Source: Wenzhouxiangella limi (lineage in GTDB: Bacteria > Pseudomonadota > Gammaproteobacteria > Xanthomonadales > Wenzhouxiangellaceae). From it: a DNA stretch of 64,000 bases. Both the position numbers and the translations under genes were made by a program. Within the stretch, counting starts at the first letter, position 1, and each line of letters starts with the position of its first letter. The stretch is taken from assembly GCF_010499265.1 (NCBI RefSeq), contig NZ_JAAGSC010000023.1:62501-126500 (forward strand), given 5' to 3'. The notes under the pieces are model-generated. The model ran no database searches. It saw only the letters and a program-made list of their open reading frames with translations, and was not told the origin of the DNA. This document shows positions 1 through 64,000 of the stretch, piece after piece.

Positions 1-77
1 TCCTCGCCGGCCAGAAAGCGCATGACCCGCGCGTCGACGTCGGTACTCGATCCCTTTTTCCAGATGTAGTCAGACAT
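1..77 (-). CDS. argH: argininosuccinate lyase, N-terminal fragment (cut by window edge)
   Basis: Only the first 25 codons lie in the window. The peptide begins MSDYIWKKGSSTDVDARVM and continues RFLAGE, which resembles the start of xanthomonad-type ArgH (a Trp-Lys motif, then VDA and FLAGD/E). ArgH splits argininosuccinate into arginine and fumarate, the last step of arginine synthesis. The ATG overlaps the argC stop by 8 nt, so the two are probably translationally coupled. The identification rests on a short peptide plus position as the last gene of an arginine operon. Confidence 0.8.
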   Translation of the reverse strand, partial: MSDYIWKKGSSTDVDARVMRFLAGE

Positions 78-1059
78 AAGCGGCGCGTTCATCTGCGGTT
101 TTCAATCGAATCCCGGTCAGTTCATCGAGCCCCAGCGCCAGGTTGATGTTCTGCAGGGCCTGGCTGGCCGCACCCTTGAGCAGATTGTCCAATACGGCCA
201 CGAAAGTCACCCGATACGGCTGGCGCGGATCGATCGCAAAACCGCCGACCCGGAGCCCGGGACGACCGGCAATCTCGCGAATCTCCGGGATCTCGGGCGT
301 GACCTCGATCAGGGGGGCATCGCGATAGGCCTCTCGATACAACTCCAGCAGCCGGGAAGCGTCCAGCTCCTCGGAGAGGTTCACCGTCAGGGTCAGCGAG
401 ATACCCCGGAAGAACGAAGCCACGTGCGGGTGGAAGCGTACCGGCCGGCCCAGATGCGTCGAGATTTCGCGCTCATGCAAATGGCCTGTCAGACTGTAAG
501 GAATCAGGTTGTCAGCCAGGCGCTCGGGGTCGTTGCGCGGTGACGGCGTCCTGCCCGCCCCGCTGTAGCCTGAAACCCCGAAAATCACCGGCGGGCGCGT
601 CAGGTATTCACGAATCGGCAGCAGGGCGAACTGGGCGCCGGTGGCGTAGCACCCGGGATTGGCAATCCGCCGCGCGCCGGCGATTGCCTGCCGGTTCCAC
701 TCGCTCAAGCCGTACGCCCATCCAGGGTCGAAGCGGTAGTCGGCACCCAGATCAATAATGAGAGCCTCCGGGTTCGTCGCATCAATCGCCCGCACCCACG
801 GTTCGCTGGCACCATTCGGAAGCGCCAGGACCCATACCCGGGCATCGACGGCCGCCACCCCGTCGGGCGCCAGAGCCTCCAGGCGAGTATCGGGATCAGG
901 CCAGTCAGGATCGATCTCGCGCAGGGGCTGACCCGCCTGCGCGCTCGACGACGCCAGCGCCAACTCGAGATCGGGGTGGCGAGACAACAGCGGCAAGAAA
1001 CTTGCGCCGGCATATCCCCGGCCCCCAATCAGCGCGACACGTTTACGACTCAAAGCCAT
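70..1059 (-). CDS. argC: N-acetyl-gamma-glutamyl-phosphate reductase
   Basis: Cytosolic NADPH-dependent reductase that converts N-acetylglutamyl-5-phosphate to the semialdehyde, third step of arginine synthesis; 329 residues. The N-terminus carries a Rossmann motif (VALIGGRGYAG) and the active-site Cys lies in NPGCYATG, the family signature. I chose the ATG at 1059 because GGAGGA stands just upstream and the protein then starts 5 residues before the nucleotide-binding strand; the open frame extends upstream but that part lies inside argBA. The start overlaps the argBA stop by 17 nt and the stop overlaps argH by 8 nt, indicating a tightly packed operon. Confidence 0.95.
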   Translation of the reverse strand: MALSRKRVALIGGRGYAGASFLPLLSRHPDLELALASSSAQAGQPLREIDPDWPDPDTRLEALAPDGVAAVDARVWVLALPNGASEPWVRAIDATNPEALIIDLGADYRFDPGWAYGLSEWNRQAIAGARRIANPGCYATGAQFALLPIREYLTRPPVIFGVSGYSGAGRTPSPRNDPERLADNLIPYSLTGHLHEREISTHLGRPVRFHPHVASFFRGISLTLTVNLSEELDASRLLELYREAYRDAPLIEVTPEIPEIREIAGRPGLRVGGFAIDPRQPYRVTFVAVLDNLLKGAASQALQNINLALGLDELTGIRLKTADERAAYV

Positions 1060-2368
1060 CCTCCTCCCAGCCGGAATCCCGGCTGTGTGCATCTTCAACC
1101 AGGCGTTCGAGCAGGCCAAAATCATCGACTCCGATGACATGCACGATCCACTCGCCGCGGCGGAAACTGGCGTGGGCCTGCTGTAGATACCAACCAGCGA
1201 TGGGATTGCCGGCGCGCGAGCGCCAGTACATGCGGGGACAGCGAGCACGCAGAATCTGCCAGAGGGCGGCGGCCAGACCCTCGCCCTGGGCTTCCGGCGT
1301 CACCACGAACTTGTCCAGGTACGGAATCCCGTCCACCCCGCGGGCAATCAGCGCGGCGGCACGCCCCGACTCGGCCAGCAGGATGCCCTGCAGCTCTCGG
1401 CCATGCCGCCAGTCGGGCCGGAGCCGGCGACCGAAGCTGTCTTCGAGCATGGATTCCAGCGCAGCCGCGCGCTCTCCGGGGATAACATCGAACCAGTCGA
1501 TGCGTTCGCCGCGACGAATCAGCGTACCGGCACCGGTATGGGTAAACAGCTCCCGGGTCAGCTTCGACGCAGAGGTAATCGATACCGACGTCTCCGGCGG
1601 CAGCCGCTCGAGCATGTCCTTGATCTGGGCCAGCTTGAGCTGCATTCCCGAGTGCACCCAGTCCTGGGCGATGAGATGCTCGTAGTCACCGCTGATCGAA
1701 ATGGCCGAGATGATCCGACCGTTCTGATCCAGCAGGCCACCGGTGCCGGTCAGGAAGATCACCTTGTAGGGACGGACCGTCCAGACCAGCTCGCGCGTGG
1801 CGATATCGGCATTGATGTTCATGACCTGCCCGCCGGGCGACTCCCCCAGACAGGCGACCACCGGCAGCGCGCCGGCGCCCACGGCCGAACGAACGGGGTC
1901 CAGTTCAACGCTGTCGATCTGACCCACCAGGCCCAGGTTTTCCGGATCCGCCAGGCGGGCGTTGAAGACGCCGTGCAGAATACCGCGGGCGCGCACGCCG
2001 CGCGCTTCCAGGGCATCGACCAGGGTCGCGTTGGCGCGATAAATCACCGGCCGGGCCACCGCCATGACGGCCTCGGTGGTCACCCGAAGCCCATCGTGCT
2101 TGCGGACGGGCACGCCGGCCTCGGCCATGGCCTCATCCAGTTGAGGGCCGGCGCCGTGCAAAACGATGGGCGTCAAACCGAGCCGGTGCAGGAAAGCCAG
2201 GGCCGCGGCCAGTTCGTCGATGTCTTCTTGCAAAACCGCGCCGCCGACCTTGACCACGGCGAAGCGCGACTCCTCGATGCGCGAGAACTGCTTGAGGTAC
2301 TGGCGAGCCTCGCGGCTGGATCCCAGTTGACCCAGCAGTTCGATGACGGTGCGGCGAACCTCAGCCAT
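1043..2368 (-). CDS. argB: bifunctional N-acetylglutamate kinase / N-acetylglutamate synthase (fused ArgB-NAT)
   Basis: A 441-residue protein, much longer than a stand-alone acetylglutamate kinase (about 260-300). Residues 1 to about 290 form an amino-acid kinase domain (KVGGAVL lysine motif, then the HGAGPQLD glycine motif). The remainder matches the vertebrate-like N-acetyltransferase (DUF619) domain, with WYLQQAHASFRRGEW typical of its substrate-binding part. This architecture is known from Xanthomonas and Maricaulis, where one polypeptide makes and phosphorylates N-acetylglutamate, so a separate argA or argJ would not be needed. The ATG at 2368 overlaps the upstream argE stop by 8 nt. The domain order is read from sequence; bifunctionality is inferred from the family. 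Confidence 0.92.
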   Translation of the reverse strand: MAEVRRTVIELLGQLGSSREARQYLKQFSRIEESRFAVVKVGGAVLQEDIDELAAALAFLHRLGLTPIVLHGAGPQLDEAMAEAGVPVRKHDGLRVTTEAVMAVARPVIYRANATLVDALEARGVRARGILHGVFNARLADPENLGLVGQIDSVELDPVRSAVGAGALPVVACLGESPGGQVMNINADIATRELVWTVRPYKVIFLTGTGGLLDQNGRIISAISISGDYEHLIAQDWVHSGMQLKLAQIKDMLERLPPETSVSITSASKLTRELFTHTGAGTLIRRGERIDWFDVIPGERAAALESMLEDSFGRRLRPDWRHGRELQGILLAESGRAAALIARGVDGIPYLDKFVVTPEAQGEGLAAALWQILRARCPRMYWRSRAGNPIAGWYLQQAHASFRRGEWIVHVIGVDDFGLLERLVEDAHSRDSGWEEDGFES

Positions 2369-3443
2369 CTTGAGCCACGATTCGCTGGTACAGCGCAGCG
2401 GCGGTTTCCAATTGCGCGACCGCGACCCACTCATCCACGGCATGGGCCTGTGCAATATCGCCAGGCCCCAGCACCAGCGCCGGAATAGCGGCGTCGGAAA
2501 ACAGCGACGCCTCGGTCCAGAACCCGACCGGCTCGCCGATGGGCAGATCGTGACGACCGCAGAATTCGCGCGCTGCCCGATCATCCTGGCCCGCGGCCGG
2601 CAGCGGGGGGCCGGAAAAGGGGATTTCCCAATCGGCCCAGTGCCCGGCGCCTGCCAGGTTCCGCAAGGCGGCAAACAACGCATCGTTGGACTGCCCCGGC
2701 CCCATCCGGGCAGAGTAATGCAGGCGGGCATCGCCGGCGATCACGTTCGATTTCGTGCCGCCGTTGAACAGCCCCAGGTTGAAGCAGGTTGGGCGGCCGG
2801 CGGCCGCTTCAGCGGCGCAGTAATCCAGCGCCGCGCCCGTCCAGCGCGCGGCGCGATGGTTGGCGTTATCGTCCAGCGCGCGGGGTTCCGAAGAGTGACC
2901 CATCACACCGCGAAAATGACCCTTGACCGACAGGAAACCGCGGTGCGCGAGCACCGCCCGACAGTTGGTTGGCTCACAGACCACCACCTGGTCGAAATCA
3001 CGGTGCTCGGGGGTTTGTAAAAACTTGCGGACGCAGCAGCTGCCCGCGCCTTCCTCGTCGCTGGACAGCAGAATGGCCATCGGCTGATCGGTCTGCTCGG
3101 CCACAGTCAAAAGGCCCGCGGCAGCCCCCTTGATGTCGCATACGCCGCGGCCGTAGGCCTTGCCGCCTTCAACGCTCAACTCCAGGGGCGGACGGGTCCA
3201 GCCTTCGCCGACCGGCACCGTGTCAAGGTGACAATTGAACAGGATGCGAGCATCACCACGCTGGGCGAACAAGTTGACGTGGCCGTCACCGAAATCAACC
3301 AGAGAGATTTCGAAACCGGCTTGCTCAAGTACTCCGCCGGCATATCCGAACATTGTGCTTTCAGCCGTGATCTGCCGCGGCGGATTCTGGCTGTCGCAGG
3401 CGATCAGCGGCCCCAGGTGCTCCAGTAAACGGGCCAGGCTCAT
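2361..3443 (-). CDS. argE: N-acetylcitrulline/acetylornithine deacetylase, M20 family
   Basis: Zn-dependent M20 amidohydrolase of 360 residues. The metal-site motifs are visible: NCHLDTVP near residue 70, GRGVCDIKG near 97, and SSDEEG (catalytic Glu and metal ligand) near 127. Classic ArgE removes acetate from N-acetylornithine. Here the operon encodes an acetylornithine carbamoyltransferase (4662-5663), so by analogy with Xanthomonas the physiological substrate is probably N-acetylcitrulline. The gene lies 22 nt after argG and overlaps the next gene by 8 nt. Substrate choice cannot be read from this sequence alone. Confidence 0.9.
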   Translation of the reverse strand: MSLARLLEHLGPLIACDSQNPPRQITAESTMFGYAGGVLEQAGFEISLVDFGDGHVNLFAQRGDARILFNCHLDTVPVGEGWTRPPLELSVEGGKAYGRGVCDIKGAAAGLLTVAEQTDQPMAILLSSDEEGAGSCCVRKFLQTPEHRDFDQVVVCEPTNCRAVLAHRGFLSVKGHFRGVMGHSSEPRALDDNANHRAARWTGAALDYCAAEAAAGRPTCFNLGLFNGGTKSNVIAGDARLHYSARMGPGQSNDALFAALRNLAGAGHWADWEIPFSGPPLPAAGQDDRAAREFCGRHDLPIGEPVGFWTEASLFSDAAIPALVLGPGDIAQAHAVDEWVAVAQLETAAALYQRIVAQDG

Positions 3444-3465
3444 GAGATGTCGCCGGACGCGTCCA

Positions 3466-4656
3466 CTACTTGCGCACGCGAGCCGCCAGAGTGGAACTCT
3501 GGCCGATCAGCTTGACGAACCCTTGGGCCTCTTCCGGCGTCCAGTCGGCCGACTGGGCGTAGACGGCCTCCGGGTCCCGAAGCAGGTAGCGCGAGCCCAC
3601 CGAGACGGCCTCCGCGCTGCCGCCGTCGCTGGCCAGTCGGACCACGCCGGTCACGTATCGATTGGCGCTTTCCAGGTAGGCCTCCAGATCGGCTTTGTGC
3701 GGCTCGAAGAAAAACCCGGTGTAGACCAGCTCGGCCCAACGCTGGGCCACGGCCAGCTGGAACTGGTTCTGCAGCCGGGTGTTGACCGCCTCGCGCAAGG
3801 CACGCTGGGCGATCATCAGGCCGTCGACGCCGGGGCACTCAAACACGATCCGCCCCTTGAGCCCGATCGAAACATCGCCGGTATAAACGTGTCGACCGAT
3901 ACCGTAGACCCCGAGCCGCTCGTTCAGCCGCTTGAGAATCTCCGGCCCGGGCAGCGGATCACCGTCCAGGCTCACGGCGCGACCGTGCTCAAAGCCGATG
4001 GTCAGGGCCAGGGCCGCGCTCGGCCACTCAGCCCGAGGACGGCACAGCACCCGGGTATCGTCGCCAGGCACGCCGAACTCATCGATCTCCTGACCCGAAA
4101 GCGTTATCCCCAGCAGGTTTTCGTTGATCGAGTAGCGGCTATTGGAGGCCGGCACATCGATGCCGGCCTTGTTCATCAACTCCAGCTCATGGGCCCGCAC
4201 GTTGGACGTTTCGCGCTGCAGATCACGAATCGGTGCGTGAATGTCGTAATCGCCGAGCGAGCGCACGCTCTGGTCGAAGCGCAGTTGGTCGTTGCCCATG
4301 CCGGTGCAGCCGTGGGCAAAATGGCGCGTGCCCAGCGCATCGGCCAGGGCCAGGCACTGCTGGACGATGACGTAGCGATCCGAGCACAGCATGGGATATT
4401 GCTCGAGCATGCGCGCGCCCGACCATAGCAGCGGCACCACGAACTGATCCCACAGCGGCTGGGCGGCGTCGAGCTCGTGGTGCTCGGCGGCGCCAAGGTC
4501 CCGCGCACGCGCAGCGATCCAGGCTTTCTGATCGGGGACGATACCGCCGGTATCGACGAAGGCGGTGTGGACCTCGAAGCCCTGCTCTTTCAGGGCCAGC
4601 ACGCAATAGCTGGTGTCCAGGCCGCCGGAAAAGGCAAGTACGACTTTGTCACTCAT
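3466..4656 (-). CDS. argG: argininosuccinate synthase
   Basis: ATP-dependent ligase joining citrulline and aspartate to argininosuccinate; 396 residues, close to the usual 400. The N-terminus has the PP-loop-type nucleotide motif AFSGGLDTSYC at residues 8-18 and the family segment CTGMGNDQLRF near residue 116. In most bacteria argG follows ornithine carbamoyltransferase; here it sits 5 nt behind argF', so citrulline must come from deacetylation of acetylcitrulline by the next gene. The ATG at 4656 is the first residue of the conserved domain and needs no trimming. Confidence 0.95.
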   Translation of the reverse strand: MSDKVVLAFSGGLDTSYCVLALKEQGFEVHTAFVDTGGIVPDQKAWIAARARDLGAAEHHELDAAQPLWDQFVVPLLWSGARMLEQYPMLCSDRYVIVQQCLALADALGTRHFAHGCTGMGNDQLRFDQSVRSLGDYDIHAPIRDLQRETSNVRAHELELMNKAGIDVPASNSRYSINENLLGITLSGQEIDEFGVPGDDTRVLCRPRAEWPSAALALTIGFEHGRAVSLDGDPLPGPEILKRLNERLGVYGIGRHVYTGDVSIGLKGRIVFECPGVDGLMIAQRALREAVNTRLQNQFQLAVAQRWAELVYTGFFFEPHKADLEAYLESANRYVTGVVRLASDGGSAEAVSVGSRYLLRDPEAVYAQSADWTPEEAQGFVKLIGQSSTLAARVRK

Positions 4657-4661
4657 CTTGT

Positions 4662-5663
4662 TCAGGCTTCATCCATCAATTTAAGCATCAGCGCTTTTTG
4701 CACGTGCAGCCGGTTTTCGGCCTCGTCCAGCGCCACGCAGTAATCGGCGTCCATAACCTCATCGCTGGCCTTGATGTTGCGCCGCAGCGGCAGACAGTGA
4801 CTGAAGCGGGCACCGTTGGTCAGCGCCATTTTCGCACCATCGACCATGAAATGCCGGAAGGAGGCCCGGAGCGAAGATTCTTCGTCGGGCCGACCATAGA
4901 AAGGCAACGCGCCCCAGCTTTTGGCATAGACGAATTCAGCGCCCGTGTAGGCCTCCTCGATATCGCTCGTCACGCGCAGCGACCCACCGGCGGTTTCGGC
5001 CTGGCGCTGGCCGGCATCCATGAACTGCTCATCGAGCAGATACGCCGGTTCCGGAATCAGCAGGGTAATGTCCATCCCGAACTTGCTGGCAATCAGCAGC
5101 GCGGAATTGGCCACGGCGGTGTTGAGCGGGCGCGGGTGCCAGGTCCAGGTCAGCACGAACTTCCGCCCATCGGGTTGGCCCAGGTGGTCCTGGAGGGTCC
5201 GCATCAGGGCCAATTCCTGGCAGGGATGGACGATGGTCTCCATGTTGATGACCGGCACCGAAGCATGTTCGGCCAGGGCCTTGATCACCCGGTCCTGGCG
5301 ATCGACCGACCAGTCCTTGAACAGCGGGAAGGCGCGCAGGCCGATGGCGTCGCAGTAACGCGACAGCACGCCGGCGACCTCGGTGATGTGCTCCTCGGCA
5401 TCCCCGTCCATGACCACGCCAGGCTCGAACTCGATGCCCCAGGCCGCCTTGCCCGGCTCCAGCACCACCGCATGCGCGCCAAGCTGGAAGGCGCCGATCT
5501 CGAACGAGGAGCGGGTGCGCAGGCTGGGGTTGAGAAACAGCAGCGCCACCGCCTTGCCGGCCAGGCGATGGTTGACCGGCTCGCGCCTGAGCTCTGCGGC
5601 GCTGTCGAGCAGGCCCTGCAGTTCCTCGCGCGACCAGTCCAGGGTGGTCAGAAAGTGGCGCAT
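4662..5663 (-). CDS. argF': N-acetylornithine carbamoyltransferase
   Basis: Transfers carbamoyl from carbamoyl phosphate to N-acetylornithine, giving N-acetylcitrulline; 333 residues. The carbamoyl-phosphate loop reads SLRTRSS where ornithine enzymes have STRTR. HPCQELALM and the proline-containing WHPRPLNTAVANSAL segment are hallmarks of the acetylornithine subfamily of Xanthomonas and Xylella, as is HCLPLRRNIKASDEV near the C-terminus, where ornithine enzymes have an HCLP-Cys loop. First gene of the arginine operon. AAGGAG precedes the ATG, and a -10-like TATCTT (minus strand, 5705-5700) lies 37 nt upstream with no convincing -35. Confidence 0.93.
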   Translation of the reverse strand: MRHFLTTLDWSREELQGLLDSAAELRREPVNHRLAGKAVALLFLNPSLRTRSSFEIGAFQLGAHAVVLEPGKAAWGIEFEPGVVMDGDAEEHITEVAGVLSRYCDAIGLRAFPLFKDWSVDRQDRVIKALAEHASVPVINMETIVHPCQELALMRTLQDHLGQPDGRKFVLTWTWHPRPLNTAVANSALLIASKFGMDITLLIPEPAYLLDEQFMDAGQRQAETAGGSLRVTSDIEEAYTGAEFVYAKSWGALPFYGRPDEESSLRASFRHFMVDGAKMALTNGARFSHCLPLRRNIKASDEVMDADYCVALDEAENRLHVQKALMLKLMDEA

Positions 5664-5782
5664 GGGTCAAGACTCCTTAAAAAGGCAACGGGCCCCGGCA
5701 AGATAGCAAACAACGCGGCCAGCCGCGCCGGCTATCCGGACTTGATTCATAATGACGGATTCACAGAAAGAGGAAATACGCC

Positions 5783-5962
5783 ATGGGTATGGAAATTGCC
5801 GGTCTTCTTGGACTGATCTGGCTGATCATCGTCATCTGGGCCATCATCAAGACCGCGCAGAGTCGGGTCGGCGCCGTGCCGAAAGTGCTGTGGATCCTGA
5901 TTCTGCTGTTTTTCCCGCTGGTGGGCCTGATCGTCTGGCTGTTTTTGGGTCCCAAGGGCTGA
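5783..5962 (+). CDS. small membrane protein, phospholipase D-nuclease N-terminal (PLDc_N)-like
   Basis: A 59-residue protein with two predicted membrane helices (about residues 5-22 and 35-55) separated by a short loop (KTAQSRVGAVPK). The second helix ends FPLVGLIVWLFLGPKG, matching the PLDc_N pattern (WilvilffPiiGliiYlll G). Such stand-alone proteins occur widely in bacteria; their function is unknown. AAAGAGGAAAT gives a good ribosome site 7 nt before the ATG. It lies between the divergent arginine operon and the end of tyrS. Family call by pattern only. Confidence 0.8.
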   Translation: MGMEIAGLLGLIWLIIVIWAIIKTAQSRVGAVPKVLWILILLFFPLVGLIVWLFLGPKG

Positions 5963-5979
5963 GCGGTTGACGAGATCCC

Positions 5980-7224
5980 TCAGCGCAGCCTGAGGCGCAC
6001 GATTCGGCGTTTCCCGACCTGAACGACGCCCTCAAAACCGGCCGCCAGCGTCAGGCTGCGGTCTTCGATGCGCTCGCCGTCGATCTTGACCGCGCCCTGC
6101 TGGATCATGCGGAAGGCCTCGGAGTTCGAGGCGGTCAGGCCGCAGGCGGTCAGGGCCGCCGCAATGCCCAGGCCCTCGGCGCCCGCCGGTAAAGTCTTTT
6201 CGGGCATATCCTCGGGCAGCGCGCCCTGGCGGAAGCGGGCGATGAACGACTGGCGCGCGCGCTCGCCGGCGCCGGCGCCGTGGAAGCGGTCGACCAGCTC
6301 AAGCCCCAGCTCGAACTTGACGTCGCGCGGGTTGCGACCCTCGGCCACCGCTTGCTTCAAACCCTCCAGTTCCGGGGTCGGGCGAAAGCTCAACAGCTCG
6401 AAGTAGCGCCACATCAGATCATCGGAAATGCTCATCAGCTTGCCGAACATGTCGTCCGGCGCGTCGGTGATGCCGATGTAGTTGTCCAGCGACTTCGACA
6501 TCTTCTGGATACCGTCGGTGCCTTCCAGCAGCGGCCAGGTGATGATGACCTGCGGCTTCTGGTTTTCCTGGGCCTGGAGCTGGCGCCCGACCAGCAGGTT
6601 GAACTTCTGGTCGGTGCCACCCATCTCGACATCGGCCTTCAGTGCCACCGAATCGTAGCCCTGCACCAGCGGGTAGAGAAATTCGTGGACCGCGATCGGC
6701 TGACCGCTTTTGTAGCGCTTTTCGAAGTCATCGCGCTCGAGCATGCGGGCGACGGTGTAGCGCGATGAAAGCCGGATCATGTCGGCGGCGTTCATCTCGC
6801 CGAACCACTCGGAGTTGAAGCGGACTTCGGTGGCCGAGCGGTCGAGGATCTTGAAGACCTGCTCGGCGTAGGTTTTGGCGTTGGCGCGGATATCGGACTC
6901 GCTCAACGGCTTTCGAGTGACGTTCTTGCCGGTCGGGTCGCCAATCATGCCGGTGAAGTCACCGATCAGAAAGATCGCCACATGCCCGGCGTCCTGAAAG
7001 CGGCGCATGGCGTTGATGATGACGGTGTGCCCGAGGTGCAGGTCCGGGGCCGTGGGGTCGAAACCGACCTTGACCCGCAGCGGTTCAGCGCCATCCAGGC
7101 GCTGCTTGAGCTCATCGATCTGGATGATTTCGGCCGCCCCTCGGGTCAGTTCCTGCAGCGTTTTCACGTCGATTACCAGCGTGTTGATCGAGATGTGAAT
7201 GGGTCGGGCAGATTGACTTTCCAC
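5980..7224 (-). CDS. tyrS: tyrosyl-tRNA synthetase, class I
   Basis: Charges tRNA-Tyr; up to 414 residues. The HIGH motif appears as HLGH (residues 63-66), KMSKS at 241-245, and the C-terminal about 70 residues look like an S4 RNA-binding domain (GAVKIDGER). The start is uncertain: GTG at 7224 gives a 19-residue extension not usual in this group, and GTG at 7167 (VKTLQEL) would align better, but neither has a clear Shine-Dalgarno. The neighbouring order tyrS / M23 peptidase / anmK is the same as in Pseudomonas aeruginosa. Confidence 0.95.
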
Positions 7225-7242
7225 CCCGTAAATCGGTAATGT
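7213..7242 (+). promoter_or_regulatory. candidate sigma-70 promoter for the M23 peptidase gene
   Basis: TTGACT (7213-7218, 5 of 6 consensus positions) is followed after 18 nt by TAATGT (7237-7242, weak -10). The -10 ends 31 nt before the ATG at 7273, the same distance as for other -10-like boxes in this window. The -35 lies inside the 5' end of tyrS if the GTG at 7224 is used. Confidence 0.35.
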
Positions 7243-7272
7243 TAGCGGGTTTTTAAGCGCGAAAGCTCAGGC

Positions 7273-8778
7273 ATGACGAGAAAATCCATGGCGCGACGCC
7301 GCGCCGGCAGCAGCGGGCAGGCATTGTCTTCGCGTTTGCGCAAGCATATCCAGCAGCTATCCGAGCGACTGGGTCCGGCGCGCGCGGCATTCGCCACCCA
7401 CCCGCGCTGGTCGCTGGTCGCCGTCGGGCTGATCGCGCTGGGGATCGCACTGGTCATGAGCGACGCCGACGACGCAGACGCGCCGGACGCGGTCGCCGAG
7501 ACCCTCGTGCTGCTTCCCAACCAGGTCCCGAATCCAGATGCTGGCGCACCGGCCGATCCTGGCCCCGAATTGCCGCCGCTCAGTCCGGCCGATCCGGCGG
7601 CCAGCAATGAGCCGGCCCCGGCCGAAGCGCCTGACGCACCGGCCGGCCGAGCCTGGCAGCTGGTCGAAGTCAAGCCCGGGCAGACCCTGGAGCGCATCTT
7701 TCGCGACCTGGGCCTGAGCGCCCGTCAACTGCACGACGTCGTCCAATTGAATGAGCACACCCGGCAACTCGCGAGCATCCGCCCGGGCGATGTATTCGGC
7801 TTTGATCTCGATCCTGAACAGGGTTTTCTCGCCCTGCGCGCCGACTTCGACGAAGACCGCTGGCTGATCGTTGAGCAGGGCGAAGACGGTCTGGGCTCGC
7901 GATTCGAGAATCGGGCGATGGATTCGCGCATCGTCGAGGCCAGCGGCATCATTTCGTCCTCGCTGTTCAACGCGGCCAAGGCCTCGGGACTGTCGGACAA
8001 CATGACCCTGCGTCTGGCCAACATCTTCGGCTGGGACATCGACTTCGCGCTCGACATCCGCTCCGGCGACCGCTTCGCCCTGATCTATGAAGAAATCTGG
8101 CGCGACGGGGAATACCTGCGCGACGGCCCCATCCTGGCCGCCCGCTTCGTCAACCAGGGCGATGCTTTCGAGGCCATTCGCTTCGACGCCGGCAAGGGAC
8201 CGGACTACTTCGCCCCCGATGGTCGACCCATGCGCAAGGCCTTCCTGCGCGCGCCGCTGAACTTCACCCGGGTGACGTCCAACTTCAACCCGCGCCGCTT
8301 CCACCCGATCACCCGGCGGGTTCGACCCCACAACGGCACCGACTACGGCGCGCCCACCGGCACCCCGGTGTGGGCGGCCGGCGACGGCCGGGTGATCCGC
8401 TCGGCCTACAACAACGCCAACGGCCACTACGTCTTCGTTCAGCACGGCAACAACATCATCACCCGCTACCTCCACCTGCACCGGCGCAGCGTCAACGTGG
8501 GCGACCGGGTTCGCCAGGGCGAGACCATCGGCACGGTGGGCATGAGCGGCATGGCCACCGGGCCGCACCTGCACTACGAGTTTCTGGTCAACGGCGCCCA
8601 TCGCGACCCGCGCACCGTCGACCTGCCCCCCGCCGAGCCGCTGCCGCCGACGCTGATGGACGACTTCCGTCGCACCGGTGAGCCGCTGCTGGCCAAGCTC
8701 GAGGAACTGCAGGGTCCGGCAGTTCTGCTGGCCCAGCGCGAAGACGAGCGCTGCGAGCAAGCCGATACCGACTGCTAG
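7273..8778 (+). CDS. membrane-anchored M23 peptidoglycan DD-endopeptidase, MepM-like
   Basis: 501 residues. A basic cytoplasmic start is followed by one membrane helix (about residues 46-62), a Pro/Ala/Asp-rich periplasmic linker (65-125), an OapA/LysM-like region (128-180) and an M23 domain. Zn ligands are in place: H353 and D357 in HNGTDYG, and H434 in HLHYEF (H432 catalytic). Enzymes of this type cut cross-links between peptide stems to let the cell wall grow. The gene is followed after 10 nt by anmK, so both probably form one transcript for wall turnover. The C-terminal tail after about residue 450 is not conserved. Confidence 0.9.
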   Translation: MTRKSMARRRAGSSGQALSSRLRKHIQQLSERLGPARAAFATHPRWSLVAVGLIALGIALVMSDADDADAPDAVAETLVLLPNQVPNPDAGAPADPGPELPPLSPADPAASNEPAPAEAPDAPAGRAWQLVEVKPGQTLERIFRDLGLSARQLHDVVQLNEHTRQLASIRPGDVFGFDLDPEQGFLALRADFDEDRWLIVEQGEDGLGSRFENRAMDSRIVEASGIISSSLFNAAKASGLSDNMTLRLANIFGWDIDFALDIRSGDRFALIYEEIWRDGEYLRDGPILAARFVNQGDAFEAIRFDAGKGPDYFAPDGRPMRKAFLRAPLNFTRVTSNFNPRRFHPITRRVRPHNGTDYGAPTGTPVWAAGDGRVIRSAYNNANGHYVFVQHGNNIITRYLHLHRRSVNVGDRVRQGETIGTVGMSGMATGPHLHYEFLVNGAHRDPRTVDLPPAEPLPPTLMDDFRRTGEPLLAKLEELQGPAVLLAQREDERCEQADTDC

Positions 8779-8788
8779 CGGGCCGCCC

Positions 8789-9949
8789 GTGGCCGAGCGC
8801 TATATTGGCCTGATTTCGGGCACCAGCATGGACGGCATCGATGCCGTGCTGACCGATTTCGAGCCCAAGCCGCCTCGGGTCCTGGCCCAGCATGCCGCGC
8901 AATTTGACGCCCCCGTCCGGGCCGAACTGGATGCACTGCGGCGAGATCCGACGCGCTTTCCCGCGCTCAGGCTGGCCCGCCTGGACGCCGTTCTGGGCGA
9001 CGCTTTTGCTGCCGCGGCGCGAAAGGTGATGGACCGGGCCGGCCTGCACGCAGCCGACATTCGCGCCATCGGCTCGCACGGCCAGACCGTGCTGCACGAC
9101 CCCGACCATCAGCCGCCGACTACGCTGCAAATCGGCGACCCGCACCGGATCGCCGCGCAAACCGGTGTCCTCACCGTTGCCGACTTCCGGCGCGCCGATC
9201 TGGCCGCCGGCGGCCAGGGCGCGCCGCTGGCACCGCTGCTGCATCGGGCATTGCTGGCCAGTTCCGAGGAAAACCGCGCGGTGGTCAACCTGGGCGGCAT
9301 CGCCAACGTCAGCATCCTGCCGGTTTCAGGCCAGGTGACGGGGTTTGATACCGGTCCCGCCAACTGCCTGCTCGACCACTGGTATCGCGCCAACCGCAAC
9401 GGGCGCTTTGATGATGCCGGCGCCTGGGCGGCGTCCGGCCGGCCCGACCCGGAGTGGCTTTCGCAACTGCTCACCGATCAATACTTCGGTCGATCCGCGC
9501 CCAAAAGCACCGGTATCGAGTATTTCAGTCCCGGCTGGCTCGGAGCACGCCTGCCCTCCTGGGCCCCGGAACGACCGGCCGATATCCAGGCCACGCTGCT
9601 GGAACTCTCGGCCCAAAGCATCGCCCTGGCGCTGGCCAGACTGCCTGAAGATCAACGGCCCGTCCAGGTCATTGCCTGCGGCGGCGGTGTTCACAACAAG
9701 CTGTTGATGAAGCGCCTGGGCGAACTGCTCGATCCCGCCCAGCTGCGATCCAGCGCCGAGTTCGGTCTGGACCCCGATCAGGTCGAAGCCCTGCTGTTCG
9801 CGTGGCTGTCGCGAGAACGACTGGCGTCAAGACCGATCAGAACCGAGGCGATCACCGGCGCTGCGCGAGCGGTGGTGGCGGGCGCAATTTTCACGCCTCC
9901 GTCGCCCTTGTCGGAACCGGCGCCTGAAAGCAGCGGTCTGAACGGCTGA
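8789..9949 (+). CDS. anmK: anhydro-N-acetylmuramic acid kinase
   Basis: Phosphorylates and opens 1,6-anhydro-MurNAc, giving MurNAc-6-phosphate in the peptidoglycan recycling pathway. 386 residues against 369 in E. coli; the extra residues are at the C-terminus. The N-terminal motif GLISGTSMDGIDAVL, the middle segments GSHGQTVLH and GFDTGPAN, and ACGGGVHN near the end are all family signatures. I chose GTG at 8789 because the conserved domain starts 5 residues later and upstream codons overlap the peptidase gene. Confidence 0.95.
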   Translation: MAERYIGLISGTSMDGIDAVLTDFEPKPPRVLAQHAAQFDAPVRAELDALRRDPTRFPALRLARLDAVLGDAFAAAARKVMDRAGLHAADIRAIGSHGQTVLHDPDHQPPTTLQIGDPHRIAAQTGVLTVADFRRADLAAGGQGAPLAPLLHRALLASSEENRAVVNLGGIANVSILPVSGQVTGFDTGPANCLLDHWYRANRNGRFDDAGAWAASGRPDPEWLSQLLTDQYFGRSAPKSTGIEYFSPGWLGARLPSWAPERPADIQATLLELSAQSIALALARLPEDQRPVQVIACGGGVHNKLLMKRLGELLDPAQLRSSAEFGLDPDQVEALLFAWLSRERLASRPIRTEAITGAARAVVAGAIFTPPSPLSEPAPESSGLNG

Positions 9950-9972
9950 ATTCGCAACGGAATCGTCAGCGC

Positions 9973-10575
9973 ATGCTTCCTTTCTCCAAATGGTTCGGAC
10001 CGCCCGTGATCCTGCTCTTGCTGAGCGCCTGCGGAGGACAGGATCCAGAAACCGGGCCAGCGCCGCCGCCGGTGGCCGAGGACACCCCACAGGTACAACG
10101 CTCGGCGCCGGCCGAGGCCCCGCCCCAACCAGCAAGCCCGACCGATCCAGCGACGGATTCAGTCAGCGACGAGGATTCACTGCAACAGGCGCGGGCCGAG
10201 CGCGAGCGGCTGCGCGAGCGCGGGCGCCGGGTTCGGGAGCGTCTGCACTGGGACGAACAAGCGCTCACAGAGCAGCTTGGCCTTGACGCTGACCAGTTTC
10301 AAGCCCTTCAAAAGGCCCGGCAAACCCTTCTACAAGAGCGGGTGACCGTGCGAACCGGTCTGCTGGCACAACGCCAATTCCGGTCGCAGGCCGAAGCTGC
10401 TGGGGACACCGCCCGGCTCGAAGAAATCCAGGCCCAGGCGGGACAACTGCGGGCCCAGCTCAATGCCGCTGACCAAACCTGGCAGGAAGCGCTGTACTCG
10501 ATCCTCGATGACGACCAACTGCAACGGCTCGCCGAGCAGCGCCCGGAACTGCTTGAGCCAGCACGCGATCGCTGA
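9973..10575 (+). CDS. putative lipoprotein with coiled-coil domain, unknown function
   Basis: 200 residues. Signal peptide with lipobox LLSAC (Cys about residue 20), then a Pro/Ala/Glu-rich disordered stretch to about residue 65. The rest is charged and strongly helical (ARAERERLRERGRRVRERL, then Gln/Leu-rich heptad-like runs), ending DDDQLQRLAEQRPELL. The last part recalls Spy/CpxP-type heavy-metal or folding-stress proteins, but no diagnostic motif is present and I do not assign a function. It starts 23 nt after anmK and may share its transcript. Confidence 0.75.
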   Translation: MLPFSKWFGPPVILLLLSACGGQDPETGPAPPPVAEDTPQVQRSAPAEAPPQPASPTDPATDSVSDEDSLQQARAERERLRERGRRVRERLHWDEQALTEQLGLDADQFQALQKARQTLLQERVTVRTGLLAQRQFRSQAEAAGDTARLEEIQAQAGQLRAQLNAADQTWQEALYSILDDDQLQRLAEQRPELLEPARDR

Positions 10576-10621
10576 GCGATGCAATTGGCGGATCGCGGGG
10601 TCGCCCGGGGTTCAGCGTTGT

Positions 10622-11449
10622 TTAGAAAAACACCATGCAGCGCGTTTCCAGGCTTTCGCGCGGGGCCGCATCGGCGGGTGCGCGCGGATCCTTGCACGAG
10701 GAGTGCGGGGTAAAGCGCGTACGGCCATCGAGCGCTGAATCGTAGGTCTTAAACAGCAGGACTTCGCCGCGGTGCATGCGCGGGTAGTAGTACCAGCGCT
10801 GGTCTGGCTGGTACATCGCGACCTGCAGCTCGCCGATGCGGTCCGCTCCGCGCCGCTCCACCGCCACCAGATCGTCGCCGCGCACCGAGCGCGCGTCGCA
10901 CAGCACCAGCGGGTGGTCGACGACCGGCTCGCCGATCGGCCGCCAGGCGTTGATGATGGCGAATCGCCTCTGCTTCAGACGCGGCACCTGGTCGGGCGAA
11001 TCGCTGAAAAAATCCTCCAGTCGCCGCGGCCCGGACTCGTGGGTATAGTCGTTGTGGACGATGTTGGCGGGATCCCGGGTGCCGTGTTCGCGCTGTTTCG
11101 CGCTTGAGGAACTGCGCCGGGTGTCGTCAAATATCTCTACGCGCCGGGCGCCGGTCGCGCGCTTTATCAGCTCGATCAGTTCTGGGTGGTAGGTCGAGGA
11201 CAGCGCCGCATCGTCATAAAAGTCGCTCACGGCGCTGTCGTGGGACAGCAGCTTGAACCCTTCACGATCAAGGTCGGTTGCCGGCAGTTGTTCGCGCGCG
11301 TTGTGAATTTCGACCGCGTGAGTACGATAGTTGCCCAGGTGCTCGGTCTGGTCACCGCCCCCCTTGGAAGGTACGTAGACCAGGGGGGCCGATAAGTCGG
11401 CGAGAAACTTCAACTCGGCGTTAAGCGGCTGTTGCGCAAACTGGCTCAT
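10622..11449 (-). CDS. CmcJ/AsaB (NvfI)-family Fe(II)-dependent oxygenase-like protein
   Basis: 275 residues. The family signature is clear: HNDYT at 132-136 (His-x-Asp pair), INAWRPIGEPV near 166, PLVLCDARSV near 180, then RWYYYPRM near 218, LLFKTYDS near 231 and a distal His at 249 in TPHSSCKDP. H132, D134 and H249 would form a 2-His-1-carboxylate iron site. Known relatives act in fungal toxin and cephamycin pathways and in gibberellin desaturation; bacterial members are mostly uncharacterised, so the substrate is unknown. It is convergent with the lipoprotein gene before it and stands alone, without a biosynthetic cluster. Confidence 0.8.
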   Translation of the reverse strand: MSQFAQQPLNAELKFLADLSAPLVYVPSKGGGDQTEHLGNYRTHAVEIHNAREQLPATDLDREGFKLLSHDSAVSDFYDDAALSSTYHPELIELIKRATGARRVEIFDDTRRSSSSAKQREHGTRDPANIVHNDYTHESGPRRLEDFFSDSPDQVPRLKQRRFAIINAWRPIGEPVVDHPLVLCDARSVRGDDLVAVERRGADRIGELQVAMYQPDQRWYYYPRMHRGEVLLFKTYDSALDGRTRFTPHSSCKDPRAPADAAPRESLETRCMVFF

Positions 11450-11494
11450 CGCTTTGTCCTCAGGCTTTGCAAGGGTGTCGTCCTGACCGGCCGC

Positions 11495-12127
11495 TCACGG
11501 CAGCGGTGCATTCGAGTAATAGTGCCAGATGAAAATGGCCACAGCGCCACGATAGGGCCGCCAGGGCCGGGCCAGCGCGTCGGCGCGCTTGCGGTCCGGA
11601 CGGGTCTTGAGGTTCTTGATCCGGTGCAGCCCGGCCTGGATGGCCAGGTCGTCGGCCGGCCAGACGTCGGGACGGCCGAGCGAAAACAGCAGGAACATCT
11701 CCGCACTCCAGCGCCCGAAGCCTTTGAGCCGGGTGATCTGCTCAACCACGGCATCATCCGGCAGGTCAGCCAGCGCGGTCGGAACCAGGCGGCCATCGAG
11801 AACCGCCTCGGACAGGCCGCGCGCGTAGCCGATCTTTTGTCGTGAAAGACCGAGCGCGCGCAGTTCGCTGTCGTTCATGGCCAGCACTCGCTGCGGGCGG
11901 AAGTCACCCGCCAGGGCCGCCTCGATCCGGCCAAAGATCGTGGCCGCTGCTTTCACCGACAGCTGTTGTCCGACGATGATCCTGAGAAAGTGCTCGTAGC
12001 TGGGATCGCCGCGCCGACGCTCGTCCGGGTAACCGACCTCCTCCAGCGCCTGGGCGATGTGATGATCCTCAAGCGCGATCTGATCGAGCGCCTGCTCGAG
12101 ATGGGGCCGGGTCAATTGAAAGTTCAA
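11495..12127 (-). CDS. DNA-3-methyladenine glycosylase II, AlkA-type (HhH-GPD)
   Basis: Base-excision repair enzyme that removes alkylated purines; about 210 residues, the short bacterial form without an Ada fusion. The helix-hairpin-helix reads LKGFGRWSAEMFLL and the catalytic Asp lies in WPADDLAIQAG. IIVGQQLSVKAAATI is the typical N-terminal helix of the fold. The start is uncertain: the frame is open to 12319 but upstream sequence looks non-coding, and TTG at 12127 or 12115 are the nearest starts to the conserved part; neither has a strong ribosome site. Its upstream neighbour, divergent, is a 2OG-Fe(II) oxygenase. Confidence 0.85.
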   Translation of the reverse strand: MNFQLTRPHLEQALDQIALEDHHIAQALEEVGYPDERRRGDPSYEHFLRIIVGQQLSVKAAATIFGRIEAALAGDFRPQRVLAMNDSELRALGLSRQKIGYARGLSEAVLDGRLVPTALADLPDDAVVEQITRLKGFGRWSAEMFLLFSLGRPDVWPADDLAIQAGLHRIKNLKTRPDRKRADALARPWRPYRGAVAIFIWHYYSNAPLP

Positions 12128-12318
12128 AACGGCATCCGCTGACGGTTCACAGACAGCATATCGACTCCCGTCGGGCCCGTGCAGGCAGGGCGGGCAAGCC
12201 TGGCGCCGACTACCCTCCCGTCCTGGGCCTGGCGACCCAAACCACCGGCTTGACTTTTCATTGCCGGGCGGGGCCTTCACAATGGCAGGCCTGCGGCTTA
12301 TCCAAAGACAGGAGCGCA

Positions 12319-12621
12319 ATGTCTGAAAAAGTCAAAAATCGGGTTCTTTTCCAATCCAGGCGCTTAAGCGTCTACCTCGTGCGCTACTCGGCGGGCCACG
12401 CCATCGTGCCGCACGTGGACATGGTCGCCGAGGGCCGGCTGTACAAACTCAACTGCATACTCGTCAAGCCCCGGGCCGGCGGCGAATTCCACTGCGAGAA
12501 GACGATTTTCAACCTGTTCGGGCGGCTCGTCCTGTTCCGCCCCGACCTCTACCAGCACCAGGTTTCGCAGATCGAGCGCGGGAATCGCTGGTTGCTGAGT
12601 TTCGCGCTGAATCGCCCGTGA
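12319..12621 (+). CDS. small 2OG-Fe(II) oxygenase-like protein
   Basis: 100 residues, about the smallest size for a double-stranded beta-helix oxygenase core. It keeps HVD at 32-34, a distal His at 80 (LYQHQVSQI) and an Arg at 90, ten residues later, the spacing used for 2-oxoglutarate binding. AGGAG lies 6 nt before the ATG. No N-terminal helices are present, so it is a stand-alone core. Substrate unknown. It is divergent from the AlkA-type gene, which might hint at repair, but it lacks AlkB-specific motifs. Confidence 0.7.
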   Translation: MSEKVKNRVLFQSRRLSVYLVRYSAGHAIVPHVDMVAEGRLYKLNCILVKPRAGGEFHCEKTIFNLFGRLVLFRPDLYQHQVSQIERGNRWLLSFALNRP

Positions 12622-12801
12622 TCCGGCGCCAAGCCATTTCCGGCCGGGGTTGTCTGGTTGATGCACACTCACGGCGCCTGTGCGCGGAAAGCAAGTACGC
12701 TTGTCTGAGGCGCGGAAGAGCGCCGCGCCGATCTCGACTATAGAGACGATCATCGTAGGCCATCCGGGACGATTCCGGGGTGAATCAATCTCGGATGCCG
12801 C

Positions 12802-13674
12802 ATGACGATCATGACCCCACCGCCTTTTGTTCGCCCCCTGATACTGGCTACGCTTATGGCATTGCTCACCGCCTGTTCCGGCACTTCGATTCTGAACGTC
12901 CTGAACAACGCCGAAGGGTACCGCAGCCAGCACAATGTTGCTTACGGGGCGCACGAACGGCAGAAACTGGACATCTATCAACCTGCAGCGGAGACGGGGC
13001 AATGTGTGGTGATGTTCGTCTACGGCGGGAGCTGGGAGGAAGGCAGCAAGCAAGACTACGGCTTTGTCGGCGCGGCGTTGGCGCGGCGCGGCTATTCCGT
13101 GATCATTCCGGACTACCGTTTGTATCCACAGGTCACTTATCCCGTTTTCGTCGAGGATATCGCCCTGGCGTTGGCCAGTGCGCCGGTGCAGCAGCGGCTT
13201 CGGTCCCGTAAATTGGTGATGATGGGCCATTCGGCGGGAGCGATGATCGCGGGACTGGTGAGCTACAACCCCGACTACCTCCAGGCACGGGGTTTGTCTC
13301 GGGACATGATTGATGCCTACGTGACCCTGGCCGGGCCGCACGATTATTTTCTACCCACGGACAAGCACCGCTGGACGCGCATTTTTGGTGAAGACCAGGA
13401 CCAACAGATCAAGGCTTTGACCGTCAATCATATCCACCCGGACAACCCGCCCACCCTGATCATCCATGCCAAAAATGACGAGACAGTCACCCCGAAGTCG
13501 GCGCACTCACTGGCCGAGAACCTGAGCCAGGCGGGCGTTCCCAGCACCAAGTTGATCTACGATAGCGGCGGCCACGTCGGCCTCGCCGCAGCCATGGGCC
13601 GCCCCCTGGGCTTTCTGGCGCCGACACTGGATGATGTGGATGCCTTTATGCAAGATATCTGTCGTCAAGATTGA
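12802..13674 (+). CDS. alpha/beta-hydrolase lipoprotein (putative esterase)
   Basis: 290 residues with a signal peptide and lipobox LLTAC (Cys about residue 25), so probably attached to a membrane on the periplasmic side. The hydrolase fold shows an oxyanion-type loop VYGGSW, nucleophile Ser in MGHSAGAM, an acid in HAKNDETV and His in SGGHVGL. This is the BD-FAE/carboxylesterase-like group of alpha/beta hydrolases. Substrate unknown. Upstream 12622-12801 (180 nt) contains a GGCGC/GCGCC stem-loop at 12709-12724 and a TATAGA box at 12739-12744 without a matching -35. Confidence 0.8.
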   Translation: MTIMTPPPFVRPLILATLMALLTACSGTSILNVLNNAEGYRSQHNVAYGAHERQKLDIYQPAAETGQCVVMFVYGGSWEEGSKQDYGFVGAALARRGYSVIIPDYRLYPQVTYPVFVEDIALALASAPVQQRLRSRKLVMMGHSAGAMIAGLVSYNPDYLQARGLSRDMIDAYVTLAGPHDYFLPTDKHRWTRIFGEDQDQQIKALTVNHIHPDNPPTLIIHAKNDETVTPKSAHSLAENLSQAGVPSTKLIYDSGGHVGLAAAMGRPLGFLAPTLDDVDAFMQDICRQD

Positions 13675-13772
13675 GGAGCGAAAATCTCGGCGAGTCGGCC
13701 CCGATGGGACCGCCCGGAGATCCGATAGCCGAATGGCAGGGGTCCGAGCAATTTGAACGGTGTGCGCAAACT

Positions 13773-15122
13773 TCAGGTTGCCAGCGATCGCCGGCGCATC
13801 ATCAGCCAGATCACCAGCAGCATCGCCGGAATCCCCAGCGCCGAGGCGTAGAAGAAAAAGAACACGTAGCCGGCCTGGTCGACGATCCAGCCCGAGGGCC
13901 CGCCGAGGAACTTGCCCGGCAGGGTCATCAGCGAGCTGAAAAGCGCGTACTGGGTAGCGGTGTAGCGGCGACTGACCAGGCCCGACATCCAGGCGATGAA
14001 CACCGTGGCCGAGAAGCCGACGAAGAAGTTGTCGCCGGTAATCGTGATGGTCAGCGCCCACAGCACCGGCTGCATGGTCGCCAGCCAGGCGAAGGCGAGG
14101 TTGGTCAGCGCGATTCCGACCGCGCCGGCCAGCAGCATCGGCATCAGGCCAAAGCGCGCCACCATCACTCCGCCGACCAGTCCGCCGGAGATGGTCATGG
14201 CAACACCGAACAGTCCGCTGACGGCGCCGATCTGCGACAGCGAGTAGCCCAGATCCAAATACAGCGGGTTGGCCATCGCCGCCATCGACAAATCGCTGGC
14301 CTTGTACAGCCCGATCAGGGCCAGGATCGGCAGCGCCAGCCAGCCGAAGCGGCGCAGGAAATCGACGAAAGGCGCGACCACCGCGCCCAGAATCCAGGCG
14401 CCCATGTCGGCGGCAAAGCCGCGCAGGCGGGTGCGCTCGCGAAAGGCGATAACCAGCGGCTCTTTCTCGATGTCCAGCCGGTCGGGCGAGGACGGCTCCG
14501 GCGCCAGCGCCACGGCCAGCATGCCGACCACCACCAGCCCGGCCATGGCCAGGTAAGCCGCCGTCCAGCCCACCGCGTCGGCTAAAAACAGCGCGCCGGC
14601 GCCGGTCGCCAGCAGGGCCAGGCGATAGCCGAGCACGTAGGTGCCGGCCAGGGCTGCCTGGAACTCGACCGCATCGGACTCGATCCGAAAGGCATCGATG
14701 GTGATGTCTTGCGTCGCCGAGGCAAACGCCACCACCACCGCCAGCACGGCCAGCTGGGTCAGCTGGGTGAGCGGGTCGGTCAGGGCCATGCCGGCCAGGC
14801 CCAGCAGGATGATCGTCTGCGCGGCCAGCATCCAGCCGCGCCGCTGGCCCAGCCAAAGGGTGAGCAAAGGCAATCGAACGCGGTCGACCACGGGTGCCCA
14901 CAGCACCTTGATCGAGTAGGTGATGCCGACCCAGGCGAAAAAGCCGATGGCCGTTCGCGATACGCCTTCGGAACGCAGCCAGGCGGTCAGCGTGGAAAAG
15001 ACCAGCATGAACGGCAGCCCGGCCGAAAACCCGAGCAGCAGCATGCGCAGCACGGTCGGGCGGGTGTAGACCGCCCAGGCCTCGCGCCAGCTGCGACGCG
15101 GCGCGGATGGTTCAGTCGGCAT
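13773..15122 (-). CDS. ampG: AmpG-family muropeptide transporter (MFS)
   Basis: 449 residues, about 12-14 membrane helices. The N-terminal motif LGFSAGLPFMLV, WLRSEGVSRTAIGFF, and SATQDITIDAFRIE in helix 4-5 are typical of AmpG permeases, which import GlcNAc-anhydroMurNAc peptides released by wall turnover. The ATG overlaps the end of xthA by 11 nt, so the two are co-transcribed from the xthA side. The presence of anmK 4 kb away gives the same organism an importer and a kinase of the recycling pathway. Substrate is inferred from the family. Confidence 0.88.
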   Translation of the reverse strand: MPTEPSAPRRSWREAWAVYTRPTVLRMLLLGFSAGLPFMLVFSTLTAWLRSEGVSRTAIGFFAWVGITYSIKVLWAPVVDRVRLPLLTLWLGQRRGWMLAAQTIILLGLAGMALTDPLTQLTQLAVLAVVVAFASATQDITIDAFRIESDAVEFQAALAGTYVLGYRLALLATGAGALFLADAVGWTAAYLAMAGLVVVGMLAVALAPEPSSPDRLDIEKEPLVIAFRERTRLRGFAADMGAWILGAVVAPFVDFLRRFGWLALPILALIGLYKASDLSMAAMANPLYLDLGYSLSQIGAVSGLFGVAMTISGGLVGGVMVARFGLMPMLLAGAVGIALTNLAFAWLATMQPVLWALTITITGDNFFVGFSATVFIAWMSGLVSRRYTATQYALFSSLMTLPGKFLGGPSGWIVDQAGYVFFFFYASALGIPAMLLVIWLMMRRRSLAT

Positions 15123-15879
15123 AGTCGAGGATCAGCGGCGCATGATCGGAAAAGCGCCCCTCGACGTAGATCTCGGCCCCCCTGACGCGATCTTTAAGGC
15201 CCTGGCTGACCACGTGATAGTCGATCCGCCAGCCCACGTTCTTGTCCCAGGCCCGCCCGCGGTTGGACCACCAGGTGTAGCGGTCGGGGTTGGGATCGAC
15301 CACCCGAAAAGCATCAACCATTCCGACGGGTCCGAACACCTCGTCCAGCCAGGCGCGCTCTTCGGGCAAAAAGCCGGAGTTCTTCTGGTTGGCTTTCCAG
15401 TTCTTTAAGTCGATTTCCTTGTGGGCGATGTTCCAGTCGCCGCAGATGACGTAGTCGCGCCCGTCGCCGGCCAGCTCGGCCAGCATCGGCTTGAAATGAT
15501 CCATGCAGCGAACCTTGAACTGCTGGCGCTCATCCTTGGATGTACCTGAAGGCAGGTACAGGGAAATCACGCTCAAGTTGCCGAAATCGGCCCGAAGCCA
15601 GCGCCCTTCGCAGTCGAATTCGTCCCAGCCCAGGCCGTAGGTCACCTGGTCGGGCTGGACGCGCGAATACAGCGCCACGCCGGAATAGCCTTTTTTCTGA
15701 GCGTCGTGGTAGAAGCAGTGATACCCGGCCGGGAAGAACGCCCGGTCGAGCAGCTGCGGCAGCTGCGCCTTGGTTTCCTGGATGCAGACAAAGTCGGCGT
15801 TCTGGGTCGGCAGCCAGTCGAAAAAACCCTTGCGGGCGGCGGCGCGAATGCCGTTGGCGTTGAGGGAGATGATGCGCAT
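15112..15879 (-). CDS. xth: exodeoxyribonuclease III (AP endonuclease family)
   Basis: 255 residues of the EEP nuclease fold. All catalytic positions are kept: N in SLNANGIR, E in IQETK, D and N in GDWNIAH, D in WRIDYH, and D-H in SDHAPL. That argues for an active AP endonuclease/3'-exonuclease. In Pseudomonas the regulator Crc, a paralogue, sits beside pyrE; here the gene is 1.8 kb from pyrE with two unrelated genes in between. Divergent from the prenyltransferase gene with a 168-nt intergenic region. Confidence 0.92.
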   Translation of the reverse strand: MRIISLNANGIRAAARKGFFDWLPTQNADFVCIQETKAQLPQLLDRAFFPAGYHCFYHDAQKKGYSGVALYSRVQPDQVTYGLGWDEFDCEGRWLRADFGNLSVISLYLPSGTSKDERQQFKVRCMDHFKPMLAELAGDGRDYVICGDWNIAHKEIDLKNWKANQKNSGFLPEERAWLDEVFGPVGMVDAFRVVDPNPDRYTWWSNRGRAWDKNVGWRIDYHVVSQGLKDRVRGAEIYVEGRFSDHAPLILDYAD

Positions 15880-16047
15880 TGATACGGTAGGGAATCGTCC
15901 AGACGCTATGGTAACGCCGCCTCGGCCGGGGTGAACGACCGGCAGATGCCCCGACCCCAGCGTTCACCGATGTCGCCATCGATCCGGAAAAGGGCAGCGC
16001 AGTCGTGGTAATACTGATCCCCGATCACTCCGAATAAAGGATTTCTG

Positions 16048-16959
16048 ATGCCATTGAACTTTCGGGCAGGCCTTTGGCGATTGGCTGACCCGAAAATCAG
16101 CATCACTTCGGCAGCATCGATGGCCGTCGGTGCCGGGCTGGCTGTCGGCCACCCCGAATTTTCGTGGCGATGGCTGGTCGCGCTCGGCATCGCGATGTTT
16201 TGCATGGAGGTGGCAAAAAACGCCTGGGGCGAGATCTATGACTACGACTCGGGCACCGATCTGCGGGTCAAGGCTGCCGACCGCACCGAGTTTTCCGGAG
16301 GCAAACGGGTGTTGGTCGACGGCCTGCTTTCCAGGCAACAAACCGGGACTATTGCGGTTGGATTTACCTTGATCGGTCTGATGCTAGGCGCCTTGATGGT
16401 GTTCTTGCGCGAACCGGCGCTTTTCTGGATCGGGCTTGCTGGACTGCTTATTGGTTGGTCCTACCATGGTCCGCCGCTGCAGCTCGCCTACCGAGGTTTG
16501 GGAGAAATCGCCGTTGTGATTTGTTACGGGCCGCTCATCGCCATGGCTACCTACATGCTGATGACCGGTGCATTCGCAACCCAGGTGATCTGGCTTTCGT
16601 TGCCGCTCGGCGTGCTGATCGCGGCGTTTCTGTGGGTTAACCAATTTCCCGACTACGAAGCAGACCAGGCCAGCAACAAACGCAATCTTGTCGTCGTTCT
16701 CGGCAAGCTACGCGCGGCCGCTTTTTTGCCGATCATGTACGCCCTCGCCTTGTTCGCGCTGATCGTTCTGCCGTTGCTTTCCGATCTTCCGCGACTGATC
16801 TGGCTGGGCCTGCTGGCGCTTCCACCGGCCAGCTTCGCAAGCTACTGGACGATCAACGATCCGCACGCGTTCCATCGCCACAAGCCGGTCCAGGCCATGG
16901 CCTTGCTCACTTTTGTTGCCTACTCGCTCGGCACGAGCATCGGCGTCGCGCTCGGTTAA
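16048..16959 (+). CDS. UbiA-superfamily prenyltransferase, MenA-like
   Basis: 303 residues, about 9 membrane helices. First Asp motif NAWGEIYDYDSGTD (58-71) and second motif DYEADQASNKRN (202-213) are the two Mg/prenyl-diphosphate sites of the superfamily; YHGPPLQLAYRGLGE resembles MenA. MenA prenylates dihydroxynaphthoate in menaquinone synthesis, but no other men gene is in the window, and UbiA relatives also make heme O or lipid-linked sugars. The gene is followed 7 nt later by a polyprenol-phosphate sugar transferase, so a glycolipid role is an alternative. The substrate is not determined. Confidence 0.82.
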   Translation: MPLNFRAGLWRLADPKISITSAASMAVGAGLAVGHPEFSWRWLVALGIAMFCMEVAKNAWGEIYDYDSGTDLRVKAADRTEFSGGKRVLVDGLLSRQQTGTIAVGFTLIGLMLGALMVFLREPALFWIGLAGLLIGWSYHGPPLQLAYRGLGEIAVVICYGPLIAMATYMLMTGAFATQVIWLSLPLGVLIAAFLWVNQFPDYEADQASNKRNLVVVLGKLRAAAFLPIMYALALFALIVLPLLSDLPRLIWLGLLALPPASFASYWTINDPHAFHRHKPVQAMALLTFVAYSLGTSIGVALG

Positions 16960-16966
16960 TCGCGCG

Positions 16967-17635
16967 GTGTTTCCTTATGCAATCCGCCTGCGCCGGCTTT
17001 TGGATGTCTCGCTGAGCGGAATGGCTCTGCTGGTACTGTCTCCGGTTCTGCTGGCCCTCGCCCTGCTGGTGTGGTGGGCCAACGGACGACCAGTTCTGCA
17101 TCGCGATACGCGGCTGGGCAAAGGCGAACAGCGCTTCGACCAACTCAAGTACCGCACGATGATCGAAGGCGCCGGCGACGATAGCAGCGTTGCGGCCGAA
17201 GACGACCGGCGCATCTTTCGCTGTGGACGCTGGCTCAGGCGCTGGCGACTCGATGAACTGGCCCAGTTGCTCAACGTGATCGTCGGCCAGATGAGTCTGG
17301 TGGGCCCAAGGCCCATCCAGCCAAACCAAGTCAACGCGCTGAGCGCACGCCAGCGCGAAATCTTGTTCTCGGTATCGCCGGGGCTGGTCGATCCGGTGGC
17401 GGCCGACTTTCTGGCCGAAGATGAGGTGCTAAGCGGACGCGACGAGGCCGAAAGGCTCTATCTGGACGTCATTCTGCCGGCAAAAGCGGCAGCCCAGGTT
17501 GCTTATATCCAAACCCGGACCTGGCTGACCGATGCCTACGCACTCGTGCGAATGCCGTTCATACTGTGGTCACCCCAACACCGCTGCCGCTCGGCGCAAC
17601 GGCTGCGGCGTTTGCTGGCCGAGCAGTCAGGTTGA
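16967..17635 (+). CDS. monotopic phosphoglycosyl transferase (bacterial sugar transferase)
   Basis: 222 residues from GTG at 16967, a start chosen because it follows the prenyltransferase stop by 7 nt and places the conserved RLLDVSLSG at residue 10. One re-entrant N-terminal hydrophobic helix with a central Pro (residues 14-37), then RDTRLGKG, the catalytic Asp-Glu pair D96-E97 in RRWRLDELAQLLNV, and MSLVGPRP. This is the small WcaJ/PglC-like core that moves a sugar-phosphate from a nucleotide sugar onto undecaprenyl phosphate. It lacks the large N-terminal domain of WcaJ. No other polysaccharide gene is nearby. Confidence 0.85.
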   Translation: MFPYAIRLRRLLDVSLSGMALLVLSPVLLALALLVWWANGRPVLHRDTRLGKGEQRFDQLKYRTMIEGAGDDSSVAAEDDRRIFRCGRWLRRWRLDELAQLLNVIVGQMSLVGPRPIQPNQVNALSARQREILFSVSPGLVDPVAADFLAEDEVLSGRDEAERLYLDVILPAKAAAQVAYIQTRTWLTDAYALVRMPFILWSPQHRCRSAQRLRRLLAEQSG

Positions 17636-17659
17636 GCGATGCGACACATTTCGCAATCA

Positions 17660-17690
17660 TTGGAACCGGACGACCCTCAGCCGCTAAAAT
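17660..17690 (+). promoter_or_regulatory. candidate pyrE promoter, probable leaderless transcript
   Basis: TAAAAT (17685-17690) is a good -10; TTGGAA (17660-17665) is a possible -35 at a long 19-nt spacing. A start site 7-8 nt after the -10 would fall on the A of the pyrE ATG at 17698. No Shine-Dalgarno precedes that ATG. Confidence 0.45.
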
Positions 17691-17697
17691 GCAAGCC

Positions 17698-18339
17698 ATG
17701 TTGGCTCCCTGGACACGACAATTTCTCGAGCTGGCGCTGGAACACCGGGCGCTGCGATTCGGGCAATTCACCCTCAAATCGGGGCGCATCAGCCCGTACT
17801 TCTTCAACGCCGGTGCCTTCTGTGACGGGCGCAGCCTGCATCTCCTGGCACAGTGTTACGCCGACGCCATTGTCGCCAGCGAGATCGAGTTCGACGTCGT
17901 ATTCGGACCTGCCTACAAGGGCATTCCCTTAGCGGCAACGGTCGCCGATCAACTCTACCGCAGCCATGGCATCAATCCCGGTTTCGCCTACAATCGCAAG
18001 GAAGCCAAGGATCACGGCGAGGGCGGACTGACCGTCGGAGCCCCTTTGCGCGGTCGGGTACTGCTGGTCGATGACGTCATTTCTGCCGGCACCGCGATCG
18101 CCGAATCACTGGCGCTCATCCGGTCGGCCGGCGCGCAGCCGGTAGCCGTTGCCGTGGCGCTGGATCGACAGGAACGCGGCATCGATGCCCGCTCTGCCGT
18201 TCAGACACTTCGCGATGACGGACTGAAGATCATCCACCTGGCCAGCCTGAACGACCTGGTGGCCTGGCTGGAAGACCGCGACTCGGATACTGGGAGGCTG
18301 GGGCAAATGATCGAATACCGCAGGCAGTTCGGAGCCTGA
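17698..18339 (+). CDS. pyrE: orotate phosphoribosyltransferase
   Basis: Joins orotate to PRPP, giving OMP, the fifth step of pyrimidine synthesis. With ATG at 17698 the protein is 213 residues, exactly the E. coli length, and the N-terminus aligns (RQFLELAL, then FTLKSGRISPYFFNAG). The PRPP loop VLLVDDVISAGTA spans 121-133 with the acidic pair D125-D126. An ATG three codons earlier (17689) overlaps the -10 box and is less likely. pyrF, which acts next, is at 25176. Confidence 0.95.
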   Translation: MLAPWTRQFLELALEHRALRFGQFTLKSGRISPYFFNAGAFCDGRSLHLLAQCYADAIVASEIEFDVVFGPAYKGIPLAATVADQLYRSHGINPGFAYNRKEAKDHGEGGLTVGAPLRGRVLLVDDVISAGTAIAESLALIRSAGAQPVAVAVALDRQERGIDARSAVQTLRDDGLKIIHLASLNDLVAWLEDRDSDTGRLGQMIEYRRQFGA

Positions 18340-18963
18340 ATGCTCGCTTCATGCCGCACAACGCTCGCGCTCGGATTGCTTGCTCTGAGCCTGACGGCGC
18401 AGGCGCAGACGGTCTACCGCTGGACCGACGATGAAGGCCTGACCCATTACGGTCACGCCGTGCCGGCCGAATATCGCGCCCGCGGCTATGAACGCCTGGG
18501 TCCGGACGGCCGCGTGCTGGAGCGGATCGCGCCGGAGATGACGCCCGAAGAGCGCGCCGAGAAAGCGACCCGCGAGGCACTGCAGGCGCGACTTGAGCTG
18601 GAGCAGGAAAACGAGGCCGCTCGCGATCGCCTGCTGCGAGCGGCATACCGCAGCGAGCAGGACCTCCAGGAAAACCTCGACTGGCGTATTCACGGACTGG
18701 ATACCCAGCAGACTGCGCTGGAAGCGTCTCTCGCCCATTCCCGCCAGCGCTTCGAAGACCTGGTCGCGCGCGCAGCTTCGCTGAATCGTCAGGATGAGAA
18801 GGTGCCCGACGAACTGGACGAGTCCATCGAAGCGGCCCGTGAGGAAATCCGGCGTCTCAACGACGCCATCCGTGACATCGAATCCCGCAAGGCCGAAACC
18901 CGCGCGCGTTTTGAGGCAGACCTTGAACGCTACCGGGCACTGACCCGCGATCCATCGCGATGA
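18340..18963 (+). CDS. DUF4124 domain protein, secreted, coiled coil
   Basis: 207 residues. Signal peptide ends near AQAQ (residue 23); YRWTDDEGLTHYG just after it is the DUF4124 signature. From about residue 68 on the sequence is one long charged helix, probably coiled coil. The ATG directly follows the pyrE TGA, and the stop overlaps the next gene in ATGA, so the three are likely one transcript. DUF4124 proteins are common in gammaproteobacteria and have no firm function; a periplasmic structural or binding role is conceivable. Confidence 0.8.
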   Translation: MLASCRTTLALGLLALSLTAQAQTVYRWTDDEGLTHYGHAVPAEYRARGYERLGPDGRVLERIAPEMTPEERAEKATREALQARLELEQENEAARDRLLRAAYRSEQDLQENLDWRIHGLDTQQTALEASLAHSRQRFEDLVARAASLNRQDEKVPDELDESIEAAREEIRRLNDAIRDIESRKAETRARFEADLERYRALTRDPSR

Positions 18964-19733
18964 GCAGCGACGGGATGTTCACGCGCTGCCCGGCCTGCGA
19001 AGCCACTTACGAACTGCAGGTCCAGGAACTGGTCGAGGCCGCCGGTGTGGTTCGCTGCAGCAACTGCGGCAAAACCTTTAACTCGCTCGCCTTTCTGTTC
19101 GCGCAACGACCCGAACAAGACCGGTCGCCCCTGCGAGGTGGCGGCATGCCACCGCTGCTCGGTCACCGGGTTTTCCTGCAGCAAGAAATTCCCGGGCTGG
19201 ATGACTCGCCAGTCCCACCGGCGAGGCCGAAACTGGCGTCCGATGGTGAAGACGAAGTTGTGCCCCCTGACGACTTCGCCGCTGCAAGCACTCCATCCCG
19301 GTCGGGCCCATGGGTAACCGCCGCCGCCGCTCTTTTGCTTGTGCTGGCGGCTCAATTGATCTGGCTGATCGATCTGCCGGCGCAACTATCGCCGGTCGAA
19401 AGCCAAGGCCCGATGGCGCCCCAGGACGCCATAACGCTGGTTGCGCGCGATCTTCATCCGCATCCATCGCTGGCAGATGCCGTCATCATCAGCGCTACCC
19501 TGCGCAACCGCATCGCCTCGTCGATCGCACTTCCGATCCTCGAGGTCAGGCTCTACGACACCAGCAACCAGGTGCTCGGCGCGCGACGCTTCAAGCCGGC
19601 CGAGTATCTGCCGGCGGCGCGCCGGGAAGACAGGCGGCTGCCGCCGGGACGGGACCTGCCGATCATTCTCGAAGTGCTGGTCACCGGGTCGATGCCGGCC
19701 GGCTTCGAATTTCGGTACTTGCGGGACACCTGA
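18960..19733 (+). CDS. zinc-ribbon plus DUF3426 membrane protein
   Basis: 257 residues. An MJ0042-type zinc ribbon opens the protein: CPAC at 10-13 and CSNC at 33-36. A disordered acidic segment leads to one membrane helix (about 118-141), then a periplasmic DUF3426 beta domain ending FEFRYL. In many proteobacteria this gene lies between prmA and dusB/fis, and here fis follows after 100 nt, so the position is conserved although prmA and dusB are missing. Function unknown. Confidence 0.88.
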   Translation: MSSDGMFTRCPACEATYELQVQELVEAAGVVRCSNCGKTFNSLAFLFAQRPEQDRSPLRGGGMPPLLGHRVFLQQEIPGLDDSPVPPARPKLASDGEDEVVPPDDFAAASTPSRSGPWVTAAAALLLVLAAQLIWLIDLPAQLSPVESQGPMAPQDAITLVARDLHPHPSLADAVIISATLRNRIASSIALPILEVRLYDTSNQVLGARRFKPAEYLPAARREDRRLPPGRDLPIILEVLVTGSMPAGFEFRYLRDT

Positions 19734-19833
19734 ATCGGCGGCCATCGGGTGCCAGACCCGGCTTGCCGATGTGCTATCGTTATTGGTCTTTGACTGCGCC
19801 GGCGAAGCGCAGGAAGCAAGTTTCGAGGGCGAC

Positions 19834-20094
19834 ATGGGAAAACTCAACGGCTCCGGGACCTGTCTGCACGAATTCGTGCGCCAGACGGTCGAGCAGTATC
19901 TCAACGACATGGGCGAAACGCCCCCCGACAATCTCTACGAAGTGCTGATCACCGAGGTTGAGCGCCCGCTGATCGAGGCGGTCCTGAGCCGCACGGGGGG
20001 CAATCAGTCACGCAGCGCGGAGATCCTGGGCATTACGCGCGCCACCTTGCGCAACCGCATTCAGCGCTACCAGATCGACCCGCAGTCCCGATGA
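19834..20094 (+). CDS. fis: DNA-binding protein Fis
   Basis: 86 residues, slightly shorter than E. coli Fis (98) at the N-terminus. The C-terminal helix-turn-helix is clear: GGNQSRSAEILGITRATLRNR, the most conserved part of Fis. Fis bends DNA, organises the nucleoid and regulates growth-rate dependent genes. Its stop overlaps the purH start (ATGA), so a nucleoid protein and a purine enzyme are translationally coupled. This fis-purH order is known from pseudomonads. I took ATG at 19834 because it begins the conserved part; upstream codons lack Fis similarity. Confidence 0.92.
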   Translation: MGKLNGSGTCLHEFVRQTVEQYLNDMGETPPDNLYEVLITEVERPLIEAVLSRTGGNQSRSAEILGITRATLRNRIQRYQIDPQSR

Positions 20095-21632
20095 CCGCCA
20101 AGCGCACCGCGCTGCTGAGCGTGTCGGACAAGACCGGCATCGCGGAACTGGCCTGCGCCCTGGCTGAAAACGGCTGGCGTCTCCTGTCGACCGGCGGCAC
20201 AGCCCGAACACTCAGCTTAGCCGGGATCCCGGTCATTGAAGTCTCGAGCCAGACCGGCTTCCCGGAGATCATGGACGGGCGGGTCAAGACCCTGCATCCG
20301 ATGATTCACGGGGGCCTGCTGGGTCGACGCGGCACCGATGATGCGATCATGGCCGAACACGGCATCGACGCGATCGATTTGCTGGTCGTCAATCTCTACC
20401 CGTTCGCCCAGACCGCGGCGCGACCCGACTGTACGGTGGACGAAGCCATCGAGCAGATCGATGTCGGCGGCCCGGCGATGTTGCGAGCCGCAGCCAAGAA
20501 TCACGCCAGCGTCTGCGTGCTGTGCGATCCGGCCGACTATGCAACTACCATCGGCGATCTGCCCGATCTACCCGACGCCGGGCGGCGTCGGGCGCTCGCG
20601 GTCAAGGCTTTTGCACACACCGCCGCCTACGACTCCCAGATCAGCCAGTGGCTGGCCGCGCAGGCACAAACCGGCGGGCTGCCGCCGCTGCTGAATCTGC
20701 ACCTGGAACAGGATCAAACGCTGCGCTATGGCGAGAACCCGCACCAGGCAGCCAGCCTGTTTCGCGAGCGCGGCGCTGCCGCCGCCGGTCTGGCCGGCGC
20801 CCAGCCGCTGCAGGGCAAGGCGATGTCCTACAACAATCTTCTCGACGCCGACGCGGCCTGGCGGGCAATTTCGACGCTGGGGGTCGAACAGCCGGCCTGC
20901 GTCATCGTCAAGCACGGCAACCCCTGCGGCGCAGCCCTCGGCGACGACCTTGAGATCGCCTACGACCGGGCGCTGGCCTGCGATCCGACCTCGGCCTTCG
21001 GCGGCATCATTGCCTTCAACCGCGAACTGGACGAGACGGTGGCGCGGCGTGTGATCGAGCGCTTCGTCGAAGTCGTGCTGGCACCGGCAGCAAGTTCGGC
21101 AGCCAAAGCAGTATTCCAGAGCAAACCCAACCTACGCCTTCTGGCGCCGCAGCCGGCCACACCCGCCAGCCTGGAAATCCGCGGCATCGACGGCGGCTGG
21201 CTGGTGCAGGAGACAGACCACGACGAGGCCGACGAATCGGCCTGGCGAGTCGCCACGCGCCGCCAGCCGACCGCCGAGGAAATGGCCGACCTGCGCTTTG
21301 CCTGGTCGGTGGCACGTACTGTCCGCTCCAACGCCATCGTCTACGCGCGTGATCAGGCGACCATCGGCATCGGTGCCGGGCAGATGAGCCGGGTCGACTC
21401 GGCCCGCATTGGCGCCTGGAAGGCGGCCGATGCCGGGCTGGAGCTGCGCGGCGGGGCGATGGCTTCGGATGCCTTTTTCCCATTTGCCGACAGCATTGAA
21501 ACCGCTGCAGAGCATGGCATACGCACGGTGATTCAACCCGGCGGTTCCATGCGCGACGCCGAGGTGATCGCCGCCTGCGATCATCACGACATCGCCATGA
21601 TTCTGACCGGGCGACGTCATTTCAAACACTGA
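20091..21632 (+). CDS. purH: bifunctional AICAR formyltransferase / IMP cyclohydrolase
   Basis: Last two steps of IMP synthesis in one 513-residue protein (E. coli 529). Residues 1-195 are the cyclohydrolase (SVSDKTGI, STGGTART, DGRVKTLHP); the remainder is the formyltransferase, with KHGNPCGAA carrying the catalytic Lys and His. FRERGAAAAGLAGA is a somewhat loose loop between domains. Coupled to fis upstream; purD follows after 62 nt. Confidence 0.97.
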   Translation: MTAKRTALLSVSDKTGIAELACALAENGWRLLSTGGTARTLSLAGIPVIEVSSQTGFPEIMDGRVKTLHPMIHGGLLGRRGTDDAIMAEHGIDAIDLLVVNLYPFAQTAARPDCTVDEAIEQIDVGGPAMLRAAAKNHASVCVLCDPADYATTIGDLPDLPDAGRRRALAVKAFAHTAAYDSQISQWLAAQAQTGGLPPLLNLHLEQDQTLRYGENPHQAASLFRERGAAAAGLAGAQPLQGKAMSYNNLLDADAAWRAISTLGVEQPACVIVKHGNPCGAALGDDLEIAYDRALACDPTSAFGGIIAFNRELDETVARRVIERFVEVVLAPAASSAAKAVFQSKPNLRLLAPQPATPASLEIRGIDGGWLVQETDHDEADESAWRVATRRQPTAEEMADLRFAWSVARTVRSNAIVYARDQATIGIGAGQMSRVDSARIGAWKAADAGLELRGGAMASDAFFPFADSIETAAEHGIRTVIQPGGSMRDAEVIAACDHHDIAMILTGRRHFKH

Positions 21633-21654
21633 GGTCGCCGGGTTTTCCGGGCGG

Positions 21655-21660
21655 TACAAT
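21655..21660 (+). promoter_or_regulatory. -10 box candidate upstream of purD
   Basis: TACAAT matches the sigma-70 -10 at five of six positions and ends 35 nt before the purD GTG. No convincing -35 is seen 16-18 nt upstream. The same TAnAAT box followed by C/G-rich sequence recurs before other genes here. Confidence 0.3.
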
Positions 21661-21694
21661 CGGACCTGGTCCATCTCAACGGCAGTACCTTCCC

Positions 21695-22981
21695 GTGAAA
21701 GTGCTGATCATCGGCGGCGGCGGCCGTGAACACGCCCTGGCTTGGAAAGCCTCGCAATCGCCGAGGGTTACCGAAGTGCTTGTCGCCCCCGGCAACGCCG
21801 GCACGGCCCTCGAGCCGGGGCTGCGCAACGTGCCCATTTCGGCCAACGACCTCGACGGACTGACCGCGCTGGCACGGCAGGAGAACGTGGCCCTGACCGT
21901 CGTCGGCCCGGAAGTCCCGCTGGCCGCCGGGGTGGTCGATCGTTTCCAATCCCAGGGGCTGAAGTGCTTCGGGCCCACCTCAAAAGCCGCGCAACTCGAG
22001 TCCTCCAAGGCCTTCGCCAAGGACTTCATGATCCGCCACGGCATCCCGACGGCCGCCCATCGGGTCGTTGATTCAGTCGATGAAGGTCTGCGCCAGGCAA
22101 TCAACATCGGATTCCCGGTGGTGCTCAAGGCCGACGGCCTGGCCGCGGGGAAGGGTGTGGTCATCGCAGAAACGGAAGACATGGCTCGCTCGACCCTGGA
22201 GGATATGCTCTCCGGCAACGCGTTCGGCTCAGCCGGCCGACGCGTGGTCATTGAGGAATTCCTGGTCGGAGAGGAAGCCAGCTTCATCGTGATTGCCGAC
22301 GGCGTTTCCGCCCTGCCGCTGGCCTCCAGCCAGGACCACAAGCGTCGTGACGAAGGCGATCGGGGGCCCAATACCGGCGGCATGGGTGCCTATTCACCGG
22401 CACCGGCGGTTGATTCGACCGTCCACGAACAAATCATGGAAAACATCATTGCACCGGCTCTGGCGGGGATGGAAAGCGATGGCTGTCGCTTCACCGGTTT
22501 TCTCTACGCCGGTGTCATGCTCACGCCGGCCGGGCCAAAGGTGCTCGAGTTCAATGTCCGTTTCGGCGACCCGGAGACCCAGCCCATCCTGCTGCGGCTG
22601 AAGTCCGACCTTGTTGAAACCCTCCTGGCTGTACTCGATGGCCGCATCGTTGATCTGGACCTCGAGTGGGACCCACGTCCGGCCGTGGGCATCGTCATGG
22701 CCGCCGGCGGATACCCTGGCAGCTATGCCAGCGGCAAGCCCATTACCGGTCTTGAGCTGCCGGCGCCGGAGGGCACCAAAGTGTTCCACGCCGGCACCCG
22801 CCTGAACGGCGAAACGGTGCTGACCAGCGGCGGCCGGGTGCTGTGCGTGACCGCGCTGGGGGAATCGGTCGCCCAGGCCCAGGCCCGGGCCCTGGAATGG
22901 ACCGCCCGCATCGGCTTCGAGGAAGCCTTTTATCGCGGCGACATCGGGTATCGCGCCATCAACCGGGAACGCACCGGGTAG
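21695..22981 (+). CDS. purD: phosphoribosylamine-glycine ligase
   Basis: ATP-grasp enzyme making GAR from phosphoribosylamine and glycine, second step of purine synthesis; 428 residues (E. coli 429). GTG start leads straight into VLIIGGGGREHALAWK, the family N-terminus. Later landmarks are KADGLAAGKGV, SQDHKRRDEGDRGPNTGGMG and the metal-binding EFNVRFGDPETQ. Followed after 2 nt by uvrD, so repair and purine genes are probably co-transcribed. Confidence 0.97.
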   Translation: MKVLIIGGGGREHALAWKASQSPRVTEVLVAPGNAGTALEPGLRNVPISANDLDGLTALARQENVALTVVGPEVPLAAGVVDRFQSQGLKCFGPTSKAAQLESSKAFAKDFMIRHGIPTAAHRVVDSVDEGLRQAINIGFPVVLKADGLAAGKGVVIAETEDMARSTLEDMLSGNAFGSAGRRVVIEEFLVGEEASFIVIADGVSALPLASSQDHKRRDEGDRGPNTGGMGAYSPAPAVDSTVHEQIMENIIAPALAGMESDGCRFTGFLYAGVMLTPAGPKVLEFNVRFGDPETQPILLRLKSDLVETLLAVLDGRIVDLDLEWDPRPAVGIVMAAGGYPGSYASGKPITGLELPAPEGTKVFHAGTRLNGETVLTSGGRVLCVTALGESVAQAQARALEWTARIGFEEAFYRGDIGYRAINRERTG

Positions 22982-22983
22982 GC

Positions 22984-25143
22984 ATGGACGTCTCCCATCT
23001 GCTCGACGAACTCAACGACGCCCAGCGGCAGGCGGTTACCGCGGAGGATGGTCATCTGCTCGTGCTGGCCGGCGCCGGGTCGGGCAAGACCCGGGTGCTG
23101 GTGCACCGGATCGCCTGGCTGATCCAGGTTCACCACGTCTCACCAATGAGCCTGATGGCCGTCACGTTCACCAACAAGGCGGCCGGCGAGATGCGCGGTC
23201 GCGTCGGACGGCTGCTCGACCTCCGCCCCGAAGGACTGTGGATCGGTACCTTCCACGGCATCTGCCATCGCTTGCTGAGAATGCATGCCGCCGAGGTGAA
23301 TCTACCGGATACTTTCCAGATTCTGGATTCCGAAGACCAGTATCGGCTGGTGCGGCGGGTCATCCGCGATCAGCAGATCGACGAAGGCGAGCATCCGCCG
23401 CGACAGGTGCAGGGCTTCATCAACCACCACAAGGACGAAGGCCGGCGGCCCGGACAGATCGAGCACTTTGATCAGGGGTTCCAGGCCCGGCAGGTCGAGA
23501 TCTACCAGCGCTACCAGGACTACTGCGAGCGCTCCGGGCTGGTCGATTTTGCCGAATTGCTGCTGCGCAGCGTCGAACTGTTGCGCGACAACCCGGAACG
23601 CAGAGCCCATTACCAGGCCCGCTTCGGCAACATCCTGATCGACGAATTCCAGGATACCAATACCCTGCAGTATGCGCTGGTACGGCTGCTGGCCGGCGAG
23701 CGTAATCACCTGTTCGTGGTCGGCGACGACGACCAGTCGATTTACGGCTGGCGCGGTGCCCGGGTGGAAAACGTGGCCCACTACAACCGCGATTTTCAAC
23801 CCGAACTGATCCGCCTGGAGCAGAACTATCGCTCCACCCGCACCATTCTCGAAGCGGCCAATCGGGTGATCGACCACAACGATGACCGCATGGGAAAGAA
23901 CCTGTGGACCGAAGGCGAGCAGGGCGAACCGATCCGGCGCTTCGCCGCCTTCAATGCCGAAGAGGAAGCCGAGTTCGTTATCGCCCGCATCCAGGACTGG
24001 ATCGCCCAGGGCGGCCGACCCTCGGACTGCGCGGTGCTGTATCGCTCCAACGCCCAGTCGCGCCTGTTTGAGCAAACGCTGCTGCGCGAGGACATCCCCT
24101 ACCGCGTCTACGGCGGCTTGCGCTTTTTCGAGCGCGCCGAGATCAAGGACGCGATGGCCTACCTGCGACTGCTGCACAACCCGCACGACGATACTGCTTT
24201 CGAGCGAGTGATCAACGTTCCGGCTCGCGGCATCGGCGAGCGCACGGTTGCTCGAATCCGGGACCACGCGCGGACCAATGGCCAGTCGCTGGCCCAGGCG
24301 GCCACCGAGCAGGTAGCCCAGGGCGGACTCAGCGCGCGCGCCGGTCACGCCGTGCGCAGTTTCCTGGCGCTGGTCGCTGATCTGACCGAGGCGTGTGGCT
24401 CGGCCAGTCTGGCCGGGGCCGCCCGCGCCGTGGTTGAACGGACCGAACTCGTTGCCTGGTACCAGACCCGCGAGCCGGCTGATCGAGCCGAGGCCCGCGA
24501 GGAAAACCTCTCCGAACTGGTGCGCGCGGCCGACAGTTTCCAGCAGCCGTTCGAGGACGAGCAGGCCGGCTTAAGCCCCATGGCTTCGTTCCTGTCGCAG
24601 GCCGCGCTGGAGGCTGGCGAACACCAGGCCGAACGCTGGGAAGACTGCGTTCAGCTCATGACCCTCCACTCCGCCAAGGGTCTGGAGTTTCCGCTGGTGT
24701 TCATGGCCGGCATGGAAGAGGGTCTGTTCCCCCACCAGAAATCGATCGAAGAACCCGGACGACTGGCCGAAGAACGACGGCTTTGCTACGTGGGCATGAC
24801 CCGGGCGATGCAGCGTCTGTACATTACCCACGCCGAATCGCGCCAGACCTACGGTCAGACCAGCTTTTCGCGTCCCTCGCGGTTCGTCGCCGAAATCCCC
24901 GAACCGCTGATCGAGTCCATTCGCTCCGGCTTCCGGGTCACCCCGGCCGCTAGCGGCCGCGAGGCGCCCCCGGATACCGGCGGACTTGCGCTGGGTGCCT
25001 CAGTGCGCCACAGCCGCTTCGGGTCCGGCACAGTGGTCAGCCTGGAAGGCCAGGGGCCGAACGCACGAATCCAGGTCAATTTCGAAGACGCCGGCAGCAA
25101 GTGGCTGGTGCTCGCCTACGCCAACCTCGAGCGGATCGGCTGA
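22984..25143 (+). CDS. uvrD: DNA helicase II
   Basis: Superfamily 1A 3'-5' helicase for nucleotide excision and mismatch repair; 719 residues (E. coli 720). MDVSHLLDELNDAQRQAV aligns with the E. coli N-terminus, which fixes the start at 22984. Walker A GAGSGKT (31-37), Walker B LIDEFQDTN, motif III GDDDQSIYGWRGA and motif V LMTLHSAKGLEFP are intact. The C-terminal about 70 residues form the Tudor-like end (GASVRHSRFGSGTVV) that binds RNA polymerase in E. coli. Confidence 0.97.
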   Translation: MDVSHLLDELNDAQRQAVTAEDGHLLVLAGAGSGKTRVLVHRIAWLIQVHHVSPMSLMAVTFTNKAAGEMRGRVGRLLDLRPEGLWIGTFHGICHRLLRMHAAEVNLPDTFQILDSEDQYRLVRRVIRDQQIDEGEHPPRQVQGFINHHKDEGRRPGQIEHFDQGFQARQVEIYQRYQDYCERSGLVDFAELLLRSVELLRDNPERRAHYQARFGNILIDEFQDTNTLQYALVRLLAGERNHLFVVGDDDQSIYGWRGARVENVAHYNRDFQPELIRLEQNYRSTRTILEAANRVIDHNDDRMGKNLWTEGEQGEPIRRFAAFNAEEEAEFVIARIQDWIAQGGRPSDCAVLYRSNAQSRLFEQTLLREDIPYRVYGGLRFFERAEIKDAMAYLRLLHNPHDDTAFERVINVPARGIGERTVARIRDHARTNGQSLAQAATEQVAQGGLSARAGHAVRSFLALVADLTEACGSASLAGAARAVVERTELVAWYQTREPADRAEAREENLSELVRAADSFQQPFEDEQAGLSPMASFLSQAALEAGEHQAERWEDCVQLMTLHSAKGLEFPLVFMAGMEEGLFPHQKSIEEPGRLAEERRLCYVGMTRAMQRLYITHAESRQTYGQTSFSRPSRFVAEIPEPLIESIRSGFRVTPAASGREAPPDTGGLALGASVRHSRFGSGTVVSLEGQGPNARIQVNFEDAGSKWLVLAYANLERIG

Positions 25144-25175
25144 TCCCCGGCCGGCGACCAAACGGACACGCAGCG

Positions 25176-25901
25176 ATGAAACAGAACAACTGGCGAAAGG
25201 ATATTCCCGAACGTGAACGCCTGATTTTTGCCCTGGACGTCCCCGAGCCTGATCAGGCGATGGAGCTGGTGGACGACCTGGGTGATTCGGTCGTGTTCTA
25301 CAAGCTCGGCCTGGAGTTGTTTCTGAGCGGCGCTTACTTCGAGCTGGCCTCGGAGTTGAAGCGGCGCGGGAAAAGGATTTTTGCCGACCTCAAACTATTC
25401 GACATCCCCGCCACGGTTGGTCGCGCGGTTGCCCAGCTGGCCCGACACGAGGTGGATTTCCTGACCGTGCACGGCAACGATGCGATGCTGCAGGCCGCGG
25501 TCGACCAGCGCGGGAAGACCGCCATCCTCGCCGTCACGGCGCTGACCAGCCTGGATCGCGGGGATCTTGACGACCTGGGCTTCGACTGCGATATCGAGGC
25601 ACTGGTGCTCTCGCGCGCCCGGCGGGCGCTGGCGATCGGCTGCGCCGGTGTCATTTCTTCGGGTCTGGAGGCGGCCGCGCTGCGGCAACAGGTCGATCCC
25701 GCGCTGGTCGTGGTCTGCCCCGGCATCCGACCGGTTGACAACGACGGTGGCGACCAGAAACGGACGTTGTCGGTCCGGCAGGCCTTTGCGGCCGGGGCCG
25801 ACTACATCGTGGTGGGCCGACCCATCCGCGATGCCGGCGACCCCCGGGCGGCAGCCGAAAAGATTCAGGCGCAGATTAAGCGATTTTTCAGTGCTTTATG
25901 A
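25176..25901 (+). CDS. pyrF: orotidine 5'-phosphate decarboxylase
   Basis: Decarboxylates OMP to UMP, the last step of pyrimidine synthesis; 241 residues. The catalytic D-x-K-x-x-D reads DLKLFDIP, with LIFALDVPEPDQA at the N-terminus and VCPGIRPVDNDGGDQKR and DYIVVGRPI near the C-terminus (phosphate site). ATG at 25176 gives a usual length. It lies 32 nt after uvrD. The C-terminal codons run into the AT-rich region that precedes plsB. Confidence 0.95.
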   Translation: MKQNNWRKDIPERERLIFALDVPEPDQAMELVDDLGDSVVFYKLGLELFLSGAYFELASELKRRGKRIFADLKLFDIPATVGRAVAQLARHEVDFLTVHGNDAMLQAAVDQRGKTAILAVTALTSLDRGDLDDLGFDCDIEALVLSRARRALAIGCAGVISSGLEAAALRQQVDPALVVVCPGIRPVDNDGGDQKRTLSVRQAFAAGADYIVVGRPIRDAGDPRAAAEKIQAQIKRFFSAL

Positions 25902-25906
25902 TTTTT

Positions 25907-25924
25907 TTATCAGGCGCTTGATAA
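25907..25924. promoter_or_regulatory. 18-bp near-perfect palindrome, operator-like
   Basis: TTATCAGGC / GCTTGATAA pairs at 8 of 9 positions. It overlaps the -35 of the promoter at 25918-25946, the position expected of a repressor site. No regulator can be named from it. Confidence 0.4.
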
Positions 25925-25946
25925 GAAGAAAGTTTTAACGTACTAT
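25918..25946 (+). promoter_or_regulatory. candidate sigma-70 promoter after pyrF
   Basis: TTGATA (25918-25923, 5/6) and TACTAT (25941-25946, 4/6) are separated by exactly 17 nt in an AT-rich stretch unlike the surrounding high-GC DNA. Predicted start near 25953. The transcript would meet the intrinsic terminator at 26045-26075 before reaching plsB. Confidence 0.55.
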
Positions 25947-25952
25947 TTGACC

Positions 25953-26075
25953 TGAGGATTACTTCGCACTGTAACTCTCGCTCAACAATCAACAAGGGGT
26001 CGAAAGTTTCGGCATTCGCCCCACTACCGGTACAGGCCGGATCCGGGCGCCTCGTTTTCGAAGCGCCCTTTTTTT
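25953..26075 (+). ncRNA. candidate small RNA or attenuated leader upstream of plsB
   Basis: About 123 nt from the promoter-predicted start to the end of the terminator U-run. It contains no reading frame with a ribosome site, and has several possible hairpins: GGGG (25996-25999) with CCCC (26019-26022) enclosing the palindrome CGAAAGTTTCG, CCGG/CCGG near 26027-26040, and the terminator. It could be a stand-alone small RNA or a leader controlling read-through into plsB. Not matched to any family I know. Position and structure are seen; function is inference. Confidence 0.4.
26045..26075 (+). terminator. intrinsic terminator
   Basis: GGGCGC (26045-26050) pairs with GCGCCC (26063-26068); an inner TCG/CGA pair closes a TTTT loop, and seven T follow. 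This is the clearest rho-independent terminator in the window. It lies 71 nt before the plsB start. Confidence 0.85.
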
Positions 26076-26111
26076 GTCCGCGACAAGGCGGGCTGGCCAA
26101 ACGGCCGATGA

Positions 26112-26117
26112 TAGAAT
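26112..26117 (+). promoter_or_regulatory. -10 box candidate for plsB
   Basis: TAGAAT, five of six consensus positions, 30 nt before the plsB ATG and downstream of the terminator, which would give plsB its own promoter. No good -35 found. Confidence 0.35.
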
Positions 26118-26146
26118 CCGGAGTCTTTTTCAAGCAAACCTTTGCC

Positions 26147-28654
26147 ATGGCCCAGTACAGCCGCGTTCGCCGTCTCGGGATGACCGTCCACGCGGCATGG
26201 CTGGGTTTCTTGCGCTGGCTGCTGCACCTGTGGGTTCGAAGCACGATTGTTCCCGAGGACCTGTCCGAGCTGGGCCTGGATCCTGATCAACCCACCTTCT
26301 ACGTGCTTGACACCTCTGCGCTGACCTCGCTGCTGATCGCCGATCAGATCTGCCGGCAGCAGGGCTGGCATCAGCCCAGCCGTGAATTCCGGGCCGGCGA
26401 GGTCCGCATGACGCGCAGCTATGCCGCCCATCGACGCTATCGTGGGCTGTTCATTCGAACGCTGCAGCGGCGACGCCATTCGGCCATGCTGCGGCAACTG
26501 CTGGAGCGGACCGAGCCCGGCAAACCGTCCGGCATCCAGGTGGTTCCCATCACGGTGCTGATCGGCCGGGCGCCGGAAAACGAGGCCGGCTTCTTCAAGG
26601 TGCTGTTTTCGGAAAACTGGGACCTCGGGGGGCGTTTGCGGCGCCTCTTCACGACCGTGTTCAACGGCCGCGCAACGATGGTGCAATTCGGGCAGCCGCT
26701 AATGCTCGACGACATTCGAGACCAGAGCGAAGACGAAAGCCAGGCCCTGGCCAAGCTGAGCCGGATGCTCCGAGTGCACTTCAAGAGCGTACGCACCGCG
26801 GCCATCGGCCCCGATCGATCACACCGGCGAACGCTCGTCGAAACCGTGATCAAGAGCGAGGTCGTCCAGGCGGCGGTTGCCGCCCGGGCACGACGGGACG
26901 ACATTCCCCATGCCCGCGCCGAAGACATCGCGCGCGGCTACGCGCGCGAAATCGCCGCCGACTATTCCTACACCCTGATCCGAATCGCCGACATGCTGCT
27001 GACCTGGTTCTGGAACCGGATCTATCGCGGCGTGGAGGTCAAGCATTTTCGCGCCTTCCGCGAAAACTCGGCGGGGCACGAGGTGGTCTACGTTCCCTGC
27101 CATCGCAGCCATATCGACTACCTGCTGCTGAGCTACCTGCTCTACTATCGCGGCTTCGTACCCCCGCACATTGCCGCCGGCGTCAATCTCAACATGCCCG
27201 TGATCGGGCCGCTGCTGCGCCGCGGGGGGGCATTCTTCCTGCGCCGGTCGTTCCGCTCGCAGCCACTGTACGCGGCCGTGTTCAACCAGTACGTGTCGCT
27301 GATCCTCAGCCGGGGCGTTTCGCTGGAGTATTTCATCGAGGGTACTCGGTCGCGAACCGGGCGTCTTCTACCGCCACGGGCCGGGATGCTTTCGATCACC
27401 GTCCGGGCCTTTCTGCGGGCCCAGAACCGGCCGGTCATGTTCCAGCCGGTCTACATCGGCTACGAGCAGCTGGCCGAGGGCAACTCCTATATCTCGGAGT
27501 TGTCCGGCCGGCAGAAAAAGCCCGAATCCCTCTCGGATTTTCGTAACCTGATCAATATCCTGCGCAAGAACTACGGCGAGGTGACGGTCAGCTTCGGCGA
27601 ACCCATCATGCTCAACGCGCTGCTGGATGCCCATCGCCCGGACTGGAAGCAGGAGAGTTTCGGCCTCGACAGCAAACCGCCCTGGCTGCCGGGAATGATC
27701 GACGACCTGGCCAATCGCATCATGGTCAACATCAACCGCAGCTCGCACGTCAACCCGGTCAACCTGCTGGCCATCGCCTTGCTCGCAGGCCGCAAGCATG
27801 CGCTTGACGAAAGCGATCTCCAGCGCCTGCTCGAACTATTGAAATCGCTGGTCGGGGGCCTGGCATATTCCGACCGGGTGACGGTCACGGACATGCCCGC
27901 CGAGCAGATCATCGAATACGGCCTGGAGATGGGGCTGGTCGAACGCCACGTGCATCGCCTGGGCAGCATCATCCGAACCGACGCCACGACTGCGGTGCTG
28001 CTGACCTATTTCCGCAACAACGCGGCCCACCTGCTGGCCATGAGCGCCTGGATTGCCTGCTGTTTTCTCAACATGCAGCGAATCCGACGTAGCCGGCTCA
28101 AGCAATTGACCGCCACGGTCTATCCATTTCTTCGGCGGGAACTCTTCCTGCCCTGGGATAACGACGATATCGACGAGGTTGTCGACCGCACCGCCGATTT
28201 GATGGTGGAGCTCGGGCTGCTGCGGCAGTCGCAGGACCGCCTTCAGCGGGCGCCCGGCGGCAGCAACGAAACGTACTACCTGCGGTTGCTCGCCAACACC
28301 ATGGTTCAGACCTTCGAGCGCTACTTCATTACCGTGACCGTGCTGGCCAAGAACGGTTCGGGCTGCCTGACCCGGCAGCAGCTCGAACAGCTGTGCATTC
28401 TTTCAGCGCAGCGCATTTCTCTGCTGCACCAGTTCGAAGCGCCGGAATTCTACGATCGAACCCTGTTCAAACAGTTCATCCAGTCGCTGACCGAGTCCGG
28501 CATTCTTGGTCGAAACGATGACGGCTGCCTGGTCTTCGATCAGCGCCTGGAAGGTTTTGCAAAGGACGCGCGCCTGATCCTGGACAAGGAAGTCCGGCAC
28601 GCAATCATTCAGGTCACGCCGGACGCACTGGAAGTCGAACCGCCGAAGGGCTGA
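26147..28654 (+). CDS. plsB: glycerol-3-phosphate 1-O-acyltransferase
   Basis: Inner-membrane enzyme that acylates sn-1 of glycerol-3-phosphate, the first step of phospholipid synthesis; 835 residues (E. coli 807). All four acyltransferase blocks are visible: HRSHIDYLLLSY (I), GAFFLRRSF (II), FIEGTRSRTG (III) and FQPVYIGYE (IV). The ATG at 26147 (MAQYSRVRR) was preferred to an open codon at 26108, which would overlap the -10 box. It is convergent with the DUF465 gene, 27 nt apart. Confidence 0.95.
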   Translation: MAQYSRVRRLGMTVHAAWLGFLRWLLHLWVRSTIVPEDLSELGLDPDQPTFYVLDTSALTSLLIADQICRQQGWHQPSREFRAGEVRMTRSYAAHRRYRGLFIRTLQRRRHSAMLRQLLERTEPGKPSGIQVVPITVLIGRAPENEAGFFKVLFSENWDLGGRLRRLFTTVFNGRATMVQFGQPLMLDDIRDQSEDESQALAKLSRMLRVHFKSVRTAAIGPDRSHRRTLVETVIKSEVVQAAVAARARRDDIPHARAEDIARGYAREIAADYSYTLIRIADMLLTWFWNRIYRGVEVKHFRAFRENSAGHEVVYVPCHRSHIDYLLLSYLLYYRGFVPPHIAAGVNLNMPVIGPLLRRGGAFFLRRSFRSQPLYAAVFNQYVSLILSRGVSLEYFIEGTRSRTGRLLPPRAGMLSITVRAFLRAQNRPVMFQPVYIGYEQLAEGNSYISELSGRQKKPESLSDFRNLINILRKNYGEVTVSFGEPIMLNALLDAHRPDWKQESFGLDSKPPWLPGMIDDLANRIMVNINRSSHVNPVNLLAIALLAGRKHALDESDLQRLLELLKSLVGGLAYSDRVTVTDMPAEQIIEYGLEMGLVERHVHRLGSIIRTDATTAVLLTYFRNNAAHLLAMSAWIACCFLNMQRIRRSRLKQLTATVYPFLRRELFLPWDNDDIDEVVDRTADLMVELGLLRQSQDRLQRAPGGSNETYYLRLLANTMVQTFERYFITVTVLAKNGSGCLTRQQLEQLCILSAQRISLLHQFEAPEFYDRTLFKQFIQSLTESGILGRNDDGCLVFDQRLEGFAKDARLILDKEVRHAIIQVTPDALEVEPPKG

Positions 28655-28681
28655 GCCGGAGTTTTCGGCCGGGGCCCGGCG

Positions 28682-28885
28682 TCAGGCGTCAAGGTCCGGA
28701 ATCAACTTGCTTTCCCAGTAGTCGATCTGGTCGCGCAGCCTTAGCTTGCGTTTCTTCATTCTGCGCAGCCGCAATTGATCGGTCGACGGGGTACTGGACA
28801 GCTGTCCAATGGCATCGTCGAGATCGCGATGCTCCTGGCGCAGCAGCATGAGACGGGACTGGATCGATGGTTCCTGAGCAGACAA
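28682..28885 (-). CDS. DUF465 (YdcH/SlyX-like) small protein
   Basis: 67 residues from a TTG at 28885, which has GGGGAA just upstream; the first ATG (28849) would give only 55. The pattern RLMLLRQEHRDLDDAI, then RLRRMKKRKLRLRDQI, is the DUF465 helical hairpin. E. coli YdcH has 74 residues. These proteins are common in proteobacteria and of unknown function. The open frame continues far upstream, antisense to the lipoprotein gene, but that part is not coding-like. Confidence 0.8.
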   Translation of the reverse strand: MSAQEPSIQSRLMLLRQEHRDLDDAIGQLSSTPSTDQLRLRRMKKRKLRLRDQIDYWESKLIPDLDA

Positions 28886-28942
28886 GGCGCTTCCCCGCTT
28901 CGGGCGAGCATTGCAGGTCAACAGTGTACTGGAACTGACCCC

Positions 28943-28972
28943 TTCAACGCCATTGGCGCGGTGGTGTATTCT
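28943..28972 (+). promoter_or_regulatory. candidate promoter for the repeat lipoprotein
   Basis: TTCAAC (28943-28948) and TATTCT (28967-28972) at 18-nt spacing; the -10 ends 33 nt before the ATG at 29006. Both boxes are only moderate matches. Confidence 0.3.
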
Positions 28973-29005
28973 CTCAGCGTTGCACACGCTTTTTAGGGTA
29001 TCGAC

Positions 29006-29740
29006 ATGTCCAGATTTGTCGTTTTTGTACTGCTGCTGGCCCTGGCTGCCTGCGGCACGGTCAACCAGTCGATCGAGGTTGCACAGGGTGAGCGGGTAGA
29101 GGGCGATCTGCGATCCGTCAATGGAGCGGTACGAATCGGTGAAGAGGCGCAGGTTTCGGGTAGCCTGTCCAGCGTCAACGGACCGGTCGAGGTCGGCGAA
29201 CGGGCCCGCGTGGGCGCGATCACGAACGTTAACGGGCGGATCGAAATTCACGCCGGGGCTGAAACCGGGCCGACCGAATCGGTCAACGGAGCCGTCACGC
29301 TCGGTGAGCAGGCGAGCATCACGGGCAACCTCAGCGCCGTCAACGGCAGTATCGAGGTCGGCGAATCCGGTCAGGTCGACGGCGACGTAGTGACCGTGAA
29401 CGGGCGCGTGAGTCTGGGACCGAACGCGCGGGTGGCCGGAAAAGTGGCCAACGTGCGCGGCAAGATCGCACTGGACGGTGCTTTCGTCGAGCAGGTCGAA
29501 ACCACCGCCGGCTCCATCGATCTGACCGGCGCCACGGTGGTGGAAGGAAAGCTTCGGGTCAAGGCCCCGGAAAACAGCGATACCGACGTACCGCAAATCG
29601 TGATCGGACCGCAGGTCAAGGTCGGCGGGCCGCTGCAGTTCGACCGCGAGGTGAAACTGCTGATCCACGATGACGCCGACGTCGGTGAGATCATTGGCGC
29701 CGAGCCCGAATGTTTCAGCTGCGAGATCACCGACCTCTGA
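29006..29740 (+). CDS. lipoprotein with about 19-residue VNG beta-repeats (bactofilin-like)
   Basis: 244 residues. Lipobox LAAC at residues 13-16. From residue 19 to about 152 the sequence is a run of short repeats in which VNG recurs at 38-40, 57-59, 75-77, 93-95, 112-114 and 131-133, i.e. every 18-19 residues, with weaker copies at both ends. Each unit has the form xVNGxVxVGExAxVxGxL, which suggests a right-handed beta-helix like the polymer-forming bactofilins. The last 90 residues diverge and end with two Cys (ECFSC). Probably outer-membrane or periplasmic; function unknown. Confidence 0.75.
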   Translation: MSRFVVFVLLLALAACGTVNQSIEVAQGERVEGDLRSVNGAVRIGEEAQVSGSLSSVNGPVEVGERARVGAITNVNGRIEIHAGAETGPTESVNGAVTLGEQASITGNLSAVNGSIEVGESGQVDGDVVTVNGRVSLGPNARVAGKVANVRGKIALDGAFVEQVETTAGSIDLTGATVVEGKLRVKAPENSDTDVPQIVIGPQVKVGGPLQFDREVKLLIHDDADVGEIIGAEPECFSCEITDL

Positions 29741-29755
29741 AATCCCCGCGAAGCG

Positions 29756-30154
29756 TCAGTCCTGGCGGACTCCGTTGACCTTGATCCAGCCGCCGCCTCC
29801 GGACTGAGACGGATCCGGATGCGTCCGCGATACCGTGCCACCGCCGCCGTGAAAGTTATAAAGCCCGTGAAAATCCAGGCGGTCTCCCGCCGCCACGCTG
29901 ATTCCGGAAGCTGCCTCGGTATCCCTTCGCACGATGACGCTGAGATCATCGCTCACGCGGACCTGAACGCGCTGCTCTGCGCCCGTTGTCCCCAGCTCCC
30001 GGACGACAATGCCGTGACCGCTCAACCAGATCCCGCTGCGTCCTTCGGCAAACGCGCGCTCAAGACGATCGTTGGAGGTCTCAGACTCACCACCGCAGCT
30101 GACGCCAGCGACGACCACTGCCGTGATCAGCAGCCAGAAAAATACTGATTTCAT
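29756..30154 (-). CDS. DUF3465 lipoprotein
   Basis: 132 residues. Signal peptide with lipobox GVSC (Cys about residue 20). The second half fits DUF3465: VRVSDDLSVIVRRDT, GDRLDFHGLYNF, GGGTVSRTHPDP, then GGGGWIKVNG. These are OB-like nucleotide-free beta proteins of unknown role. It lies 98 nt behind atpC on the same strand but is separated by a hairpin, so it may be an independent unit. Confidence 0.75.
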   Translation of the reverse strand: MKSVFFWLLITAVVVAGVSCGGESETSNDRLERAFAEGRSGIWLSGHGIVVRELGTTGAEQRVQVRVSDDLSVIVRRDTEAASGISVAAGDRLDFHGLYNFHGGGGTVSRTHPDPSQSGGGGWIKVNGVRQD

Positions 30155-30216
30155 CGTAGAGCCTGCATCAGATCGGCGACCTCCAGGTCAGCCGTGACGA
30201 CCAGGCGCCCGAGTCA

Positions 30217-30241
30217 GCTTCGCAACCTCGGCTAGCGAAGC
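30217..30241 (-). terminator. hairpin after the atp operon, possible terminator without U-run
   Basis: GCTTCGC and GCGAAGC form a 7-bp perfect stem with an 11-nt loop, 11 nt past the atpC stop on the minus strand. No run of T follows, so it may act with Rho or protect the mRNA 3' end. Confidence 0.35.
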
Positions 30242-30252
30242 AGCAGGGACCG

Positions 30253-30678
30253 CTAGCGCTTGACCTGTTTACGGAAGCGTTCGAGCGCGGCCAGCTGGGC
30301 CATCGCCTGGGCGAGCTGGGCCTGGGCCTGGGCAACCTCCATCCCCGCAGAGCGGTCGGCGATCGCCCTTTCGGCTTCTTCCTTGGCCTTGAGCGCGGCG
30401 GCTTCATCGAGATCACCGGCGCGCTGGGCGGTATCTGACAGCACCGTAACCACGTGCGGCTGAATTTCGAGCAAACCGCCGGAGATGAAATAGAACTCTT
30501 CACCGCCTTCCGGCAGCTGCACCCGGACCTGGCCGGGCCGCAGGCGCGTCAGCAGGGGGGCATGCCGGGGCGTGATACCCAAATCACCCTCCTCGCCGGG
30601 TACGACCACCATGGCCGCGCTCCCGGAGAAGATTTCGGCCTCGGCGCTGACGATATCGCAGTGGATGGTTGATGCCAT
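30253..30678 (-). CDS. atpC: F1Fo ATP synthase subunit epsilon
   Basis: 141 residues. N-terminal beta-barrel (HCDIVSAEAEIFSG, then VVVPGEEGDLGITPRHAPLL, the family signature) and a C-terminal helical hairpin rich in Ala and Glu. Part of the central stalk; couples rotation and inhibits ATP hydrolysis. Last gene of the operon, 30 nt after atpD. Confidence 0.95.
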   Translation of the reverse strand: MASTIHCDIVSAEAEIFSGSAAMVVVPGEEGDLGITPRHAPLLTRLRPGQVRVQLPEGGEEFYFISGGLLEIQPHVVTVLSDTAQRAGDLDEAAALKAKEEAERAIADRSAGMEVAQAQAQLAQAMAQLAALERFRKQVKR

Positions 30679-30708
30679 GTCTTGTTCCCGATGGGTGGGT
30701 CAGTCGGC

Positions 30709-32145
<1,437 letters not shown>

Positions 32146-33012
32146 TTAAGACACCGCCGAAGCGCCGCCCACGATTTCCGAGATTTCCTGGGTGATAGCG
32201 GCTTGACGGGCCTTGTTGTACACCAGCCGCAGATCATCGATCAGGTTGGTGGCATTGTCCGAAGCGCTCTTCATCGCGACCATCCGGGCGGCGTGTTCAC
32301 TGGCAAGATTCTCCAGCGTGGCCTGGTAGACCACCGACTCGATGTAGCGGGTCAGGAAATCGTCAAGAAGAGACTCGACATCGGGCTCGTAAAGGTAGTC
32401 CCAGTATTTCTTGAGCTCTTCCTCTTCAGAAGGCGGCAGCGGCAGCAACTGCTCCAGCGTCACCTGCTGGCTCATGGTATTGATGAAGCGGTTGTAGCAG
32501 AGGTTGATGCGATCGAGACGCTCTCCGCGGAAGTCGTCGAGCATGACCTTGATCACGCCGATCAACTCTTCCAGCCGCGGCTTTTCGCCCAGGTCCTGGG
32601 TGCTGGCCGAAATATCGACCTTCAGACGCCGGAAGAACTGCGCGGCCTTGCGGCCGATAATGACCGTGGTCACCTCCACGCCCTGGTCCTGCCAGGCGCG
32701 GAACTCACCGAGCAGCCGCCGGAACATGTTGTTGTTCAAGCCGCCGCACAGGCCGCGATCGGTGGCGATCACGATGTAGCCGACCCGCCGGACCTCTTCA
32801 CGCGCTTCCATGAACGGGTGCGGGTCCTCGAGGTTGGCATGGGCCAGGTGGCCGATGACCTGGCGCATCATGCGGGCGTAGGGGCGCGAGGCCTGCATCA
32901 TCTCCTGGGCCTTGCGGATCTTGCTGGCGGAGACCATTTCCAGCGCGCGCGTCACCTTGCGCGTGTTCTGGACGCTCTTGATCTTGCCAACGATTTCCTT
33001 GTCGCCACTCAT
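32146..33012 (-). CDS. atpG: F1Fo ATP synthase subunit gamma
   Basis: 288 residues; rotating central shaft. The N-terminal helix begins [19 protein letters not shown] and the C-terminal helix carries [17 protein letters not shown] and [13 protein letters not shown], both family signatures, with the middle RGLCGGLNN. Only 7 nt separate it from atpA. Confidence 0.97.
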
Positions 33013-33019
33013 AGCGCGC

Positions 33020-34567
33020 CTACCAGCTGCCGGTGTTCTTGAAGTCGTCCAGGGCGGTCTTCATGTCCGCCGCCAACTCGTCGTTCCAGTCGCCGGTCTC
33101 GTTGATCTTGTCGAGCAGCGGCTTGTAGCTGTTTTCCATGAAACTCATCAAAGCCTGCTCGAAATCGACGACTTTGTTCAGCGGCAGATCATCCAGATAT
33201 CCTTCGTTGCCGGCAAACAGGCTCACGGCCATGGCCGCGACCGACATCGGCGAGTATTGCGCCTGCTTCATCAGTTCGGTGACGCGCTGACCGCGCTCGA
33301 GCTGCTTTCGGGTGGCCTCGTCGAGGTCGGAGGCAAACTGCGAAAAGGCCGCCAGTTCGCGATACTGGGCCAACGCAAGTCGAACCCCGCCGCCGAGCTT
33401 CTTGATGACCTTGGTCTGAGCCGCGCCACCGACGCGAGACACCGACAGCCCGGCGTTGATGGCCGGCCGGATACCCGAGTTGAACAGGTCCGTCTCGAGG
33501 AAGATCTGGCCGTCGGTAATCGAGATCACGTTGGTCGGCACGAAGGCCGAAACGTCGCCGGCCTGGGTTTCGATGATCGGCAGCGCGGTCAGTGATCCGG
33601 TCTTGCCCTTGACCTCGCCGTTGGTCTTCTGTTCGACATATTCGGCGTTGACGCGCGCGGCCCGCTCGAGCAGGCGCGAGTGGAGATAGAACACGTCGCC
33701 CGGAAAAGCCTCGCGGCCCGGCGGGCGCCGCAACAACAGCGAGACCTGGCGGTAGGCAACGGCCTGCTTGGACAGATCGTCGTAGACGATCAGCGCGTCC
33801 TCGCCGCGATCACGGAAGTATTCGCCCATGGCACAGCCGGAATAGGGCGCGATGTATTGCAGCGCCGCCGACTCGGCAGCGTTGGCGGCGACGACAATGG
33901 TGTGTTCCATGGCACCGTGCTCTTCGAGCTTGCGCACCAGGTTGGCCACCGAGGAGGTTTTCTGACCCACGGCGACGTAAATGCACTTGATGCCGGTGCC
34001 TTTCTGGTTGATGATCGCGTCGATGGCAACCGCGGTCTTGCCGGTCTGGCGGTCGCCGATGATCAACTCGCGCTGGCCGCGTCCGATCGGCACCATGGCG
34101 TCGATGGCCTTCAGCCCGGTCTGGACCGGCTGGCTGACACTCTCGCGCGTAATCACCCCGGGCGCGATCTTTTCGATCGGCTCGAAATGCTCGGTTTCGA
34201 TCGGGCCGTTGCCATCGATGGGGTTGCCGAGGGCGTCGACCACCCGACCCAGCAAGGCCTCGCCCACCGGAACCTGGAGGATGCGACCAGTGCAGCGCAC
34301 CGTATCGCCTTCCTTGATGTGCTTGTACTCACCCATGACCACGGAGCCGACCGAGTCGCGCTCGAGGTTCAGGGCCAGGCCGTAGGTCTCGCCGGGGAAT
34401 TCGATCATTTCCCCCTGCATGACGTCGGCCAATCCGTGCAATCGACAGATGCCGTCGGAAACGCTGACCACCATGCCCTCGGTACGGGCCTCGGAGGACA
34501 CTTCGAACTGCTCGACGCGCTTGCGGATCAGGTCGGAAATTTCAGTGGGGTTAAGGGTCTGTTGCAT
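33020..34567 (-). CDS. atpA: F1Fo ATP synthase subunit alpha
   Basis: 515 residues; non-catalytic nucleotide-binding F1 subunit. Walker [12 protein letters not shown] near residue 170; RVNAEYVEQ and [15 protein letters not shown] (family signature) follow. Length and landmarks agree with E. coli AtpA (513). Confidence 0.98.
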
Positions 34568-34594
34568 GCTTGCAATCCTTGAGTGTCGTCTTTT

Positions 34595-35131
34595 TCAGGC
34601 TGCGACTTGCCGCGCCAGCCGCTTGAGTTGTCCGCGTACGCTGCCGTCGATGACCTGATCCCGGGCGCGGATCACTGCTCCACCGATCAGCGAGGCATCG
34701 ACCTCTACTTCCAGATCTATCTCGCGCTCGAAACGCTGACGCAATCGCTCGCTCAGACGCCGGGCCTGTTCTTCGCTCATGGCGTGCGCCGATGTCACCA
34801 GCACATGCACGCGCTCTTCGGCTTCGCGACGCAGGGCCTCAAACTGCACATACACATCGGGCAAAAGAGCCAGACGGCGATACTGACTCAGGGTTTTGAG
34901 AAAGTTCAGGAAGCGGTCATCCAAGGCTTCGCCGCCGGCTTCGCGAAAGACATCCAGAATCTGGGCCTTCGTCAGGCGCGGATTCTCCAGCAGCGCCGGC
35001 ATTGGTTCCTCGGATGCCACCTGAGCCGCAACGGCCAGGTTGTGGCCCCAGGTCTGCACTGAATCGTGCGCCCGGGCAGACTGGAAAGCGGCACGGGCAT
35101 ACGGTCGAGCCAGGGTGGTTCGATTCAGCAT
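34595..35131 (-). CDS. atpH: F1Fo ATP synthase subunit delta
   Basis: 178 residues, the usual length. ARPYARAAFQSA at the N-terminus and the C-terminal signature DASLIGGAVIRARDQVIDGSV identify the subunit that ties the peripheral stalk to the top of F1. 12 nt after atpF and 27 nt before atpA. Confidence 0.95.
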   Translation of the reverse strand: MLNRTTLARPYARAAFQSARAHDSVQTWGHNLAVAAQVASEEPMPALLENPRLTKAQILDVFREAGGEALDDRFLNFLKTLSQYRRLALLPDVYVQFEALRREAEERVHVLVTSAHAMSEEQARRLSERLRQRFEREIDLEVEVDASLIGGAVIRARDQVIDGSVRGQLKRLARQVAA

Positions 35132-35143
35132 GACACGCTCCGT

Positions 35144-35617
35144 TTAAAGCTGCGCGGCCAGTTTATCGAGCAGTTCACGGTGCGCATCGGCGTCGATTTC
35201 CTTCTCGATGACGCGGCCAGCGCCGGCCACCGCCAGTTCCGCCAGGCGGTCCCGCAGGGCCTCGCGGGCCTGGTTGGTCGCCAGCCTGATTTCGGCCTCG
35301 GCCGCAGCCACCTGTCGATCGCGCTCCGAGACTGCCGACTGGCGCGCCTCTTCGACAATCTGGTTGCCGCGCTGGCTGGCCTGCTCGATGATGTCACCGG
35401 CCTTGCGGCGCGCTTCGCGCAGGATGTCATCGGCTTCGGCCTGAGCCCGATCCAGGGCCTGCTCGGCCTCTTCGGAGTTGGCCAGGCCCTCGGCAATCTT
35501 CTGCCGACGTTCCTCCATCGCCTGGGTCAGCGGCGGCCAGACAAACGTCATTACGGCCCAGATGAAAACCAGGAACGTTCCGGCCTGCCCGATGAGTGTC
35601 CAGATACTCGGTAGCAT
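35144..35617 (-). CDS. atpF: F1Fo ATP synthase subunit b
   Basis: 157 residues: one N-terminal membrane helix (about 8-28, LIGQAGTFLVFIWAVMTFV) and a long, charged coiled-coil stalk (ARRKAGDIIEQASQRGNQI). Forms the peripheral stator. Single b gene, no b' copy, as expected for a gammaproteobacterium. Confidence 0.95.
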   Translation of the reverse strand: MLPSIWTLIGQAGTFLVFIWAVMTFVWPPLTQAMEERRQKIAEGLANSEEAEQALDRAQAEADDILREARRKAGDIIEQASQRGNQIVEEARQSAVSERDRQVAAAEAEIRLATNQAREALRDRLAELAVAGAGRVIEKEIDADAHRELLDKLAAQL

Positions 35618-35664
35618 AAGAAGCGCCTTGCGTCGTTGAGATTAGAAGAACCGCAGCGGCCGGA

Positions 35665-37277
<1,613 letters not shown>

Positions 37278-37392
37278 TCAGTCGGCCGCTTCGGCCATCA
37301 CCCGGCCGGTCTTCATCTCGGGGAACGTCCCAGCCTGGTCGCGGAGACTCAGCAAACCAATCCCTGCGAACCCCGTTCCGCGCGGCCGCTGA

Positions 37393-37422
37393 AGTATAGC
37401 AGTCCGCTCCCAGCAGCGGCAA
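37393..37422 (-). promoter_or_regulatory. candidate atp operon promoter
   Basis: On the minus strand TTGCCG (37422-37417) and TATACT (37398-37393, 5/6) are 18 nt apart. It lies just beyond the parB stop and about 115 nt before atpI, in a 179-nt intergenic region (37278-37456) that otherwise shows nothing. Confidence 0.5.
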
Positions 37423-37456
37423 GGAATCGGGGCGATTTCCGAACCGTCCCGGCCGA

Positions 37457-38344
37457 TCATCGCCGCAACCGCTCGAGAAGCCCGTCGAGTTCGTCCAGGC
37501 TGGTATAGCGAATCGACACCAGGCCCTTGCCGCTGGCCTGGTGTTTCAGGTTCACCGGCGCGCACAATGTTTCGCTCAACTCCTGCTCCAGACGCTCGAT
37601 ATCCGGACTGCGGGCCACCGGACTCGACCGCGACGACGGCGGCTTGCCTTCGCGCAGGCGCCGGACCAGGGCCTCGGTCTGACGCACCGACAGCTCCAGG
37701 TTGACGACCTGCTGCGCGGCGCGCACCTGGTCGGCTCGCGTCAGCGTCAGCAGGGCCCGGGCGTGGCCCATGTCGAGCCGGCGCTGGTCAACCAGCTCGC
37801 GCACTTCCGGCGCCAGCTCAAGCAGGCGCAGCAGGTTGGTCACCGCGGTCCGCGAGCGGCCGACGTTTTCCGCCGCCTGCCCGTGGGTCAGCTCGAATTC
37901 ATCGATCAGGCGCTTGAGCGCGGTTGCTTCTTCCAACGGATTGAGATTCTCGCGCTGGATATTCTCGATCAGGGCCAGGGCCAGCGTGGCCTCGTCGGGC
38001 ACCTCGCGGATGATCGCGGGGATGCGCTCCTTGCCGGCCATGCGGCAGGCGCGCCAGCGCCGCTCGCCGGCAATCAGCTCGTACGAACCGGGCCGCGCCA
38101 GCGGGCGCACCACCACCGGCTGCACCAGGCCCTGAGCGCGGATCGATTCGGCCAACTCCTCGAGACGGTCCGGATCCATGGCCGAACGCGGCTGATAGCG
38201 GCCCGGCTGGATCGCATCCAGGGGCAGGTCCTGCAGGGTAGAGCGATCGTCCGTGCTGGCCGTCGGCCCGGCCTCGCCGCGCGACTTGCCGAGCAGGGCG
38301 CCGAGGTTGCGGCCCAGCGGTTTTTTCTTGCGCGGGGCGGTCAT
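37457..38344 (-). CDS. parB: chromosome partitioning protein ParB
   Basis: 295 residues. N-terminal basic stretch, then the ParB/CTPase box (LPLDAIQPGRYQPR; GERRWRACRMAGK), the HTH that binds parS (LTHGQAAENVGRSRTAVTN) and a C-terminal dimerisation end. Binds parS and spreads with CTP to segregate origins. Start overlaps the parA stop in ATGA. I noticed no parS-like 16-mer in the window but could not search exhaustively. Confidence 0.96.
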   Translation of the reverse strand: MTAPRKKKPLGRNLGALLGKSRGEAGPTASTDDRSTLQDLPLDAIQPGRYQPRSAMDPDRLEELAESIRAQGLVQPVVVRPLARPGSYELIAGERRWRACRMAGKERIPAIIREVPDEATLALALIENIQRENLNPLEEATALKRLIDEFELTHGQAAENVGRSRTAVTNLLRLLELAPEVRELVDQRRLDMGHARALLTLTRADQVRAAQQVVNLELSVRQTEALVRRLREGKPPSSRSSPVARSPDIERLEQELSETLCAPVNLKHQASGKGLVSIRYTSLDELDGLLERLRR

Positions 38345-39129
38345 AACCGGCCTCCCGCACAGCGCCGCAGGTACTCACCGGCCAGCCCCAGGTAGGCGAT
38401 CGCGCCGCGCGACTCGCGGTCGTACTGGATCACCGACTGCCCATAGCTGGGCGCCTCGGCGACGCGCACGTTGCGCGGAACCACCGTCGTGAACAGCTTG
38501 TCGCCGAAATGCTCCTGGAGCTGGCGCGAGACGGCGCCCGAAAGATTGTTGCGAACATCGAACATGGTCCGCACCAGCCCCTCGATTTCCAGCGCCGGGT
38601 TGACCGAGTCCTGCACCTGCTCGATCGTGTTGATCAGCGCCGTCAGCCCCTCCAGGGCGTAGTACTCGCACTGCATCGGAATCAACACGCCGTCGGCGGC
38701 CGTCAGCGCGTTCAGGGTGAGCACGTTGAGCGCCGGCGGGCAGTCGATGATGATGTGGTGATAGCGCTCGCGCAGCGGTCGTAGTTCCTGCTTGAGCACG
38801 CCGGCCCGGTCGTCGAGCTCCAGCAGCGCGACCTCGGCGGCGGTCAGGTCGCCGTTGGCCGGGATCAGATCGATCTTCATCGCCTCGATGCGGCGAACCA
38901 GACTCTCGGCATCCTGCTCGCCCATAAGCACTTCGCAAACGGTCGCCTCGTGCTGCTCGAGCTCCACGCCGCAGCCGGTGGTGCTGTTGCCCTGCGGATC
39001 CATGTCGATCAGCAGCACACGCCGGTCCAGCTCGGCCAGACCGGCGGCCAGATTAAGCGCCGTGGTGGTCTTGCCCACCCCGCCTTTCTGGTTCGCCACC
39101 GCCACGATCCGGCATTTTCGTTCTGTCAT
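38341..39129 (-). CDS. parA: chromosome partitioning ATPase ParA (Soj)
   Basis: 262 residues. Deviant Walker A ANQKGGVGKTTTALNLAA (residues 11-28), Walker A' LLIDMDPQGNST and Walker B IIIDCPPALN. The ATG at 39129 overlaps the rsmG stop (ATGA), so rsmG-parA-parB is a coupled unit. An earlier in-frame codon at 39153 lies inside rsmG and is less likely. Confidence 0.97.
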   Translation of the reverse strand: MTERKCRIVAVANQKGGVGKTTTALNLAAGLAELDRRVLLIDMDPQGNSTTGCGVELEQHEATVCEVLMGEQDAESLVRRIEAMKIDLIPANGDLTAAEVALLELDDRAGVLKQELRPLRERYHHIIIDCPPALNVLTLNALTAADGVLIPMQCEYYALEGLTALINTIEQVQDSVNPALEIEGLVRTMFDVRNNLSGAVSRQLQEHFGDKLFTTVVPRNVRVAEAPSYGQSVIQYDRESRGAIAYLGLAGEYLRRCAGGRL

Positions 39130-39782
39130 TGTTTTTCGACCGTTGCCAGGCACCGCCGCGCGCGCAGCCCCGGAATTTCCAGTTCGACCAGCGACACATT
39201 GTACGGCGCCGGCACGGCCCGCCGTTCGCTTTCCGAAAGATCACCCTTCATGGCCAGCAACGGTACGCCCCGGTCCAGCCAGTAGCCGGTCCAGCCCACC
39301 AGGCGCTCCAACGGCGCCAGAGCCCGGGCGAGGATCGCATCGGGTACCGATTCCGAGCGATAGTCCTCCAGCCTGGCCTGCACCGGCTCGATATTGCCCA
39401 GCCCAAGATCGCGCCGAACCTGGTTGAGAAAGCGGATTTTCTTGCCGTTGCTGTCAAGCAGGACGAAATGACAATCGGGGCAGGCAATCGCCAGCGGCAC
39501 CCCCGGCAACCCCGGCCCGGTGCCGGCGTCGACAAAGCGGGAACCCCGCAGGTAAGGCAGCAGCGCGAGGCTGTCGAGCAGGTGGCGTGCTACCATTTCG
39601 CCCGGTTCGGACAGCGCCGTGAGGTTGAAGCTTCGGTTCCAGCGCTGCATCAGCGCCAGGAATCGCAGCTGCAGATCTTCCTGTCGCGCCGGGCCTGCGA
39701 GCCCCAGCCGATCCAGACCCTCGCCGAGCTGGCCACGGCAGTTTTCGAGCGACCGGGGCAGGGAAAGGCTTTCATCCATCAT
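39126..39782 (-). CDS. rsmG: 16S rRNA (guanine-527-N7)-methyltransferase
   Basis: 218 residues (E. coli 207). SAM motif FVDAGTGPGLPGVPLA, then LLDSNGKKIRFL, and RALAPLERL in the middle. ATG at 39782 or 39779; a TGTAAT box at 39790-39785 just upstream would allow a leaderless start at 39779, whereas a perfect TATAAT at 39823-39818 would give about 30 nt of leader. mnmG, the usual upstream partner, is missing here and replaced by a divergent gene. Confidence 0.95.
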   Translation of the reverse strand: MMDESLSLPRSLENCRGQLGEGLDRLGLAGPARQEDLQLRFLALMQRWNRSFNLTALSEPGEMVARHLLDSLALLPYLRGSRFVDAGTGPGLPGVPLAIACPDCHFVLLDSNGKKIRFLNQVRRDLGLGNIEPVQARLEDYRSESVPDAILARALAPLERLVGWTGYWLDRGVPLLAMKGDLSESERRAVPAPYNVSLVELEIPGLRARRCLATVEKQ

Positions 39783-39802
39783 CGATTACAGGCATCCGGC
39801 CG

Positions 39803-40819
39803 ATGCGAAAGCTGATCATTATAGGGCTGCTGCTCATGCTTGCCGCGTGGCTGCTGCTGATGCCGGCAGCCACCGGTCTTTACCTGCGCGACGCCGTTCC
39901 GGCCTGGCTGGCCGAGTGGTCCGAGCCGGAAGAGGCCGGGTACCAGCCCGGCTGGTTTAGTTCGCGGCTGCAGTGGCAGCCCGAAAGCGACCTCATGCTG
40001 AACCTCAAGGCGCGCCATTTTCCACCGCTCAGACCGGGCTGGCTGGCGCTCGAAGGCGATCTCGACTCGCCGCTGACGCCCCGGGGCACCAACGTTCGCG
40101 GTCACCTTGGCCTGACCGGCAGTTGGCACATCAGCGCAACGACCGAGCGCTTCCGGCCCCTGATGCAAGGTGAGCTGACCGTCCATCAGCTATCGCTCAA
40201 CCTGTCCCAGGCCGCGGATCAACCGCTGAGCCTGGTGCTGAATGCCGAACGGGTCGATCTGCCCGACCCGTCGTCACCACTGCTCGATCTGCGTCTGCGC
40301 GGGCTCCAGCGGGCGGCCGGCGACGACCTGATCCGCCTGGGCCTGGACCTGAACGTCCGCGACCGCGACCTGGGCCAGGCGAACCTGAGGCTGCAGGCCG
40401 GGCCCATCAACCCGACCCAGCTCGAGCTGCTGATCCAGGGCCTGGGGCAGCTGGCCGAAAGCGCGCCCGGCTCGGTGGCCGAAGGCATGGCTCTGGTGAC
40501 CGTGGTCGGTGCCTGGCAGGAGATGGCCGCAGATGGGCTGGTGATCGAACTGGAACGTCTGCACTTGGGCGAACAGACCCGATTCGAGGGCGTCTGGGAC
40601 GCCGACCAGCCGGCACCGGCAGTCACAGGCTCCGGCGATCTCGACCAGCTGGAACGCTGGCTGAGCCGGCTGGCCCCGCAGACCCTTGACGGCGCCTCCC
40701 CCGACGAACTGGTCGAAATGCTATCCGGACTGGGCGAGCTGGATATCGAACAAGGGCGCTTCCGCTTCAGCTCTCGGGCGCCGGTGGGACCGAATTCGTC
40801 TCCTCGGCAAAACCCCTGA
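39803..40819 (+). CDS. DUF945-like membrane-anchored periplasmic protein
   Basis: 338 residues. One N-terminal membrane helix (residues 3-24) acts as an anchor or uncleaved signal. YQPGWFSSRLQWQ near residue 47 matches the start of DUF945 (YdgA-like) proteins; the remainder is a Leu/Gln/Asp-rich beta protein with SGDLDQLERWL near the end. E. coli YdgA is about 500 residues, so this is a short relative. Function unknown. Its 3' end overlaps the end of oppF by 53 nt, tail to tail. Confidence 0.65.
   Translation: MRKLIIIGLLLMLAAWLLLMPAATGLYLRDAVPAWLAEWSEPEEAGYQPGWFSSRLQWQPESDLMLNLKARHFPPLRPGWLALEGDLDSPLTPRGTNVRGHLGLTGSWHISATTERFRPLMQGELTVHQLSLNLSQAADQPLSLVLNAERVDLPDPSSPLLDLRLRGLQRAAGDDLIRLGLDLNVRDRDLGQANLRLQAGPINPTQLELLIQGLGQLAESAPGSVAEGMALVTVVGAWQEMAADGLVIELERLHLGEQTRFEGVWDADQPAPAVTGSGDLDQLERWLSRLAPQTLDGASPDELVEMLSGLGELDIEQGRFRFSSRAPVGPNSSPRQNP
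39818..39823 (-). promoter_or_regulatory. consensus -10 for rsmG-parAB
   Basis: TATAAT on the minus strand, inside the first codons of the divergent gene at 39803; about 36 nt before rsmG. No recognisable -35. The two divergent genes are only 20 nt apart, so promoters must overlap coding sequence. Confidence 0.3.
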
Positions 40820-41807
40820 TTTCTTCGTGCCGCAGGCAGGCGACCTGACGGCCATCCTCCAGCGCCTCCAGGACCGGCACGCGGTCGGCACAGACCGGCG
40901 CGGCGAACGGGCAGCGGGTCCGGAACACGCAGCCGGTCGGCGGATCCAGCGGCGAGGGCATGTCGCCTTCCAGCGCCCGCCGGACCCGGGCGCGCTCGGC
41001 CACCGGATCGGGAATCGGTACCGATTCGATCAGCGCCCGGGTATAGGGATGGCGCGGGTCCAGGTAGATACTGTCGCGGTCGGCCACTTCCATGATGCGG
41101 CCCAGGTACATCACCAGCACCCGGTCTGAGACGTGGCGGACCACCGACAGATCGTGGGCGATGAAGATCAGCGACAGCTGCAGCTTCTTTTGCAGATCCT
41201 TGAGCAGATTGACGATCTGGGCCTGGATCGAAACGTCCAGCGCACTGACCGGCTCGTCGCACACGACCAGGCGCGGATTGACCACCAGGGCGCGCGCGAT
41301 GCCGATGCGCTGACACTGGCCGCCCGAAAACTCGTGCGGGTAGCGATTGATCTGGGCCGGCGACAGGCCGACAAGCTTCATCATGCCGGCCACGCGTTCA
41401 CGCACCTGCAATCGACTCATGGACGGATAGAACACCCTTAAGGGTTCGGCGACGATTTCACCGACGGTCATGCGCGGGTCCAGTGAACCCAACGGGTCCT
41501 GGAAAATCAGCTGGATCTCCCGCCGCTTCAGCCGCATCGCCTCGTCACTCAGACCGGCGAGATCCTCGCCCAGCCATACGACAGAGCCGGCCTGGGGCCG
41601 CACCAGACCCAGGATGGCCCGGGCCAGGGTTGACTTGCCGCAGCCCGACTCGCCGACGATCCCCAGCGTTTCGGCCGGGTAAAGATCGAAACTGACGTTA
41701 TCGACTGCCCGCAGCGTCTGGTAGTCGTGGCGAAAAAAACGGCCGCGATCGACCCGAAAATGGACCGCCAGGTCGCGTACCTTGAGCACGGGCGCACGGG
41801 AACTCAT
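40767..41807 (-). CDS. oppF: oligopeptide ABC transporter ATP-binding protein OppF
   Basis: 346 residues. Walker [11 protein letters not shown]-loop FQDP, signature FSGGQCQRI (usually SGGQRQR), Walker [13 protein letters not shown], and the C-terminal oligopeptide-type domain with a 4Fe-4S-like Cys set (GCVFRTRCP...APVC, ...VACL). ATG at 41807 overlaps the oppD stop. Energises peptide uptake with OppD. Confidence 0.93.
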
Positions 41808-42784
41808 GCACTGTCCTCGCGCGACGGCAGGCGCTCGAGGTGGCAGCGTTTCGCGTGCCCTTCGGCAACCGGCTCCAGAGCGGGCCGCTCCCGGCACTTT
41901 TCCCACGCATACAGGCAGCGATCGGAAAACGGACAGCCCGATGGCTGGTCGAGCAAGGTCGGCGGGTTGCCCGGAATGGCGTTGAGAATGCCCGAGCGCG
42001 GCTGATCCAGCCGTGGCACGGAATTGAGCAGACCTTCGGTGTAGGGGTGATGCGGGTCGGCAAACAACTCGTTAACCGGCGCAACCTCCATTTCCTGCCC
42101 GGCATACAGCACCAGCACCCGATCGGCCAGCCCGGCAACCACGCCCAGATCGTGGGTGATCAGCAGGATGGCGGTCGAGGATTTCTCGGACAACTCGCCC
42201 ATCAGGCTGTTGATCTGCGACTGCACGGTCACGTCCAGGGCCGTGGTCGGCTCATCGGCGATCAGCAGATCGGGCTGACAAAGCAGCCCCATGGCGATCA
42301 TGATGCGCTGGCACATGCCGCCGGACAGCTCGTGGGGGAACTGGCGCATACGCTGCTCGGCGTCACTCAGCCGCACCAGTCGAAGCATTTCCATCGCTCG
42401 GCTGCGGGCTTCGCGCCGACGCAGGTTGCGATGGTGGGTCAGCACTTCGATCAACTGATCACCGATGGTCATGTAGGGATTGAGCGAGCCAACCGGGTCC
42501 TGGAAAATCATCGAAATCTTCGACCCGCGGAGCCGGCTGAGTTCGCCAGGCGACATGCCCAGCAATTCCTGGCCTCGAAACTTCACCGAGCCGCTGGCGC
42601 GCCCGTTCTCGGCCAGCAGTCCCATGACGGCCAGGGCGGTCTGGGTCTTGCCCGAGCCCGACTCGCCCACCAGGCCCAGCGTTTGTCCGGGCTCCAGGTC
42701 GAAGCTGATTCCGTTGACCGCATGCACCACCCCGTCCGGCGTCTCGAAGCTCACGCTCAGGTCTCTGACCTCCAGCAAGGCCAT
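41804..42784 (-). CDS. oppD: oligopeptide ABC transporter ATP-binding protein OppD
   Basis: 326 residues. Walker [20 protein letters not shown], signature [21 protein letters not shown], and a Cys-rich end ([15 protein letters not shown]). Same fold as OppF, adjacent, and 2 nt after oppC. Pairs with OppF as the heterodimeric motor. Confidence 0.93.
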
Positions 42785-42786
42785 GA

Positions 42787-43692
42787 CTAGAAGCGGTCCT
42801 TGGGATCGAGCGCGTCGCGCAGGCCGTCGCCCAGGAAGTTGAAGGCAAACAGGGTCGCGGCCAGAAAACAGGCCGGAAACAGCAGCGACCAGGGCGCGGT
42901 TTCCAGTTCCTGCGCGCCCTCGTTGACCAACGCACCCCAGGAGGTCAGCGGTTCCTGCACGCCCAGGCCCAGAAAGCTCAGGAAGCTTTCGACCAGGATG
43001 ACCTGCGGAATGGTCAGCGTGACGTAGACGATGACCACGCCCAGCAGGTTGGGAATGATGTGGCGGCGGATAATGTGGAACTCTGTGGCCCCGCTGGCAC
43101 GCGCGGCCTCGACGAAATCCTTGTTTTTCAGGCTCAGGGTCTGGCCGCGGACGATCCGCGCCATGTCCAGCCAGTTGATCGCACCGATCGCGACGAAGAT
43201 CAGAAAGATGTTGCGCCCGAAGACCACCATCAGAACGATAACGAAAAACATGAACGGCATGGCGTAGATGCCGTCCACGAAACGCATCATCAGGTTATCG
43301 ACGCGCCCGCCGAGAAACCCGGCAACCGCGCCGTAGGAAATGCCGATGATCAGCGAAACCAGGGTGGCAACCAGGCCCACCAGCAGCGAGATCCGGCCAC
43401 CGATCAGGGTGCGCACGAACAGGTCCCGTCCCAGCGCATCGGTACCGAACAGGTGCCCGGTTTCCAGCGAGGGCGGAGTGGAGTAATGCTCCCAGTCCGG
43501 GATCTCGTGGTCCCAGTTGCTGAGCATCGGCCCGATGATGACCAGCACCACCATCAGGCTGAGCACGATCAGGGCGGTCACGGCCGCCTTGTTTTTCAAC
43601 AGGCGATGCCAGGCATCGATATAGAGCGATCGGCCACGGACATTGCGGGTATCCAGGGCCCTGTCGAAAGCGTCTCGGGTCACTTCGCTCAT
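42787..43692 (-). CDS. oppC: oligopeptide ABC transporter permease OppC
   Basis: 301 residues, as in E. coli (302). Six membrane helices; [18 protein letters not shown] and the ABC-contact [21 protein letters not shown] are the family motifs. ATG at 43692 was chosen over an open extension to 43755 that lies inside oppB. 4 nt after oppB. Confidence 0.94.
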
Positions 43693-43696
43693 GGCC

Positions 43697-44629
43697 TCAG
43701 GCCTCCTGCTCGTCGTAACGGATGCGCGGATCCAGCCAGGCGTAGACCAGGTCAACCAGGAAGTTGAACAGGATGATCAGAACCCCGTAAAGGATGACCA
43801 CGCCCATCACCAGGGTGTAGTCGCGGTTGAGGGCGCCCTGGACGAAATACGACCCGATGCCGGGAATGGTAAAGATCCGCTCGACCACCACCGAGCCGGT
43901 CAGGATCGCTGCCGCGGCCGGGCCGAGGTAGGAAATGACCGGCAGCAGGGCGGGTTTGAGCGCATGCTGGAACAGGATGGTCTTTTCCGGCATGCCCTTG
44001 GCCCGGGCGGTCCGGATGAAGCTCGATCGCAGCACCTCGATCATCGCGCCGCGCGTGATGCGGGCGATGTAGGCAATCATGGGCAAAGCCAGCGTAACCA
44101 CCGGCAAGGCCATGCGCGAGGGCGTGAAAGCCCAGCCCCCGGCCGGCAGCCAGCCCAGCGTGATCGCAAACAGCAGGATCAGCAGCGGGGCCATTACGAA
44201 ATTGGGAATGGAGATGCCGATCATGGCGATGCTCATCACCGTGTAGTCGGCCACCCGGTTCTGGCGCAGGGCGGCCCAGGCACCAATCGGAACGCCGATC
44301 GCCAGCGCCAGCAGCAGGGCCAGCCCACCCAGCGCGAAAGACACCGGCGCGCCCTGGGCGATCAGATCGTTGACCGTCCAGTCCAGGTAGTGAAACGACG
44401 GCCCGAAATCCAGTTGCGCGATCTGCCACATGTATCTCAGGTATTGCAACGGCAGCGCTTCGTCGAGGTGATACTTGGCCTCGAGATTGGCCTCGATCTC
44501 CGGCGGCAGAGCACGCTCGGAGTCGAACGGCCCGCCCGGCGCAATCCGGATCAGGAAGAAAGCGAAGGTGATCAGCAGAAAAAGCGTTGGCACTGCCGAC
44601 AGCAGGCGCTTGAGCGAATACTTCAGCAT
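43697..44629 (-). CDS. oppB: oligopeptide ABC transporter permease OppB
   Basis: 310 residues. RLLSAVPTLFLLITFAFFL at the N-terminus and the EAA loop RTARAKGMPEKTILFQHALKPA identify an OppB/DppB permease. 51 nt after the substrate-binding gene, in the usual A-B-C-D-F order. Confidence 0.94.
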   Translation of the reverse strand: MLKYSLKRLLSAVPTLFLLITFAFFLIRIAPGGPFDSERALPPEIEANLEAKYHLDEALPLQYLRYMWQIAQLDFGPSFHYLDWTVNDLIAQGAPVSFALGGLALLLALAIGVPIGAWAALRQNRVADYTVMSIAMIGISIPNFVMAPLLILLFAITLGWLPAGGWAFTPSRMALPVVTLALPMIAYIARITRGAMIEVLRSSFIRTARAKGMPEKTILFQHALKPALLPVISYLGPAAAAILTGSVVVERIFTIPGIGSYFVQGALNRDYTLVMGVVILYGVLIILFNFLVDLVYAWLDPRIRYDEQEA

Positions 44630-44680
44630 GCCGTGGCCCGCCCGGATCGAGCGATGACTGCAGGCTTTATGCGCCGGTGA

Positions 44681-46390
44681 TCAGTTTTCATCGGTCACCT
44701 GAAGGGGGCTCGCCGGATCACGCTCGCGCAGAAGATACATGTGCTGGCTCAGGTGATAGTCCATGATGTTGTTGTCCCAGCCGCGCAAGCGCGGATCGAC
44801 CAGGCGTTTGGACACGTAGACGTATACCGGCAGGACGACCTGATCGGCCAGCAGGATGCGCTCGGCCTCGGCCATCAGGTTGCGCCGACGCGAGGGAATG
44901 CGCTCGCCGGCGATCTGCTCGAGCAGGCGGTCGAAGCGCGGGTTGTCGTAGCCGGCGTCGTTGCGACCGTGCTCGCTGTGGAACAGCTCCAGGAACGTGA
45001 AGGCATCCTGGTAGTCACCGATCCAGCCGGCGCGAAACACCTCGGTCACCCGGCCCTGGGCGCGGTTTTGCAGAAACACGCGGAACTCCTCGTTGATCAG
45101 GCGCGTGCGCACGCCCAGCACGTCTTTCCACATTGCCGCGACCGCCACGGCGATCTTGCGGTGGTTTTCCGAGGTGTTGTAGCGCAGCTCCACCGTCAGC
45201 GGCTCATCCTCGGAATAGCCCGCCTGACGATACAGCCGCAGCGCCTCGGCCTGACGTTCGTCCTGGGTCCAGTCAGCGTGCTCGGGTATCGGCGATTCGT
45301 AGTCGGGCAGGCCCGGGGGAATCAGGTGATAGGTTGGAATCTCGCCGAATCGGGTGACTTTTTCAGTCAGGATTTCACGGTCGATCGCCAGGTTCAGCGC
45401 CTGGCGCAGCGGCAGGTTGTCGCGAAAAGGTGGCCGGTTCAGGTTGAACGAGAAAAAATAGGTGCCGAACCAGGGCGCGACCACCAAAGCCTCGGTCATG
45501 TTGCGCTGCAGCCAGCGGAACTGGTTGTTGGGCACCTGGTAGGTCCAGTGCAGGTCACCGGCCCGAAAACGGTTGAACTCGGTGTTCTCGTCCTCGAACG
45601 GGTACAGCACCACCCGTTCGGCAATCACGCTGTCGGCAGCCCGGTAATGGGGATTTTTCTCCAGCTCGATGCGCGAGCGCACCTGCCAGTCCAGCAAGCG
45701 AAAGGCGCCGTTGGAGACGAGATTGCCCGGACGGACATGAGCGCTGCCGTAGGCCTCGAGGCTGGCGCGGTGAACCGGATAGGTGGTCGGGTGCGTCAGC
45801 AGTCCCAGAAAGTAGGGCGTTGGGTCGTTCAGGCGAACCTGGAACGAGGTCGGGCTGAGGGCGGTGACGCCCAACTCCTCGGCTGGCAGGCGACCGGCGA
45901 AAATTTCCCCGGCGTTGACCACCGGGGCGAGCATGCGGCCATAGGCAGCGCCGGAAGCTGGATCGACCACCCGCCGCCAGGACCAAACGAAGTCCTCGGC
46001 GGTCACCGGCTCGCCATTGCTCCAGCGACCTTCAGGACGGAGGTAGAAGGTGTAGACCAGCCCGTCGCGGCTGATATCCCAGTGCGCCGCCGCGCCAGGA
46101 ACGATGCGGCCGTCGGGCGCGGTTGTGGTCAGGCCTTCGAACAGGTCACGCAGAATGTTGGCGCTCGGCACGCCCTCGGCCAGGTGCGGATCCAGCGTTT
46201 GCGGCTCCTCGCCATTGCCACGGTGGATCACCTGCTCATCGGCCAACACGCTCGGCAGCGGCCGTCCCTGGTCATCCAGTTCCAGCTCGACCGGCTGCGG
46301 CAGCCGCGGCGCCGAGGGTTCTTCGACCTCGGATCGATCCCCACCGCAGGCAACCATCAGCAGCGCAAGCAAGCCGGGCAGGAACCTCAT
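44681..46390 (-). CDS. oppA: oligopeptide-binding lipoprotein OppA
   Basis: 569 residues. Short signal peptide with lipobox LLMVAC (Cys about residue 15). SBP family 5 fold: HRGNGEEPQTLDPHLAEG at the mature start, ILRDLFEGLTTTAPDGRIVPG and QALNLAIDREILTEKVT. The ATG overlaps the stop of the previous paralogue (ATGA), so two binding proteins are translated in tandem and share one OppBCDF. The mature protein ends DPASPLQVTDEN. Confidence 0.93.
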   Translation of the reverse strand: MRFLPGLLALLMVACGGDRSEVEEPSAPRLPQPVELELDDQGRPLPSVLADEQVIHRGNGEEPQTLDPHLAEGVPSANILRDLFEGLTTTAPDGRIVPGAAAHWDISRDGLVYTFYLRPEGRWSNGEPVTAEDFVWSWRRVVDPASGAAYGRMLAPVVNAGEIFAGRLPAEELGVTALSPTSFQVRLNDPTPYFLGLLTHPTTYPVHRASLEAYGSAHVRPGNLVSNGAFRLLDWQVRSRIELEKNPHYRAADSVIAERVVLYPFEDENTEFNRFRAGDLHWTYQVPNNQFRWLQRNMTEALVVAPWFGTYFFSFNLNRPPFRDNLPLRQALNLAIDREILTEKVTRFGEIPTYHLIPPGLPDYESPIPEHADWTQDERQAEALRLYRQAGYSEDEPLTVELRYNTSENHRKIAVAVAAMWKDVLGVRTRLINEEFRVFLQNRAQGRVTEVFRAGWIGDYQDAFTFLELFHSEHGRNDAGYDNPRFDRLLEQIAGERIPSRRRNLMAEAERILLADQVVLPVYVYVSKRLVDPRLRGWDNNIMDYHLSQHMYLLRERDPASPLQVTDEN

Positions 46391-47922
46391 TGCAGCGATA
46401 GCCAGCGCGATAGATGAATGTCCATGGCATTGTCCTCGAATCCGCGCACCTCGGGTTTGACCAGGTGGCGGGAGACATAGTAGTACAGCGGAATGACCAC
46501 TGCCTGCTCCAGCAGCCGATCCTCTGCCGATCGCAGCCAATCCAGCCGCGAGGGGCCGTCGTCTTGCGCCGCGTTGGCCATGCGCTCATCGAACACCGGA
46601 TCGGAAAAGAAGGTGTAGTTCAGCGGGCTGTCGCTCTGGAACAGCTGCAGGAAATTGCCGGCATCGCGCCAGTCGGCGATCCAACCGCCGCGCACAACCT
46701 GGGTGATCCGGCCCTGGCGACGGTTGGCGACAAACACCTTCCATTCCTCGTTGACCAGGCGGGTCTCCACGCCCAGGTGCTGCTTCCACATGGCCGCAAC
46801 GGCCACGGCCATGCGTCGATGGGTCAGCGAGCTATTGAAGCGCAGTTCAACGCGCAGCGGCTGGCGGTCATCGTAGCCGGCCTGCCGGTAGAGCTCGCGC
46901 GCGCGAGCGATACGCTCGTTCATGGTCAAGGGCTCGGCGCGGGAAGCTTCCGTCCAGCCGGGCATGCCCGGCGGCACCAGCCCCCAGGCCGGTATCTCGC
47001 CGGACCCGAGCACCCTTTCGGTCAGCAGCTCGCGGTCGATCACCAGACTCAGGGCGCGGCGCAGACCGGGCGCCTGGACGAAAGGCTCGCGGGCGACGTT
47101 GAAGGCCAGAAAGAACGTGCCAAGGTACGGAGCGATCCTCAGCTCTTCTCCGAACTGCTCGCGCATCCATTGCAGTCGGCCGGGCGGAATGGTTTCGGTA
47201 ATGTGCAGTTGGTCGGCACGATAGCGCGACAGTTCCACCGAAGGCTCCTCGATCACATGCCAGACCACCTCGTCGAGCCCCAGTGCCTGAGCGGCGCGAA
47301 AGTGCGGATTGGCCGCCAGCCGGATCCTGGCTCCGGGCACGCGCTCGACCAGCACGAACGGGCCGCTGTAGAGCCGGGATTGATCGCCCGACCACGGAAA
47401 GGTCAACGGATGAGTCAGCAGCTCGGCGAACCATGGCGTGGGCCGCTCGAGCTCGACGATCAGCCGGCCGGGTCCTTCGGCTCGAACGGCCAGGGCATGG
47501 CTGTCGGCCTGGCCGCGCCGGACCCGGTTTGCCCCGGCGACCGCATCGAGCAGACCCGCCATGGGCGCGGCTGTTTCCGGATGCACCGCTCGCCGCCAGC
47601 CGGCCACGAAATGACCCGCCTCGATGGCCGAGCCATCCGACCAGCGCGCGGCCGGGTCCAGGTCGAAGGTCCACACCAGGCCATCGTCGCTGACCGTCCA
47701 GGCGCGGGCCACGCCCGGAATCAACCGGCCGGCGGCATCCAGCGTCACCAGCCCCTCGTGGAGGTCGCGCAACACGTTGAGCGCCGACAGGCTCTGGGCC
47801 AGGTGGATATCGAGCGCGTCCGGCTCGGGGCCGAGTCCGCGATGCAGCGTCCCACCTTGCACCGGCACCAGCCAGAACAGCAAAACCGCCAGGAGCGTCA
47901 GGAAACGAAATTCATTCAGCAT
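46387..47922 (-). CDS. second OppA-type peptide-binding protein, non-lipidated
   Basis: 511 residues. Signal peptide (about residues 1-23, [17 protein letters not shown]) with no lipobox Cys, so a free periplasmic protein. It shares the OppA landmarks ([50 protein letters not shown]) with its neighbour at clearly lower identity, i.e. an old duplication. Being first in the operon it may be made in larger amount. Ligand not predictable. A TAGAAT -10-like box (47964-47959) lies 37 nt upstream. Confidence 0.88.
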
Positions 47923-47943
47923 GCAAGCGGGCCCGGAAACGAC

Positions 47944-47964
47944 GATAATTGCGGCTTCATTCTA
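47944..47964. promoter_or_regulatory. back-to-back -10 boxes between the opp operon and gshA
   Basis: GATAAT (plus, 47944-47949) is 31 nt before the gshA GTG; TAGAAT (minus, 47964-47959) is 37 nt before the peptide-binding gene. The intergenic region is only 57 nt, so the two promoters would overlap face to face. -35 boxes are weak. Confidence 0.35.
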
Positions 47965-47979
47965 GCCCCGTGCCCAGCC

Positions 47980-49335
47980 GTGAACCCAGATGACGTACTG
48001 ACCCGACCGCAGGAACTGGCCGACTGGCTTGCTTCCGGCTCGCGTCCGAAATCCGAGTGGCGCATCGGCACCGAACACGAAAAGTTCGGTTTCCTGAGCG
48101 ACACCCTGGAACCTTTGAGGTACGAGGGCCATTCCGGCGTGCGCGCCATGCTCGAGGGCCTGGCCGCGCGATTCGACTGGGAAATCGTCACCGAGGAAGG
48201 CCTGCCGATCGCGCTGACAAAACCCGACGGCTGCTCGATCACGCTCGAGCCCGGCGGCCAGCTGGAACTGTCCGGCGCCCTGCTCGACAACCTCCACGAG
48301 ACCTGCAGCGAGGTCAACACCCATTTGGCCGAAGTGCGCGCCGTGGCCGAGCCGCTGGGCATAGGCTTTATTGGCCTGGGCTTCCATCCGACCGCGCGCC
48401 GCGAGGACATTGAGTGGATGCCCAAGGCGCGCTACGTGATCATGCGCAACTACATGCCCAAAGTCGGCACGATGGGCATCGACATGATGAAACGCACCTG
48501 CACCGTGCAGGTCAACCTGGATTTTTCCAGCGAAGCCGACATGGTCGACAAGTTCCGTGCCTCGCTGGCCATGCAGCCGATCGCCACGGCGCTGTTTGCC
48601 AACTCGCCGTTCGTCGAAGGACAGCCCAGCGGTTACCTGAGCCAGCGCAGCCAGGTCTGGACCGATACCGACCCGGACCGTACCGGCATGCTGCCGTGGG
48701 TGTTCGAGTCGGGCATGGGCTTCGAGCGCTACGTCGAGTGGATGCTGGACGTGCCGATGTACCTGATCCGCCGCAACGGCCGCTACATCGATCTGGCCGG
48801 GCAGTCGTTCCGCGATTTCCTGGCCGGCCGGCTGGTCGGTTTCGAGGGCCAGTACCCAACCCTTGCCGACTGGGAAGACCATCTGACCACGGCGTTTCCC
48901 GAAGTCCGGCTCAAGCGCTTTCTGGAGATGCGCGGCGCCGACGGCGGGCCCTGGCGGCGCCTGTGCGCCTTGCCGGCATTCTGGGTCGGGCTGCTCTACG
49001 ATTCTTCCAACCTCGCCGCCTGCCTGGACATCTCGCGCGACTGGAGTCTGGAACAGCGTCAGCAGCTGCGCGAAGACGTCGCCCGGATCGGTCTGAAGGC
49101 CCGGATCGGCAACCGCAGCGTCCGGGACATTGCGCGCGAACTGCTCAGCCTGGCCCGGGGCGGCCTGGCCCGGCGACAGCGTTTCAACGGCGCCGGCGAT
49201 CACGAGGGCGGATTCTTGAACGCGCTCGAAGACGTGGTCGATCGCGGCACCACGCCGGCCGAGGTCAAGCTGGCCGCCTACGAGACCCGCTGGCAGGGCG
49301 ATATCCGCAAGATCTTTCGCGAGTTCGCCTACTGA
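47980..49335 (+). CDS. gshA: glutamate-cysteine ligase, GCS2/plant-type
   Basis: First enzyme of glutathione synthesis; 451 residues from GTG at 47980. [25 protein letters not shown] and [14 protein letters not shown] are the core of the plant/alphaproteobacterial GCS class, distinct from the enterobacterial GshA. Xanthomonads use this class. The frame is open a further 1.5 kb upstream, but that is antisense to the binding-protein genes and not coding-like. Stop overlaps the rluE stop by 7 nt, tail to tail. Confidence 0.93.
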
Positions 49336-49874
49336 TCGACGATTGTTGATTCGCCGGGCTGCAGCGTGCCCAGCGCATAGGGTCCAACCCGGGTACGGAC
49401 CAGGCGCAGCGTCGGCAGACCGACGGCGGCGGTCATGCGCCGGACCTGGCGGTTGCGGCCCTCGGTCAGGGTGATTTCCAGCCAGCTGGTGCGCTTGCCG
49501 GCGCGCGGTGCGACCGGCGGATCGCGGCGCCACAACCAGCCGGGCGCGCGTGGCAGCAGCTGTACCTGCGCCGGCCGGGTCGGCCCGTCCTTCAGGCGTA
49601 TCCCGTGTTCGAGGCGATCGAGAGCGCGCACATCGGGCAAACCCTCCACCTGGGCCAGGTAGGTCTTGGGCGTGGCCGAGTCGGCCTGGGCCAGCCGGGC
49701 CTTGAGACGGCCGTCGCTGGTCAGCACCAGCAGGCCCTCGCTGTCGAAATCCAGCCGGCCGGCGGCATAGACGCCCGGCACGTCGATCCAGTCTGCCAGC
49801 GTCGCGCGGCCGTCCGGATCGGTGAACTGGGACAGCACCCGGAAAGGCTTGTTGAGCAGCAGCGTGGGCAACAA
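49329..49874 (-). CDS. rluE: 23S rRNA pseudouridine synthase, RluE/RsuA family
   Basis: 181 residues; no S4 domain, as in RluE. Catalytic Asp lies in [19 protein letters not shown], followed by KTYLAQVEG and the C-terminal [14 protein letters not shown]. RluE modifies U2457 of 23S rRNA in E. coli; paralogues RsuA/RluB have an N-terminal S4 domain, so RluE fits best. 12 nt after the phosphohexomutase-like gene on the same strand. Confidence 0.9.
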
Positions 49875-49886
49875 TCAGGTCCGGGA

Positions 49887-52718
<2,832 letters not shown>

Positions 52719-52742
52719 TCCCTAGAAACCGTGGCCGACATG

Positions 52743-53198
52743 TCAGTGACTGCCGGTATGTCCGATGCCACCCTCGGCCCGGTCGCTGGGCTCAAACTGC
52801 TCGACCACCTCAAGGCTGACCTGGACCACGGGCACAACAACCAGCTGGGCGATGCGCTGGCCCGGCTCGATGCGGATCACCCCGCCCCCACGATTCCAGC
52901 AGGAAATCTGGACTTGCCCCTGATAATCGCTGTCGATCAGCCCGACCAGGTTACCCAGCACCAGTCCCTGTTTGTGGCCCAGACCCGAACGCGGCAGAAG
53001 CACGGCGGCGAGCTGCGGATCGTCCAGGTGCAGCGCCATGCCGGAGGGAATCAGGGCGGTCTCGCCGGGCTGCAGCTCCAGAACCTGGTCGATACAGGCC
53101 CGCAGATCCATGCCGGCCGAGCCGGCCGTGGCGTACTCGGGCAACGGCCAGGTCGAGCCCAGTCGAGGGTCGATGATGCGCACCTGCAGTTGCCTCAC
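52743..53198 (-). CDS. dut: dUTP diphosphatase
   Basis: Trimeric dUTPase; 151 residues from GTG at 53198, the same length as E. coli, with GGAGG 8 nt upstream. Five motifs are present: [42 protein letters not shown] and the C-terminal P-loop-like AEGGIGHTG (Arg of RGxGGFGSTG replaced). Supplies dUMP and keeps uracil out of DNA. coaBC, usually between radC and dut, is absent. Confidence 0.95.
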
Positions 53199-53321
53199 CT
53201 GCCACCTCCTTGTCGCCAGCGGGGGGGAAATTCCTACAAACACTCACCCAGAATACTGGATGCGCCCCGAGACCGCCAGACGCGATGCTGTCGTCCCTGG
53301 CAACCGAAGCGGATCCAACCC

Positions 53322-53996
53322 ATGAGAATCGCCGACTGGCCCGAAACCGAACGACCCCGCGAGCGTCTGCTTTCACAGGGACCGGCCGCTTTGAGCGATG
53401 CCGAACTGCTGGCCATTCTACTGCGCACCGGCGCCCGGGGGCGCTCCGCGCTCGATCTGGCTCGCCTGCTCATGAGCCGCTTCGGCGGCCTGCGCGGGCT
53501 GCTCGACACCGATCAGGACCAGCTTTGCGCCGCCCCCGGCCTGGGTCCGGCCAAGTACGCCCAGCTACATGCGGCGATGGAGCTGGCGCGCCGGCATCTG
53601 CGTGAAAACCTCGCCCGCGGCCAGCCGCTGACCAGCCCGCAGGCGACCCGGGAATACTTGCGCTCAGCGCTGCGCGACCGGCCCCATGAAGTCTTCTGCG
53701 CGCTGATGCTCGACACCCGCCACCGCGTCATCAGCTTCGACGAATTGTTCAACGGCACCATCGATTCAGCCCACGTCCACCCCAGGGTCGTCGTCGAAAA
53801 AGCGCTTCAGCGGCGGGCCGCGGCGCTGATCGTGGCCCACAATCACCCCTCCGGCGTGGCCGAGCCCAGCCAGGCCGACCTGGCGATCACTCGCCGCCTG
53901 CGCGACGCCCTGGGGCTGGTCGATATCCGGCTGCTCGACCACTTCATCGTCGGCGATACCGACGTCGTTTCACTGGCCGAGCGCGGACTGGTCTGA
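53322..53996 (+). CDS. radC: RadC-family JAB/MPN-type protein
   Basis: 224 residues (E. coli 222). N-terminal helix-hairpin-helix region and a C-terminal JAMM metalloprotease-like motif H173-N-H175-P-S-G with D186. A role in repair was claimed and later withdrawn in E. coli; the activity is unknown. Divergent from dut across 123 nt; a TACAAA box at 53235-53240 lies 19 nt after TTGTCG. Confidence 0.93.
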
Positions 53997-54030
53997 GTCG
54001 GTACCGCCAAGCGATTTCAGGCGCTTGGCC

Positions 54031-54059
54031 TTGCTTCGCCACCCCGGCGGCGGCACAAT
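54031..54059 (+). promoter_or_regulatory. candidate promoter for tkt
   Basis: TTGCTT (54031-54036) and CACAAT (54054-54059) are exactly 17 nt apart; the -10 ends 36 nt before the tkt ATG. Moderate match. Confidence 0.4.
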
Positions 54060-54095
54060 GGCGGGCTTTCCCCACGCCCCGGTACCAGCCCCGCC

Positions 54096-56102
54096 ATGAC
54101 CGACCGCCGCCAGCTCGCCAACGCCATCCGCTTTTTGTCCATGGACGCCGTTCAGCGCGCCAACTCGGGCCATCCCGGCATGCCCATGGGCATGGCCGAC
54201 ATCGCCGAGGTGCTGTTCAACGATTACCTCAAGCACAACCCGGCCAACCCGCAGTGGTGGGACAGGGATCGCTTCGTGGTCTCCAACGGCCACGGCTCCA
54301 TGCTGCTGTATTCGGTGCTGCACCTGAGCGGCTACGGCGTGAGCCTGGATGATCTCAAGAATTTTCGCCAGCTGCACTCGCCCACCCCGGGACACCCGGA
54401 ATACGGCGAAGCGCCCGGCGTGGAGACCACCACCGGCCCGCTCGGCCAGGGCCTGGCCAACGGCGTCGGCATGGCGCTGGCCGAAAAGCTGCTGGCCGCG
54501 CGCTTCAATACCGACGATCTCACCCTGGTCGACCACACGACCTGGGTGTTTGCCGGCGACGGCTGTCTGATGGAAGGCATCTCGCACGAGGCCTGCTCGC
54601 TGGCCGGCACACTGGGCCTGGGCAAACTGGTGGTGTTCTACGACGACAACGGCATTTCCATCGACGGCGAAGTCGAGGGCTGGTTCACCGACGACACCCC
54701 GGCGCGTTTCCGCGCGTACGGCTGGCAGGTCATCGAAGCCGTGGACGGCCACGACCCGGTGACGATTGACGAAGCCATCCGCACCGCCCGCAGCAACCCC
54801 CGTCAGCCCACGCTGATCTGCTGCAAGACCACCATCGGCTTCGGTTCCCCCGGCAAGGCCGGTACCGCCGCCACCCACGGCGCACCGCTGGGCGATGATG
54901 AAATCGCGGCCACGCGCGAGGCGCTGGACTGGCCGCACGCGCCTTTCGAGGTACCCGACGAGATCCGCTCGGGCTGGGATGCCCGCGCGGCCGGGCAGGA
55001 GCGCGAACAGCAGTGGCAGGCGACCTGGAGGAGCTACCGCGAAAGTCGGCCGGAGCAGGCCGGGGAGTTCGAGCGCCGGATGAACAACGACCTGCCCGAA
55101 GATTTCGAAGACCGCTTCGTCGAGGCGCTCATGGCGATGCAGGCCGATGACAGCAAGGTCGCCACACGCAAGGCCTCGACCATGGCTCTGGAAACAATGG
55201 CCAAGGCGCTGCCGGAAATGCTCGGCGGCTCTGCCGACCTGACCGGCTCCAACAACACCAACTGGTCGGGCAGCATCGACGTCAACGACGATCCGGCCCG
55301 CGGCAACTACATCTATTACGGCGTGCGCGAATTCGGCATGACCGCCATGGCCAACGGCCTGGCGCTGCACGGCGGCTTTATTCCCTACACCGGCACCTTC
55401 CTGGTGTTTTCGGACTACGCCCGCAACGCCGTGCGCATGTCGGCCCTGATTCCGACCGGCGCCATCCACGTCTACACCCACGACTCGATCGGGCTGGGCG
55501 AAGACGGACCCACCCACCAGCCGATCGAGCACCTGGCCTCGCTGCGCCTGATTCCGAACCTGGAAGTCTGGCGGCCCTGCGACAAGGTCGAGACGCTGGC
55601 CGCCTGGGGCGCGGCCGTTGCCCGCCGCAACGGCCCCACGGCGCTGGTACTGACCCGCCAGGGACTGCCGCATCAGGACCGTACCGAAGACCAGGTCGTC
55701 GATATCGTCCGCGGCGGCTACGTGCTGCGCGATCCGGAACAAGGACAGCCGCAGGCCTTGATCATGGCCTCGGGTTCAGAGGTCAGCCTGGCCATGGATG
55801 CCGCAGAAATACTCGACGCCGAGGGCGTCCACGTTCGCGTGGTCTCCATGCCCAATCCGGACTTTTTCGAAGCCCAGGATCCCCGCTATCGCGATACCGT
55901 GCTGCCGCCCTCGCTCACTGCGCGGGTTGCCGTCGAGGCCGGGGTCACTCGCTACTGGCGACCACTGGTTGGCGATGCTGGCCGCGTTATCGGCATCGAC
56001 CACTTCGGTGCCTCGGCGCCGGCCGAGCAGCTGTTTGCCGAGTTCGGCCTGACCGCCGGGGCCGTCGCCTCGGCGGTACGCGAACTGATTGGAGCAGGTT
56101 GA
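54096..56102 (+). CDS. tkt: transketolase
   Basis: Thiamine-diphosphate enzyme of the pentose phosphate and Calvin-type carbon shuffles; 668 residues (E. coli 663). [16 protein letters not shown] near the N-terminus, the TPP motif [13 protein letters not shown] to DDNGISIDG, and [17 protein letters not shown] are intact. It is the first of tkt-gapA-pgk, although two minus-strand genes (56132-59346) stand between tkt and gapA. Confidence 0.97.
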
Positions 56103-56131
56103 GCCTACCTGCCGCGGCCACGACCGGACCC

Positions 56132-58756
56132 TCAGGGCTGCAGCTGGTCTTCCAGCCAGATCAGTCGGGGATGGCCGGGGCCATAGGTTTGTGCCAAAGC
56201 TTCCACGTGTTCGTTCAGAAGCGCGCGCGCCTCGGCGTCTCCGGCATGTTCATCGGCCGCAGCAACCAGCGCCCTGGCCTTGAGGATTTCCCAGTTGCCC
56301 TCCTGCAGGTGAGCGCGGCGGATCTCCAGGCAGTCTTCGGCCGCCGTCCGCGCGGCCTCGATCCGCTCCAGATCAATCAGGACCACGGCCTGTTCGCATA
56401 GCGCGCCCGCCCGATGCGTCTCGGCCGGCTCGCCCAGTTCGGCCATCTGGGCAATGACCTCGTCGAATCGCTCGACGCCCGCCCCAGGATCCCGGCGGGC
56501 CAGCGTCATCGCCTGCTGGGCGCGCACGAGAACGGTAAACAGATGGTCGGGGCCGACGCTATCGACCAGGATGGTTTCGGCCTGGGCGAGCGTCGCACGC
56601 GCCCGGTCCACCTCGCCGGCGGTCAGCGCCAGCATCCCCAGCGAACGCAGCATGAGCGCGAAATGCGGACTCTCCTGTCCGTTAAACCGGCCCATCATGT
56701 CCCGGGCCTGCACAAGCTGCTCGCGGGCCTCGTCGAGGCGATGGCGAACCAGCAGTACCTGGCCATAGTTGTTCATCGCCGCGGCCAGCGCGGCCGAAGC
56801 ACCGAAACGCCGGCGGCGCAGCTCGATGGCCTCGGCGTAGGCCGATTCGGCCAGCGCCAGGTCGCCCTGGCGATAATAGATGGCCGCCAGGTTGCCCAGC
56901 ACGGTCAACGCGTCGCTGGACTCGCCCAGCCCAAGGGCGCGCCAGTGCTCCAGGGCGTTCTCAAAGGCTCGCCGGGCTTCCGCGATCCGTCCGGCATGGT
57001 TGAGATTGACGCCGAGATTGTTGGAGGCCATCGCCAGGGTCCGGTGCGGCTTGCTGCTGACCTCCAGGGCCAGCGCCACGCTGCGTTCCAGGGTCTCGAT
57101 TGCCGCCGACCAGTCCCCCAGGCCGCGCAGCGCGCTGCCGCGGGTCGCGTGCAGCTCCGACAGCCGACGACGGTAGTCGCCGGGCTGGTCGCTGACCATT
57201 TCGATCGCCTCATCGACCAAAGCCAGCGCACGCTCGTGATTGCCCAGGTGGACCTCCGCCAGGGCCAGATTGCCGTAGGCATCGCTGCGCAGAATCGGGG
57301 CCGCGCCGGCGGCGTCGGAATCGACGAAGGGGCGCAGGACGTCGGCGGCGCTCTGATAGTCCTGCAGCGCCACGTACAGTGAACCGAGCATGGTCTCGAT
57401 GTAGGCCCGGCCCTGGTCATCGTCGGCGAGCAAGCCATCGAGACGGTCTACCGAGCCGTCGAGCAGCTCGCGCGCCCCGAGATCCTCGTCCCCGGCTTCG
57501 TCGGCCACGACTCTAAACAAGGTCACCAGCTGCTCGCGCATGATCTCCCAGCGCGTGTTCTCGACCCGCGCGAGGTCGCGCTCGGCCCGCACCAGCTGGG
57601 CCTGCCAGCCGAAAACGGCAGCCCCGACAACCGCGCCCACGGTCAGGACCACAGCCAGCAGCGCCCCGACCGGATTACGCCGCGACCAGAGCCGCAAGCG
57701 ACGCAGCGGGCCGGCCGGGCGCACCTGGACGGGATGCTGGCTGCGAATGCGACCGATCTCTTCGGCCAGCGCGGCAACCGACGGGTAGCGCTGGGCCGGA
57801 TCCTCGGCGCAGGCCTTGCCGATCACGGCGGCCAGCTCACCGGCGCGCTTGTGGACGATATTCGACGTGTCCGGCGGGCGCCCGTCGCCGGTCGGACGCT
57901 GCCCCGTCAAAAGCCAGTTCAGCAGCGCGCCGGCTGCCCACAGGTCGGACTGCGCCGTGGCCGTCTGGCCAGCCAGCAGCTCGGGTGCGGCAAACGCCGG
58001 TGTCAGGCCACGTAGCGGGCCCTCGTTTTCGAGCACATCGTCGGCCAGCAGCCGGGCCACGCCAAAATCCAGCAGACGGGCGCGCCCCCTGGGCGTGATC
58101 CGGACATTGCCCGGCTTGATGTCGCCATGGACCACCATGCGCTGGTGGGCGTGGGTCAGCGCGTCGGCGATTTCGGCAAAGGTGGCAAGCGGATCCAGGC
58201 CCGAGCGCAGCGACTCCGACAGATCTTCGCCCGCCACCCATTCCATCACCAGATAGGCCTGGCCGGACTCGGTCACTCCGCCGTCGATCAGGCGCGAGAT
58301 TCCGGGGTGATTGAGTCGAGCCAGAAGCTGGCGCTCCTGGACCAGACGCTCGACCAGACCCGGATGGCGCGATCCGACCAGTTTAATGGCGGCGTCCATT
58401 TCGAAGGCACCGTCGGCCCGCTCGGCCCGGTAGACAATGCCCATGCCACCGCGGCCGGCCGGTCCCACGATTTGCCATGAACCCAGCCTGTCGCCGGGCT
58501 GCAAAAGGGCAGGCGGATTGTCGCTGCTGACCGCCTGCTCGGCCGAGCGGGCCACGACATCGTGCAGGTGACTGACCGGTGACTGGCTGGCTTCGAGCAA
58601 CCGCTCCAGCCAGCCGTGCACGCGCGGGCAGCGGGCCTTAAGCGCCTGCAGACGAGCCTCGCGTGCAGCCGGATCCAGGTCAAGCAGCTCGTCGAGCAGG
58701 CGATCAAGCAGGCGCCGACGAGCGGGCGTCAGGCGAGATCGGTGATCAGGTGGCAT
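56132..58756 (-). CDS. membrane Ser/Thr protein kinase with C-terminal TPR repeats
   Basis: 874 residues. Kinase domain 88 to about 345: G-loop GRGGMG (101-106), Lys125, Glu141, catalytic loop HGD (210-212) with Asn217, DFG at 230-232, then APEL. One membrane helix (about 362-385) puts the C-terminal TPR array (about 440-860) in the periplasm. The usual HRD Arg is Gly211, so it is a non-RD kinase and may not need activation-loop phosphorylation. Typical of xanthomonad-type signalling kinases. Substrate unknown; a sigma factor, the usual partner, is not next to it. Confidence 0.88.
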   Translation of the reverse strand: MPPDHRSRLTPARRRLLDRLLDELLDLDPAAREARLQALKARCPRVHGWLERLLEASQSPVSHLHDVVARSAEQAVSSDNPPALLQPGDRLGSWQIVGPAGRGGMGIVYRAERADGAFEMDAAIKLVGSRHPGLVERLVQERQLLARLNHPGISRLIDGGVTESGQAYLVMEWVAGEDLSESLRSGLDPLATFAEIADALTHAHQRMVVHGDIKPGNVRITPRGRARLLDFGVARLLADDVLENEGPLRGLTPAFAAPELLAGQTATAQSDLWAAGALLNWLLTGQRPTGDGRPPDTSNIVHKRAGELAAVIGKACAEDPAQRYPSVAALAEEIGRIRSQHPVQVRPAGPLRRLRLWSRRNPVGALLAVVLTVGAVVGAAVFGWQAQLVRAERDLARVENTRWEIMREQLVTLFRVVADEAGDEDLGARELLDGSVDRLDGLLADDDQGRAYIETMLGSLYVALQDYQSAADVLRPFVDSDAAGAAPILRSDAYGNLALAEVHLGNHERALALVDEAIEMVSDQPGDYRRRLSELHATRGSALRGLGDWSAAIETLERSVALALEVSSKPHRTLAMASNNLGVNLNHAGRIAEARRAFENALEHWRALGLGESSDALTVLGNLAAIYYRQGDLALAESAYAEAIELRRRRFGASAALAAAMNNYGQVLLVRHRLDEAREQLVQARDMMGRFNGQESPHFALMLRSLGMLALTAGEVDRARATLAQAETILVDSVGPDHLFTVLVRAQQAMTLARRDPGAGVERFDEVIAQMAELGEPAETHRAGALCEQAVVLIDLERIEAARTAAEDCLEIRRAHLQEGNWEILKARALVAAADEHAGDAEARALLNEHVEALAQTYGPGHPRLIWLEDQLQP

Positions 58757-58821
58757 CGACCAACTCCAGCATCATCAAGACTGCCAAGGGTACGCAAGTT
58801 CACCCGAAGACGGGGAGCAGT

Positions 58822-59346
58822 TCAGCCGCAGCGAAACTCGAATTCGGCGACCACGCCATCCGGGTTGGCACGGCGGGCGGCTTCGTTGACCGACTCCAGC
58901 TGCGCGCGACCGAAGGTCGTGACACGCTCGGTGGTGATCTCGCCGGCGCTCGGCTCGGGCGGTTGAGCACGATAGTAGGCCCCCTCCGATCGGTCGTCTT
59001 CGACCTGCAGCTCGATCCGCACCGGGGTGGAAAAATCCACCGAATCCGGCACCCCGGATCGCGCCGCCCGGTAGATCAGGCGCAGGGTGACGCCGTCGCC
59101 CAGTCCGACCAGCACGTAGTCCTGATCCAGCAGATAGCAGTCGGAATCCTTGAGGATCTTCGCGCTGCCGTTCCAGCTGAGGTGGCCGCGCCAGGTGGTA
59201 TCCACCATGGCGCTCGAGCGCAAATCCGCCGCCGCGTCGGCCAGCGAGCGCTGCTTGGGCCTGTTCTCGGGCTCGTTGTTGCAACCAACCAGCAGCATGG
59301 TTGCGGTCAGCGCGACCAGCCCGAGCCAAAGTCGGATCGAATTCAT
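58822..59346 (-). CDS. lipoprotein of unknown function
   Basis: 174 residues; lipobox LLVGC (Cys about 22). The mature part starts with Asn/Glu/Arg-rich sequence and has three Cys (including CNN and the last FRCG). No domain recognised. It lies 65 nt upstream of the kinase gene on the same strand and could be co-expressed with it, perhaps as an accessory periplasmic protein. Confidence 0.65.
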   Translation of the reverse strand: MNSIRLWLGLVALTATMLLVGCNNEPENRPKQRSLADAAADLRSSAMVDTTWRGHLSWNGSAKILKDSDCYLLDQDYVLVGLGDGVTLRLIYRAARSGVPDSVDFSTPVRIELQVEDDRSEGAYYRAQPPEPSAGEITTERVTTFGRAQLESVNEAARRANPDGVVAEFEFRCG

Positions 59347-59462
59347 GGCAAAGCGTGCATTGATTGTTGTTGCGCAGGGTCAATGTAGCTTCTTGCAGCC
59401 GGCAACGCCAGTTCCGATGGTCAGAACGGGTTTCGCAGGTGGCCGCGGGCGATGCATGTCAG

Positions 59463-59468
59463 TACAAT
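59463..59468 (+). promoter_or_regulatory. -10 box candidate for gapA
   Basis: TACAAT followed by CGGG, ending 40 nt before the gapA ATG. No clear -35. Confidence 0.35.
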
Positions 59469-59508
59469 CGGGCTTCATATTCTTTGTCAATCTCCCGGAG
59501 AGCAACCC

Positions 59509-60516
59509 ATGCCCATCAAGGTCGCCATCAATGGCTATGGCCGCATCGGCCGCAACGTGCTTCGCGCCCTGTACGAGTACGGCCGGAACCAGGACATCAG
59601 CATCGTCGCGGTCAACGATCTCGGTGACACCGAGACCAACGCCCACCTGACCCGCTTCGATACCGCCCACGGCAGGTTCAACGCCGATGTCGACGTGGAA
59701 GGCAACGACCTGGTGGTCAACGGCGACCGCATCCGGGTGCTGGCCGAGCGTGATCCGGCCAAGCTGCCCTGGAGCGAGCTGGGGGTAGACGTGGTGATGG
59801 AGTGCACCGGCTTTTTCGCCAGCAAGGACAAGGCTTCAGCCCACCTGAGCGCCGGCGCGCGCAAGGTGCTGATCTCGGCGCCGGCCGGCAAGGACCTGCC
59901 GACGATCGTTTACGGCGTCAACCACGACATCCTCAAAAGCGGCGACGATGTCGTATCCAACGCCTCGTGCACCACCAACTGCCTGGCGCCGGTGGTCAAG
60001 CCGCTCAACGACACCATCGGCATCGAGTCCGGGCTGATGACCACCATCCACGCCTACACCAACGACCAGGTCCTGACCGACGTCTTCCACAAGGATCTGC
60101 GCCGGGCGCGCTCGGCCACCATGAGCCAGATCCCGACCAAGACCGGGGCGGCTGCCGCGGTCGGGCTGGTGCTGCCGGAAATGGAAGGCAAGCTCGACGG
60201 GTTCGCCATGCGCGTGCCGACCATCAACGTCTCGGTGGTCGACTTGAGCTTCATCGCCGGCCGTGAGACCTCGGTGGAGGAAATCAACGCAACGGTCAAG
60301 GCGGCCAGCGAAGGCGAACTCAAGGGCATTCTGGGCTACAACGAAGCCCCGCTGGTGTCGATCGACTTCAATCACGATCCGCGCTCGTCGGTGTTCGACG
60401 CGGGTCTGACCAAGGTCTCCGGCGGTCGCCTGGTCAAGATCCTGAGCTGGTACGACAACGAGTGGGGTTTCTCCAACCGCATGCTCGACACCGCGACCGT
60501 TCTGGCCAAACTCTAA
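59509..60516 (+). CDS. gapA: glyceraldehyde-3-phosphate dehydrogenase, type I
   Basis: 335 residues. NAD-binding [14 protein letters not shown]37 after the second strand suggests NAD rather than NADP preference. Active-site C154 in SNASCTTNC and H181 in TIHAYTNDQ. The erythrose-4-phosphate enzyme Epd was considered, but HAYTNDQ and [11 protein letters not shown] fit GapA better. CCGGAG precedes the ATG. pgk follows after 11 nt. Confidence 0.93.
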
Positions 60517-60527
60517 AAAGCGAGACC

Positions 60528-61694
60528 ATGAAAACCTTTGAGCAACTTGATCTGGACGGACAGCGAGTCCTGATTCGCTCCGATCTCAACGTGCCGGTCC
60601 AGGACGGCCAGGTGACTTCCCGGGCACGAATCCGGGCCAGCCTGCCGACCTTTCAGCAGGCCCTGAAGAAAGGTGCGGCGGTGATGGTGATGTCCCATCT
60701 CGGCCGTCCGACCGAGGGACAGCCCGAGTCGCAGTACTCGCTCAAACCGGTCGCCGATGTACTCGGCGACATGCTGGGCCAGCCGGTGCGCCTGGTCAGC
60801 GACTGGCTGGACGGGGTCGAAGTCCGGCCAGGCGAGCTGGTGCTGCTGGAAAACGTGCGTTTCCTGGCCGGCGAGAAAGCCAACGACGAGGCGCTGGCCG
60901 AACGCATGGCCGCGCTGTGCGATGTGTTTGTCATGGACGCCTTCGCCACCGCCCACCGCGCGCAGGCGTCGACCGAAGGCGTGATCCGCAAGGCCGCCGT
61001 GGCCTGCGCCGGGCCGCTGCTGGCGACCGAATTGAAAGCGCTGGAAAAAGCCCTGGCCGACCCGGCCCGGCCGATGGTCGCCATCGTCGGCGGCGCCAAG
61101 GTCTCATCCAAGCTCAAGGTACTCGAAGCGCTGATCGACAAGGTCGACCAGTTGATCGTCGGCGGCGGCATCGCCAACACCTTCCTGGCCGCGGCCGGTC
61201 ATCGCATCGGCCAGTCGCTGCACGAAGCCGACCTGGTCGATACCGCGAAACAACTGCTGGAACGGGCCGAGGCACGCGGCGCCTCGATTCCGCTGCCGAC
61301 CGACGTGCTCACCGCCGAACGCTTCCACCAGGAGGCCCACCCGTCGCTGCGCGACGTCAGCCGGGTCCACAACGACGAGATGATTCTCGACATCGGGCCG
61401 GAAACCGCCGGCCGTCTGGCGGGCATCATCCGCCAGGCCGGCACCGTGATCTGGAACGGACCGGTGGGCGTGTTCGAGTTCGAGAACTTCCGCTCCGGCA
61501 CCGGCGCGATTGCCCATGCCGTGGCCGCCTGCGAAGGCTTCTCGCTGGCCGGCGGCGGCGACACCATCGCCGCGATCGAAAAGTTCGGCATCGCCGAGCG
61601 GATCGACTACATCTCCACCGCCGGCGGCGCCTTCCTGGAATACGTGGAAGGTCGGGAGCTGCCGGCAGTGGCCGCGCTCGAGGCACGCGACTGA
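60528..61694 (+). CDS. pgk: phosphoglycerate kinase
   Basis: 388 residues (E. coli 387). [14 protein letters not shown] and [10 protein letters not shown] in the N-domain; [15 protein letters not shown] and the C-terminal [12 protein letters not shown] nucleotide site. Makes ATP from 1,3-bisphosphoglycerate in glycolysis, reverse in gluconeogenesis. 11 nt after gapA. Confidence 0.97.
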
Positions 61695-61704
61695 ACTGGC
61701 CTCA

Positions 61705-61727
61705 CCATCCGGCGCCGGGCCGGATGG
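61705..61727. terminator. perfect 9-bp hairpin between convergent pgk and GST genes
   Basis: CCATCCGGC and GCCGGATGG with a 5-nt loop; no T-run on either strand. Its place between two convergent stops suggests a bidirectional 3'-end stabiliser or weak terminator. Confidence 0.5.
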
Positions 61728-61745
61728 ACTCGCCATCTCCTGCGA

Positions 61746-62621
61746 TCAGCCGTCGCTGTCTTCGAGCTTGTCCTGGGTACGCAGCTCGAAGTCGCTGGCG
61801 TCATGGCGCTCGAGCAGCTGGGTCTCGGGCGGACCGAAGGGCTTGTTGACCATTACCCCGCGCTGGACCGCGGGTCGAGCATCGATTTCTCGCGCCCAGC
61901 GCTGCAGGTTTTCGTAACCCTCGACCTGCAGGAATTCACCGGCCTCGTAAAGCCGACCCAGTACCAATTGGCCATACCACGGCCAGATCGCGATATCGGC
62001 GATGGTGTAGTCGGCCCCGGCGATGTAGGCCTTGTCCGACAGTTCCCGGTCGAGCACGTCGAGCTGGCGCTTGGCCTCCATGGCAAAGCGGTCGATGCAG
62101 TACTTGATCTTGACCGGCGCGTAGGCGTAGAAATGACCGAAGCCGCCGCCCAGGTAGGGCGCCGAGCCCATCTGCCAGAACAGCCAGTTCATGCACTCGG
62201 TGCGCGCAGCGCGCTGTGCAGGCAGGAAAGCGCCGAACTTTTCGGCCAGGTAGAGCAGGATGGACCCGGATTCGAACACCCGCTGCACCGGCTCGACGCT
62301 GCGGTCGACCAGGGCCGGTATCTTTGAATTGGGGTTGATCTCGACAAAGCCCGAGCCGAACTGCTCGCCCTTGCCGATGCGGATCAGCCAGGCATCGTAT
62401 TCGGCCTCTGCAATGCCAAGCGCCAGCAACTCCTCGAACATCACGCCGGCCTTGACCCCGTTGGGCGTGGCCAGCGAGTAAAGCTGGTGTGGATGCCGCC
62501 CCACCGGGAGTTCTTTCGGATGGGTGGCGCCGGCTTCGGGGCGGTTGATATTGGCGAACTTGCCGCCGCTTTCGCTATCCCATTGCCAGACTTTCGGCGG
62601 GGTATAGTCCGAATCACTCAC
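61746..62621 (-). CDS. yghU: glutathione S-transferase, YghU/Nu-class
   Basis: 291 residues (E. coli YghU 288). VWQWDSESGGKFANINRP and LPVGRHPHQLYSLATPNG near the start are diagnostic for the YghU group, disulfide-bond reductases that bind two glutathiones. GTG at 62621 is preceded by AGGAGG and overlaps the maeB stop (GTGA). The organism has its own glutathione gene at 47980. Confidence 0.93.
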   Translation of the reverse strand: MSDSDYTPPKVWQWDSESGGKFANINRPEAGATHPKELPVGRHPHQLYSLATPNGVKAGVMFEELLALGIAEAEYDAWLIRIGKGEQFGSGFVEINPNSKIPALVDRSVEPVQRVFESGSILLYLAEKFGAFLPAQRAARTECMNWLFWQMGSAPYLGGGFGHFYAYAPVKIKYCIDRFAMEAKRQLDVLDRELSDKAYIAGADYTIADIAIWPWYGQLVLGRLYEAGEFLQVEGYENLQRWAREIDARPAVQRGVMVNKPFGPPETQLLERHDASDFELRTQDKLEDSDG

Positions 62622-64000
62622 CGGTAATCCTCCTGTCTTTTGGCAAACTGCTGGGCCTCGACCACCGCGATGGCGGTCATGTTGACCACCCGGCGCACGC
62701 TGGCCGAGGGGGTGAGTACGTGCGCCGGCCGACCCACGCCCATCAGGATGGGCTCGATGCTGACCGCCCGCCCGACCACGCGGGCAAAGTGGAAGGCGAT
62801 GTGGGCCGAATCCTGGTCGGGCATGATCAGCAGGTTGGGCTGGCCCTTGAGGCGCGAGTCGGGGAAGATGCGCTGCCGGATCTCGGGGATCATGGCCACG
62901 TCGGCCGGCATCTCGCCTTCGACCTCCAGATCCGGCGCCAGCTCGCACAGGCGTTCGCGCACGCGTCGCATCTTGGCGGCCTGCGGATCGGCATGCGAGC
63001 CGAAGGTGGAATGCGAAACCAGCGCCACCTTGGGCGTGATCCCGAACATGCGGATCTTCTCGGCCGCCATCAGGGTCAGCTCGGTGAGCTGCTCGATGTC
63101 CGGATCGGGGTTGACGTGGGTATCGCAGACAAACCACACGCCGGTATCGTTGGTCACCACCGACAGCGCGCCCAGGGTCTTGTAGCCCGGCGCCATGCCG
63201 AGCACCTCGGTCACGTAGCGCAGCTTTTTCTGGTAGCGCCCGACCACGCCGCAGATCAGCGCGTCGGCCTCGCCGCGGTGGACCATCAGCGCCGCGATCA
63301 CGGTGGTCCGGGTGCGCACGATCGCCTTGGCCGAGTCCGGCGTCACCCCGCGGCGCCGGGTGATCTCGTAAAAGGTCTGCCAGTATTCCTTGAAGCGCGG
63401 GTCGGACTCGGGGTTGACGAGCTCGAAATCCTTGCCCGCGCGGATCCGCAGACCGGCCCGCTCGATGCGCATGTCGACCACCGAAGGCCGGCCGATCAGG
63501 ATCGGGCGGGCCAGGCCGTCGTCGATGATCGACTGGACGGAGCGCAAGACCGTTTCTTCTTCGCCCTCGGCGAACACCACCCGCTTGGGATCGCGGCGGG
63601 CCGAGTCGAACACCGGCTTCATCAGCAGGCCCGTGCGGAACACGTACTGACTCAGGCGCTCGCGATAGTCGTCCAGATCGATCGGACGGGTCGCCGCGCC
63701 CGAATCCATCGCCGCCTTGGCCACTGCCGGGGCCAGCTGGACCAGCAGGCGCGGATCGAACGGTTGCGGAATCAAATACTCGGGCCCGAACCGCGGCGCC
63801 TCGCCGCCGTAGGCCGCCGCCGAGACGTCGGAGGACTCCATCCGCGCCAGCTCGGCGATGGCGTGGACGCAGGCCATCTTCATTTCATCGTTGATGGCGG
63901 TGGCACCGACGTCCAGGGCGCCGCGGAAAATGTAGGGAAAGCACAGCACGTTATTGACCTGGTTCGGAAAGTCCGACCGGCCGGTGGCGATCAGCGCATC
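62618..64000 (-). CDS. maeB: NADP-dependent malic enzyme, C-terminal part (cut by window edge)
   Basis: 461 codons in the window; the N-terminal part lies beyond 64000. The first residues read ATGRSDFPNQVNNVLCFP and IFRGALDVGATAIND, the malic NAD(P)-binding domain. From about 100 residues later the sequence is a phosphotransacetylase-like domain (FAEGEEETVLRS, then DALICGVVGRYQKKL), the architecture of MaeB. Decarboxylates malate to pyruvate with NADPH. The PTA-like part is regulatory, binding acetyl-CoA, in E. coli. Confidence 0.93.
   Translation of the reverse strand, partial: DALIATGRSDFPNQVNNVLCFPYIFRGALDVGATAINDEMKMACVHAIAELARMESSDVSAAAYGGEAPRFGPEYLIPQPFDPRLLVQLAPAVAKAAMDSGAATRPIDLDDYRERLSQYVFRTGLLMKPVFDSARRDPKRVVFAEGEEETVLRSVQSIIDDGLARPILIGRPSVVDMRIERAGLRIRAGKDFELVNPESDPRFKEYWQTFYEITRRRGVTPDSAKAIVRTRTTVIAALMVHRGEADALICGVVGRYQKKLRYVTEVLGMAPGYKTLGALSVVTNDTGVWFVCDTHVNPDPDIEQLTELTLMAAEKIRMFGITPKVALVSHSTFGSHADPQAAKMRRVRERLCELAPDLEVEGEMPADVAMIPEIRQRIFPDSRLKGQPNLLIMPDQDSAHIAFHFARVVGRAVSIEPILMGVGRPAHVLTPSASVRRVVNMTAIAVVEAQQFAKRQEDYR

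Follow-up and report, generated by a model that had tools for sequence, protein, structure and literature searches.

What does the gap between pyrF and plsB (25901 to 26147) encode in the 64,000-nucleotide stretch of Wenzhouxiangella limi DNA analysed here (the window): a leader for conditional read-through into plsB, or a small RNA in its own right? The first-pass annotation of this DNA had proposed both. Comparison of the locus within the genus and across the order indicates that the stretch is almost certainly a small-RNA gene, and we propose that its product is very probably a stand-alone, Hfq-dependent sRNA that is transcribed by sigma-70 RNA polymerase and acts in trans.

The gap holds, in this order, a promoter, a predicted RNA of about 124 nt and an intrinsic terminator (Table 1), all on the same strand as pyrF and directly 3' of it, with the -35 hexamer beginning 16 nt past the pyrF stop. 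The promoter, TTGATA-17-TACTAT, has 9 of 12 consensus matches and is the sole promoter-like site in 24000-28000 (0.3 ± 0.6 in shuffles), in agreement with the sigma-70-like promoter with 17-nt spacing that the first-pass annotation had described. Its further description of an AT-rich island lacking an open frame is likewise borne out: GC content is 0.37-0.39 in 25850-25999 versus 0.59-0.73 over the 400 bases preceding 25900, and no plus-strand ORF of at least 20 aa begins within the predicted RNA (checked up to 26073). An 18-bp palindrome overlapping the -35, TTATCAGGCGCTTGATAA, fared differently, in that it exists but appears to carry no meaning: 18-mers as good number 26 in the 64-kb window and the palindrome is not conserved in the comparison of relatives, so that a role as operator was rejected and we regard it as incidental. 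Around the other 25 promoters of the window, the best nearby palindrome has 6 of 9 pairs.

The predicted RNA folds at -43.6 kcal/mol, versus -31.8 ± 3.6 kcal/mol for shuffles (z -3.3, with 1 shuffle in 200 folding equally well), into the terminator and three further hairpins that are predicted as separate elements, in line with the segment of about 123 nt with several hairpins that had been delimited before. The terminator noted at that time is supported by RNA folding and sequence, although a simple terminator scan (5 others found, 3.7 expected) did not list it, which we attribute to a C-A mismatch in its stem. The 5' domain, consisting of SL1 and the linker CAACAAUCAACAA, is well conserved among close relatives. 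Across 17 sequences, 88.9% of the SL1 cells are paired; sliding the structure lowers this to 60.8% or less, while column shuffles give 87.1%. Since only one pair has changes on both sides and pair-type counts are not above those of shuffles (486 of 500 as high), we grade the covariation support for SL1 as moderate. The first-pass annotation had made its reading depend on conservation of the hairpins among close relatives, and that check leaves the reading standing.

Table 1. Features of the pyrF-plsB region, in window coordinates.
Feature	Position	Strand	Basis
pyrF, orotidine 5'-phosphate decarboxylase, upstream neighbour of the sRNA	25176..25901	+	PF00215, E 2.6e-49
18-bp palindrome TTATCAGGCGCTTGATAA over the -35	25907..25924	.	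8/9 pairs; judged incidental
-35 hexamer TTGATA, sRNA promoter	25918..25923	+	Sequence; TTG 17-18 nt from -10 in 26/26 genus loci with RNA
-10 hexamer TACTAT, sRNA promoter	25941..25946	+	Sequence; kept in genus loci
sRNA, about 124 nt, predicted	25952..26075	+	Start inferred 6-7 nt past -10, end in T run; fold, genus layout, model R1
SL1, 5' hairpin (GAGG..UUAC / GUAA..CUC)	25954..25979	+	Fold; pairing kept in 17 sequences
Single-stranded linker GCUCAACAAUCAACAA; candidate seed, candidate A-rich Hfq distal-face site	25980..25995	+	Conserved in the window's subgroup; function inferred
SL2, hairpin, sequence variable	25996..26022	+	Fold
SL3, CCGGU-ACAG-GCCGG hairpin, at the place of other branches' CCGG core hairpin	26027..26040	+	Fold; linked by model to this subgroup via G013 only (E 0.01)
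Intrinsic terminator: GGGCGCCTCGTTTTCGAAGCGCCC (26045-26068) and seven T (26069-26075)	26045..26075	+	Sequence, fold, genus conservation
TGATAGAAT, extended -10 of plsB's own promoter	26109..26117	+	TGNTANANT in 26/26 loci
plsB, glycerol-3-phosphate acyltransferase, downstream neighbour of the sRNA	26147..28654	+	PF19277, PF01553

Beyond plsB, the window encodes a predicted 244-aa lipoprotein built of 'S/TVNG' repeats and without a Pfam match (29006-29740, plus strand), a long opposite-strand ORF over this gene that is probably spurious (28682-29668), and a 132-aa DUF3465 protein (29756-30154, minus strand; PF11948).

The architecture of the window's locus recurs throughout the genus. In a DNA search of 61 genomes, the window itself and five further genomes came up at E ≤ 2.1e-9, and a sixth relative (G016, E 0.005) was accepted for its place as well as its sequence; unrelated matches occur at similar E values (for example G046 at 0.0035). 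All seven loci lie between pyrF and plsB. A genus set was then assembled from every pyrF in 30 genomes, giving 27 loci with usable downstream sequence; G004 (no pyrF match) as well as G008 and G010 (contig ends) were left out. In 26 of these 27 intact loci, with -10 hexamers picked by eye, pyrF is followed by a TTG-17/18-TAnnnT promoter (17 nt spacer in 19 loci, 18 nt in 7) and then by an RNA 78-132 nt long with a T-run terminator, the one locus without the RNA being that of G011. A strict automatic scan recovered the cassette at 18 of the 26 genus loci of at least 150 nt, compared with 0.1 in shuffles. The window locus itself passes the pattern of TTG, 16-18 nt, TAnnnT and a U-tailed terminator 45-190 nt later, and its RNA has a 5' hairpin followed by an A/C-rich linker, as does the wider pyrF-linked family.

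Three models connect the branches of this family. R1, a model of the 5' domain from seven genomes including the window's, has E < 0.01 at 15 of the 27 genus loci, of which 8 are outside the model, and every match falls at the RNA start; in the window, whose sequence is part of the model, it matches 25951-25995 at E 7e-16, the next match having an E value of 0.12. R2 describes the 3' end from 39 sequences, none of them from the window's genus, and is sequence-only because RNAalifold gave no consensus pair for these diverse 3' sequences. It matches nine of the 27 genus loci at E ≤ 0.013, each on the 3' end of the RNA, and these nine include G013, a member of the window's own subgroup (E 0.01). 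R3, a structural 3' model from 13 sequences, again none from the genus, reaches E < 1e-4 at 8 of the 27 genus loci. Of 66 order loci, all of them outside the model, it matches 21 at E < 0.01. The shared element, which we call the CCGG core, is a CU-rich stretch leading into a CCGGC-loop-GCCGG hairpin just 5' of the terminator, and it was found in families f1, f2, f4, f6, f8 and f12; its stem never varies across the 13 sequences of alignment A5, and the core hairpin therefore yields no covariation. In the window, a CCGG-type hairpin (SL3) is predicted by folding at the corresponding place, and neither R2 nor R3 matches the window's own copy (L058). The window is thus tied to the wider family by a chain, in which the slot and promoter are the same, the 5' domain would be shared with related subgroups, and the 3' domain of other subgroups would be shared with the order. 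An R3 match elsewhere in the window (26358-26411, minus strand) was taken as chance.

Outside the genus, the cassette is common in the order. A pyrF match was present in 103 of 180 order genomes, the other 77 falling mostly outside the counts, and the sequence behind pyrF was read for 84 of the 88 order genomes outside the genus. The strict scan found the cassette in 57 of these 84 (0.15 in shuffles) and a looser scan in 58; of the 27 missed by the strict scan, several have no copy by R3 either. R3 adds four order genomes with a copy behind pyrF (G184, G074, G122 and G170). In family f12 it also matches at two loci where pyrF itself gave no match, L332 (G071) and L335 (G064). At L335, the R3 match lies between two ORFs, the first resembling a HAD-type phosphatase by its motif and the second lipoprotein-like, with a weak plsB match beyond, and the ORFs at L332 are similar. 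A loose pattern search of genome contigs returned at least 116 stretches, of which 20 among the matches listed were re-scored and two were real (L113 and L134). The strict scan found no cassette in 40 class genomes outside the order; of the 117 matched, these were the 20 whose pyrF is most similar, together with 20 more. With an E value of 0.01 or less, a class-wide R3 search hit 4 of 232 genomes, close to the chance level (2.3), and so gave no evidence for the RNA outside the order; this search is insensitive, since it also missed two members of the order that carry the RNA, G037 and G048.

The slot is not uniform in content. The CCGG core is absent from six of the 58 looser-scan loci, namely three in f3, two in f11 and that of G040, and these six may hold a different RNA in the same slot. 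Family f11 (L108, L259, L268 and L270) has another conserved segment behind pyrF, GUGACGAUU..CAGCCAGCGCAGGAAGCGC, without the core, and the scan found a promoter in two of these four genomes. Family f3 (L100, L104 and L254) has a short RNA-like cassette of about 78 nt behind pyrF, also without the core, in which a conserved GCGCCA(A/G)GUGACGAUGGCGNCCUGCA segment is kept.

The position of plsB raises the alternative of a leader with conditional termination, such as an attenuator or riboswitch, whose terminator would set the access of the polymerase to plsB. This reading can draw on gene order, as 25 of the 26 genus loci with the RNA have plsB as the next gene and the 26th (G009) stops at a contig end, and on four order genomes (G100, G208, G061 and G095) that have no cassette directly behind pyrF and carry an R3 match just before plsB. 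However, an attenuator would leave plsB with no promoter of its own beyond the terminator, whereas sequence evidence places an extended -10 motif, TGNTANANT, downstream of the terminator and ahead of plsB in 26 of 26 loci with the RNA (mononucleotide shuffles predict 0.17). The distance from the motif to the inferred plsB start is 34-63 nt; in G009, the contig ends 12 nt after it. It is kept even in the RNA-less G011, and in the window it includes TAGAAT at 26112-26117, so that the -10 previously ascribed to plsB at 26112 is upheld. Outside the genus, among 18 cassette loci with about 1.5 kb of downstream sequence, plsB is the next gene in 5, lies at a distance of roughly 1 kb or greater in three (G033, G040 and G041), and was not matched in 10 within the sequence covered. 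Moreover, no plus-strand ORF starts in the RNA and its predicted hairpins are separate, which also argues against a leader. We therefore consider a plsB leader improbable. Of the two options in the first-pass annotation, read-through is unsupported in the genus and, beyond it, sits poorly with an RNA that is often not adjacent to plsB, though four genomes keep it there, away from pyrF; the stand-alone small RNA is well supported by the conserved promoter, layout, terminator and position, and by the presence of sX14/Xoo3 in the same slot at some loci. The RNA appears to accompany either pyrF or plsB, as an independent unit would, and it may have a role on plsB in some lineages.

Two further explanations concern the origin and the mode of action of the RNA. 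It could derive from the pyrF 3' UTR or be no more than the terminator of the pyrF operon, released in processing of the pyrF mRNA, and indeed no terminator is seen between pyrF and the cassette, so that read-through from pyrF would end at the same site. We think this quite unlikely, given that all 26 genus loci with the RNA retain a TTG promoter spaced at 17-18 nt, that the RNA occurs away from pyrF in G061, G095 and the f12 loci lacking a pyrF match, and that the 5' domain is conserved beyond the need of a passive terminator. Alternatively, the several hairpins of the RNA and a GGA in or beside the SL1 loop of one subgroup (for example G016, G028, G022, G012 and G006) could suggest a protein sponge, such as an RsmA/CsrA decoy, instead of a base-pairing sRNA. 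That GGA is not conserved and is absent at this place in the window's subgroup, and the known relative sX14/Xoo3 needs Hfq according to two studies (PMC3039613, PMC3771888), which makes a sponge highly unlikely.

On these grounds, we favour a stand-alone sRNA and propose the following hypothetical course of events, in which (i) sigma-70 RNA polymerase would start at about 25952 and stop at the intrinsic terminator; (ii) the product would open with a 5' hairpin and an exposed A/C-rich linker, continue with two more hairpins and close with the U-tailed terminator, and would represent the Wenzhouxiangella branch of a behind-pyrF sRNA family that includes Xanthomonas sX14/Xoo3; (iii) Hfq, by homology to sX14/Xoo3, would stabilise the RNA through the U tail and the A-rich linker; and (iv) the RNA, again by homology, would act in trans through short base pairing with mRNAs. 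An hfq gene is present in 21 of 21 genomes tested, that of the window included. Many branches would pair through the CU-rich stretch by the CCGG hairpin, UCCUCUCC, which is complementary to Shine-Dalgarno sequences; for the window's subgroup, the conserved CUCUCGCUCAACAAUCAACAA segment is the likelier site.

It is conceivable, and we put it forward tentatively as possible rather than probable, that one sRNA has occupied the slot behind pyrF since the ancestor of the order while its targeting part was exchanged, with many branches using a CU-rich, Shine-Dalgarno-blocking 3' element that the window's branch has lost, having instead the strongly conserved 5' CUCUCGCUCAACAAUCAACAA. An sRNA gene would then have stayed fixed in place while its regulon was rewired. 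If the chain linking the branches holds, the gene is part of a widespread family of Hfq-dependent sRNAs located beside pyrF or plsB, and probably serves a core function that has escaped detection in knock-outs. It would then be open to study in non-pathogenic members such as Wenzhouxiangella, and its branch-by-branch change would make seed evolution testable. NCBI taxonomy places Wenzhouxiangella in Chromatiales; the genome collection used here places it in one order with genomes carrying sX14 behind pyrF. The RNA may also serve as a common marker that joins Wenzhouxiangella with the Xanthomonas lineage, in contrast to the NCBI placement.

How does the window RNA relate to known sRNAs? Rfam 15 gave no match in the window at the gathering score, nor at 17 further loci, and the permissive matches in the window were weak and taken as chance. 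Among these was Spot 42 (RF00021), which is similar in size and matches weakly over its full length, with 16.7 bits (E 0.65) against a cut-off of 80 bits, and was judged to be chance; the neighbourhood of Spot 42 differs from the pyrF-plsB locus. The sX14 model RF02233 (cut-off 80 bits) has no match in 25880-26160 at E ≤ 10, nor in L035 at E ≤ 1. Among the loci tested, it passes its cut-off solely at 3 of 20 behind-pyrF loci (L284, L286 and L275), all of genus g42, which is taken to be Xanthomonas, and stays below it in three other genera (49.4, 32.8 and 31.7 bits). Literature searches on a pyrF/plsB sRNA, on Wenzhouxiangella and, by title among the papers listed, on Stenotrophomonas/Lysobacter returned no description outside Xanthomonas. 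Schmidtke et al. 2012 is reportedly the study that defined sX14.

In Xanthomonas itself, the X. oryzae study describes Xoo3 as a 93-nt RNA confirmed by Northern blot and 5' RACE, which is most abundant in early growth and falls sharply when hfq is missing; deleting Xoo3 changed 26 proteins on 2-D gels, and an obvious phenotype was seen in none of seven sRNA mutants (PMC3039613). The conservation table there covers Xanthomonas and Xylella strains only, with Xoo3 present in the former and absent from the latter, and the study reports no related sRNA from other species (PMC3039613). Likewise, in X. campestris pv. vesicatoria an hfq mutation is described as greatly lowering sX14 (PMC3771888), and what is available of PMC7694677 does not mention pyrF. 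Another Xanthomonas RNA, sX13, resembles the window RNA as a trans-acting sRNA of 115 nt with C-rich loops, but it is encoded at another locus, behind polA, and is described as Hfq-independent (PMC3771888).

The window RNA differs from sX14/Xoo3 in several respects. It has a different 5' hairpin and an additional hairpin, SL2, and lacks a CU-rich stretch before the CCGG hairpin; furthermore, its next gene is plsB, whereas in X. oryzae the two genes flanking Xoo3 are described as differing in orientation (PMC3039613). As the sX14 model does not match the window RNA, we would not file it in RF02233 but in the wider pyrF-linked family. The likeness, in turn, extends to the same slot behind pyrF in L284, L286 and L275, to a TTG-17-TAnnnT promoter in both, to a similar size (92-93 nt versus about 124 nt predicted for the window RNA), and to a common layout of 5' hairpin, linker, CCGG hairpin and U-tailed terminator. 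The window RNA, which would work like sX14/Xoo3, is probably its counterpart in Wenzhouxiangella.
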